Shown one piece after another: positions 1 to 39,161 of a DNA stretch of 39,161 bases; positions within the stretch are counted from its first letter, which is position 1; every line of letters begins with the position of its first letter. The notes under the pieces are model-generated. The model was given only the letters and a program-made list of their open reading frames with translations, ran no database searches and was not told the DNA's origin. The position numbers and the translations under genes were made by a program. The DNA is from Cytophagaceae bacterium (lineage in GTDB: Bacteria > Bacteroidota > Bacteroidia > Cytophagales > Spirosomataceae): the NCBI GenBank assembly GCA_947464595.1, contig CANHXO010000011.1, positions 1-39,161 of the forward strand, written 5' to 3'.

Positions 1-240
1 ACCGCTACTTCTGATAACACAATTAGCGCGATAGTCGCAAGAGATGCTAGTGGTAATTTTACAGCTAATACGATTACGGGTACATTATCTGGAACAGCGA
101 ATAAAGCAAACAGTTTAAATGGTGGAGAAGCTGGAGCGATTGCTTATCAATCAGGTAACGGAACCACTACATTCACGGGTGTTGGAACTGCTGGCCAAGT
201 ATTAAAATCGACGGGTGGCTCTGCTCCTGAATGGACTACA
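1..240 (+). repeat. Long in-frame direct repeat, copy 1
   Basis: The first 108 bases are nearly identical to bases 754-861, with only scattered substitutions. The encoded segment begins TATSDNTISAIVARDASGNF in both copies. Weaker similarity continues to about base 240 (shared YQS, then G-x-V-L). The offset of 753 bases keeps the frame, so this is a protein domain repeat and not a mobile element. Confidence 0.85.
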
Positions 241-1257
241 TTAAGTACTGCAGATCTTTCAGGAACGATCAGTCTAACTTCACAAGTAACCGGCGTTTTG
301 CTAGGTGCGAATGGAGGAACTGGAGTTAATAATAATGGAAGCACAATCACTTTGGGTGGTAGTTTAGCCACTCAGGGTGCTATAACAACATTATCTGGAT
401 CAAATACAGGAGATAATGCTGTCAACTCACTTTATAGTGGTTTGGTTTCAAATGCAACACATACTGGGGACGTTTCAGGATCTACAGAGTTGACCATTGG
501 AGATAGTAAAATTACTTCAGCTAAAATATTTGACGGTACAATTGAAACGGTAGATTTAGCTACAGATGCAGTTACATCAGCTAAAATTCTTGACGGCACG
601 ATTGCAGCTGCTGATTTAGCGACAGACGCAGTTACTTCCGCTAAAATTCTTGACGCTACGATTGTCAATGCTGATATCGCAACAAATGCAGCCATTGCAG
701 ATTCTAAGTTGGCGACGATTACTGGTCCTGGCAAAGTTGCTAACTCAGCAACGACCGCTACTTCTGATAACACAATTAGCGCGATAGTAGCAAGAGATGC
801 TAGTGGTAATTTTACGGCTAACATTATTACTGGTACATTATCTGGAACAGCGAGTAAGGCGACTAATTTAGCTGGAACCACCGTTGGATCGGTACCCTAT
901 CAATCAGCATCTGGTGTAACATCTTATTCTGATGCAGGTTCCGAAGGTGATGTATTAGTTAGAACAGCTAATGGAGCTGTATGGGGTACTCAAATTATTG
1001 AATCTCTAACTCTATCAAAATCTGGTACAGGTAATGGAGATAACTATACCTATACAATTACTTTTTCTGGCACAAGATTGACTGGAACGAAAATCCAACT
1101 ATATTATAAAGGTAATCTGCAAAAACCTTCCGTATTAAATGCTTGGACGGAATCAACATCTAATTCAAAAACAGTTTTGACAAAAACTGGACAAAATAAG
1201 GACTGGGGTAATGAATTTGATGGTACTGATGAAATAATTGTTGTATACTATAAATAA
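1..1257 (+). CDS. C-terminal part of a large repetitive surface/tail-fibre-like protein (5' end outside window)
   Basis: The frame is open from the first base to a TAA at 1255-1257, giving 418 residues. The start lies upstream of the window, and a TTG at 298 is only an internal codon. The sequence is low complexity, rich in Gly, Ser, Thr, Ala and Asn. It has a long in-frame direct repeat (bases 1 and 754, 251 codons apart) and three 20-residue tandem repeats around TSAKILDGTI at 514-693. Such repeats are common in large Bacteroidota surface proteins and phage-fibre-like beta-rich proteins. The last 80 or so residues are non-repetitive, contain GTKIQLYYKGN, and end EIIVVYYK; I do not recognise this as a known sorting domain. 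The next gene begins 4 bases later. An adhesive or structural surface role is inference. Confidence 0.75.
   Translation, partial: TATSDNTISAIVARDASGNFTANTITGTLSGTANKANSLNGGEAGAIAYQSGNGTTTFTGVGTAGQVLKSTGGSAPEWTTLSTADLSGTISLTSQVTGVLLGANGGTGVNNNGSTITLGGSLATQGAITTLSGSNTGDNAVNSLYSGLVSNATHTGDVSGSTELTIGDSKITSAKIFDGTIETVDLATDAVTSAKILDGTIAAADLATDAVTSAKILDATIVNADIATNAAIADSKLATITGPGKVANSATTATSDNTISAIVARDASGNFTANIITGTLSGTASKATNLAGTTVGSVPYQSASGVTSYSDAGSEGDVLVRTANGAVWGTQIIESLTLSKSGTGNGDNYTYTITFSGTRLTGTKIQLYYKGNLQKPSVLNAWTESTSNSKTVLTKTGQNKDWGNEFDGTDEIIVVYYK
514..693 (+). repeat. Three tandem 60-base (20-residue) coding repeats
   Basis: Units at 514-573, 574-633 and 634-693 encode variants of TSAKILDGTIAAADLATDAV. 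The first two differ at four residues, and the third is more diverged and ends ADIATNAA. The repeats sit in frame inside the large repetitive protein and probably form stacked beta or coil elements. Confidence 0.85.
754..993 (+). repeat. Long in-frame direct repeat, copy 2
   Basis: This is the second copy of the repeat that opens the window. Identity is very high over 754-861 and then decays. It encodes the last repeat before the unique C-terminal region of the protein. The 251-codon spacing suggests that a much longer array continues upstream. Confidence 0.85.
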
Positions 1258-1261
1258 TCCC

Positions 1262-1789
1262 ATGAAAAAACGAAGCATATTTTTACTCATAAGTCTTTTC
1301 GCTATTTTTTCTGCTCAGGCCCAAAAAGTTATGAACTCAACTTTGGGCGCTGGAGGGGCAACCAAGTATATCGATGGACGTTATTATTCCCACGTGGTTA
1401 GTCAGACTAGTATACAAGGGACTTTTGTGCAAAATGGAATTACCGTCAGGCAAGGATTTAAACAACCATTGATTAATACGATGTTTAGAACTATGCCGAT
1501 GTCTAACTTGGTTTCTTTGCCCAAAGATGAATCGACTATTTTATTCAACGCCTTCCCAAATCCATTTTTGGATAGGCTAACGATTTCCTTTTCATCCGTC
1601 AGCAACCTTCCCACCGAATTATTTTTATACGATATTCAAGGAAGTGTTTTGTTTGAAAAAGTATATCCGCCGTTGACCAGTGAAATTCAATTAACTGACT
1701 TTACATACATACGACCCGGTAAATACATCATTAGGCTTAATCACAATAATAAGCCAACGTCCATCTCCGTAATTAAAGAGGTGAATTGA
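1262..1789 (+). CDS. Small secreted protein with T9SS type A C-terminal sorting domain
   Basis: The product has 175 residues. I chose the ATG at 1262 because it starts a clean signal peptide (MKKRSIFLLISLFAIFSAQAQ); an in-frame TTG at 1238 would add eight residues overlapping the previous gene. Residues about 22-85 are Gly-rich and contain VRQGFKQP, seen in many short T9SS-exported proteins. Residues about 100-175 match the type A sorting domain: an FPNPF core, then LYDIQG, then PGKYIIRL near the end. The protein should pass the Sec system, then the outer membrane through the type IX system. It follows the repetitive protein by 4 bases, so the two are probably co-transcribed and end at the terminator at 1822. 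Function beyond export is unknown. Confidence 0.8.
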   Translation: MKKRSIFLLISLFAIFSAQAQKVMNSTLGAGGATKYIDGRYYSHVVSQTSIQGTFVQNGITVRQGFKQPLINTMFRTMPMSNLVSLPKDESTILFNAFPNPFLDRLTISFSSVSNLPTELFLYDIQGSVLFEKVYPPLTSEIQLTDFTYIRPGKYIIRLNHNNKPTSISVIKEVN

Positions 1790-1821
1790 TCTTAATTGGT
1801 AATTTTTAGAACTAGGATTAC

Positions 1822-1859
1822 ATAAAGCTAGGGACTTTTAGTCTCTAGCTTTATTTTTT
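1822..1859 (+). terminator. Rho-independent terminator
   Basis: Bases 1822-1835 pair with 1841-1854 in a 14-bp stem with one G-U pair and a TTTTA loop, followed by a run of T. It closes the surface-protein operon about 30 bases after its stop codon. Confidence 0.88.
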
Positions 1860-1910
1860 AATCTCATTATGTTATAATTTTTTTGTAAATTAAAACATAT
1901 TTGTCGATTT

Positions 1911-3140
1911 ATGGTTACCAAACATTTTCCTACTTCTTTCCAATTTGAAGCTATTTTTAATGAAGCGGCCATCGGTATTTTGGTGACCAACTCGGCTTTT
2001 GAAATATTGATTTCTAATCACTTTGCTAATCAATTATTTGGTTTTAATTCCAATGAACTCATCGGTAAAAATATTTCGATTCTGATTCCTAATCACCTTA
2101 AAGATCGCCACCATGGTCATCTAAATCACTTAAATTCTTCCCCTATCTCTAGGCCCATGGGAATAGGTTTAGACCTTAAAGCCAAGCGAAAAGACGAATC
2201 ACTTTTTCCTATTGAGATTAGCTTAAGCCACTTTAAAGAGAATGAGCAAATATACTACATTGCTTTTGTCAGCGATGTGACGTTAAAACGCCAAGTGGAA
2301 ATGGAGCTGATCTTGAAAAATCAAGAGGTAAACCAATTAAACGAAACACTGGAAGAAGAAGTAAAAACGCGGACCCAAGCATTACAAAATACCCTAGAGA
2401 AATTAGAGAAGAATACGCACGAACTTGAAATTTCATTACAAAAAGAGATTGAGTTAGGTGATCTCAAAACACGTTTTGTTTCCATGGCTTCCCATGAATT
2501 TAGGACTCCTCTGACTGCTATCTTAAGCTCAGCCACCTTAATTGAAAAATATCAGAAGGAAACAGACCAAGAAAAACGCCTTCATCACATCAATCGCATA
2601 AAATCTTCCGTTTCTAACCTCACAGAAATATTAGAAGAATTCTTGTCCGTCGGTAAACTCGAAGACGGAAAAATTGAATTGCATCTTTCCGATATACCAT
2701 TAGCTACTTTTCTGGAAAATATTGCCTTTGAACTAGCTGCCTTTAGAAAGGAAAACCAAGAAATAATCATCGATTTTACAGGTTTGCCAACCTTCCATTC
2801 GGACAGTTCAATCCTTCGGAAAATTCTTTTAAATGGTTTATCCAATGCATTGAAGTTCTCAACTAAGGACGTTAGCCTTCGAGTCCTTTCGACCAATGAA
2901 TCCCTCGAGATGACGATCTCCGACCAGGGAGTTGGCATAAGTCAGGAAGACCAAAAACATCTATTTGAACGCTTTTTCCGTGGCGGAAATGTCAATGTGA
3001 TCCAAGGAACTGGCCTAGGATTACATTTAATTGACCAGTACCTAGAATTACTTGACGGCAAAGTTCAAATCACTAGTGAATTAAATAAAGGTACCGTTCT
3101 TCATCTACTAATACCTCATAAACATCACCCAAATGACTAA
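1911..3140 (+). CDS. PAS-domain sensor histidine kinase with FixL-like PAS (candidate oxygen sensor)
   Basis: The protein has 409 residues and no membrane segment, so it should be cytoplasmic. A PAS domain spans about 12-125. It contains LFGF, LIGKNISILIP and then RHHGH. His67 sits 17 residues before the GIG motif, the same spacing as from the haem-ligating His200 of Bradyrhizobium FixL to its GIG. The distal arginine that follows GIG in FixL is Leu here. A coiled coil (about 125-185) leads to the dimerisation/phosphoacceptor domain (SMASHEFRTP, His195). The ATPase domain has an N box (Asn308/Asn312), DQGVGI and GTGLGL. The gene overlaps the downstream regulator by 8 bases, so the pair is translationally coupled. 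A weak -7-like box (CATATTTG, 1896-1903) lies so close to the ATG that the transcript may be nearly leaderless. Haem binding is inference. Confidence 0.85.
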   Translation: MVTKHFPTSFQFEAIFNEAAIGILVTNSAFEILISNHFANQLFGFNSNELIGKNISILIPNHLKDRHHGHLNHLNSSPISRPMGIGLDLKAKRKDESLFPIEISLSHFKENEQIYYIAFVSDVTLKRQVEMELILKNQEVNQLNETLEEEVKTRTQALQNTLEKLEKNTHELEISLQKEIELGDLKTRFVSMASHEFRTPLTAILSSATLIEKYQKETDQEKRLHHINRIKSSVSNLTEILEEFLSVGKLEDGKIELHLSDIPLATFLENIAFELAAFRKENQEIIIDFTGLPTFHSDSSILRKILLNGLSNALKFSTKDVSLRVLSTNESLEMTISDQGVGISQEDQKHLFERFFRGGNVNVIQGTGLGLHLIDQYLELLDGKVQITSELNKGTVLHLLIPHKHHPND

Positions 3141-4188
3141 AATATTAATCATTGAAGATAACTTCGATATTCGTGAAAACACGGCAGAGCTATTAGAACT
3201 TTCAGGATACCAAGTAGAAAAAGCTTCCGATGGCATCGAAGGAGTTCGTTTGGCTAAAATATCTACCCCTGATATCGTCATTTGCGACATTATGATGCCT
3301 CATTTAGATGGTTACGGTGTGCTTCAAGTTTTTTCAAGCAGTGAGATTTTGAGCAAAGTACCATTTATTTTCCTCACCGCGAAAACGGATCGAGCCGATA
3401 TGCGCAAAGGGATGGAAATGGGTGCCGATGATTATTTGACTAAACCCTTTCAGGAAGTTGAGCTTTTGAAAGCCATCGAATCCCGACTCAAAAAGTTTGA
3501 AGGGTATACCTCTTTGCAAAAGGATTCTCATTCAGAAGTGGCTTTGGCACATGAAGCTTTGGAGTTTTTAGATTTTATTCACTACCCTAAAGAAAAAAGA
3601 GCGTCCAGCATCCATAAAAAACAAATCGTTTACTCCGAAGGCGACCACCCCGCTCGTTTGTATTTTCTCCAAAAAGGGAAAATCAAAACCTATCATACAA
3701 ACCGAGATGGAAAATACTTTATTACATCCTTTGTCCAAGAAGGTGAATTTTTTGGCTTTGTAGACATTTTAGAAAATCAGATGTATAGAGAATCAGCCGA
3801 AGCTCTCGAAGATGCAAGCGTGATCAGTATTTCATCCAAAGAATTTCAGGCGATTATCAAAGAAAATATCCATTTGGAAATATTTTTCCGAAAAGAATTG
3901 ACTAAATACCTAATCAAAAATGAGACGGTTTTAATGTCCATGGCCTATCAATCACTGCGCATGCGCGTCGCCGCCGCATTAGTGGAACTAGCTAAAACCT
4001 ACGGAACGAATATGGAAAGTCCAATTACCATGAAATTATCTAGAGAAGATTTAGCTTCCCGAGTAGGTACCGCGACCGAATCTGTCATCAGAACCTTGAG
4101 CGAATTTAAAAAAGAAGGACTCGTCGAAATTAAGGGCAGCGAAATGAAAATATTAAAGCCTTTGGCCCTGGCTAACCTAAAATACTAA
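3133..4188 (+). CDS. Response regulator: receiver domain fused to CRP/FNR-type sensor and DNA-binding domains
   Basis: The protein has 351 residues. The receiver (1-120) has the acidic pair Glu8/Asp9, phosphoacceptor Asp52 (CDIMMPHLDG), Thr82 and Lys104 (LTKPF). A cNMP-binding-type beta roll follows at about 150-255 (YSEGDHPARLYFLQKGKI). A CRP-type winged helix-turn-helix lies at about 275-345 (SREDLASRVGTATESVIRTL). The recognition helix keeps the Glu and Arg that read the TGA/TCA core in CRP and FNR. The four-cysteine cluster of oxygen-sensing FNR is absent, with Cys51 the only cysteine, so oxygen sensing would have to come from the kinase. It overlaps the kinase gene by 8 bases and ends 4 bases from the convergent end of the cbb3 cluster. 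Function: probably a phosphorylation-controlled activator or repressor of the neighbouring oxidase genes (inference). Confidence 0.9.
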   Translation: MTKILIIEDNFDIRENTAELLELSGYQVEKASDGIEGVRLAKISTPDIVICDIMMPHLDGYGVLQVFSSSEILSKVPFIFLTAKTDRADMRKGMEMGADDYLTKPFQEVELLKAIESRLKKFEGYTSLQKDSHSEVALAHEALEFLDFIHYPKEKRASSIHKKQIVYSEGDHPARLYFLQKGKIKTYHTNRDGKYFITSFVQEGEFFGFVDILENQMYRESAEALEDASVISISSKEFQAIIKENIHLEIFFRKELTKYLIKNETVLMSMAYQSLRMRVAAALVELAKTYGTNMESPITMKLSREDLASRVGTATESVIRTLSEFKKEGLVEIKGSEMKILKPLALANLKY

Positions 4189-4192
4189 AAGG

Positions 4193-4855
4193 CTATTTTG
4201 AAAAGGGATGACAGATGATTGGACTCAATGCTGAATGTTTTAAATATTGGGATTGATTCATCCCTAATCCCCAAGCACCTCGAATAATCAATAGGAACGA
4301 AATAGCCCATCCTAAATAAATCAATGTCTTCAAGTTTATTTTTTTTATTCCCCACATATAAACTCGGAGTGCAGGCAAAGTAGCCACCCCAAAACTGAGC
4401 ATACTTAAAAAACCTAAAATAGGTTTTGGTTGGAGCATCGCAATACTTAATCCGGCTAATACTAAACCACAAGGCATTAAACCATTGGCCATCCCTGCCA
4501 TAAAATAGCCAAGATCGCCCCATTTCATACCTTTTTTTCGTAAATATTTTCCCACACCCTCATGTAAAAAGAGCAATAATCCATCTCCTATTTTTTGTGT
4601 GATTACCAACAGGATCAAGATCCCTGCTGCGATGTAATAAAAATGCCATTGTGATGGAAAAAGCCAAATAGAACCTATTCCAGCAACTAAATAGCCTAAA
4701 ATACTATACATCAGGATTCTTCCCAAGGGATAGAGAATCATACGGAAATTCGATTTCCCTTTGGATTTTATGGAGGCCACTATCGGGCCGCACATGATCA
4801 AGCAATGCCAACTACCCGCTAAACCTATAAAGAAACTATAGTACCAAGTATTCAT
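4193..4855 (-). CDS. TauE/SafE-type (cytochrome biogenesis-like) membrane protein of cbb3 cluster
   Basis: The product has 220 residues from the ATG at 4855. That start lies just after the end of ccoH and begins MNTWYYSFFIGLAGSWHC; an upstream in-frame Met would overlap ccoH. There are about six membrane segments. The first carries a GSWHCLIMCGP motif, and a GLMPCGLVLAGL segment lies in the middle. These Cys/His motifs are typical of the 'sulfite exporter TauE/SafE family' proteins that close cbb3 clusters in Bacteroidota, and they recall the CcdA/DsbD and copper-handling membrane families. As the last gene of the ccoG-ccoH unit it probably helps copper delivery or oxidase maturation (inference); sulfite export is unlikely here. 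Confidence 0.75.
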   Translation of the reverse strand: MNTWYYSFFIGLAGSWHCLIMCGPIVASIKSKGKSNFRMILYPLGRILMYSILGYLVAGIGSIWLFPSQWHFYYIAAGILILLVITQKIGDGLLLFLHEGVGKYLRKKGMKWGDLGYFMAGMANGLMPCGLVLAGLSIAMLQPKPILGFLSMLSFGVATLPALRVYMWGIKKINLKTLIYLGWAISFLLIIRGAWGLGMNQSQYLKHSALSPIICHPFSK

Positions 4856-4866
4856 AATAATAGGAT

Positions 4867-5325
4867 TTACGGGACATAAATACGATGATCTTCCTGATAT
4901 TTTTGATTGTCTTGAACCCAATGAATGGATAAATTCCAGGGTCCCTTCTTTAAAAAAGATGTTTTTAAAATTTGAAAATCACTCGATAATTTAGACAGGT
5001 TAATTTGTTGGTCTAGTTTAGCATCGGAAGGTCGATAGAACACCAACGATATTTTTTGGGTTACCCTTGGATAGGTGATGCTTAGCGTTTGAAAATCTTC
5101 GCTAAATTCATAGCCTGGTTTCTCTAGGCCTAATTGATTTGCCTCGTTTCGCTCATTTATTTTTTCTTGGAAATTTTGACCCTCCTGGTAATATTGTTTT
5201 CCTACCAAATCAATATTTTCATGGGTCATATGAATATAGAAATAGGCCATAAATCCACCAAAAAGGATAAATGTTAAAATGATTCCATGTCCCCAGTGGA
5301 ATTTAAATGGCTTGTTAGTATTCAT
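4867..5325 (-). CDS. ccoH: FixH/CcoH family cbb3 oxidase accessory protein
   Basis: The product has 152 residues. I chose the ATG at 5325 because it gives MNTNKPFKFHWGHGIIL, the normal family start. A longer frame reading back to 5400 would lie entirely within ccoG. There is one N-terminal membrane segment (about 13-33), then MTHENIDLVGKQYYQEGQNF, which matches the FixH pattern, then a periplasmic beta-rich domain. In other bacteria FixH/CcoH acts in cbb3 assembly or copper insertion with CcoG, CcoI and CcoS. The start overlaps the end of ccoG by 11 bases, so the two are translationally coupled. Confidence 0.85.
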   Translation of the reverse strand: MNTNKPFKFHWGHGIILTFILFGGFMAYFYIHMTHENIDLVGKQYYQEGQNFQEKINERNEANQLGLEKPGYEFSEDFQTLSITYPRVTQKISLVFYRPSDAKLDQQINLSKLSSDFQILKTSFLKKGPWNLSIHWVQDNQKYQEDHRIYVP

Positions 5326-6721
5326 CTGGTTGTATAAAACTTGTTTTAATGATTTCCGTATCTCCCTCAGAATCAGTGACCATGATGGGTAATTTTTCAT
5401 GCCGAGGATGTTGGCCTATCAAACCCTTGATGAAAAATTCTCCTTTAGCCATTTTTCCCTGATCAATGCTTGTTATTCCTTTTCCTACCCAAATTAAGGC
5501 CATCGGAGGTTTCACAGATATCCTATAATTTTGTGTTGATTTTGATTTATTTAAAATCTCTATTTGGTATAAATTACTTACTGATTTCGTTTTTTCGTCA
5601 TATTGATAGGTCATCCCTGGCATTCTCAAAAGCGTTGTTTCATGATTTTTTCTGCTCATCAACAAATAACCAAAGACACCTAAAATCGAAATTAATAAAA
5701 AGCTATAGGCCGCGATCCTGTTGGTGAATTTAAGCTTAGCCTCTTTATTTACGCCATTGAGTGAATCATAGCGGATTAAATTCTTAGGTTTATTGATTTT
5801 TTCCATCACCTCATCACAGGCATCGATACATGAGGTACATCCGATGCATTCTAATTGGTTACTCCCATTTCGAATGTCAATTCCTGTAGGGCAAACACGT
5901 ACACACCAGTGGCAATCAATGCAATCTCCTTGCGCAGTGGAAAATTCATCTTTCATCATTTTCCCCCTGGGCTCTCCCCTTTTGTGGTCATATTGTACCA
6001 AAATTGAATTATTGTCCAATAATACGCCTTGCAATCTACCATAGGGACAAACCATCATACAGACGATTTCTCTAAATCGGGCGAAAACAAAATAGAATAT
6101 GGCCGTGAAAATCCAGATGGCCATAAAACCGATGAAATGGTTCATCGGAGGCTCTAAGACTAATTTTAACCATTCTTTTTTTCCGATGATGTACATGAGG
6201 AAGGTATTTGAAATGGCAAAAGCTAAAATCAAAAATAGGAAATGCTTGCTGGTCTTTTTAAGAATCTTCTCTTGGTTCCAAGGACCCTCATCTAACCTTC
6301 TTTGTGCTTTATCATCCCCTTCGATCCAATATTCAACTTTCCTGAAAAGCATTTCCATGAAAATGGTTTGAGGGCAAGCCCAACCACACCAAATGCGTCC
6401 AAAAAGTACGGTAAACAAACTGATGAAGATTAAAAAACTTACAATGCCTAAGGCAACTAAATGAAAATCTTGAGGATAAAATGGAACAGTCCAAAAAATA
6501 AAAGTTCGCTCCATCACATTAAACATGAAAACTGGTTGGCCTGAAATCTCCACCCAAGGAAGCCCAAACAATAGCATTAAAAGTACATAAGAAAAATAAG
6601 TTCTAGCTCGGTACAAATGGCCTATAATTCTTCCTGGGTATATCCAAAGCCTTCTTCCATCTTTGGATTGGTTATACAGATGATTGCGATAATCATCATT
6701 ATCTAAGTTCAGTTGGGACAT
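5315..6721 (-). CDS. ccoG: Cytochrome c oxidase accessory protein CcoG (FixG/RdxA-type polyferredoxin)
   Basis: The product has 468 residues, the usual size. It has several membrane segments and a conserved FGRIWCGWACPQT motif near residue 110. Two [4Fe-4S] ferredoxin motifs follow (CIDCHWCVRVCP and CIGCTSCIDAC, about 265-305). Then come another membrane segment and an immunoglobulin-like C-terminal domain. CcoG is a cupric reductase or redox accessory protein for cbb3 maturation at the cytoplasmic membrane. It lies between the DUF2892 gene (32 bases upstream, holding a hairpin) and ccoH (11-base overlap). The start gives MSQLNLDNDDYRN, and no better alternative is visible. Confidence 0.95.
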   Translation of the reverse strand: MSQLNLDNDDYRNHLYNQSKDGRRLWIYPGRIIGHLYRARTYFSYVLLMLLFGLPWVEISGQPVFMFNVMERTFIFWTVPFYPQDFHLVALGIVSFLIFISLFTVLFGRIWCGWACPQTIFMEMLFRKVEYWIEGDDKAQRRLDEGPWNQEKILKKTSKHFLFLILAFAISNTFLMYIIGKKEWLKLVLEPPMNHFIGFMAIWIFTAIFYFVFARFREIVCMMVCPYGRLQGVLLDNNSILVQYDHKRGEPRGKMMKDEFSTAQGDCIDCHWCVRVCPTGIDIRNGSNQLECIGCTSCIDACDEVMEKINKPKNLIRYDSLNGVNKEAKLKFTNRIAAYSFLLISILGVFGYLLMSRKNHETTLLRMPGMTYQYDEKTKSVSNLYQIEILNKSKSTQNYRISVKPPMALIWVGKGITSIDQGKMAKGEFFIKGLIGQHPRHEKLPIMVTDSEGDTEIIKTSFIQPDEY

Positions 6722-6727
6722 ATTATG

Positions 6728-6750
6728 AAGGTCCGATTGATTCGGACCTT
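6728..6750 (-). other. Intergenic RNA hairpin between the DUF2892 gene and ccoG
   Basis: AAGGTCCGA (6728-6736) pairs perfectly with TCGGACCTT (6742-6750) around a 5-base loop. It lies 3 bases after the DUF2892 stop and 6 bases before the ccoG ATG. No T-run follows in the direction of transcription, so a classic terminator is unlikely. It could be an RNA processing or stability element, or could limit ccoG translation. Confidence 0.6.
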
Positions 6751-6753
6751 ATG

Positions 6754-6981
6754 TTAACGAATATGAGGAGGTTCTTCTCGGGTAGTACTTTTGTGCAAAA
6801 CTTTATAGAGTGGACAAATTCTGACAAAGCCCGTTAGTGCGATAAATAGGGCAACTAAGTATACCGCTAAACGGATGTCTGTGGGTATAATTCCGGAATA
6901 AGTCAGAATGGCTATGGCTACGGCCAACGAGATACGAACGATTTGGTCCATTTTCCCAACATTTTTTCTTAGGTTCATCAT
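6754..6981 (-). CDS. DUF2892 (YgaP-like transmembrane) small protein
   Basis: The product has 75 residues and two membrane helices (about 14-32 and 38-55). It starts MMNLRKNVGKMDQIVRISLA and ends with a short basic/acidic tail. The pattern (N-x-G-x-x-D-Q-x-x-R near the start, then C-P-L-Y) is that of the DUF2892 family, which includes the membrane part of YgaP rhodanese. It sits 13 bases after ccoP and before ccoG, on the same strand, so it is probably part of the oxidase operon. Its function is unknown; a link to sulfur or redox handling would be a guess from YgaP. Confidence 0.75.
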   Translation of the reverse strand: MMNLRKNVGKMDQIVRISLAVAIAILTYSGIIPTDIRLAVYLVALFIALTGFVRICPLYKVLHKSTTREEPPHIR

Positions 6982-6994
6982 GTTTTATGCGTTT

Positions 6995-7732
6995 TTATTT
7001 GATTTCAATTCCCTGAGGTTCTTTTTGCCCCGGTGGGTTTGTTCCTTGTAATTTTAAAATATAGGAAGCAACTTGTTGTATTTGCAGTGGATTTAAGGTC
7101 TTATTCCAAGCGATCATCCCTTTTTCGGGTACTCCATTCGTAATTGTTTTAAACAAATCTTTAATACCAGCCCCATGAATCCAAAATCGATCTGTAAAAT
7201 TGGGCCCCACGCCTCCTTGCCCTAGATTTCCATGGCATGCCACACAATTTGTATTGTATATCGTGGATCCCTCTTTTAAGTCTTTTTTAGAAGTCGCTAT
7301 TACGACATTATTTTCGTTGACGGTGTTAGCAAATTTCTTCATATAAATAGCCCTTTCTTTTTCTGCTATTGCTATGTCATTTTTATATTCCGTTTCCTGA
7401 ATATTTCCGTCTTGTATCACATGATATTGGATTAAATAAATCACCCCAAATAAAATGGTTAAATAAAACAAATACATAAACCAAGGTGGCGTAGGATTGT
7501 CTAATTCAATGATTCCATCATGGGAATCTTTGATCATGATGTCCTTTTCTTCTTCAATAGGCCTTAATCCGGTGAATGTCTGCCACCAACTTAAAGGTTT
7601 TCTATCGGATGGATTTTTAGAACGAATGATTTTTTTTAGGGTATAATTCAATTGTACCGTAACAATGAATATGACGATACTGGTTAATATAACTAAACTG
7701 ATGAGCCAATTTTCGATATAAATGGTTTCCAT
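6995..7732 (-). CDS. ccoP: cbb3-type cytochrome c oxidase subunit CcoP (mono-haem form)
   Basis: The product has 245 residues. It has an N-terminal membrane helix (about 8-28), then the CcoP signature LDNPTPPWFMYLFYLTILFG (about 77-96) forming a second helix, then a periplasmic cytochrome c domain. Only one haem c site is present (CVACH, Cys163/Cys166/His167), with Met206 (EKGMIAW) as the likely axial ligand. Proteobacterial CcoP usually carries two haems and one helix, so this is the shorter-haem Bacteroidota form. It passes electrons from soluble donors to CcoO and CcoN. The start lies 5 bases after the ccoQ stop. Confidence 0.95.
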   Translation of the reverse strand: METIYIENWLISLVILTSIVIFIVTVQLNYTLKKIIRSKNPSDRKPLSWWQTFTGLRPIEEEKDIMIKDSHDGIIELDNPTPPWFMYLFYLTILFGVIYLIQYHVIQDGNIQETEYKNDIAIAEKERAIYMKKFANTVNENNVVIATSKKDLKEGSTIYNTNCVACHGNLGQGGVGPNFTDRFWIHGAGIKDLFKTITNGVPEKGMIAWNKTLNPLQIQQVASYILKLQGTNPPGQKEPQGIEIK

Positions 7733-7737
7733 TTTCT

Positions 7738-7917
7738 TTAAATTTTGGGTTCAAAATCATTATTCTCTAAAGGTAAATGCTGCATTTTAACCGTATGAAT
7801 AGGGTCCATCCACAAAAGATACAGGCCTACCAAAACAAAAAAGGCCATGAAAATGCACAAGGAGGAAATCATGAAAATATCGGCTCCAGGGATAACAGAA
7901 ATGAATTGCTTAAACAT
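7738..7917 (-). CDS. ccoQ: CcoQ-like small subunit of cbb3 oxidase
   Basis: This is a 59-residue frame starting MFKQFISVIPGADIFMISSL and ending NNDFEPKI. A single membrane helix (about 14-36) is followed by a short cytoplasmic tail with VKMQHLPL, which resembles the MxxLPL tail of CcoQ proteins. It lies exactly between the CcoN-O fusion (1 base upstream) and ccoP (5 bases downstream), the normal place for ccoQ. In other bacteria CcoQ stabilises the complex. Assignment rests on position, size and topology. Confidence 0.85.
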   Translation of the reverse strand: MFKQFISVIPGADIFMISSLCIFMAFFVLVGLYLLWMDPIHTVKMQHLPLENNDFEPKI

Positions 7918-7918
7918 C

Positions 7919-10045
7919 TTATTGTTTTTTGTTTATATCGGTTCCTAATCTTTGTAAATAAGCGATCAAAGCAATAATCTCTTTGTCAGCACCTATTTTT
8001 ATCTGCTCACCTGCCATTTGCATTTGAATCTCTTTTGCTTGTTGATTTAAATCACGTACGGCATTTTTAATTTGACTCTCCTCATAAGGTACTCCCAAGG
8101 TTTTCATGGCGCTTAACTTTTTCTCCGTCATGCTCGTATTCAGGGATTGCTCAAATAGCCAATCATAAGCTGGCATAATGGATCCAGGAGACATGGAGCT
8201 TGGTTCTCTCATGTGATGATAATGCCAAGAATTTGGATATTTTCCACCCTCACGATGTAAATCAGGCCCCGTACGCTTAGACCCCCATAAAAATGGATGG
8301 TCATACACAAACTCACCTGATTTAGAGAATTCCCCATAACGTTCAGTTTCACTTCTGAAGGGCCTGACCAATTGGGAATGGCAACTCACACAACCTTCTC
8401 GGATGTAAATATCTCTTCCTTCTAACTCCAAAGCACTATATGGCTTTACGGCCGCGATGGTTGGTACATTCGATTTCACCATAAACGTAGGTACTAACTC
8501 GACTAATGAACCGATTAAAATCATGATCAGAGAAGCTACTAGTAATTGAATAGGCCTTTTTTCAATCCAACGATGCCAATGTGCCTCAGGTGCTATTTCA
8601 TCAATTGTCAATAGTGCTGGGGCTTCTGCAGGTTCATTGGCCAACAATGTTCCCTGAGCCATGGTTTTGAACAAATTCACGGCCATCAAAATAGCTCCTA
8701 TTAAATAAAGTGTTCCTCCAAACGCACGCATTTGATGCATCGGGATTACTTGTAAGGTGGTATCTAAAAAATTGCCATATTGAAGATTTCCCTCAGCCGT
8801 AAATTGCTTCCACATCATTCCCTGAGTAAACCCTGATATGTACATGGGTATGGCATAAAATGCAATTCCTATCGTAGCGATCCAAAAGTGTGTTTTTACG
8901 AGTTTTTCTGAATATAGTTTGGTTTGGAATATTCGAGGGATCATCCAATATAAAATGGCAAAGGTTAAGAAACCATTCCAGCCTAATGCCCCCACATGAA
9001 CATGCGCAACAATCCAATCTGTAAAGTGGGCAATGGCGTTGATGTTTTTTAAACTCAACATAGGACCCTCAAAAGTAGCCATGCCATACGTGGTAATGCC
9101 AACGACCATGAACTTCAATATGGTGTTCTCTCTCACCTGATCCCACGCTCCCCTTAACGTTAAAAGTCCATTGATCATCCCACCCCAAGATGGAGCAATC
9201 AACATAATGGAGAAAACTACCCCTAAAGATTGCGCCCAATCAGGTAAACTTGAATACAATAAATGATGGGGCCCCGCCCAGATGTAGATAAAAATTAGAG
9301 CCCAAAAATGCAAGATGGATAGTCGGTAAGAATATACAGGCCTATTGGCCATTTTGGGCAAGAAATAATACATCAATCCTAAAAATGGTGTAGTTAAAAA
9401 GAACGCCACCGCATTATGTCCATACCACCACTGAACTAAGGCATCCTGAACACCCGCATAGACATAATAGGATTTGAAAATTGAGATAGGTAATTGCATG
9501 GAGTTAGTCAAATGCAATACCGCAACAGTCACGAAAGTGGCGATATAAAACCAAATAGCTACATATAAGTGCCTTTCCCTCCTTCTTAAAATCGTACCAA
9601 ACATGTTGATACCAAAAGCTACCCAAACCAACGTGATCGCAATATCAATAGGCCATTCTAATTCCGCATATTCATGTGAGGTGGTTATTCCTAAGGGTAA
9701 AGTGATGGCTGCTGCGACAATAATGGCTTGCCAACCCCAAAAATGAAATTCGGTTAAGAAATTACTGAACATTCTGGCTTTTAACAGTCTTTGCAATGAA
9801 TAATATACCCCAGCAAAAATAGCATTCCCCACAAAAGCAAAGATGACCGCATTGGTATGAAGAGGTCGAATTCGACCAAAAGAGCCATATTGTGTGAAGT
9901 TAGCTGCGGGTTCAAATAATTGGGTGGCAATAATTACGCCAACAAGCATCCCCACGATTCCCCAGATAATCGTGGCAATGGCAAAATTTCGAACAGCTTT
10001 GTTATCGTAATAAAATTGTTCTAATGGGTTTGATTGGGTGCTCAT
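7919..10045 (-). CDS. ccoNO: Fused cbb3 oxidase subunits I and II (CcoN-CcoO)
   Basis: The product has 708 residues. Residues 1 to about 465 are the catalytic CcoN subunit with about 12 helices. His63 (RPLHTNA) and His350 fit the low-spin haem b ligands. His210, His260 and His261 (AGPHH) fit CuB. His348 (VAHVHVGALGWNG) fits haem b3. After a linker and one helix (about 498-520), residues 525-708 are the CcoO cytochrome c domain with CVSCH (Cys552/Cys555/His556) and a likely Met624 ligand (GSIMPAYDW). Fused CcoN-O is typical of Bacteroidota. The enzyme reduces oxygen at low concentration and pumps protons. The ATG overlaps the ccoS stop by 4 bases (ATGA). Confidence 0.96.
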   Translation of the reverse strand: MSTQSNPLEQFYYDNKAVRNFAIATIIWGIVGMLVGVIIATQLFEPAANFTQYGSFGRIRPLHTNAVIFAFVGNAIFAGVYYSLQRLLKARMFSNFLTEFHFWGWQAIIVAAAITLPLGITTSHEYAELEWPIDIAITLVWVAFGINMFGTILRRRERHLYVAIWFYIATFVTVAVLHLTNSMQLPISIFKSYYVYAGVQDALVQWWYGHNAVAFFLTTPFLGLMYYFLPKMANRPVYSYRLSILHFWALIFIYIWAGPHHLLYSSLPDWAQSLGVVFSIMLIAPSWGGMINGLLTLRGAWDQVRENTILKFMVVGITTYGMATFEGPMLSLKNINAIAHFTDWIVAHVHVGALGWNGFLTFAILYWMIPRIFQTKLYSEKLVKTHFWIATIGIAFYAIPMYISGFTQGMMWKQFTAEGNLQYGNFLDTTLQVIPMHQMRAFGGTLYLIGAILMAVNLFKTMAQGTLLANEPAEAPALLTIDEIAPEAHWHRWIEKRPIQLLVASLIMILIGSLVELVPTFMVKSNVPTIAAVKPYSALELEGRDIYIREGCVSCHSQLVRPFRSETERYGEFSKSGEFVYDHPFLWGSKRTGPDLHREGGKYPNSWHYHHMREPSSMSPGSIMPAYDWLFEQSLNTSMTEKKLSAMKTLGVPYEESQIKNAVRDLNQQAKEIQMQMAGEQIKIGADKEIIALIAYLQRLGTDINKKQ

Positions 10046-10212
10046 AGATTCCTGTTTTTTGTCTTTTTTTCATCCATTAAAATGCGCATGGCAGGCGTGG
10101 TTAAATCTTCTTGTTGGCCCGTTTTAATGGACCAGATAAACGCTATGACAAAACCAATGGACATACTTAAACTTAATCCAATCATGAGGTACATTATTGC
10201 CATTTCGAGCAT
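10042..10212 (-). CDS. ccoS: CcoS, small cbb3 oxidase assembly protein
   Basis: This short frame gives 56 residues from the ATG at 10212: MLEMAIMYLMIGLSLSMSIG, one membrane helix, then IAFIWSIKTGQQEDLTTP and a charged tail. The helix ending in FIWSxKxGQxxD is the CcoS pattern. CcoS is needed for cofactor insertion into CcoN. Alternative starts at internal Met codons are possible. It overlaps the oxidase gene by 4 bases. The 66-base gap to ccoI holds a palindrome, so ccoS may head its own transcript. Confidence 0.88.
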   Translation of the reverse strand: MLEMAIMYLMIGLSLSMSIGFVIAFIWSIKTGQQEDLTTPAMRILMDEKKTKNRNL

Positions 10213-10254
10213 ATTTTTGATGAGTCAAATTTCCACTTTTGAGCCAACAGAAAA

Positions 10255-10270
10255 CATGATTATAGTCATG
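10255..10270. promoter_or_regulatory. Candidate CRP-family operator upstream of ccoS
   Basis: CATGA-N6-TCATG is a perfect palindrome with the same geometry as the CRP site TGTGA-N6-TCACA and contains the TGA/TCA core. It lies 43 bases upstream of the ccoS start, between ccoI and ccoS. The receiver-CRP regulator in this window keeps the Glu and Arg that read this core. Binding is inference. Confidence 0.4.
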
Positions 10271-10278
10271 ATATTGAT

Positions 10279-12729
10279 TTAATTATATGATTTATATTGT
10301 CTTTTTAGGCTTTTCCCATGGTAGTTCATACCAGCGTTAGCAATCAATAACATGCTAATCGAGTTAAGCGGCATCAGAATTGCAGCGATCAAGGGGGATA
10401 AATTGCCTTGTATTGCAAAACTTAGCCCTATCGCATTGTAAATGAGGGAGATTATAAAACTTAACTTGATTAATTTTAACCCATCTTGCGCAAAGTATAA
10501 AAATTTGGGTAAGTTGGCTAACGAACTTCCCTGTAAAATAGCGTCACTTGCTGGTGTAAAATGCATGTGATCATCAGAAACGGCAATGCCTATATGTGCC
10601 TGTTTAATGGCACCCGCATCATTCAATCCATCCCCTATCATCGCTACTTTTTTTCCTTGACCTTGTAAGGATTTGATGAAGTTCATTTTGTCCATCGGAC
10701 TGCATTCAAATCGGCAGGATTCTAATGCAGGAAACCAATCTAATAAATGAGTTGCATGTTCTTTTTTATCTCCTGAAAGTAGATAAACATTGTAATTGGA
10801 TTGGAGTTGGCGCAACATCCACTCCACGCCTGGCCTATTTTCCCAAGGAAATTCAATATAGCCTAAAGGCTCATGATTCATTTGAAGGTAGAGCTGAGAT
10901 TCTGAAATTTGGTACATGTTCTTTGTTTTAGATGAATGTCCAGTAAATGGTGCAGATCCAACCCGATATTGAATCCCATTAAAATAAGCCTCTAAGCCTT
11001 TTCCAGAAATTTCACTAAACATTTCCGCTTTAGTCATTTGAGCAAAACCTATGTTCTGTATCCATTTTTTAGTCTGTCTAGCTATTGGATGGGTGGATTG
11101 TTGGACTAATGAATACAGGTTGGACCATTCATCATGGGTCAAAGGCCGAATAAAATGCTCTTTCGCTCCCTCATTATTGGATAGCGTTAATGTACCCGTT
11201 TTGTCAAAAACGATGGTATCTATTTGTGCCAACCTTTCTAACGATTGAGTGTCTTTGATGAAAAAATTAAATTTGGCCAGCCATCTCATGCCATGACCTA
11301 AAGTAAAAGGATAAGAAATGGCTAAGGCACATGGACAAGCTATGACTAAGATACTGACGACCGAATTTTGCCATTTATTTGGGTCATTAATAAGCCAATA
11401 GATTCCCACTACTAGGGCTAGACTCATTAATCCGAAGGTGAAATATATCCCAACTTTATTGGCAAAGTTCTCCCAATTTTCCGTTTTGTGAAGAGGGTCT
11501 TTGAAGACTTGTTCCTCCCAAAGCTGCGTTAGATAGCTTTGTTTAAGCTCTTTAATGATGACAATTTCAACGATTTCGCCTGTATGTTTTCCACCGGCAT
11601 ATATGGAATCACCTACTTGAATCTTTATTTTTTCACTTTCTCCTGTAACAAAACTATAATCAATATGAGATTGGCCTCTATACAGAATCGCATCTGCCGG
11701 TATGATTTCTTGGTTTCTGATCACCAAATGATCCCCCACAGCTATTTCTTGAAGGGGAGCTAACACCTCCAAGCCTTGAACTATTTTAGTGATAGTCAAA
11801 GGGAAGTAGGAAGTATACTTGCGTTCAAATGACAGAAAATCAAATGATTTTTGTTGGAACCACTTCCCTATCAATAAAAAAAATAATAAGCCTGAAACCG
11901 AATCTATATAACCAGCACCTGTATGAGTTAGAATTTCATAAACACTTCTAGAATAACCCACTAAAATGCCCAATAATATAGGAAGTTCAATGGTAATCTT
12001 CTTTAGTTTTAGGTGGGACCAAACATTTTTAAAGTAATCTGAACCAGCATAAAAGACAGCTATGGTCCCTAAGAAAAGGTTTAAATATCCAAAAAGGTGT
12101 TTAAGTTCCCCATCTTCGATGCCCAAATATTCAGGAAAGCTAAACAGCATGGCGTTTCCTGCACAAAACCCGGCAATGCCCAACTTCATAAACAAGGCAT
12201 TTTCTTCCTTTAAATTTTGATGTCGGCTCGTTTTTGATTCTTCCGAATCTATAAAAGGCTCATAACCAAGGCTGGCTAGGAAGTTGGCCAACTCCCCTAA
12301 AGAAATCTCAGATTCTTCAAACCAAACACTAAGTTCTTTTTTGGTAAAATTTAAGTTGGTTTTTAAAATGGCTGCATTTAGCTTATGCAGGTTTTCTAAT
12401 AAGTATAAACAGGATCTGCAATGAATTCCAGGAAGATTGAATGTCACTTTTGAAATTCCCCCTTTCGAAAAAGTGATTAGTTTTTCTCTAAAAATGAGAT
12501 GATCTAAAAAACCAAATCGCTGCTCATGGGGAGATCTTCCTGGGACAACATCGCATGCATAATAATCTTCTAAGGAATGATCTGATAATAATTGATAAAC
12601 TTGTTGGCACCCTGAACAACAAAAAGAATGCTTTTGATAAATGATTGAATTAGCTTGATTCAACTCTCCGCAATGGAAACAATGGGAATCAGTGATGATG
12701 GGTTTCTGAGTGGCAGCAATTAAATTCAT
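10279..12729 (-). CDS. ccoI: Heavy-metal (Cu) translocating P1B-type ATPase CcoI/FixI for oxidase assembly
   Basis: The product has 816 residues. The N-terminus has a Cys-rich metal-binding stretch (CFHCGELN, then CCSGC at 37-41) and one HMA domain with GIHCRSC (Cys104/Cys107). Eight membrane segments follow. TGES is at 362-365, the metal-path CPC at 465-467, the phosphorylated Asp509 in DKTGT, and MIGDGLNDAGA near the hinge. The long N-terminus with two Cys motifs and its position beside ccoS mark it as CcoI/FixI, which exports Cu(I) for insertion into cbb3 oxidase, and not as a detoxifying CopA. It appears to head the leftward cluster, divergent from the cNMP-domain gene. Confidence 0.93.
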   Translation of the reverse strand: MNLIAATQKPIITDSHCFHCGELNQANSIIYQKHSFCCSGCQQVYQLLSDHSLEDYYACDVVPGRSPHEQRFGFLDHLIFREKLITFSKGGISKVTFNLPGIHCRSCLYLLENLHKLNAAILKTNLNFTKKELSVWFEESEISLGELANFLASLGYEPFIDSEESKTSRHQNLKEENALFMKLGIAGFCAGNAMLFSFPEYLGIEDGELKHLFGYLNLFLGTIAVFYAGSDYFKNVWSHLKLKKITIELPILLGILVGYSRSVYEILTHTGAGYIDSVSGLLFFLLIGKWFQQKSFDFLSFERKYTSYFPLTITKIVQGLEVLAPLQEIAVGDHLVIRNQEIIPADAILYRGQSHIDYSFVTGESEKIKIQVGDSIYAGGKHTGEIVEIVIIKELKQSYLTQLWEEQVFKDPLHKTENWENFANKVGIYFTFGLMSLALVVGIYWLINDPNKWQNSVVSILVIACPCALAISYPFTLGHGMRWLAKFNFFIKDTQSLERLAQIDTIVFDKTGTLTLSNNEGAKEHFIRPLTHDEWSNLYSLVQQSTHPIARQTKKWIQNIGFAQMTKAEMFSEISGKGLEAYFNGIQYRVGSAPFTGHSSKTKNMYQISESQLYLQMNHEPLGYIEFPWENRPGVEWMLRQLQSNYNVYLLSGDKKEHATHLLDWFPALESCRFECSPMDKMNFIKSLQGQGKKVAMIGDGLNDAGAIKQAHIGIAVSDDHMHFTPASDAILQGSSLANLPKFLYFAQDGLKLIKLSFIISLIYNAIGLSFAIQGNLSPLIAAILMPLNSISMLLIANAGMNYHGKSLKRQYKSYN

Positions 12730-12884
12730 TCATAAAATTTTAAACAAATTTGCTGAATCAGCGTATTTAATTTCTTGACAAAACGCAATCGTAAAACTGA
12801 TGTATGTTAGGTTTTTATTTCGCAAAGCCATGTATTTTCGTCTGCGAATTAACCTAAGAAGGTTGGTGGATAGAATAAATTCAA
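12730..12884. promoter_or_regulatory. Divergent regulatory region between ccoI and the cNMP-domain gene
   Basis: This 155-base gap must hold promoters for both directions. A short palindrome GCTGA-a-TCAGC lies at 12752-12762. A -7-like box TATTTTCG (12833-12840) points rightward. An imperfect inverted repeat (12817-12824 with 12843-12850, TTCGCA/TGCGAA core) surrounds that box. No clear -33 TTG is properly spaced. None of these elements is proven. Confidence 0.35.
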
Positions 12885-13253
12885 ATGGCAGACACCTTTT
12901 TAGATACGGAGAAAAAAATATTGGCTAGTGGAATTGAGATGAAGTATTTATCAGATGAACATATTTTTAGAAAGGGGCAAAAAGCAGAATTTGTATTTTT
13001 TTTAAAAGAAGGAAGTTTATCCATTCATTGGTCCACAGGCAAAATTCAATCAAGGGTTATTGATATACCTTGTTTTATCGGAATTGAAGAGGCAATCGAT
13101 GGAAAAAATTACACTTGCAGCATGCAGACTTTGGTTGATTGCAAGTTTTTAGTTTTTGAGCGCAAGTACTTTTTGATGCTAATGAATGAATTTGAAGCAG
13201 CAACCCCCTATTTTCTTCAGAAAAAGGAAGATTTTAATTTGTTAAGTTCATAG
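12885..13253 (+). CDS. Stand-alone CRP-type cyclic-nucleotide-binding-fold protein lacking a DNA-binding domain
   Basis: The product has 122 residues and is almost entirely a cNMP-binding-type beta roll: FRKGQKAEFVFFLKEGSLSI (29-48), then a possible GIEEAIDGKNYTC loop, then the C-helix region. The protein stops where the CRP hinge and helix-turn-helix would begin. Only 51 bases separate its stop from the convergent SDR gene, so no broken DNA-binding remnant follows. The arginine-containing phosphate-binding cassette of cAMP-binding CRP is not visible, so its ligand, if any, is unknown. It is divergent from ccoI. It could dimerise with, or compete for the signal of, a CRP-family regulator (inference). 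Confidence 0.65.
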   Translation: MADTFLDTEKKILASGIEMKYLSDEHIFRKGQKAEFVFFLKEGSLSIHWSTGKIQSRVIDIPCFIGIEEAIDGKNYTCSMQTLVDCKFLVFERKYFLMLMNEFEAATPYFLQKKEDFNLLSS

Positions 13254-13277
13254 AGTGGTAAGTTAAAGAGTTTAAGA

Positions 13278-13311
13278 CCCTGTTAGATTATATCTATCAG
13301 GGCTTTATTTT
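13278..13311. terminator. Bidirectional terminator between convergent genes
   Basis: CCCTGTTAGA (13278-13287) pairs with TCTATCAGGG (13293-13302), with one mismatch and a 5-base loop. A CTTTATTTT tail follows on the plus strand. It ends the cNMP-domain gene and overlaps the SDR stop codon from the other side. Confidence 0.7.
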
Positions 13312-14111
13312 AATGGGCTATTACGTTCTTTTTTCAAAGAATTATAGACCAATGTATCCATAAATCCATTCATCCATTTATTTAAAAAGACAGTTAATTT
13401 TCCTTGAAAAGTCATCACCAAAGTCTTTTTCTTTTGTTGGTACGCGTGTATAATTTTTTTAGCTACCTCCTCTGCCGACATCATTTTGTTTTCTTCTCTC
13501 ATGGTTTCCCCGGTGATATTCCCCGATGAATTAAGGGATGCATTTCTAATGTTGGAAGCCGTAAATCCTGGACAAGCGATCAACACATGCACACCTGAAT
13601 GTAGCAATTCTGTCCTTAATGCTTCTAAAAAACCATTCATCGCAAATTTTGAAGCCGAATACCCGGATCGAACAGGTAAACCACGAAAACCAGCGATGGA
13701 TGAAATTCCAATAATACCACCTTTTGATTCCTTTAAATAAGGAAGCGCGGCATGCGTGGTATACACCGTGCCCCAAAAATTGATGTCCATGACTTTTTTA
13801 AGAACGTCCATTTGAACCTCTTCAAACATAGACCTCATCGAAATCCCAGCATTATTAATCAATAGGTCAATTTTTCCAAATTGGTCAACCACCGTTTTGA
13901 CCATCCATCGGGTTTCATCTTCTATACTACTATCACAAGGAATTCCCACGATGGAAATTCCTGTCTTTTTTAATTCTGTTGTTGTTTCTTGGAGTTTTTG
14001 TTTATTTCTGCCTGTGATCACGATTTGAGCACCTAATTGGCCATATTGCTCAGCTAGTGCTTTCCCTATGCCTGAAGAACCCCCTGTAATGATAATAACC
14101 TTGTTATTCAT
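13305..14111 (-). CDS. Classical short-chain dehydrogenase/reductase
   Basis: The product has 268 residues. The Rossmann fold starts at once with the cofactor motif TGGSSGIG. NNAG lies near residue 90, the catalytic Ser near 140 (GISSIAG), and the YSASK catalytic pair follows. The C-terminal 40 residues (KKKTLVMTFQGKLTVFLNKW) form an amphipathic or membrane-associated tail seen in DHRS7-like bacterial SDRs. All catalytic residues are present, so it should be an active NAD(P)H-dependent oxidoreductase; the substrate cannot be read from the sequence. It is divergent from rlmD and convergent with the cNMP-domain gene, so it probably has its own promoter. Confidence 0.88.
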   Translation of the reverse strand: MNNKVIIITGGSSGIGKALAEQYGQLGAQIVITGRNKQKLQETTTELKKTGISIVGIPCDSSIEDETRWMVKTVVDQFGKIDLLINNAGISMRSMFEEVQMDVLKKVMDINFWGTVYTTHAALPYLKESKGGIIGISSIAGFRGLPVRSGYSASKFAMNGFLEALRTELLHSGVHVLIACPGFTASNIRNASLNSSGNITGETMREENKMMSAEEVAKKIIHAYQQKKKTLVMTFQGKLTVFLNKWMNGFMDTLVYNSLKKERNSPLK

Positions 14112-14145
14112 AAGAAAAAATTTAGAACGAAGTTAATAGTTTTGA

Positions 14146-14175
14146 TTGGCTTGCACATATAAAGCCGTATTTTCG
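14146..14175 (+). promoter_or_regulatory. Bacteroidota-type promoter for rlmD
   Basis: TTG (14146-14148) lies 19 bases before TATTTTCG (14168-14175), close to the TTG-N19-TAnnTTTG consensus of Bacteroidota housekeeping sigma factor. The rlmD ATG is 18 bases after the box. Confidence 0.5.
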
Positions 14176-14192
14176 CAGATATTTTAATGTAA

Positions 14193-15614
14193 ATGAGTAA
14201 AAAGAAAGAGAGAATTCCTGTTGTCTTAGAACAAATACCAATTTTAGACTTTGCTGCAGAAGCTAAATGCATCGCTAAAATAAATGATGAAATTATTTTT
14301 GTTCAAGGGCCTGTCGCTCCTGGTGATATAGCCGATTTACGGATTTTAAAGTCCAAAAAGAAGTTTAAGCAAGCCCAAGCCATTAATATTCAAGCCCTTT
14401 CGTCCCATCGTGTCGATGCACCTTGTGCTCATTTTGGGGTTTGCGGGGGTTGTAAATGGCAACATGTTTCCTATGAATCCCAATTGGCCTTCAAATCTCG
14501 ACAGGTTTCAGACAATTTAACTCGAATTGCCAAAGTGGCCCTTCCTGAATTCATGCCTATTCTTGGCTCTGATGAAGCTTATTATTATCGGAACAAGCTT
14601 GAATTCACTTTTTCATCGGCTCGTTGGCTTACGAACAACGAAATTGGATCTGATGATTTAGGATCATTGAATGCCTTAGGATTTCATGTTCCGGGAAGAT
14701 TTGATAAAATATTAGCTGTGGATCATTGTTATCTACAACCCGATCCCTCCAATGCCATTCGAAATAGTGTTTTCGAGTTTGCAGAAAAAAACAATATTTC
14801 ATTTTACGAATTGAAATTTCAAAAGGAAGGTGCTTTACGGAATTTGATCATTCGGAATACGATTATAGGACAGTGGATGGTTACGGTTCAGTTTGTCTAT
14901 GCCAGCGAACAAGAGATCGAATCAGTGATGGCTTTTTTACAAGCTGAATTTCCGATGATAACTTCCTTAAATTATGTGATAAACCAAAAAGGGAACGACA
15001 CCTTTCATGATCTTGAGGTGATTTGTTATCATGGAAAAGCCTTCATAGAAGAAAAAATGGAGGAGTTAGTCTTCCAAATTGGCCCCAAGTCTTTTTTTCA
15101 AACTAACTCCAAACAAGCGATTCGCTTGTACCAATTAGTTCGTGAATACGCGGGCCTCACAGGATCAGAGATTGTCTATGATTTATATTCTGGGACAGGA
15201 ACCATCGGTTTATTTTTGGCTAATCAAGCCTCTAAAATAGTAGGTTTGGAATACGTCGAGATGGCAGTGGCCGATGCGCACATCAATGCAAAATTGAATA
15301 AAATTGAGCATGCCTCTTTTTTTGCTGGTGATATGAAACGTGTTTTGACTGAGGAATTTATCGCCATACATGGCAAGCCTGATGTCATCATAACAGATCC
15401 TCCTCGGGCAGGAATGGATGAAGAAGTTATCGTTCAAATTTTAAAGGTTTTGCCTAAAACAATTGTCTATGTCAGTTGCAATCCCGCTACGCAAGCTAGA
15501 GATTTAGCTTTATTGGATGTGGCATATGCTGTAGATGTGGTTCACCCAGTCGATATGTTTCCCCAAACACACCATGTAGAAAATATCGTCAGGTTAAGAT
15601 TAAGAACTTCCTAA
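14193..15614 (+). CDS. rlmD: 23S rRNA (uracil-C5)-methyltransferase, RlmD/RumA family
   Basis: The product has 473 residues. A TRAM-like N-terminal region (about 10-70) is followed by four cysteines for a [4Fe-4S] cluster: Cys78, Cys84, Cys87 (CAHFGVCGGC) and Cys179. The SAM-binding fold has YDLYSGTGTIGLF, and the DPPRAG motif follows. The catalytic Cys429 lies in YVSCNPATQARDL, with a C-terminal HVENIVRL glutamate motif. The family methylates uridine at C5 in 23S rRNA (U1939 for RlmD) or in tRNA. Bacteroidota often carry one such enzyme of broad assignment, so the exact target nucleotide is less certain than the chemistry. It ends at a strong bidirectional terminator shared with dnaB. Confidence 0.93.
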   Translation: MSKKKERIPVVLEQIPILDFAAEAKCIAKINDEIIFVQGPVAPGDIADLRILKSKKKFKQAQAINIQALSSHRVDAPCAHFGVCGGCKWQHVSYESQLAFKSRQVSDNLTRIAKVALPEFMPILGSDEAYYYRNKLEFTFSSARWLTNNEIGSDDLGSLNALGFHVPGRFDKILAVDHCYLQPDPSNAIRNSVFEFAEKNNISFYELKFQKEGALRNLIIRNTIIGQWMVTVQFVYASEQEIESVMAFLQAEFPMITSLNYVINQKGNDTFHDLEVICYHGKAFIEEKMEELVFQIGPKSFFQTNSKQAIRLYQLVREYAGLTGSEIVYDLYSGTGTIGLFLANQASKIVGLEYVEMAVADAHINAKLNKIEHASFFAGDMKRVLTEEFIAIHGKPDVIITDPPRAGMDEEVIVQILKVLPKTIVYVSCNPATQARDLALLDVAYAVDVVHPVDMFPQTHHVENIVRLRLRTS

Positions 15615-15643
15615 TTAAATTAGTTTTTGTAATAGATGCTGAT

Positions 15644-15676
15644 AAAAAAAGACGAGTTGTTAGCTCGTCTTTTTTA
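15644..15676. terminator. Bidirectional terminator between rlmD and dnaB
   Basis: An A-run, GACGAG (15651-15656), a 7-base loop, CTCGTC (15664-15669) and a T-run form a symmetric terminator that can work in both directions. The A and T runs extend the pairing. Confidence 0.9.
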
Positions 15677-15695
15677 TTTGAAAGAAATTCGCTTT

Positions 15696-17297
15696 TTAGA
15701 ACGGTGTATTTAAAGGATCATAATCTTCTGGAGGTAAATTCATTTTACTTGATTTGAAGACGGAAGATTCATTTTTTTGCTGTTCGAAACTGGATGTCTG
15801 ATCTCCTAGGGCACTAAGCACATGATTTTGAGACCCATCTTGATTGCCAAAAGGCTGGAAATCCAAATCACAATATTTGGTGAATTTACCAATAAACTTC
15901 AACCACACATTTTCTAATGAACCGGAACGGTTTTTAGCCATGATGATTTCACCCATGCCCACCAAAGAGTTCCCCTGATCATCTTGGGTAATTTGATAGT
16001 ATTCTGGGCGATAAATAAACATAACCTGATCCGCATCTTGCTCAATGGCTCCTGATTCACGAAGGTCAGAAAGTTGGGGCTTCTTATTTCCTCCTCTGGT
16101 CTCCGTAGACCGGTTTAATTGCGATAAGGCAATAACCGGTACATCTAATTCTTTGGCCAATTGCTTTAAGGCTCTTGAAATTTGTGCAATTTCTTGCTCT
16201 CTATTTCCTGAAGGTCCTTTTCCGGAGGAATCCCCAGTCATTAATTGCAAGTAATCAATCACAATTAATTCGATGTTTTTTTGCGCTTTTAAACGTCTAC
16301 ATTTCGCTCTTAACTCTAAAATGGATAGAGCAGGTGTATCATCAATAAATATTTGAGCGTCAAATAATGTCTTTATTTTTGAGTGCAATTGTTGCCACTC
16401 ATGTGCTTCCAATTTCCCTTTTCTAATTTTTTCCGCTTCTATTTCTGCTTCAGCAGAGATAATCCTGTTGACCAATTGGACCGCCGACATTTCAAGCGAA
16501 AATAAGGCTACTGAATGCCCGAAGTCAACCGCTGCATTTCGACAAGCTGAAACGACAAAAGCCGTTTTTCCCATACCGGGTCTTGCGGCGATGATGATTA
16601 ATTCTTGTTTTTGCCAACCAGAAGTCAATCGGTCCAAATCGGTAAAACCAGATGGAATTCCTGTTAAGCCACTCTTTTGCAGTTGTTTCTTTTCTAATTC
16701 CTCCACAGCCTTTTTCAAAATGTCCGACATACTTTCGTAATTTTTACGAATGTTGGACTCGGCTATGGTGAATAATTCTTGCTCCATTCGATCCAAAATC
16801 ATAAAAACATCGGAAGTGTCCTCGTACGATTGTCTTTGGATTTCAGAGGAGATATGAATCAACTGTCTTTTAATGTATTGCTCAATGATGATACGCGCAT
16901 GAAATTCAACATTGGATGTTGAACTTACTCTAGAGGTCAATTGTGCTAAATAACTTGTACCGCCCGCTTTTTCTAACTCACCATTCGATTTTAAATGATT
17001 GTTAACGGTGAGCAAATCAACAGGTTGTGAGGCTTGAAATAAAGCCTGAATGGCCCCAAATATTTTTTGATGTGCTTCTTTATAAAAAGTATCTGGCTTC
17101 AACAACTCAATCACATTCGCTAAAGGCTCTTTCTCCAGCATAAGTGCTCCCAAAAGTGCTTCTTCTAAGTCTAAGGCTTGTGGAGGTAATTTCCCCAAAC
17201 CCATATCACTAAGCCTTTGAGGCATATTCGTACGATTAGCCGTATTTGCTTGCTGATTTCCCTTTTTAAAAATGGAGGATGGTGTGTTGGATTCCAT
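15696..17297 (-). CDS. dnaB: Replicative DNA helicase DnaB
   Basis: The product has 533 residues. I chose the ATG at 17297 (MESNTPSSIF); an upstream in-frame Met would add 12 residues that do not look conserved. The N-terminal domain begins at PPQALDLEEALLGALML. The RecA-like helicase domain has Walker A AARPGMGKT, Walker B VIDYLQLM, and the LSQLNRSTE and SDLRESGAIEQDAD motifs typical of DnaB. The C-terminus is a polar tail ending DPLNTPF. DnaB unwinds DNA ahead of the replisome as a hexamer. No intein or insertion is visible. A -7-like TATTTTTG box lies on this strand at 17322-17329. Confidence 0.97.
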   Translation of the reverse strand: MESNTPSSIFKKGNQQANTANRTNMPQRLSDMGLGKLPPQALDLEEALLGALMLEKEPLANVIELLKPDTFYKEAHQKIFGAIQALFQASQPVDLLTVNNHLKSNGELEKAGGTSYLAQLTSRVSSTSNVEFHARIIIEQYIKRQLIHISSEIQRQSYEDTSDVFMILDRMEQELFTIAESNIRKNYESMSDILKKAVEELEKKQLQKSGLTGIPSGFTDLDRLTSGWQKQELIIIAARPGMGKTAFVVSACRNAAVDFGHSVALFSLEMSAVQLVNRIISAEAEIEAEKIRKGKLEAHEWQQLHSKIKTLFDAQIFIDDTPALSILELRAKCRRLKAQKNIELIVIDYLQLMTGDSSGKGPSGNREQEIAQISRALKQLAKELDVPVIALSQLNRSTETRGGNKKPQLSDLRESGAIEQDADQVMFIYRPEYYQITQDDQGNSLVGMGEIIMAKNRSGSLENVWLKFIGKFTKYCDLDFQPFGNQDGSQNHVLSALGDQTSSFEQQKNESSVFKSSKMNLPPEDYDPLNTPF

Positions 17298-17403
17298 AGG
17301 TACAATTTTACGATAATTTATCAAAAATATCATCTTCTGATTCTATTAAAATTTCAATTATTTTATATTTTAGTGTTTTCATTCATCATTAACGTAATCC
17401 TTC

Positions 17404-18363
17404 TTGTTAGAAAAAATTATTTCTTTAGCAGACATCTCCTTAATTGATTTTTTGGGGGTCTCAAACACAAATCTTCAAGCATTAATGAATGCTTTTCCTC
17501 AAACTAAAATTATAGCTAGAGGGGAACAACTCACAATTCGAGGTTCTGATGATCAAATTTCTCTGGTGGAAGCGATTGTAAATCAATGTATCGCACACTT
17601 AGAATCTCATAGTACGCTGAGTGTTAAACACATGACATTATTTATTGAGGGTGTTTTAAACCCGACAGGAGAAGAAAAGGTCACGCCTTGGGTGGACGAC
17701 AAGGATGTATTGCTTTTTGGAAATAAAGGGATTGTTATCAAGGTAAAAACCCCTAATCAAAGGAAATTAGTCGATTCAGCTTCCAAAAATGACATCGTTT
17801 TTGCTATTGGGCCTGCAGGTACCGGTAAGACCTATACCGCAGTAGCCTTGGCCGTTAAAGCCTTGAAAAATAAAGAGGTTAAGAAAATTATCATTACTCG
17901 ACCTGCCGTCGAGGCCGGTGAAAATTTAGGATTCTTACCAGGTGATTTAAAGGAAAAAATTGACCCCTATTTACGCCCAATCTATGATGCATTGGACGAT
18001 ATGATTCCGCAAGAGAAGCTTAAATTCTATTTGGAAAATCGGACAATCGAAATTGCTCCTTTGGCTTATATGAGAGGTAGGACATTAAATAAGGCATTTA
18101 TTTTGCTAGATGAAGCGCAAAATACCACTTCCATGCAAATGAAAATGTTCCTAACTCGAATGGGAATTCAATCCAAAACAATCATCACCGGTGATAAATC
18201 TCAGGTCGATCTACCTAAGAATCAAACCTCTGGCTTAGGAGATGCTGAACGGATTCTTGGTGGAATAGAAGGAATTGCTTTTGTCGAACTCGATGGATCA
18301 GATGTCGTTCGCCATCGACTAGTTCGTGAGATTATCGAAGCTTATGGCAAGCAATCTAAGTAA
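17404..18363 (+). CDS. phoH: PhoH family ATPase (PhoH/YbeZ-like), TTG start
   Basis: The product has 319 residues. The start must be the TTG at 17404: an in-frame TAA lies at 17395-17397, and the resulting MLEKIISLADISLIDFLG is the usual start of this family in Bacteroidota. Residues 1-115 form the N-terminal KH-like region. The PhoH ATPase domain has Walker A GPAGTGKT (136-143), TRPAVEAGENLGFLPGD and FILLDEAQNTT. In other bacteria YbeZ/PhoH works with the RNase YbeY in rRNA processing. The GNAT gene starts one base after its stop, so the two are co-transcribed. Confidence 0.95.
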   Translation: MLEKIISLADISLIDFLGVSNTNLQALMNAFPQTKIIARGEQLTIRGSDDQISLVEAIVNQCIAHLESHSTLSVKHMTLFIEGVLNPTGEEKVTPWVDDKDVLLFGNKGIVIKVKTPNQRKLVDSASKNDIVFAIGPAGTGKTYTAVALAVKALKNKEVKKIIITRPAVEAGENLGFLPGDLKEKIDPYLRPIYDALDDMIPQEKLKFYLENRTIEIAPLAYMRGRTLNKAFILLDEAQNTTSMQMKMFLTRMGIQSKTIITGDKSQVDLPKNQTSGLGDAERILGGIEGIAFVELDGSDVVRHRLVREIIEAYGKQSK

Positions 18364-18364
18364 A

Positions 18365-18826
18365 ATGGCCAACATCAAAATTGTAGAGGCCACTAATCCA
18401 GCATTTATTCAGCAGGTTTTTGACATTCGAACAGAGGTATTTGTTCATGAACAAAAATGTTTGCCCTCGGAAGAATTTGACGAATTGGATGCCGTTGCCC
18501 GACATTTTTTACTCTTTGAAAACGCGTTGGCAGTGGCTACTGGTCGAATTCGTAAAACCGATAAAGGCATTAAAATAGAACGAATAGCGACACTGAGCCA
18601 ATTTCGAGGCAAAGGCTATGCAACTATACTACTAAATCATTTGTTGGCCTTTGCTCAAAACACTTACACCGATACCAATTATTTTTATTTGCATGCGCAA
18701 GTCAGTGTAAAACCCCTCTATGAAAAATTAGGTTTTACGGCCTATGGAGATACTTTTATGGAAGCGGATATTCTTCATCAGGCGATGGAAAAAAAATTAT
18801 TCCATCAAACAAAAATCAGTCATTGA
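18365..18826 (+). CDS. GNAT family N-acetyltransferase (YjcF/ElaA-like)
   Basis: The product has 153 residues from the ATG at 18365, one base after the phoH stop. An upstream in-frame start would overlap phoH by 38 bases. The sequence IRTEVFVHEQKCLPSEEFDE near the start is typical of YjcF-type GNATs. The acetyl-CoA-binding loop is QFRGKGYATILL (about 78-89). The C-terminal half has LHAQVSVKPLYEKLGF. The substrate is unknown. Operon linkage with phoH is clear from spacing, but no functional link is known. Confidence 0.85.
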   Translation: MANIKIVEATNPAFIQQVFDIRTEVFVHEQKCLPSEEFDELDAVARHFLLFENALAVATGRIRKTDKGIKIERIATLSQFRGKGYATILLNHLLAFAQNTYTDTNYFYLHAQVSVKPLYEKLGFTAYGDTFMEADILHQAMEKKLFHQTKISH

Positions 18827-18876
18827 ATTCTTGAGAAACCCAATGACCGATGGATGTTATATTTAATCGCGTTTAT

Positions 18877-19251
18877 TTAAAAAGGCAAATCATCGCCACT
18901 TTCTGTGGCTAATGGAGGAAATTGATATCCGCCAGCTGGACTTGGCTCAACATTTGGAGGTACGCTAGGACTTGATCCAGTACGATCTAATTTATAAGCT
19001 CTAATTTCCGTATACCAGCGGTCATTGTATTCTCTGGATTCTACATTAAATTGAACTTTCACGATTTCACCTTCTTGCACAGGGCCCAAATCTTGTGTTT
19101 TATCTCCCCAAACTGACATGCAAACCTTTTTAGGATATTGATCTTGTGTTTCAAGAACAAATTCTTGCTTGATCCAATTTGTACCATTCTTACCTGTTCC
19201 TGTAACCTCAGGTAATTTTTTGATTAATTTTCCGCTTAGTTCTAAAGCCAT
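18877..19251 (-). CDS. DUF3127 protein, OB-fold-like, with SSB-like acidic C-terminal tip
   Basis: The product has 124 residues. The N-terminal 90 residues (MALELSGKLIKKLPEVTGTG, WIKQEFVLETQ, CMSVWGDK) match DUF3127, a small Bacteroidota family with the strand pattern of an OB fold. A Pro/Ser/Gly-rich linker follows. The last residues are ESGDDLPF, very like the DDDLPF or DDDIPF tip by which SSB recruits replication proteins. A single-stranded DNA-binding or SSB-partner role is inference from the fold and tip. It is convergent with the GNAT gene and divergent from the tRNA. Confidence 0.75.
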   Translation of the reverse strand: MALELSGKLIKKLPEVTGTGKNGTNWIKQEFVLETQDQYPKKVCMSVWGDKTQDLGPVQEGEIVKVQFNVESREYNDRWYTEIRAYKLDRTGSSPSVPPNVEPSPAGGYQFPPLATESGDDLPF

Positions 19252-19282
19252 TTTAATAAATAATTATGTGTATTTTGAATTC

Positions 19283-19313
19283 TTGGCAAGTAAGTAAATT
19301 ATTGGTAATTTTG
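19283..19313 (+). promoter_or_regulatory. Promoter of the tRNA-Leu gene
   Basis: TTG (19283-19285), a 20-base spacer and TAATTTTG (19306-19313) fit the Bacteroidota consensus TTG-N19/20-TAnnTTTG exactly. The tRNA 5' end is 12 bases further on. This is the best promoter in the window. Confidence 0.7.
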
Positions 19314-19324
19314 CTAACCGTTTT

Positions 19325-19407
19325 GGCGATGTGGTGAAATTGGTAGACACGCTACCTTGAGGTGGTAGTGCCGTTAAGGTTTGGGAGTTCGAATCTCCCC
19401 ATCGTCA
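19325..19407 (+). tRNA. tRNA-Leu (anticodon GAG)
   Basis: The 83-base gene folds as a class II tRNA. The acceptor GGCGATG pairs with CATCGTC with one G-T pair. The D arm has GTG/CAC. The anticodon stem CTACC/GGTAG encloses a loop with anticodon GAG. A variable arm and a T arm GGGAG-TTCGAAT-CTCCC follow. The discriminator is A, as expected for tRNA-Leu. CCA is not encoded. It lies 23 bases before trhO on the same strand with no terminator between, so the two may share a transcript. Confidence 0.96.
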
Positions 19408-19430
19408 CTTTTTTGTTTAATCTGTAAATC

Positions 19431-20423
19431 ATGTTGAAGATGAAACCTTACAGTGTATTGCTTTATTATAACTATACCCCGATAGCCGATCCAGAATCGT
19501 ATAGGGAAAAGCATCACCTCTTTTGCATTGAAAATCATCTTTTAGGTCGCATTATCGTGGCCAAAGAGGGTTTGAATGGTGCCGTATCCGGAACAAATGC
19601 CGATTGTGAGAAGTACATGCAGTGGCTAAATCAAGACCCGATTTTCAAAGGTACTGATTTTGATTTTAAAATTGAGGCGCATGAATCACATACATTTGCC
19701 AAATTACACGTTCGTGTAAAGAATGAAATTGTCCATTCTGAACTACCAGTTAATCCATTAGAACGAACTGGCAAACATTTAAGACCTGCTGAGTTTAAAA
19801 ACATGCTCAAAAATGATCCCGATGTTGTTTTAGTCGACATGCGATCCAATTATGAACATGAACTTGGCCGTTTTAAAGGAGCGTATACCTTTGATATGGA
19901 AAATCTACGAGATTTACCAGATCATGTGCACGAAATTGACCATTTGAAGCATAAAAAGGTGATTACATATTGCACTGGGGGGATTAAATGCGAAAAAGCA
20001 AGTGCTTATTTATTGGAAAAAGGATTCACGAATGTATACCAATTACACGGTGGAATTATTAAGTATGGTTTAGAGGAAGGTGGTGAGGATTTTGATGGTT
20101 CTTGCTATGTATTTGACAACCGAGTGGCCACCCTTGTTAATTCTGTAAATCCTGAGGTGATATCAAAATGCCATGTTTGTGAATCTTTATCAGACCATAT
20201 GGTCAACTGCGCTAATCCAGAATGCAATGAGCATTTAGCTATTTGTCCTACGTGTTTGAAGGAAATGGAAGGAGCATGTTCCCTAACATGTAAAGAACAT
20301 CCAAGGAAACGCCCCTATAACGAAAAAGGATATTATTCGAAACAGTCTGTCGGTTATTCACCCGAATTAGGCTTTAAATCTTTTGGGCGAAATCTTAAAA
20401 TTGAGAAAAAGAAAATGAGGTAA
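19431..20423 (+). CDS. trhO: tRNA uridine(34) hydroxylase TrhO (YceA-type rhodanese)
   Basis: The product has 330 residues; an in-frame Met at 19440 is a possible alternative start. The N-terminal acylphosphatase-like domain (about 5-95) contains AKEGLNGAVSGT. The rhodanese domain (about 115-215) has VDMRSNYEHELGRFKGA and the active-site loop YCTGGIKCEKAS. The C-terminal region is Cys-rich (CHVCESLSDH, CANPEC, CPTC, CSLTC), probably binding zinc. This is the TrhO layout, which hydroxylates uridine 34 of certain tRNAs. The adjacent tRNA-Leu has G34 and so is not a substrate. Confidence 0.93.
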   Translation: MLKMKPYSVLLYYNYTPIADPESYREKHHLFCIENHLLGRIIVAKEGLNGAVSGTNADCEKYMQWLNQDPIFKGTDFDFKIEAHESHTFAKLHVRVKNEIVHSELPVNPLERTGKHLRPAEFKNMLKNDPDVVLVDMRSNYEHELGRFKGAYTFDMENLRDLPDHVHEIDHLKHKKVITYCTGGIKCEKASAYLLEKGFTNVYQLHGGIIKYGLEEGGEDFDGSCYVFDNRVATLVNSVNPEVISKCHVCESLSDHMVNCANPECNEHLAICPTCLKEMEGACSLTCKEHPRKRPYNEKGYYSKQSVGYSPELGFKSFGRNLKIEKKKMR

Positions 20424-20426
20424 TTT

Positions 20427-20768
20427 TCATTGGGTCTTACTAATGACTTCTTTGACTCTAAATTCAACAATTTCTTTAATTAAATCGATGGGAATAGGCT
20501 GGCTGTAAAGGAACTTTATGGATCCTTTCGCACCCTCATAAATCGATAGCTGTTCCTGAAATTCTTTTATTCCGCTTGGCGTTGGATAAAATCCCAGATG
20601 ATTATTCCATGCCGCAAAATGCACCAAGTTTTTCTTGTATTTAAAAGTAGGCATGCCATAGGCCAATAATTCCTCTGTGCCTTCTGGAACCACACTGCGG
20701 ATGGCTTCACAAACGTCTTTTAAAATCTTTTGTGTGTTCTCTGGAAAAGAAGCAATATATTCTTCCAT
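20427..20768 (-). CDS. DUF1801 (YdhG-like) protein
   Basis: The product has 113 residues. It shows the DUF1801 pattern: EEYIASFPENTQKILKDVCE near the start, EELLAYGMPTFKYKKNLVHF in the middle, GFYPTPSGI, then KGSIKFLYSQPIP. The family includes YdhG and a Bacillus protein proposed as an iron chaperone, but most members have no known role. It is convergent with trhO (3-base gap) and follows the DUF2834 gene by 2 bases on the same strand, so three leftward genes form one unit. Confidence 0.85.
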   Translation of the reverse strand: MEEYIASFPENTQKILKDVCEAIRSVVPEGTEELLAYGMPTFKYKKNLVHFAAWNNHLGFYPTPSGIKEFQEQLSIYEGAKGSIKFLYSQPIPIDLIKEIVEFRVKEVISKTQ

Positions 20769-20770
20769 GC

Positions 20771-21103
20771 TTAAACTTGATTTACATATTTACTGCGTAC
20801 AAATAGAAAGAGCGGAAATGCAAAGGCATACCCAATGAGTATCGTCAGCAGAACATAAAGATAGTGGTATTTTATTTTTAATCTTCTCCCTTCACTTAAG
20901 ATGAAAAATGTGCCTGCAATAGCGCCCGTCCAAAAATCCAAAGTTAAACTTTTGGCATAGTCATCTTCTACCCAAGTGCTTTGAATAAAGGCTATTACAT
21001 CAAAGTTTCCTTGATGAAAGGCCACTCCTTTCATGGCAAAGTAAAAAGTAAAACCTCCTCCAATGATCGACAGTAATAAGTAAAAATAAGATTCGTTTTT
21101 CAT
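20771..21103 (-). CDS. DUF2834 small membrane protein
   Basis: The product has 110 residues and three membrane helices (about 5-25, 56-72 and 80-102). It ends FPLFLFVRSKYVNQV; the FPLxLxxR ending and central DFWTGAIAGTFFI fit DUF2834, sometimes linked to terpene-cyclase-like membrane proteins. I know of no proven function. Its start overlaps the end of the Gre-like gene by 4 bases (ATGA), which implies translational coupling. Confidence 0.7.
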   Translation of the reverse strand: MKNESYFYLLLSIIGGGFTFYFAMKGVAFHQGNFDVIAFIQSTWVEDDYAKSLTLDFWTGAIAGTFFILSEGRRLKIKYHYLYVLLTILIGYAFAFPLFLFVRSKYVNQV

Positions 21104-21552
21104 AATAATTGATTGATTGTAAGTGTTTTACCTCGAAATTCTAAGATGTCTCCTACCCTTTTTCCTTTAAATATTTGGCCTATCGGAGAATCTAGGGATA
21201 TCGCATAGATGAGTTCAGCATTGATTTCAACCTTTCCCAGCCCTATTGATATATAATAAATGTCCTGATCAGTTATAATGAGACAACCTAGGTCAACGAT
21301 TGAATACGGCCGATTTAAATTAATTTTTGATAAAAAGTTTAGCTGGTTTTTGGATTGATCGATGCTCGCACTTATTTTATCCATTTCTCTCTGCATCATT
21401 TCCCTTCCGGTCTCAAATTTATCTCCTGCGCTGCTTTTGGTATCTGAATCACGCGACTCCTTCGCTAAATCATAATCCCTTGTGGCTTGGATGATGGATT
21501 CAGACAATATATGTAAAATGGTTTGATGTATTTCTACTTTTGAAACTTGCAT
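21100..21552 (-). CDS. GreA/GreB-like transcript cleavage factor family protein
   Basis: The product has 150 residues. The N-terminal half is a charged helical region (ATRDYDLAKESRDSDTKSSA, then GREMMQREMDKI) that resembles the Gre coiled coil. The C-terminal half is FKBP-like and ends in the Gre signature order: AISLDSPIGQIFKGKRVGDI. It is shorter and more diverged than true GreA. Databases often label Bacteroidota versions as '3-oxoacyl-ACP synthase', which the sequence does not support. It probably binds RNA polymerase through the secondary channel (inference). It heads the three-gene leftward unit and is divergent from the nucleoside phosphorylase. Confidence 0.7.
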   Translation of the reverse strand: MQVSKVEIHQTILHILSESIIQATRDYDLAKESRDSDTKSSAGDKFETGREMMQREMDKISASIDQSKNQLNFLSKINLNRPYSIVDLGCLIITDQDIYYISIGLGKVEINAELIYAISLDSPIGQIFKGKRVGDILEFRGKTLTINQLL

Positions 21553-21590
21553 ATTTTTAATTCTTTAGAAAATTATCAATAAATTCGCGA

Positions 21591-22454
21591 ATGACCTATT
21601 TTTCACCCACTGACCTTATTATTAATCCGGACGGAAGTACCTATCATTTACATATACGTCCAGACCAATTACCCCATAAATTAATTCTTGTGGGTGATCC
21701 TGAGCGCGTTCCTTTTGTTTCGCACTATTTTGATAAAATTGAACATAAAATTCACAAGAGAGAATTTGTCAGTCATTTTGGCCTTTTAAATGGCCAAGCT
21801 ATTGGTGTTATTTCATCTGGCATTGGAGCTGATAATGTTGAAATTGTCCTGAATGAATTAGATGCATTGGTCAACATCGATTTTAAAACACGTTATGCAA
21901 ATGATCAAAAAATAAGTTTAGATTTGATCCGAATAGGTACTTCTGGAAGCATTCAAGCAGATATTCCTGTAGACTCTTTTTTAGTTTCTAAAGCAGCAAT
22001 AGGCTTTGATAATTTAGCCCAATTTTATGGTTTCGAATCTACGAGTATGTTGGCCACTAATTCGCTCGCCACATGGTGCCAACAAATTAACTATTCACTT
22101 CCAGTCTATGGTGCAAAGGCAAGTGAAAAATTAGTCCATCAATTTTCAGAGATTTCTCAGCAGGGCTATACCTTAACGGCTCCTGGGTTTTATGCTCCGC
22201 AGGGTCGTTCAGTCAGAATGAAATCGATGCTACCTACTTTTTTACAAGATGTTTCTATGACAAAATTTGAAGGTGAAACAATCACCAATATCGAAATGGA
22301 AACAGCTGCTTATTACGCATTTTCTGCCTCTCTAGGCCATGAAATGATTTCATTAAATGCTATTTTAGCCAATCGGATTACGCATGAATTTTCTAAAAAT
22401 CCCGAGGCGCAAATTAAACGTCTAATTGAAATGACGATAGATGTAATTGCATGA
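21591..22454 (+). CDS. Nucleoside phosphorylase (uridine phosphorylase-like)
   Basis: The product has 287 residues. It has the PNP/UDP fold motifs in order: VGDPERVPFVSHYF near residue 35 (phosphate loop), SSGIGADNVEIVLNEL, RIGTSGSIQADIPVDS, and the nucleoside-binding TNIEMETAAYYAFSASLGHE. The TSGS and EMET motifs place it with uridine phosphorylases, but base specificity cannot be read with confidence. It would split ribonucleosides with phosphate for salvage in the cytoplasm. A variant -7 box TAAATTCG (21580-21587) ends 3 bases before the ATG. Its last 41 bases overlap the end of the convergent GNAT gene. Confidence 0.88.
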   Translation: MTYFSPTDLIINPDGSTYHLHIRPDQLPHKLILVGDPERVPFVSHYFDKIEHKIHKREFVSHFGLLNGQAIGVISSGIGADNVEIVLNELDALVNIDFKTRYANDQKISLDLIRIGTSGSIQADIPVDSFLVSKAAIGFDNLAQFYGFESTSMLATNSLATWCQQINYSLPVYGAKASEKLVHQFSEISQQGYTLTAPGFYAPQGRSVRMKSMLPTFLQDVSMTKFEGETITNIEMETAAYYAFSASLGHEMISLNAILANRITHEFSKNPEAQIKRLIEMTIDVIA

Positions 22455-22920
22455 CATAGTCGTCCATCACATAGCCATTTCCTATATCAAGGATCATTTC
22501 TTCGATAATAATAAATCCCATTTTTTGATAAAATTGAATGGATGAATTATTTTTATTTACGTTTAAAATAATGTGATTCCTTTTATTCATTAATGCCCAT
22601 TCCTTAACAAATTCGATGATTTTACTGCCCAAGCCCTTTTGTTTTTTCGCGGGATCTAAATAGAGTTTATGCAGTTTGACTGTATGTTCATTGACATTTT
22701 CTACAGCAAAATAACCAAGCTTTTCTTGATTCTCATCCACCATAAAATAAGCAATTTCGCCATTGATTTGATTTTCTAAGGTTTTGCTATTATACATTAA
22801 ATCCAACATATAGACTGTTTGTTCCTCGGTCAATATATGATCATAGGTAGGCCTCCAGGCTTTTTCCGCTATTTCTTTTATATCGGGTATATCAGATAAT
22901 AATGCTCTCCTAATCTTCAT
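22414..22920 (-). CDS. GNAT family N-acetyltransferase
   Basis: The product has 168 residues. The N-terminus MKIRRALLSDIPDIKEIAEK and the acetyl-CoA loop KKQKGLGSKIIEFV (about 92-105) are typical GNAT. LNVNKNNSSIQFYQKMGFII follows near residue 120. The substrate is unknown. Its 3' end runs 41 bases into the end of the nucleoside phosphorylase gene on the opposite strand. Both reading frames are well conserved in type there, so the overlap looks genuine. Confidence 0.85.
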   Translation of the reverse strand: MKIRRALLSDIPDIKEIAEKAWRPTYDHILTEEQTVYMLDLMYNSKTLENQINGEIAYFMVDENQEKLGYFAVENVNEHTVKLHKLYLDPAKKQKGLGSKIIEFVKEWALMNKRNHIILNVNKNNSSIQFYQKMGFIIIEEMILDIGNGYVMDDYVMQLHLSSFQLDV

Positions 22921-22971
22921 GCGTCTTAATTATGCGTGCAAATTTGTAAATTGCATTCAAATATAAAAGTT

Positions 22972-23748
22972 ATGAGCCAAGAAAAGCCACTTATTTTAAT
23001 TGCCAATGATGATTCTATCTATTCAAAGGGAATTCGAGTTTTAGTTGAAATTATGTCCGAAATGGGTGAAGTGGTTGTTGTCGCACCAGATACCCATCAG
23101 TCTGGAATGGGCCACGCAATTACCTTGGGCTCGCCCCTTCGTGTGAGTAAAACAAATGATTTTGGACCCAATATTCTTTCTTATAAATGTTCGGGCACTC
23201 CCGCTGATTGTGTCAAATTTGGGAAACATCAAATATTGAAAGGCAGAAAAATTGATTTAGTCGTATCAGGCATCAATCACGGTTCAAATGCCTCAATTTC
23301 AGTTCTATATTCAGGTACGATGTCAGCGGCCATCGAAGCTGCCATGGAGGGAATTCCTGCGATAGGTTTTTCATTGTGCGAATTCGGTGCTGATGCTGAT
23401 TTTAGCCATTGCCATGATTATATTATTAAAATATGCCAACAAGTTTTGGTTCATGGCTTACCCAAAGGATTGACCTTAAATGTGAATTTCCCTGCTAAAT
23501 CTGAACTTCCGTTGAAGGGAATTAAAGTAGCAAAACAAGCTAATGCTGTTTATAGAGAATTTTTTGAAGAACGCAAAGACCCTTATGGCCAATCCTATTA
23601 TTGGATGGATGGGAATTTAGAAAATGATGATTTAAATAACAATACGGATTTAGATGCACTTTCCGACAATTATGTCAGCATAGTCCCGATTAAATATGAT
23701 TTAACTGATTATGCTGAATTAGAATTGATGAAATCTTGGGACCTTTAA
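22972..23748 (+). CDS. surE: 5'/3'-nucleotidase SurE
   Basis: The product has 258 residues from the ATG at 22972, which gives MSQEKPLILIANDDSIYSKG, the standard start. A GTG at 22936 would add 12 residues. The metal-site motif is the DD of ANDDS. The active site continues with GTPADCVKFG, VSGINHGSNAS and YSGTMSAAIEAA, all canonical for SurE. It removes phosphate from nucleoside monophosphates and acts in nucleotide homeostasis and stationary-phase survival. Its last 30 bases overlap the convergent Nudix gene. Confidence 0.95.
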   Translation: MSQEKPLILIANDDSIYSKGIRVLVEIMSEMGEVVVVAPDTHQSGMGHAITLGSPLRVSKTNDFGPNILSYKCSGTPADCVKFGKHQILKGRKIDLVVSGINHGSNASISVLYSGTMSAAIEAAMEGIPAIGFSLCEFGADADFSHCHDYIIKICQQVLVHGLPKGLTLNVNFPAKSELPLKGIKVAKQANAVYREFFEERKDPYGQSYYWMDGNLENDDLNNNTDLDALSDNYVSIVPIKYDLTDYAELELMKSWDL

Positions 23749-24273
23749 CAAGCTAACTACGCTTAGGCAATCTGTTATTTCACCTTGATGAGCCATTTCT
23801 ATGGCTTCTTCTAAAGGTATTTTTCTTATTTCTAGTTTTTCTGTGTCTTCCGGATTTGATATTTTTTGACTTAAATCGGTGGCTAAATACATAAACGCTT
23901 TTTCGTCAGTAACCGAATTGCTTAAGTAAATTTCACCCATAAGCGTCCATGAACGCGCTGTTAATCCCGTTTCTTCCCACAGTTCTCTTTTTGCAGCGTC
24001 TAACGGATTTTCTTTTTCTGAAATTAAACAACCTCCTTCTGGCAATTCCCAAGAATAAGCATCAATCGTGTATCGATGTTGGCCCACTAGGTAAACATAA
24101 TTCGCTTGATCCAAAGCCACGATGGATACAGCGATGTTTTTAAAGCATACTTTTCCGTATATACCTGGGTTACCGTTTGGATTGATGACCTCGTGATGTT
24201 CTATTTTAATCCAAGGGTTTTCATACGTGGTTGTATTGCTTAATGTCTTCCAGGGATTCTCTTTATTTTCCAT
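23719..24273 (-). CDS. Nudix hydrolase, ADP-ribose pyrophosphatase-like
   Basis: The product has 184 residues. The Nudix box runs from GGCLISEKENP to AAKRELWEETGL (about 80-104), with all Glu residues of REx2EE present. Upstream QHRYTIDAYSWELPEGG matches the ADP-ribose pyrophosphatase (NudF/YffH) group. The likely substrates are ADP-ribose or nucleotide sugars. A perfect -7 box on this strand (TATTTTTG, 24278-24285) ends 4 bases upstream of the ATG, so the message may be leaderless. It converges with surE with a 30-base overlap. Confidence 0.9.
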   Translation of the reverse strand: MENKENPWKTLSNTTTYENPWIKIEHHEVINPNGNPGIYGKVCFKNIAVSIVALDQANYVYLVGQHRYTIDAYSWELPEGGCLISEKENPLDAAKRELWEETGLTARSWTLMGEIYLSNSVTDEKAFMYLATDLSQKISNPEDTEKLEIRKIPLEEAIEMAHQGEITDCLSVVSLLKVPRFHQF

Positions 24274-24277
24274 GTTG

Positions 24278-24294
24278 CAAAAATAGTATCTTTG
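24278..24294. promoter_or_regulatory. Back-to-back divergent -7 boxes for the Nudix and CDF genes
   Basis: TATTTTTG on the minus strand (24278-24285) and TATCTTTG on the plus strand (24287-24294) both match TAnnTTTG fully and are separated by one base. The Nudix ATG starts at 24273 and the CDF ATG at 24314. Clear -33 TTG elements at normal spacing are not seen. Confidence 0.45.
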
Positions 24295-24313
24295 TAGACT
24301 ATTTTATTCAAGA

Positions 24314-25300
24314 ATGAAGCAACGATTAATCATTTTATCATTTTTAGTCAGTTTAGCCATCATGGCGGCTAAATTTTATGCTTACTATGCCAGTGGTTCT
24401 ACTACCTTATTAACGGACGCCTTAGAGTCAATTGTTAATGTTGTTGCCGCGGCCTTTGCCTATTATTCGATTTATTTAGCTTCTTTGCCCCGAGATTTAA
24501 ATCATCCTTACGGACATGGAAAAATCGAATTTTTTGCTTCAGGATTAGAGGGAGTTTTAATTTTATTAGCTGCTGCTTATATTTTTTTACATGCATGGCA
24601 GCATATATATGCGCATCCCGAGTTAAAAAGCTTGGATCTTGGGATCGTGATCTCTTTAAGTTCAGCTTCTATCAATGGAATTCTTGGGTATTATTTAGTG
24701 AGTCAAGGAAAAAATTCTCATTCTCCAGCCATTATCGCTGACGGGAAACACCTTAAACTAGATGCTTTAAATGGTATTTTTGTTGTCATTGCATTAATCA
24801 TCACTTATGTAACTAACCTTTTTTGGATTGACTCCGTTGCCTCCTTGATTTTTGCAAGTTTTATGTGTTGGCAGGGCTTGAAATTAGTTCGAGAGGCCAT
24901 TGCGGCCCTGATGGATGAAACCAATCCTGCGGTTTTTCAAAAGGTGATCCAATGGATTGTTTCCAATAAAAAGCAGGAATGGATTGATTTGCATAACCTT
25001 AGAGTCCAACAATATGGCGGTGATTTACACATTGACTGTCACCTAACCCTTCCAAGATATTGGGATTTAAATCGAGTTCATGATGAGATTCATGAATTTG
25101 AGGTGACGATAGGCCAGGTGTTGCCGACCGATATTGAAATATTTGTCCATGTAGATCCATGTTTAGATGAATGCTGCTCACACTGTCCCATCAGCCAATG
25201 CCAAATAAGAAAGCATGCATTTACCAAAGAAATAGAATGGAATAAAGTCAATTTAGCTTTGAATCAAAAGCACTTTAATGATCAAGGATTAAGCTCTTAG
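24314..25300 (+). CDS. Cation diffusion facilitator (CDF) metal transporter with Cys-rich C-terminus
   Basis: The product has 328 residues. It has six membrane segments (residues 1 to about 205), the family motif HPYGHGKIEFFASGLEG after helix 2, and HLKLDALNG in helix 5, which supplies an HxxxD metal pair. In helix 2 the usual Asp/His-xxx-Asp is replaced by TDALESIVN, with Asn42 at the second ligand position and Asp35/Glu38 near it. The cytoplasmic domain (about 206-290) is followed by an added Cys cluster (PCLDECCSHCPISQC). It exports a divalent metal such as Zn, Fe or Mn in exchange for protons; the metal is uncertain. The last 12 bases overlap the convergent SDR gene. Confidence 0.88.
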   Translation: MKQRLIILSFLVSLAIMAAKFYAYYASGSTTLLTDALESIVNVVAAAFAYYSIYLASLPRDLNHPYGHGKIEFFASGLEGVLILLAAAYIFLHAWQHIYAHPELKSLDLGIVISLSSASINGILGYYLVSQGKNSHSPAIIADGKHLKLDALNGIFVVIALIITYVTNLFWIDSVASLIFASFMCWQGLKLVREAIAALMDETNPAVFQKVIQWIVSNKKQEWIDLHNLRVQQYGGDLHIDCHLTLPRYWDLNRVHDEIHEFEVTIGQVLPTDIEIFVHVDPCLDECCSHCPISQCQIRKHAFTKEIEWNKVNLALNQKHFNDQGLSS

Positions 25301-25984
25301 GTCTCCCATTCCGCCATCCACTTTTAAAATTTGCCCCGTGATCCACGCATTTTCTGGATTTAAAAGAAATAGAGCCATATTCGCCATATCTGTTGGCTGA
25401 CCCACACGGCCCAATGGATGCCTTTTTCCAGCTGCTTCTATTTTTTCGTCACTATTTAATAGGGCGTTGGCCAGTGGAGTTTGTGTTAAACTGGGCGCTA
25501 TGGCGTTCACTCTTATTTTAGCACTAGAAAGTTCGGCGGCCAGTGACCGAGTCAATCCTTCAATGGCTCCTTTAGCACTAGCAATGGAAGCATGAAACCC
25601 CATTCCTGTTTGCACGGCTACGGTACTAAAAAGAACAATGGATGATGTTGGAGATGATTTTAAAGCCGGTAAAAATCCTTGAATCGCTTTAACTGCACCT
25701 AAAACATTTATTTGAAAGTCTTTTTCAAAATCTACACTGGTTAATCGACCGAAAGGTTTTAAGTTGATACTTCCTGGACAATACACGAGACCATCTAAGG
25801 AACCTTGAATGGTGTTATATATACCCTCATTCGATTCTAACGCATCGAATTGGAAATTCTCCACTCCTGGTACATCACTAGGATTTCTAGACAGATTAAT
25901 TACCTGGTGGCCTTGTGAAATTAAATTGGCAACAATGGAATGGCCAATTCCTTGGCTTCCACCGACAACGACATATTTACCCAT
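25289..25984 (-). CDS. Atypical SDR in pterin operon, catalytic Tyr replaced
   Basis: The product has 231 residues. The cofactor motif is VGGSQGIG, and the NNAG position is altered to YCPGSIN. Ser120 (LFSTVAV) is present. In the YxxxK motif, HASIASAK puts Ile134 at the Tyr position with Lys138 kept. The C-terminus has VNAIAPSLTQTPLA and VDGGMG, normal for SDRs. Its stop is convergent with the CDF gene. Its start lies one base after the folE stop region, so it is the third gene of the PTPS-folE-SDR unit. Position suggests a pterin carbonyl reductase such as a sepiapterin- or dihydropterin-reductase analogue (inference). The changed Tyr means a different proton donor or a different reaction. 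Confidence 0.85.
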   Translation of the reverse strand: MGKYVVVGGSQGIGHSIVANLISQGHQVINLSRNPSDVPGVENFQFDALESNEGIYNTIQGSLDGLVYCPGSINLKPFGRLTSVDFEKDFQINVLGAVKAIQGFLPALKSSPTSSIVLFSTVAVQTGMGFHASIASAKGAIEGLTRSLAAELSSAKIRVNAIAPSLTQTPLANALLNSDEKIEAAGKRHPLGRVGQPTDMANMALFLLNPENAWITGQILKVDGGMGDLRA

Positions 25985-25985
25985 C

Positions 25986-26687
25986 TTATGATTGAATCGA
26001 TCCTAGAAATTCCCGTTTAGTATTTTCCTCTTGAAATTTACCTCCATAGTAAGAAGTAATGGTAGAAGTAGCATCATCTTTTACTCCCCTTGAGGACACG
26101 CAAAGATGTTTAGCATCAATAAAAATGGCTACATGTTCAGAATTCAATACCTTTTGTAAATGTTTCGCAATTTGAATCGTTAGCCTTTCTTGTACTTGAG
26201 GTCTTTTAGCATAAAATTGAACGATGCGGTTCAATTTAGAAAGTCCAATCACTTTTCCTGATGAAATATAAGCAATATGCGTTTTTCCTATGATCGGTAC
26301 AAAATGATGTTCGCAATTTGAATAAAAACTAATATTCTTTTCGATTAGCATTTCATGGTAACCAAACTTATTTTCGAACATAGCTACTTTGGGTTCATTT
26401 TCAGGATTTAAACCGCTGAAAATCTCTTCCACATACATTTTGGCCACTCTTTTTGGCGTACCTCTTAACGAGTCATCATTTAAATCAAGACCCAGGGTGA
26501 GCATGATTTCTTTAAAATGGCCTTCGATTATTTTGATTTTCTCTTGATCAGAAAGATCAAATGCATCCTCCCTCATAGGGGTATCTATTGAGGTGGCTAC
26601 ATGATTATCACCAATTTCTTCATCTGTTAATAAGAAGCGATCGGAATCAATAAGCAGGGAATTCAACGAAATTTCTTTCTGTTTCAT
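25986..26687 (-). CDS. folE: GTP cyclohydrolase I
   Basis: The product has 233 residues. Residues 1-45 are an N-terminal extension (GDNHVATSIDTPMREDAF) that I recall in Bacteroidota FolE proteins, so I kept the long start even though it overlaps the upstream gene by 41 bases. A shorter start at 26576 is possible. The catalytic core has RGTPKRVAKMYVEEIFSGL. The zinc ligands Cys125 and His128 lie in CEHHFVPIIGK, and Cys196 in HLCVSSRG. It converts GTP to 7,8-dihydroneopterin triphosphate, the entry to folate, biopterin and (with QueD) queuosine. It is the middle gene of the pterin operon. Confidence 0.96.
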   Translation of the reverse strand: MKQKEISLNSLLIDSDRFLLTDEEIGDNHVATSIDTPMREDAFDLSDQEKIKIIEGHFKEIMLTLGLDLNDDSLRGTPKRVAKMYVEEIFSGLNPENEPKVAMFENKFGYHEMLIEKNISFYSNCEHHFVPIIGKTHIAYISSGKVIGLSKLNRIVQFYAKRPQVQERLTIQIAKHLQKVLNSEHVAIFIDAKHLCVSSRGVKDDATSTITSYYGGKFQEENTKREFLGSIQS

Positions 26688-27066
26688 ATAATCTAATTTT
26701 TAAGTCTAACTCAGCGGCAATTTTAACTCTTAATTTGTGGTAAATAACCACCGCTATGTTTTCAGCAGATGGATTTAAATTTTTAAACTCGGGTACATCT
26801 AAATTAAGATTTTTGTGATCAAATTTTTTAACCACTTCCTCCTGTGCCAAGTTCGATAAATCTTTCATATCGATGACATAACCAGTTTCTGGATTAATTG
26901 TTCCAGTAATTTGAATAATTAATTCATAATTATGTCCATGGAAGTTCGGATTGTTACACAAACCAAAAATTTCTTTGTTTTTTTCTACAGACCAATCGGG
27001 ATTATGTAACCGATGGGCTGCATTAAAATGTTCTTTTCTGAAAACGCTTACTTTATGAGACATCAT
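26647..27066 (-). CDS. 6-pyruvoyl-tetrahydropterin / 6-carboxytetrahydropterin synthase family protein
   Basis: The product has 139 residues. The zinc histidines are His18 (FNAAHRLHN) and the HGH at 43-45. The catalytic Cys37 lies in GLCNNPNFHGHNYEL. FDHKNLNLDVPEF supplies the Asp/His pair, and YETERNFVEF the Glu. The Cys-x5-HGH spacing is that of tetrahydrobiopterin-type PTPS enzymes; bacterial QueD usually has Cys-x3-HGH. Automatic pipelines commonly call such Bacteroidota proteins QueD. It is the first gene of the operon with folE and an SDR. Alternative first Met codons differ by one residue. Confidence 0.9.
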   Translation of the reverse strand: MMSHKVSVFRKEHFNAAHRLHNPDWSVEKNKEIFGLCNNPNFHGHNYELIIQITGTINPETGYVIDMKDLSNLAQEEVVKKFDHKNLNLDVPEFKNLNPSAENIAVVIYHKLRVKIAAELDLKIRLYETERNFVEFPAY

Positions 27067-27146
27067 TATTTTTAAAAATCTTATAAATTTAATGTAGTAT
27101 TTTAATTAAATTTCTAATCTATATCGTAAAACCTAAAATAAATTAA

Positions 27147-28499
27147 ATGAAACGAAGGAAATTCTTAACTAATTCCCTTATTTATACCTCTTCTACAGCT
27201 CTATTTCCCACTATTTTAAAAGGAATACCTACCAAACAAACAAAAGTGCGTTTAGGTTTCATCGGTGTGGGTCTTCGTGGGCAAAATCATTTGGAAATGG
27301 CCATGTATCGGACCGATGTGGAAATAGTAGCTATTTGTGATGTAGATCCTAAAGCCATTGCCATAGCCAAGAAAATGATTTCTGATAAGGGTAGGCCTTC
27401 TCCAGCCCTCTATGGCAAGAATGATACTGATTTTGAAAACTTAGCCAAACGCTCTGATATTGATGGAGTAGTCATAGCGACTCCTTGGGAATGGCATGTT
27501 CCGATGGCTTTGGAAGTGATGAAACAAGGAAAATATGCCGGAGTGGAAGTATCAGCAACGGTCAAATTACAGGAATCTTGGGATTTGGTTAATATGTTTG
27601 AAAAAACTGGCTCACATTGCATGATTCTTGAAAATGTGTGTTACCGTCGGGATGTTTTGGCTACCTTAAATATGGTTCGACAAGGCATGTTTGGTACACT
27701 CAATCACGTTCAGTGTGGTTACCAACATGATTTGAGAGAAGTTAAATTCAATAATGGGACGCAAGCATACGGTGGAGGGGTGGAATTTGGTGAAAAAGGA
27801 TTTTCGGAAGCTAAATGGAGGACCCAACATTCCATTGACCGCAATGGCGATCTTTATCCTACGCATGGTTTAGGGCCGGTGGCTGAAATGCTGAATATTA
27901 ATCGGGGAAACCAATTTGCTTATTTAACTTCTATGGCCACTCCTTCTCTCGGGCTTCATGAATATATTGTGAACAAAGGTGGGGCGGATCATCCGAATGC
28001 AAAAGTGAATTTTACCTGTGGAGATATTGTCCAAACAATGATTAAATGCGTTAATGGAGAAACTATTTTAATTACTCATGACACGAACTCTCCTCGCCCT
28101 TATTCGCTTGGTTTTCGAGTGCAAGGAACCAAGGGTTTGTGGATGGAAGATAACAAATCCATTTATCTTGAAGGCGTATCAAAAAAAGCACATCGTTGGG
28201 ATGATGCGAAACCTTATCTAGATCAATATGATCATCCCCTTTGGAAGACACATGCAGCGGATGCTGAAAATGCAGGCCACGGTGGCATTGATTATTTTGT
28301 TTTAAGAGGATTTATTGAAGCCATAAAAAACAAGGTGGCCCCTCCTATCGACGTATATGATGCTGCGGCATGGTCGGCAATATCTCCTTTATCTGAGCAA
28401 TCGATTGCTAAAAACTCAGCTTCTATCAAAATTCCAGATTTCACTAGAGGTAAATGGAAAACGAATAAACCTATATTTGCACTAAACGATTCTTATTAA
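27147..28499 (+). CDS. Gfo/Idh/MocA protein, glycoside hydrolase family 109-like (alpha-N-acetylgalactosaminidase type), exported
   Basis: The product has 450 residues. The N-terminus MKRRKFLTNSLIYTSSTALF has a twin-arginine signal (RRKFL). The NAD-binding fold has RLGFIGVGLRGQNHLEMA and AICDVDPKA. The GH109-type features are EVSATVKLQESWDL, CYRRDVLATLNMVR, THGLGPVAEMLNINRG and RPYSLGFRVQGTKGLWM. GH109 enzymes cleave alpha-GalNAc or related amino sugars by an NAD-dependent elimination mechanism. It is exported folded with NAD, as expected for Tat cargo. The sugar transporter gene starts 6 bases later, so the pair looks like a scavenging unit. Confidence 0.88.
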   Translation: MKRRKFLTNSLIYTSSTALFPTILKGIPTKQTKVRLGFIGVGLRGQNHLEMAMYRTDVEIVAICDVDPKAIAIAKKMISDKGRPSPALYGKNDTDFENLAKRSDIDGVVIATPWEWHVPMALEVMKQGKYAGVEVSATVKLQESWDLVNMFEKTGSHCMILENVCYRRDVLATLNMVRQGMFGTLNHVQCGYQHDLREVKFNNGTQAYGGGVEFGEKGFSEAKWRTQHSIDRNGDLYPTHGLGPVAEMLNINRGNQFAYLTSMATPSLGLHEYIVNKGGADHPNAKVNFTCGDIVQTMIKCVNGETILITHDTNSPRPYSLGFRVQGTKGLWMEDNKSIYLEGVSKKAHRWDDAKPYLDQYDHPLWKTHAADAENAGHGGIDYFVLRGFIEAIKNKVAPPIDVYDAAAWSAISPLSEQSIAKNSASIKIPDFTRGKWKTNKPIFALNDSY

Positions 28500-28505
28500 A
28501 ATTTT

Positions 28506-29708
28506 ATGACAACGACCTCTAAATCTACCAATGGCCCTTTAATGATGATCGGAATACTTTTTTTTGTATTTGGATTTATTACTTGGGTTAATTCAGTATT
28601 GATAGCGTTTTTCAAAGACGCATTCCAATTAAATAATTTTGATTCTTTATTAGTCACTTTTGCCTTTTTCATTTCTTATTTTGTCATGGCCATACCCTCT
28701 TCTTGGGTATTAGCTAAAACAGGTTTTAAAAGAGGCATGTCTTTAGGCTTATTATGTATGGCTATCGGTACACTTCTCTTTATACCTGCGGCTAAAATGG
28801 CTAATTATTCCATGTTTTTATTTGGACTGTTTGTGATCGGAACGGGCTTAGCACTATTGCAAACGGCTTCTAATCCTTATGTGACTATTCTAGGACCTAG
28901 TGAATCTGCAGCGAAAAGAATTTCTGTGATGGGGATTTGCAACAAAGTAGCAGGTATTTTAAGCCAATTTATCTTTGGAGGTTTGTTCCTCTCCACAGGT
29001 TTAGTGGGCGATGAAAAACTCAACACAGTGATTACCCCCTATGGCATAATGACCTTAATTCTCATTGCTTTGGCAATATGGGTTTGGTTTTCAAGCTTGC
29101 CTGAAGTTGAAGCAGAGGAAGTAGTTGAAGAAATTGGACTTGTTAAAGAAAGCGTATGGTCCTATCCCAATTTAGTTTTAGGCTTAGTTGCCTTCTTTTT
29201 ATATGTAGGCGTTGAAGTGATCGCTGGGGATACTATCATCAATTATGGCGTATCACAGGGTTTTGATAAAGATGTAGCCAAAATATTTACCACTTATACG
29301 CTTTATGGAATGCTTGCAGGTTATTTTGTAGGAATTCTTTTTATTCCAAAATACTTATCCCAACAAAAAGCCTTAAATTATTCTGCGATTTTGGGCGTAC
29401 TCTTTTCCATCGGCGCCATCCTTTTTACTGGCTTTGCTTCTGTGTTATGTTTAGCATTATTGGGATTGGCTAATGCATTAATGTGGCCTGCATTATGGCC
29501 TCTGGCCATTCAAGGATTAGGTAAATTCACAAAATTAGGAAGTGCACTCATCATTATGATGATTTCTGGAGGGGCCTTGCTACCACTACTTTATGGAAAA
29601 ATTGCAGATCAAATCGGTGATACCCAAAAGGCCTATATCATTATGATTCCTTGCTACATTTTTATTTACTTTTACGCAACAATTGGGCATAAAAAAAGTT
29701 CTTGGTAA
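28506..29708 (+). CDS. FucP/GluP-type sugar MFS transporter
   Basis: The product has 400 residues and about 12 membrane segments. Conserved family features include FFVFGFITWVNSVLI at the start, GTGLALLQTASNPYV in helix 4, and GICNKVAGILSQFIFGG in helix 5. These fit the fucose/glucose/N-acetylglucosamine proton symporter family (FucP, NagP, GluP). The substrate is not certain, but its linkage to the GH109-like gene suggests an amino sugar such as GalNAc or GlcNAc. It ends at a terminator 18 bases after the stop. Confidence 0.9.
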   Translation: MTTTSKSTNGPLMMIGILFFVFGFITWVNSVLIAFFKDAFQLNNFDSLLVTFAFFISYFVMAIPSSWVLAKTGFKRGMSLGLLCMAIGTLLFIPAAKMANYSMFLFGLFVIGTGLALLQTASNPYVTILGPSESAAKRISVMGICNKVAGILSQFIFGGLFLSTGLVGDEKLNTVITPYGIMTLILIALAIWVWFSSLPEVEAEEVVEEIGLVKESVWSYPNLVLGLVAFFLYVGVEVIAGDTIINYGVSQGFDKDVAKIFTTYTLYGMLAGYFVGILFIPKYLSQQKALNYSAILGVLFSIGAILFTGFASVLCLALLGLANALMWPALWPLAIQGLGKFTKLGSALIIMMISGGALLPLLYGKIADQIGDTQKAYIIMIPCYIFIYFYATIGHKKSSW

Positions 29709-29725
29709 TATAATCGATCTTTGAG

Positions 29726-29761
29726 AGCCTCATCTTATGATATGTTTGATGAGGCTTTTTT
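29726..29761 (+). terminator. Rho-independent terminator after the sugar transporter
   Basis: AGCCTCATC (29726-29734) pairs perfectly with GATGAGGCT (29748-29756), with a 13-base loop and a T-run to 29761. The -7 box of ispG starts two bases later, so terminator and next promoter are packed together. Confidence 0.88.
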
Positions 29762-29762
29762 G

Positions 29763-29770
29763 TAAATTTG
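29763..29770 (+). promoter_or_regulatory. -7 box of the ispG promoter
   Basis: TAAATTTG matches TAnnTTTG fully. It lies 15 bases upstream of the ispG ATG at 29786 and directly after the terminator. A -33 TTG with normal spacing is not clear; the nearest (29746-29748) gives only 14 bases. Confidence 0.4.
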
Positions 29771-29785
29771 ATTTTTAAAAAAGGT

Positions 29786-31786
29786 ATGTCAACGGATTCG
29801 ACAATTTCAAAATTAATTTCTGAGGGTAACAAGTATGCTGAATCGCTATATGCATATAAAAGAAGAAATACGATCCCCGTCGAAGTAGGTAATGTTTTCA
29901 TAGGATCTGATTTTCCTATTCGTATTCAATCCATGACGACTATCGATACCATGGATACGCAAGGTTCCATCGATCAGTCCATTAGAATGATCGACGCAGG
30001 CTGCGAAATAGTACGTATTACCGCTCCCTCTGTTAAGGAAGCACAAAATTTAGAAAATATACGTAAAGGTCTTCGGCTAAGAGGATATCAAACTCCATTA
30101 GTCGCTGATATTCACTTTACACCAAATGCAGCAGAATTAGCTGCTAGAATCGTAGAGAAAGTTCGTATCAATCCGGGCAATTATGCGGATAAAAAACGTT
30201 TTGAAGTCATTGAATATACGGACTCTTCTTATCAGTCTGAACTAGAAAGAATTCGGGATAAGTTCTTGCCTTTAGTGAAAATATGCAAAGAATATGGTAC
30301 TGCGATGCGTATTGGAACGAATCATGGTTCTTTATCTGACCGAATTTTAAGTCGATATGGCGATACTCCACTCGGAATGGTTGAATCTGCTTTGGAATTT
30401 TTGCGTATTTGCGAGGACGAACATTATTTTAACATTGTTTTGTCCATGAAATCTTCCAACACCCAAGTGATGGTGGAAGCCTATAGACTACTCAGTAAAA
30501 AATTGCAGGAAGGGGGATTTAAAGCCTATCCATTGCATTTAGGGGTAACTGAGGCTGGCGAAGGTGAAGATGGCCGGATTAAATCGGCCGTGGGCATTGG
30601 TACTTTATTAGAAGATGGCCTAGGTGACACCATTCGTGTATCATTAACAGAAGATCCAGAATTTGAAATTCCTGTGGCACGAGAAATGGTTCGTAGACTG
30701 CAGAATCGTTTTAGTTTATCTTCTCCGATCACTCCTTGGAAAGGAAAATCAAATCAATTTGACTCTCCGATTCATCCCTTTTATTACGAAAGACGTCATT
30801 CAAATGAAGTTTTAAATTTTGGAGGTAAACAAGTACCTCGTGTCATTGCTGATTTTTCTTCAGTTTCTGATTTGTCCATGAATGATTTGAAATCCATAGG
30901 GCATTTTTATTTACCTGAACCGGACAAGTGGGCAATGAATGATTTAGGTGCGGATTATATCTTCACGGGTGATCAGAATGTTCATTTCATGCTACCGAAT
31001 GGATTAAGGCAAATACAGTCGGCATCTGTTTGGTTGACGCATCAAACAAATACGATTTATCCCCAATTTTCATGGCAGGAATGGTGTGCGTCAACCATTC
31101 AACATCCTACAGCGAACTTCATTAAATTGAATGCGGCTAGTCTAATTGACGACATCGGGATGTTGGAAAAGTTAAAAACGGCAGAAAATGTAATTCTTAT
31201 TTTACATTCCATGAATGAACATAAAATGCCTGAAATTAGGCGGGCATTTTTTGATTTGATTGAACATGCCATTGCAAGTCCCGTCATTATTCAGTTAGAT
31301 TATGAGGATGTGACGGATGAACAATTGCAGATTTATGCGCCCACTGATGCTGGAGCTTTATTAGTCGATGGATTAGGAGATGGTATACTCATTTCTTCAT
31401 CAGGTGTGAAAAATACGTTTGCTCTTCGTAATTCTACAAGCTTTGGTACATTGCAAGCAAGTCGGGTTAGGATTTCAAAAACCGAATATATCTCATGTCC
31501 TTCTTGTGGAAGAACTTTATTTGACCTTCAGGAAACCACTGCGAAAATTCGCCAAGTAACGGATCATTTGAAGGGGATAAAAATAGGTATTATGGGTTGT
31601 ATCGTGAATGGTCCTGGAGAGATGGCAGATGCAGATTATGGATATGTGGGAACAGGTAAAGATAAAATAGCACTCTATAAGGGCCAAAATGTTATCAAAA
31701 AATCAGTACCGGCTCATTTAGCCGTTGACGAATTAATTCAATTAATTAAAGATCACGGCGATTGGAAGGACGCCCCAGAAAACTAA
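29786..31786 (+). CDS. ispG: 4-hydroxy-3-methylbut-2-enyl diphosphate synthase IspG (long, three-domain form)
   Basis: The product has 666 residues. I chose the ATG at 29786 (MSTDSTISKL); an upstream in-frame TTG lies inside the -7 box. The TIM-barrel part begins at NTIPVEVGNVFIG and has MRIGTNHGSLSDRI. A large insert (about 300-560) separates it from the [4Fe-4S] domain with YISCPSCGRTLFDL and MGCIVNGPGEMADADYGYVG, which hold the three cluster Cys and the Glu ligand. The insert-bearing form is typical of Bacteroidota, Chlamydiae and plastids. It catalyses the next-to-last step of the non-mevalonate isoprenoid pathway. A small membrane protein gene starts 3 bases after it. Confidence 0.96.
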   Translation: MSTDSTISKLISEGNKYAESLYAYKRRNTIPVEVGNVFIGSDFPIRIQSMTTIDTMDTQGSIDQSIRMIDAGCEIVRITAPSVKEAQNLENIRKGLRLRGYQTPLVADIHFTPNAAELAARIVEKVRINPGNYADKKRFEVIEYTDSSYQSELERIRDKFLPLVKICKEYGTAMRIGTNHGSLSDRILSRYGDTPLGMVESALEFLRICEDEHYFNIVLSMKSSNTQVMVEAYRLLSKKLQEGGFKAYPLHLGVTEAGEGEDGRIKSAVGIGTLLEDGLGDTIRVSLTEDPEFEIPVAREMVRRLQNRFSLSSPITPWKGKSNQFDSPIHPFYYERRHSNEVLNFGGKQVPRVIADFSSVSDLSMNDLKSIGHFYLPEPDKWAMNDLGADYIFTGDQNVHFMLPNGLRQIQSASVWLTHQTNTIYPQFSWQEWCASTIQHPTANFIKLNAASLIDDIGMLEKLKTAENVILILHSMNEHKMPEIRRAFFDLIEHAIASPVIIQLDYEDVTDEQLQIYAPTDAGALLVDGLGDGILISSSGVKNTFALRNSTSFGTLQASRVRISKTEYISCPSCGRTLFDLQETTAKIRQVTDHLKGIKIGIMGCIVNGPGEMADADYGYVGTGKDKIALYKGQNVIKKSVPAHLAVDELIQLIKDHGDWKDAPEN

Positions 31787-31789
31787 ATC

Positions 31790-31978
31790 ATGAGCAGACT
31801 TAAAGAACAATTTAATCTTACGGAAGTATTCACGTATTTTGTCCGAGTATTTAAGAAACCTAAACCGGACGCAGCGACTAATTTTAATATTAGAACCATG
31901 CACACGATCAATAAAATTTCGATTGTGATGTTTTTATTTTGTGTTTTGGTGATGCTTTATCGAGCTTTTCTTCGCTAA
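31790..31978 (+). CDS. Small single-pass membrane protein (DUF6728-like)
   Basis: The product has 62 residues. The N-terminal 40 are soluble and basic (FTYFVRVFKKPKPDAATNFN, then IRTMHTINKISI). One membrane helix (about 43-59) follows and the protein ends in RAFLR. It starts 3 bases after ispG, so it is co-transcribed. The pattern resembles a small Bacteroidota family listed as DUF6728; I know of no function. Its stop codon touches the stop codon of the convergent thioredoxin-like gene, with no base between. Confidence 0.7.
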   Translation: MSRLKEQFNLTEVFTYFVRVFKKPKPDAATNFNIRTMHTINKISIVMFLFCVLVMLYRAFLR

Positions 31979-33022
31979 TCAACGAAGCCCAAATTTGCAC
32001 CAATTCGCTTGAGCGTATTTCAAAGCCTTTTTATCCGTTGTTTTACTCTTAACGTAATCACATAAGTATTGATATTCTTTAGGACCAGGGGCATTCGGCA
32101 AAGCTTTGATTAAATTTTGAATGACTTTTATTCCTTCAGCCGCTTTTTTCTGTTTAAAATACAAGTGGCTTTCAGCCAGCCACGTTCTTCTAATGATACC
32201 ACTGGGGTCCATTCCTGTAGTTTTCATCTGACTTTTTATCTTAGCTATACTTGTAGAATTCAAATGGTTTATTTGAGAAGTTAGGACAATTTGAAAGATG
32301 TTTTCATAAATCATCCGAACCATATTAGGATCAAAGGCCCTGTTATATTCAGATAAATGGGTGACAAAATAATCAAATAATTCATTGTCATGGTTCATCA
32401 TGACAGTCTGAAGAATGTTTATTGTGCCTTGTGTGACATATTGATTGGAAGGCAATACCTTGGCAAACTCATTCATCATTTTAATATTAGTAAGCGTATC
32501 TCCCATAATCCTAGCATATTGAGCATAGTTCAATAAAAATGCAGGATTGCGATCCCCTGATTTGAACTTTTTAGGGAAATTACCCACTTGCTCTTGTGGA
32601 TTAGCTGCTCTCTGCCCAATTTGATTTACGCTAATGACCGAATTATCTTTCTCCCCAAAAGCTTTTACTTGTATCACTTTCATTGTTTTAGGTTCAAAGA
32701 AAATGAATGTAGGCGTTGCGTTAATAATGATTTTGTATTTTTTAAGAATGGCTAGGTTGTCCGGATTGTTGACATCTAATTGAAAATTGATGAAGTTGGT
32801 ATTGTAAACTGCACCCACTTGTGGTTGAGCAAAAGTTCCTTTGAATGACATGCAAACATGGCAATCAGGAGCATAGGCTTCTACAAAAAGTAATTTATTT
32901 TGTTGTTTAGCGGCGTTTACAGCCACATAAAAATTAGACGTTTTGATAAAGTTAATCCCTTTTTGCCCGAAAGTTGATGAACAAATAAAGGTCACTAAAA
33001 TCAAACATTTGATTAATCTCAT
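31979..33022 (-). CDS. Secreted thioredoxin-fold protein
   Basis: The product has 347 residues. A signal peptide (MRLIKCLILVTFICSSTFGQ) is followed by a thioredoxin-like domain (about 22-130) with LLFVEAYAPDCHVC holding the CxxC pair, and a cis-Pro region INATPTFIFFEP. The rest is helical (about 150-347) and may form repeats like those in other Bacteroidota thioredoxin-like proteins. It is expected in the periplasm, for disulfide reduction or exchange; partner unknown. It lies 6 bases after gldC on the same strand, so it may be co-transcribed with a gliding gene. Confidence 0.82.
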   Translation of the reverse strand: MRLIKCLILVTFICSSTFGQKGINFIKTSNFYVAVNAAKQQNKLLFVEAYAPDCHVCMSFKGTFAQPQVGAVYNTNFINFQLDVNNPDNLAILKKYKIIINATPTFIFFEPKTMKVIQVKAFGEKDNSVISVNQIGQRAANPQEQVGNFPKKFKSGDRNPAFLLNYAQYARIMGDTLTNIKMMNEFAKVLPSNQYVTQGTINILQTVMMNHDNELFDYFVTHLSEYNRAFDPNMVRMIYENIFQIVLTSQINHLNSTSIAKIKSQMKTTGMDPSGIIRRTWLAESHLYFKQKKAAEGIKVIQNLIKALPNAPGPKEYQYLCDYVKSKTTDKKALKYAQANWCKFGLR

Positions 33023-33028
33023 GCTCTT

Positions 33029-33382
33029 TTATTTAGTGCCTTTTTCAGCTTCGATGATTTCCTTTTGAAGGTGTGAGGATAAGGTGCGACATACTTGCTC
33101 AATCTCTTGAGAAAAGTAGGTATCTCCAGTGGCTTGAAGTGAGGCTTCAGACACAGTTCCCATAATCTCTATGAAAAAACGTTTCATGTCTAAAACTTCC
33201 ATATCCTTCGTCCATAATGGCAAGGTTAAAGTCCCTTTATGATAGGGATCCCACGTAGCTACTAAAATCGCTTTGGTTTCTTCAATACCTTCATTGGGGT
33301 TATCTGTGGCTGACCAAGTAATATTTTCGGGAATATTATGATCATCTAACTGAATTTTAAAATTTATTTCTGATTGTTTCAT
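33029..33382 (-). CDS. gldC: Gliding motility protein GldC
   Basis: The product has 117 residues. The whole length matches GldC: MKQSEINFKIQLDDHNIPEN at the start, ITWSATDN, then TLTLPLWTKDMEVLDMKRFF in the middle, and a helical C-terminal half with QATGDTYFSQEIE. GldC is a soluble or membrane-associated protein that supports gliding in Flavobacterium, and it persists in many Bacteroidota that do not glide. With the T9SS sorting domain elsewhere in the window it points to a type IX secretion/gliding lineage. It is divergent from cinA. Confidence 0.93.
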   Translation of the reverse strand: MKQSEINFKIQLDDHNIPENITWSATDNPNEGIEETKAILVATWDPYHKGTLTLPLWTKDMEVLDMKRFFIEIMGTVSEASLQATGDTYFSQEIEQVCRTLSSHLQKEIIEAEKGTK

Positions 33383-33435
33383 TTAATATGGGTGCTTTTT
33401 CAATTCTTGGGTGTTATTCAATCCCAAATAATCCG

Positions 33436-33453
33436 TATTTTCGTACAAAAGTA
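33436..33453. promoter_or_regulatory. Overlapping divergent -7 boxes for cinA and gldC
   Basis: TATTTTCG on the plus strand (33436-33443) faces cinA, 20 bases before its ATG. TACTTTTG on the minus strand (33446-33453) faces gldC, 63 bases before its ATG. The two boxes are 2 bases apart. The -33 elements are not clear. Confidence 0.35.
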
Positions 33454-33463
33454 AGAAAACTTA

Positions 33464-34714
33464 ATGGTTCGAGCAGAAATTATTACAATTGGAGATGAGA
33501 TTCTTTATGGTCAAATATTGGACACAAATACCCAATGGATCAGTTTCGAGTTAGATAAATTAGGCATAAAAACAATAAGAAAGTCTTCTATCGGTGATTC
33601 TGCAGGAGAAATTACCTCTATTCTGAGTGAAGCTAAATCAAGGGCTGATGTTGTTTTTATCACAGGTGGTTTAGGTCCCACCAAAGATGATTTAACGAAA
33701 AAAGTGTTAGCTGATTTTTTTCAATGCCCTTTAGAAATGCATGTGGAAGCGCTGAATGACGTCACAGAGTTTTTCTTAAAGCGAGGACGCGAATTGACAG
33801 AGATCAATCGAGGCCAAGCATTGTTGCCAACCAAAGCCCAATTTATTCCCAATAAACAAGGCACGGCACCTTGCATGTGGTTTGATGAATTTGGGGTAAT
33901 ATGGATATCAATGCCTGGTGTTCCTTTTGAGATGAAAGCAATCATGGAGCATGAAGTGATTCCAAGACTTATCTCCCACTTTAAGACACCTATCATTTAC
34001 CATAAAGTCATAAAAACCATTGGTATTGGGGAATCCTATTTATCGGATTTGATTCAAGCATGGGAATTATCTTTGCCTAAACATGTTAAACTGGCGTATT
34101 TGCCCTCTCTTGGCATTGTAAAACTTCGACTGACAGCTTTTGGGGAAGATTTAGCATGGCTTACTTCAGAGGTTGAAAATCAAATTAATCTGTTACTCCC
34201 ACAAATAAAGTCCTATGTTTTTGGGTATGAAAAGGATGAAATTGCTGAGGTAGTGGGTCATTTATTAATCAAAAATAAGGCTACCATTGCATTGGCTGAA
34301 AGTTGTACGGGTGGACATCTTGCACATCAATTTACGCAAGTGGCAGGAAGTTCTGAATATTTTGTAGGGGGTGTGATTGCATATTCCAACGAAATTAAAA
34401 AGGATGTTTTGCAAGTTTCGGAATCCATCTTAACGCATGATGGAGCCGTGAGCGAAGCTTGTGTAATTGCCATGGCCAAGGGAATTAGGTCAAAATTTAA
34501 AGTTAATTTTGGTATTGCAACTTCAGGAATTGCTGGACCCTCTGGGGGGACGGAAGATAAGCCTGTGGGTACAGTATGGATTGCTTTAGCATCAGAAGAT
34601 GAGGTAATTACAAGAAAATTACAATTAGGTGGTAATCGTTTACAAAATATACATATGACCTCTTTGAATTCATTGAATTTGATTAGGCGATATTTATTAA
34701 AAGATTTATCTTAG
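33464..34714 (+). CDS. cinA: Competence/damage-inducible protein CinA (two-domain)
   Basis: The product has 416 residues. The N-terminal MoCF-like domain (about 1-170) has EIITIGDEILYGQILDTNTQ and ITGGLGPTKDDLT. The C-terminal domain (about 260-416) is the nicotinamide mononucleotide deamidase, with LAESCTGGHLAHQFTQVAG, GGVIAYSNEIKKDVL and TSGIAGPSGGT. The protein recycles pyridine nucleotides and hydrolyses NMN. Length and both domains are intact. The E2 gene starts 4 bases after its stop. Confidence 0.95.
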   Translation: MVRAEIITIGDEILYGQILDTNTQWISFELDKLGIKTIRKSSIGDSAGEITSILSEAKSRADVVFITGGLGPTKDDLTKKVLADFFQCPLEMHVEALNDVTEFFLKRGRELTEINRGQALLPTKAQFIPNKQGTAPCMWFDEFGVIWISMPGVPFEMKAIMEHEVIPRLISHFKTPIIYHKVIKTIGIGESYLSDLIQAWELSLPKHVKLAYLPSLGIVKLRLTAFGEDLAWLTSEVENQINLLLPQIKSYVFGYEKDEIAEVVGHLLIKNKATIALAESCTGGHLAHQFTQVAGSSEYFVGGVIAYSNEIKKDVLQVSESILTHDGAVSEACVIAMAKGIRSKFKVNFGIATSGIAGPSGGTEDKPVGTVWIALASEDEVITRKLQLGGNRLQNIHMTSLNSLNLIRRYLLKDLS

Positions 34715-34718
34715 CATT

Positions 34719-35987
34719 ATGGCTACAACGGAAATAATAATGCCCAAAATGGGTGAGAGTATCATGGAAGCTACTGTTTTAAATTGGTTAAAACAGCCAG
34801 GTGATTATGTAGAAGCTGATGAATTTATTGTTGAAGTAGCAACCGATAAAATTGACACCGAAGTACCCTCTCCAATCGCTGGTTATTTAAAAAAGATTTT
34901 AGTACCCGTAGGAAGCATTGCTGAAATAGGAAAACCCATATGCATAATCGATGCCGTCGTTACCCAAGATTCAAGTATAACGGAAAAAAATCTCGATACC
35001 TATTCCATTATTGAAGATCAAGCTCTTTCTAATTTGACAGATTTATCGTTGGGCAGTTTTAACCCCAATTCAGGACAAGCTAATCCTTGGATTTCTCCGT
35101 TGATTAAACAAATATGCCAACAAGAAAAAGTATCTCAACGAGAACTTAGTGAAATTGTCGGCTCAGGTTTAGATAATCGAGTGACTAAAAAGGATGTGTT
35201 GAATTACATTGCCATTCGAAATTCAAAAAGAGTCATAGCCTCAGGTACGTTGAGCCAAGGAACGGGTTTGCGTTTACCTGGTGATGAGGTATTTGAAATG
35301 GATCGCATGAGGAAAATGATCTCCGAAAGAATGCTCGATTCCAAGAGAATTTCTCCCCATGTTACCTCATTTTTGGAAACAGATATGACTGCTATGGTTG
35401 AATGGCGTGAGAAAAATAAAATTAAATTTCAAGAAAAGTATCATGAGCCCATTACCTATACGCCTTTGTTATTTATGGCTACAGCGATGGCGATTAAGGA
35501 TTTTCCAGGAATGAACATTTCTGTAGAAGGGAATTTTATTGTCCAACATGCCCAAATAAACATAGGAATGGCAGTTGCATTGCCCAATGGCAATTTAATT
35601 GTTCCCGTTATCCATGAAGTGGACAAATTATCTTTAGTTGAATTAACAAAAAAAGTAAATGACCTATCAAATCGCGCAAGGTTAAACAAATTAAAGCCAG
35701 CCGACTTAGAAGGGGGTACTTTTTCAATTTCTAATATAGGTTCTTTTGGCAACTTAATGGGCACTCCTATTATTGTCCAACCTCAGGTTGGCATTTTAGC
35801 TTTTGGCTTAATTGAAAAGAAAGCGTCAGTAGTGAGTCGGCCAGAAGGTGATTCCATCGAAATCCGCCAAAAGATGTTTGTTTCTCATTCCTATGATCAC
35901 CGTATAATTGATGGTAACCTAGGAGGTGGTTTCTTAAAAAGAGTTTCAGATTACTTAGAAAAATTCAACTTCCCTAAAGAAATATAA
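34719..35987 (+). CDS. 2-oxoacid dehydrogenase E2 component (dihydrolipoyl acyltransferase)
   Basis: The product has 422 residues. An N-terminal lipoyl domain (1-78) has Lys44 in EVATDKIDTEV. A linker follows. The peripheral subunit-binding domain (about 125-165) has SPLIKQICQQE and NRVTKKDVLNYI. The acyltransferase domain (about 190-422) ends with SYDHRIIDGNLGG, the catalytic HxxxDG. The PKMGES start fits branched-chain or 2-oxoglutarate E2 better than pyruvate E2, but the exact complex is not certain and no E1 gene lies nearby. It follows cinA by 4 bases, and its stop is part of the terminator stem. Confidence 0.9.
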   Translation: MATTEIIMPKMGESIMEATVLNWLKQPGDYVEADEFIVEVATDKIDTEVPSPIAGYLKKILVPVGSIAEIGKPICIIDAVVTQDSSITEKNLDTYSIIEDQALSNLTDLSLGSFNPNSGQANPWISPLIKQICQQEKVSQRELSEIVGSGLDNRVTKKDVLNYIAIRNSKRVIASGTLSQGTGLRLPGDEVFEMDRMRKMISERMLDSKRISPHVTSFLETDMTAMVEWREKNKIKFQEKYHEPITYTPLLFMATAMAIKDFPGMNISVEGNFIVQHAQINIGMAVALPNGNLIVPVIHEVDKLSLVELTKKVNDLSNRARLNKLKPADLEGGTFSISNIGSFGNLMGTPIIVQPQVGILAFGLIEKKASVVSRPEGDSIEIRQKMFVSHSYDHRIIDGNLGGGFLKRVSDYLEKFNFPKEI

Positions 35988-36010
35988 AAGCCCTCGTTAA
36001 AGGGCTTTTA
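35985..36010. terminator. Bidirectional terminator between E2 gene and desaturase
   Basis: TAAAAGCCCT (35985-35994) pairs perfectly with AGGGCTTTTA (36001-36010) with a 6-base loop. A-run and T-run at the ends let it work both ways. The E2 stop codon forms its first bases. Confidence 0.88.
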
Positions 36011-36015
36011 CAAAA

Positions 36016-36777
36016 TCAAAACTTAGCGTCCGCTGGTTTTATGTTAGGCTTTATTATTTTCAGCCACGTTAATAGTTTAACCAGTGGATAGGTAGGATCA
36101 AATTCGAACCACTTGGTGGCAAAATTCACTCGATTAGGTAATTTGTGGTGATTGTTTTGAAATAATTCTCCCATCATCAGCACGTCAAATACTAAAGAAT
36201 TTTTTGAATGATCATGGTTGTCATAATTTTGATAGCCATATTTATGACCAGACCAATTGACGATGGCTCCATGTACAGGGCCCATTAAGAAATGCACAGG
36301 CAATAATAGAAAAAATGCCCAATGCATATCAAAGTAAATAAAGGCAATGATGTATAAAGATGCATAAGCCACACCCCAACCAATTCTAGAAATCCAAGAA
36401 TCTCCGATCTTTTCAATGGTTTTAGAAACCGGATAATCGTGTTCAAATCGTTCTTCGATATTATTTTTTCGGTTTAAAACGGCATTGTAGATATCTTTTG
36501 TTTTCCACATCATCGTAAAAACATTGCTAGAAAACATAGGCGAATGCGGATCTTTCTTGGTATCTGAAAAAGCATGGTGCATTCTATGTAAGATTGCATA
36601 GGCTCTAGGACTTAAAAATGAGGATCCTTGAGATAAGTAGGTCAAGAAATAAAAGAATTTCTCCCAAAATTTACTCATGACAAACATTTTATGCGCTGAA
36701 TAACGGTGAAGAAAAAAGGTTTGGCTAAATAAGGATATGTACCAATGTATGATAAAAGCCGGAAGAACTAATTGCAT
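36016..36777 (-). CDS. Acyl-CoA desaturase (membrane fatty acid desaturase)
   Basis: The product has 253 residues and about four membrane segments. The three His boxes are HRYSAH, HRMHH and QNNHHKLPNR. The last has Gln where many SCD-type enzymes have His, with the NxxHH core still present. HSGHKYGYQNYDNHDHS is a further His-rich segment. It uses oxygen and an electron carrier to introduce a double bond in a saturated acyl chain, adjusting membrane fluidity. A -7 box on this strand (TATATTTG, 36801-36808) lies 23 bases upstream of the ATG. It is short for the class, with no cytochrome b5 domain. Confidence 0.9.
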   Translation of the reverse strand: MQLVLPAFIIHWYISLFSQTFFLHRYSAHKMFVMSKFWEKFFYFLTYLSQGSSFLSPRAYAILHRMHHAFSDTKKDPHSPMFSSNVFTMMWKTKDIYNAVLNRKNNIEERFEHDYPVSKTIEKIGDSWISRIGWGVAYASLYIIAFIYFDMHWAFFLLLPVHFLMGPVHGAIVNWSGHKYGYQNYDNHDHSKNSLVFDVLMMGELFQNNHHKLPNRVNFATKWFEFDPTYPLVKLLTWLKIIKPNIKPADAKF

Positions 36778-36800
36778 TTTTTCAGTTTAAAATTTGATTA

Positions 36801-36808
36801 CAAATATA
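36801..36808 (-). promoter_or_regulatory. -7 box of the desaturase gene
   Basis: On the minus strand this reads TATATTTG, a full match to TAnnTTTG, 23 bases before the desaturase ATG. No clear -33 element was found. Confidence 0.4.
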
Positions 36809-36868
36809 ATAAGCAATTTGACACTCTTATTGTTTTGTTTATTTTTTAATAATTGATTTTTATCATAC

Positions 36869-37516
36869 TTATGGATTGCTAAACGCGTATTGGATAATAT
36901 TGGCCCCCATCTTTAAAGCTTCTTGGTGTTTTTCAACTGGATCTGTATAGGTACCTACATCTTCCCACCCATTTCCCAAATCACTTTCATAAGAATAAAA
37001 ACAGATTAACCTTCCTTTGAAAATCAAACCGAAACCCTGTGCAGGCTTTCCGTCGTGTTCGTGAATTTTGGGCAAACCTTTTGGGAAATTATAAGCCTGA
37101 TGGTAAATGGCATGTGAATATGGTAATTCTACAAAATCTAAAGCAGGAAATACTTTTTTCATTTCTCGTCTTATGTACGCATCTAATCCATAATTATCAT
37201 CAATGTGCAGAAATCCTCCGCCCAGTAAATAAGTTCTTAAATTCTTTACTTCTGAATCATTGAAAATAACGTTTCCATGCCCAGTTAAGTGAATAAATGG
37301 ATAATTGAATAATTGTTTACTTGATAATTCAACGGTTTCAGGCGTGCTTGAAAGTTTTAGCGGCAGATTTGAATTACAAAAATTAATCAAATTGGGCAAT
37401 GAAGTTTTATTGGCATACCAATCTCCTCCCCCAGAATATTTCACTTTGGCTAATTTTATTTGACCCCAAAGAGTAGGGCTAACCAATAAAAAACACAAGA
37501 TTAATGCTTTATTCAT
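36869..37516 (-). CDS. Secreted DUF4159 protein
   Basis: The product has 215 residues from the ATG at 37516, which gives a signal peptide (MNKALILCFLLVSPTLWGQ). An ATG at 37525 would add three residues. The rest matches DUF4159: AKVKYSGGGDWYANKTSLPN, HLTGHGNVIFNDSEV, LLGGGFLHIDDNYG, VELPYSHAIYH and a late NGWEDVGTY. The fold resembles a class I glutamine amidotransferase-like domain, but a catalytic triad is not evident to me. Its start overlaps the end of rsmE by 8 bases, so it is translationally coupled. Its role is unknown; a cell-envelope function is possible. Confidence 0.82.
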   Translation of the reverse strand: MNKALILCFLLVSPTLWGQIKLAKVKYSGGGDWYANKTSLPNLINFCNSNLPLKLSSTPETVELSSKQLFNYPFIHLTGHGNVIFNDSEVKNLRTYLLGGGFLHIDDNYGLDAYIRREMKKVFPALDFVELPYSHAIYHQAYNFPKGLPKIHEHDGKPAQGFGLIFKGRLICFYSYESDLGNGWEDVGTYTDPVEKHQEALKMGANIIQYAFSNP

Positions 37517-38234
37517 GGAGCGCATGTAATAAATGGATACTGTGTGTGGCAGCAATGCAGGCCGTTTCTGTTCGTAAAATTGCCTTACCTAGGCTAAAGG
37601 GTAACCATTGGGCTGCGATCAAAGAATCACTTTCTTCTTTTGAAAAATCACCTTCAGGACCTATTAGAATATTTAAATTGATGTTTTTATGAAAAACAGT
37701 AAAAAGTGGCGGGTCTACTGGATCAGCTATATGCGCAAATAAATATTGATTGGATGAGTCTTGATTAACCGGAAATTTAATCACTTCTTTGATGGAAATC
37801 ATCGGTTTAATCTCGGGTAAAAATAAATTTTTTGATTGTTTTAACGCAGATACAGCTATTTTTTCTAATCGATTTAATTTAATTTCCTTCCTTTCAGAAT
37901 ACCTGGAATGAAAAAAACCTATGGAATGAATGCCTAGTTCCGTACACTTTTCTACCATCCATTCCATTCGCTCCATTTGCTTGGTTGGCGCGACCCAAAG
38001 TGATAGAGTGAAATCTTGACTTTTAATCTCCTCTAAAATTTGTAAGGACTTGAAAGTTGTCTTCTTTGAATCAACATTTTCTAATTCTGCTTGATAGCGT
38101 TTCCCCTTCCCATTTAATAGATGGATTTGATCACCCGTTTTTAAACGTAAAACTTTACAGGCATGAAATGATTCATCTTCACTTAAACCGGATTTTAATT
38201 CTGGTTCTGAAGCATAGAAAACCGGACAACTCAT
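37509..38234 (-). CDS. rsmE: 16S rRNA (uracil(1498)-N3)-methyltransferase RsmE
   Basis: The product has 241 residues. The N-terminal PUA-like domain (about 1-70) has HACKVLRLKTGDQIHLLNGK. The SPOUT methyltransferase domain has VEKCTELGI, then LIGPEGDFSKEE and LGKAILRTETACIAA, which form the SAM-binding knot. It methylates U1498 in 16S rRNA. Length is normal and the start MSCPVFYASEPELK has no better rival. It lies 3 bases after the acidic unknown gene and overlaps the DUF4159 gene by 8 bases. Confidence 0.95.
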   Translation of the reverse strand: MSCPVFYASEPELKSGLSEDESFHACKVLRLKTGDQIHLLNGKGKRYQAELENVDSKKTTFKSLQILEEIKSQDFTLSLWVAPTKQMERMEWMVEKCTELGIHSIGFFHSRYSERKEIKLNRLEKIAVSALKQSKNLFLPEIKPMISIKEVIKFPVNQDSSNQYLFAHIADPVDPPLFTVFHKNINLNILIGPEGDFSKEESDSLIAAQWLPFSLGKAILRTETACIAATHSIHLLHALHE

Positions 38235-38237
38235 TTA

Positions 38238-38792
38238 CTATTCTTCCGTTTTAAATGAATATAAGGATGTGTCAAGTTTGAGGCTGTTTGAATTGAAATC
38301 TGAAATGAATTTCTCAATGACTTCTTCTTCTAAGGCAGCTACATAAAGCGCTGCTTCTAAGCTTATTCCGAAATCAAAATCCTCATCTAGTTCAATATAC
38401 TCGCTAACTTTGATGTCATCGTTTTCTTCAATTTCATCGATGATTTCTAAAATCATCATTTCCACTTCATCATCAAGTGCTTCGTTGGCCACATAGGTCT
38501 CATCTCTATTTTCTATCGGTACATAAAGTGGAAACTGCTCTATAGCCTCCCGCTCAGCTTCCTCATAGATGGTACTAGAGTAATGTAATTGAAGTGTACA
38601 AAGAATGGCATCGTAAACAACTTCCCTCTCTTTGTATGTGCCTACAAATTGAATGTGGACCATTTCCTTATAATTTCCCATCGGTAAATCTTCATCATCA
38701 ATGACAATGAATGATTTGTTCTCAGCTGCACACAAAGCTTTTAAGTTAGCTATTTCTTCAGCTAAAAATCCTGGATTATCTTGTTTCAACAT
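38238..38792 (-). CDS. Conserved-looking acidic protein of unknown function
   Basis: The product has 184 residues. I do not recognise a named family. The N-terminal 70 residues mix alpha and beta elements (MLKQDNPGFLAEEIANLKAL, SFIVIDDEDLPM, MVHIQFVGTY). The middle is very acidic (EIIDEIEENDDIKVSEYI), and the C-terminus has AALYVAALEEEVIEKFISDF. There is no signal peptide or membrane helix, so it should be cytoplasmic. Similar acidic proteins are found next to rsmE in other Bacteroidota as far as I recall, but I cannot confirm that here. It lies 3 bases before rsmE and 12 bases after the glutamine synthetase end. Confidence 0.65.
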   Translation of the reverse strand: MLKQDNPGFLAEEIANLKALCAAENKSFIVIDDEDLPMGNYKEMVHIQFVGTYKEREVVYDAILCTLQLHYSSTIYEEAEREAIEQFPLYVPIENRDETYVANEALDDEVEMMILEIIDEIEENDDIKVSEYIELDEDFDFGISLEAALYVAALEEEVIEKFISDFNSNSLKLDTSLYSFKTEE

Positions 38793-38804
38793 GTGGATTA
38801 TTGG

Positions 38805-39161
38805 CTATTTGATTAATAATAACTCTCTATACTTCGGTAATGGCCATTCATCATCATCCACAATGAGTTCTAATTTATCTACCGCATATCGGATTTCCTC
38901 AAAGAATCCTTTTACATTGATTCCATACATGGTTGCCCTTTCTTCCAGATTCTCAAGGTTATTTGCTGTTTTTCTAGCCTCTGTCATTTCATTTTGCAAA
39001 CGAACAATCGTGGAGGTATATTCAGATATCTTTTTAATCATTTCGATCGTTGGCGCAAAATACTGTGGGTCAATGCCAATTTCTTTCTGCCCTTTTACAT
39101 TTTCTACCAATTGAGTTTGATACTTTAAGGAAGTGGAAACGATATGATTGATGGCCATATC
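38805..39161 (-). CDS. glnN: C-terminal end of type III glutamine synthetase (gene runs past window edge)
   Basis: The visible 118 residues read NHIVSTSLKYQTQLVENVKG, then MTEARKTANNLE, and end DKLELIVDDDEWPLPKYREL followed by LLIK. This is the conserved C-terminal helical end of GSIII (GlnN), which is normally about 720-730 residues. The Met at 39158 is internal: the frame is open to the window edge at 39161. The enzyme makes glutamine from glutamate, ammonia and ATP. Its catalytic core lies outside the window, so integrity cannot be judged. Confidence 0.88.
   Translation of the reverse strand, partial: DMAINHIVSTSLKYQTQLVENVKGQKEIGIDPQYFAPTIEMIKKISEYTSTIVRLQNEMTEARKTANNLENLEERATMYGINVKGFFEEIRYAVDKLELIVDDDEWPLPKYRELLLIK

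Follow-up and report, generated by a model that had tools for sequence, protein, structure and literature searches.

The closest described counterpart of the gene pair discussed here is the FixL-FixJ-FixK system of Alphaproteobacteria, which like the pair combines a PAS histidine kinase carrying an F-helix histidine with a CRP/FNR-type output protein devoid of Fe-S cysteines, and which targets the cbb3 oxidase (here a probable target). Both also involve an FNR-like palindrome, the consensus of FixK/FnrN being given as TTGANCNNGATCAANG in a passage of PMC4999443. The pair, found in the window (i.e. the whole stretch of 39,161 nucleotides that was analysed), differs in that its receiver and CRP-type module form one protein (REC-CRP), whereas FixJ (REC-LuxR) stands by itself, and in that the kinase has leucine where FixL has its distal arginine. 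A haem-dependent kinase also heads the multi-component NmpRSTU relay regulating cbb3 in Myxococcus xanthus, but there the sensor is of the protoglobin type and the output regulator is NtrC-like (PMC11841059); the four-gene layouts of two related loci (L060 and L078) are closer to this relay form than the window is. Two other known proteins each resemble one half of the pair. DosP of E. coli has a haem PAS close to that of the kinase in sequence and fold, but its output is a c-di-GMP phosphodiesterase, and Met and Arg (M95 and R97) occupy the columns of kinase residues I85 and L87. The stand-alone FNR proteins of Bacteroidota share the CRP/FNR module of REC-CRP as well as the palindrome ahead of ccoNO, but possess an N-terminal CxxC and further cysteine (21 of the 22 proteins examined), where REC-CRP has a receiver instead. 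Among the matches listed from the open-licence full-text literature, in the portions of text that these give, no paper deals with a receiver-CRP regulator and a FixL-like kinase in Bacteroidota, and the term 'CRP' is absent from the main text of the two censuses checked.

Following the comparisons below, it seems that (with a probability of roughly 0.6) the pair controls the high-affinity cbb3 oxidase through an oxygen circuit of two steps, running from a haem-PAS kinase via REC-CRP to the cco genes. At low oxygen, the PAS haem (bound via H67) would lose its ligand, upon which the kinase would phosphorylate D52 of the receiver, and the phosphorylated REC-CRP dimer would use its E316..R320 helix to bind an FNR-type palindrome (core TGA-N6-TCA) and would activate the cco genes. 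In many relatives REC-CRP probably activates its own kinase-regulator operon as well. Since REC-CRP has no Fe-S cysteines, it would be the kinase, and no longer the DNA-binding protein, that receives the oxygen signal. If true, the parts of a low-oxygen control circuit can be named for a large group of environmental Bacteroidota.

Gene layout and the kinase PAS domain

The FixL-like PAS histidine kinase (409 aa, 1911..3140, forward strand), recognised by Pfam, a PDB sequence search, an AlphaFold model and Foldseek, overlaps by 8 bp (3133..3140) with the gene of a REC-cNMP_binding-HTH_Crp response regulator (351 aa, 3133..4188, forward strand), recognised by Pfam, alignments, a model and Foldseek matches to the CRP family. 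The last base of the regulator (4188) is 4 bases from a convergent ORF for a DsbD_2 membrane protein of the cytochrome c biogenesis type (4193..4921, reverse strand; Pfam), which forms the tail of a cbb3 cluster. This arrangement of overlap and gap, pointed out in the first-pass annotation, is confirmed by the ORF coordinates. On the same reverse strand follow, by domain matches, ccoH/fixH (4867..5400), ccoG/fixG (5315..6721), a small YgaP-like transmembrane protein between ccoP and ccoG (6754..6981), ccoP (6995..7732; above the Pfam FixP_N cut-off and below the NCBIfam ccoP cut-off), the ccoNO fusion of cbb3 subunits I/II (7919..10045) and a ccoI-type copper P-type ATPase (10279..12729). The set had been called complete; ccoQ (a 59-aa ORF, 7738..7917) and ccoS (a 56-aa ORF, 10042..10212), both on the reverse strand, are probable assignments by place and size only. 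Because the kinase-regulator pair is convergent with the cluster, it lies outside the cbb3 operon in the window.

The kinase has the PAS-HisKA-HATPase_c architecture of FixL (Pfam: PAS 12-123, or PAS_9 22-124; HisKA 186-253; HATPase_c 298-403), with the H-box histidine at position 195. As had been noticed before, H67 (codon 2109..2111, forward strand), the candidate proximal haem ligand, is located 17 residues ahead of GIG (84-86), and the distal arginine that follows GIG in FixL is replaced by leucine (L87). At residue level, sequence alignment puts H67 in the same column as the F-helix histidine of FixL and DosP. The best 14 of the 20 PDB matches to the PAS domain are haem PAS proteins, namely 13 FixL/DosP entries at 4.6e-13 to 1.8e-10 and then 10jx (titled haem-binding) at 1.1e-6; the first non-haem match is the LOV protein YtvA, at 7e-5. 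The structural comparison with the FixL PAS that the first-pass annotation had proposed leads to the same place: the AlphaFold model of residues 1-140 has a mean pLDDT of 92.7, and the top 32 Foldseek matches of the PAS model are all FixL/DosP. The PAS domain is therefore FixL/DosP-like by sequence and predicted fold.

That this domain also binds haem through H67 is probable on alignment grounds, the F-helix histidine being, according to a survey (PMC10468136), what chiefly decides whether members of the FixL/DosP cluster bind haem. The residue is conserved, as anticipated, in 116 of 122 distinct relative PAS domains (those above a similarity cut to the window PAS or the FixL PAS), and 15 of the 122 show the orthodox His/Ile83/Arg87 pattern. 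However, of 13 similar PAS domains located away from REC-CRP loci, 9 carry the histidine too (three pairs of which are near copies), and since it is thus not specific, it was rejected as proof of haem.

A less probable reading, though one to be taken seriously, is that the pair controls cbb3 while its PAS domain is not an oxygen-binding haem sensor, being instead a redox or NO/CO haem sensor (with no distal Arg and perhaps M83 as the second ligand) or a sensor of, for example, the respiratory redox state. Besides the His-bearing PAS domains elsewhere, the variability of residue 87 (R in 51, M in 30 and L in 19 of the 122) and the co-occurrence of M83 with H67 in 101 of the 122 point in this direction. 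However, the nearest solved relatives of the kinase PAS bind haem, and an orthodox FixL-type PAS is found in the same gene pair adjoining cbb3 at six loci (L050, L064, L084, L087, L097 and L101). If the oxygen circuit is real, it becomes testable how a haem PAS works with Leu or Met at the distal Arg position.

The receiver-fused regulator

The fusion of a receiver to a CRP-type module, as first annotated, is evident from the Pfam domains (Response_reg 4-116, cNMP_binding 160-245, HTH_Crp_2 278-348). The receiver signature is there in full (D9, D52, T82 and K104); in an alignment of 50 REC-CRP sequences E8, D9, D52 and K104 are invariant, and so are E316 and R320 of the recognition helix (E316..R320). 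With its cNMP_binding beta-roll and HTH_Crp domain (Pfam, Foldseek) the regulator belongs to the CRP/FNR family, yet the four cysteines that bind [4Fe-4S] in FNR proper are absent, in agreement with the earlier description: the single cysteine (C51) is inside the receiver, and CxxC occurs within residues 119-175 in 0 of 182 REC-CRP sequences. Read by eye, the regulator has YRESA at the position of the RSA of CRP, with the cAMP-contacting Arg-Ser in the phosphate-binding cassette.

Set against FixK, a CRP/FNR protein that lacks Cys and is induced at the transcriptional level by FixJ, the regulator has no Fe-S cysteines and the pair no FixJ-type gene. In the tree, REC-CRP adjoins the group of Bacteroidota stand-alone FNR proteins (bootstrap not converged), so the earlier term 'FixK-like' is to be read as a functional analogy.

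Sequence does not fix the sign of the response, and the regulator might be a repressor that is released by phosphorylation, or the kinase might be active in the presence of oxygen, opposite to the logic of FixL. Such a reversal is improbable in view of two known cases: Rhizobium hFixL induces FixK at low oxygen and FixK activates fixNOQP (PMC7888657), and oxygen limitation strongly induces cbb3 in Flavobacterium psychrophilum (PMC9723704).

Linkage to cbb3 genes and the FNR-type palindrome

Full-length REC-CRP matches (defined as >200 bits; 4 include a stop codon and some terminate close to residue 324) were obtained in 84 of the 90 matched genomes, out of 194 genomes of the order searched. 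Besides the window these comprise 106 places, of which 102 were fetched (those of G058, G138, G099 and G113 were left out), and 80 named loci are the best 80 of 578. Because the latter overlap the other set (e.g. Dyadobacter luteus, Rudanella), clustered counts are preferred. In the co-occurrence survey proposed by the first-pass annotation, ccoNO or ccoG is present in the fetched flank of 50 of 105 clusters with REC-CRP and a PAS kinase (the window having been added by hand), versus 2 of 42 clusters without a PAS kinase (p = 2.5e-7, phylogeny being ignored and near relatives inflating the value). The linkage is repeated in several layouts; in L050, for instance, ccoI, REC-CRP and the kinase are on one strand and ccoNO starts ~1.2 kb past the kinase on the other. 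The neighbourhood with cbb3 is not due to chance. It is also not universal, with a cbb3 gene absent from the flank examined in 55 of the 105 PAS-kinase clusters and 40 of the 42 others, numbers that are upper bounds because many flanks end at contig ends. Furthermore, 10 of the 84 REC-CRP genomes of the order are without a FixO match, and several genomes encode two or three copies of REC-CRP, so that one cbb3 operon cannot explain them all.

Word enumeration revealed the palindrome TGAY-N4-RTCA. After de-duplication it is present in 31 of 41 regions ahead of ccoI/ccoNO and in 35 of 73 ahead of the paired kinase, compared to 85 of 602 other regions and 3 of 148 convergent regions. Upstream of REC-CRP, ccoG and ccoP, different words ranked first in the enumeration, in part at higher ratios; the REC-CRP upstream set is mostly inside the kinase coding sequence, and only intergenic counts were used as evidence. 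The palindrome is found ahead of ccoNO in 15 of 20 genomes picked from those that have REC-CRP and, beyond its flank, cbb3, and in 16 of 20 sampled from the 52 cbb3 genomes without REC-CRP. Since it is equally frequent in the latter, its presence does not single out REC-CRP as the protein bound there, and it was rejected as a REC-CRP-specific mark.

In the window alone the motif is not significant (5 found versus 3.94 expected). Two candidate operators were noted by motif match: ATGATTATAGTCAT (10256..10269), past the ccoI stop and ahead of the ccoS-sized ORF, and CTGATGTATGTTAG (12797..12810, one mismatch), upstream of ccoI. The second shares alignment columns with TGA-N6-TCA sites of L035, L036 and L137; the first has a match in L036 at a similar distance from ccoNO (-222 vs -224) and none in L035 and L137. 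No palindrome was seen ahead of the window's kinase, nor a conserved site in the aligned kinase upstream regions of its clade. Of the compressed FixL-FixJ-FixK circuit that was originally claimed, the PAS type, the fusion, the cbb3 linkage and a palindrome enriched in relatives thus stand, while the unlinked clusters, the unspecific H67 and the palindrome in genomes without REC-CRP count against it; the first two go part of the way towards refuting outcomes that the first-pass annotation had named.

Stand-alone and receiver-fused regulators

The last of these points, together with the unlinked clusters, would fit a pair that merely neighbours cbb3, with a different CRP/FNR protein acting at the palindrome, a reading that appears unlikely, if slightly less so than a reversed sign. 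Against it speak, besides the recurrence of the linkage in several layouts, the complementary distributions of REC-CRP and the stand-alone FNR-type proteins. Among the matches listed, the 126 order genomes with a FixO match (weak in G106 and G124) divide into 55 with REC-CRP only, 48 with a stand-alone only, 19 with both and 4 with neither (p = 1.3e-14, kinship being ignored and near relatives inflating the value), the stand-alones in REC-CRP genomes being 'at least' counts. In other words, a stand-alone CRP/FNR protein is present in 48 of the 52 cbb3 genomes that lack REC-CRP. In a class-level replicate (its genome lists, as those above, compiled by hand) an open frame of >= 341 aa was taken as REC-CRP irrespective of a receiver; G265 and G291 are weak there, and G249, scored as stand-alone, may be a broken-frame REC-CRP.

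REC-CRP and FixO are both present in the window's own genome (74% complete) and in its two closest relatives among the genomes searched, the genus mate G086 (99% complete by its listing) and G190 of the same family. Among the matches listed, none of the three has a stand-alone at E <= 1e-33, and REC-CRP is the only match to the CRP part at E <= 1e-18. The three other cNMP_binding matches in the window's genome are poor candidates for a rival binder, one being without HTH and two (L002 and L004) very distant in the tree.

The best reading is thus that REC-CRP and its probable haem-PAS kinase fill the role of FNR at a shared operator, as a one-step analogue of FixLJ-FixK. It is an even bet whether this extends to Bacteroidia at large, i.e. 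whether either of two interchangeable regulators acts at the cbb3 operator TGAY-N4-RTCA: a stand-alone Fe-S FNR with its own oxygen sensing, or a relative that is fused to a receiver and takes its signal from a haem-PAS kinase. Sensing would then have passed from the transcription factor to another protein, in many cases without a change of place in the chromosome and with the operator unchanged, in parallel to FnrN versus FixLJ-FixK of Alphaproteobacteria but reached by gene fusion. If true, this would be a natural example of a sensor swap with the operator kept, in which it can be tested how a receiver takes over the switching of an FNR-type dimer from the Fe-S cluster. The stand-alone protein is encoded within 8.3 kb of the FixO domain in 19 of the 48 order genomes.

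A kinase and a receiver-CRP regulator beside the cbb3 genes

The pair consists of a 409-aa kinase (1911-3140, + strand; Pfam domains PAS, HisKA and HATPase_c) and a 351-aa regulator (3133-4188, + strand; receiver, cNMP_binding and HTH_Crp_2 domains), hereafter REC-CRP. It is convergent with the opposite-strand cbb3 cluster, and the ORF coordinates bear out the layout described in the first-pass annotation, i.e. an 8-bp overlap between the two genes and 4 bases between the end of the pair and the last gene of the cluster. No strongly hydrophobic stretch occurs in the kinase (19-residue mean at most 1.3), which is therefore probably cytoplasmic. Among the best 80 of 578 named records, the closest regulator is that of a MAG labelled Spirosoma fluviale (95% identical), and next come those of a Cytophagaceae MAG and of Aquirufa beregesia, both at 71% identity, so that the window probably derives from an Aquirufa-like bacterium. 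The window's assembly is 74% complete.

The regulator carries the receiver residues D9, D52, T82 and K104, and E8, D9, D52, K104, E316 and R320 are invariant in an alignment of 50 REC-CRP relatives, as is C51, beside the phospho-acceptor D52. E316 and R320 correspond to E209/R213 in FNR and E181/R185 in CRP, the residues that read TGA half-sites. The predicted structure (mean pLDDT 85.3) comprises a receiver, a linker (residues 124-150, pLDDT < 50) and a CRP-type module, all 50 listed Foldseek matches being CRP-family structures. The regulator differs from FixJ in having no LuxR-type output and from FNR in having no FNR-type Cys set, as had been noted at first pass: its single Cys is located in the receiver, and CxxC within residues 119-175 was found in 0 of 182 REC-CRPs.

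Divergent from ccoI, at 12885-13253 (+), lies a 122-aa cNMP_binding protein in which Pfam finds no HTH, with counterparts beside ccoI in two relatives (loci L035 and L036); it could be a sensor that works on its own or what is left of a regulator.

The PAS sensor

With the PAS domain alone as query, a PDB sequence search returned 20 matches at E up to 0.1, of which the first 13 are FixL or DosP (E 4.6e-13 to 1.8e-10), followed by 10jx (E 1.1e-6) and the blue-light protein YtvA (7e-5). Foldseek with the AlphaFold model of the domain (mean pLDDT 92.7) ranked FixL or DosP structures in the top 32, and 10jx, whose title names a haem-binding PAS domain, at 34. H67 occupies the column of the proximal His of FixL and DosP, and this column is His in 116 of 122 distinct PAS domains of kinases adjoining REC-CRP genes (those passing a similarity cut to the window PAS or FixL PAS), while nearby helix positions are variable. 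According to a PAS survey, haem binding in the FixL/DosP cluster is determined primarily by the F-helix His, which is invariable in 60% of the cluster's sequences (PMC10468136). Because of these FixL/DosP-like matches, the conserved column and the survey, it is likely that the kinase PAS binds haem.

As a mark of the oxygen circuit, H67 had to be rejected. Of 23 PAS matches in eight control relatives, 13 lay outside REC-CRP loci (judged by coordinates) and 9 of these also carry the His, which therefore marks a PAS subfamily rather than the kinase/REC-CRP circuit; the proposed FixL likeness and the conservation of H67 hold, but the specificity does not. The Leu reported at the distal-Arg position proved correct, and residue 87 varies among the 122 domains (R in 51, M in 30, L in 19). 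With no distal Arg and a different partner, the kinase is not a FixL in the strict sense. The orthodox His/Ile83/Arg87 combination occurs in 15 of 122, and orthodox FixL-type kinases adjoin cbb3 at six loci (L050, L064, L084, L087, L097, L101); in genomes G004, G024 and G040 an orthodox FixL-type PAS (IIGIGRE) lies ~3 kb upstream of REC-CRP. M83 accompanies H67 in 101 of 122 and possibly provides a second ligand to the haem, although its column is not that of the DosP Met. The six domains without His at this column (L099, L119, L128, L129, L170 and L190, the last two perhaps through an alignment shift) may sense something else.

Spread and linkage to cbb3

Of the 194 order genomes searched, 84 have REC-CRP matches above 200 bits, taken as full-length, with 1-3 copies each (90 genomes if receiver-only and CRP-only matches are included), and named carriers among the best 80 of 578 include Larkinella, Dyadobacter, Runella, Hymenobacter, Rufibacter, Pontibacter and Chitinophaga. 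A kinase with matching PAS adjoins 126 of 183 REC-CRPs, another 39 adjoin an ORF of at least 300 aa without it (five receiver-kinases and one methyltransferase among six scanned), and 18 have neither. At L060 (10547-13610) and L078 (6193-9464) REC-CRP is preceded by a receiver-kinase, directly upstream of which lie genes for a PAS kinase and for an isolated receiver, possibly a longer, four-part phosphorelay. Bacteroidota-like REC-CRP loci on contigs labelled Azovibrio, Alphaproteobacteria and Spirosoma fluviale (L172, L192 and L135, the last almost identical to the window's own) probably belong to misbinned or misnamed MAGs.

Counting only fetched flanks, many of which end at contig ends (making the unlinked share an upper bound), cbb3 genes accompany 30 of 102 order-genome loci and 30 of 80 named loci (best 80 of 578). 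When the loci are clustered at 90% identity, cbb3 linkage is seen in 50 of 105 clusters with a PAS kinase versus 2 of 42 others (p = 2.5e-7), so that the association seen at first pass recurs, although the remaining PAS-kinase clusters have no cbb3 genes in the fetched flank. Layouts vary from convergent (the window) to kinase-regulator-ccoI on one strand (L050, L097, L101) or the same strand after the cluster (L041), which makes it probable that the link arose, or was retained, on several occasions. A FixO match, the cbb3 marker, was found in 74 of the 84 REC-CRP genomes and in none of the other 10.

Stand-alone regulators and a shared palindrome

Among the matches listed for the 126 FixO genomes of the order, 55 have only REC-CRP, 48 only a stand-alone CRP/FNR protein (i.e. 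without receiver; E <= 1e-33; 48 of the 52 FixO genomes without REC-CRP), 19 both and 4 neither, a complementarity with p = 1.3e-14 when kinship is ignored. The matches listed for a class-wide sample (149 genomes, FixO in 85) gave 46, 23, 8 and 8 respectively (p = 6.6e-8), REC-CRP being called there by length as a long frame of at least 341 aa. For the genome of the window, a second member of its genus and family member G190, the matches listed at the thresholds used comprise only REC-CRP, with no close stand-alone. The N-terminal CxxC plus further Cys of Fe-S FNR was present in 21 of 22 stand-alones read (3 from REC-CRP genomes), and 19 of the 48 stand-alone-only genomes have the gene no more than 8.3 kb from the FixO domain, which is the same sort of address as that of REC-CRP. 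A tree built from 59 REC-CRP and 17 stand-alone modules places all stand-alones in a single group (99/100; root unsure), a result compatible with just one receiver fusion.

Palindromes (4-base arms, 2-10 base gaps) were enumerated in the regions preceding cco genes, kinases and regulators, with shuffled sequence as the background. Forms of TGA-N6-TCA came top in the regions before ccoI, ccoNO and the kinase; different words were top before ccoG, ccoP and REC-CRP, the last region being mostly coding. When each 80% identity cluster is represented by a single locus, TGAY-N4-RTCA is present in 31/41 intergenic regions upstream of ccoI/ccoNO and 35/73 upstream of the paired kinase, compared to 85/602 for other genes and 3/148 for convergent promoterless regions (45/64 for ccoI/ccoNO and 5/238 for convergent regions without de-duplication). 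The window has candidate operators before the ccoS-sized ORF (10256-10269, full match) and before ccoI (12797-12810, one mismatch, in the same alignment columns as the TGA-N6-TCA of L035, L036 and L137); there is no match ahead of its kinase and no excess across the window as a whole. The palindrome was rejected as a REC-CRP-specific mark, since among sampled genomes it precedes ccoNO as often where cbb3 is present without REC-CRP (16 of 20) as where REC-CRP is present and cbb3 lies outside its flank (15 of 20), and because of this equal presence it seems to belong to cbb3 in the group at large.

Of the compressed FixL-FixJ-FixK circuit first proposed, the layout, the receiver-CRP fusion and the recurrent cbb3 link stand. 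Palindrome enrichment and the complementarity with stand-alones are also shown, while neither the palindrome nor H67 is specific to the circuit. As the most likely mechanism, we infer that at low oxygen the PAS haem would be unliganded, upon which the kinase would phosphorylate D52 of the regulator, and that the phosphorylated REC-CRP dimer would bind TGA-N6-TCA and activate the cbb3 genes; the pair would then act like FixLJ-FixK with one protein fewer. In Alphaproteobacteria, according to one study, Fe-S FnrN and kinase-driven, cluster-less FixK use very similar sites, and in Caulobacterales FnrN was lost with FixLJ in its place (PMC4999443). By analogy, the Bacteroidota REC-CRP would be a parallel case, reached by fusion. 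No report of such a Bacteroidota receiver-CRP/FixL-like kinase circuit was found in titles and abstract openings of the open-licence literature.

Enrichment of the palindrome extends to the regions before neighbour genes that carry no label (the 85/602 versus 3/148 convergent intergenic regions, loci L035-L214), and the regulon is therefore probably wider than cbb3.
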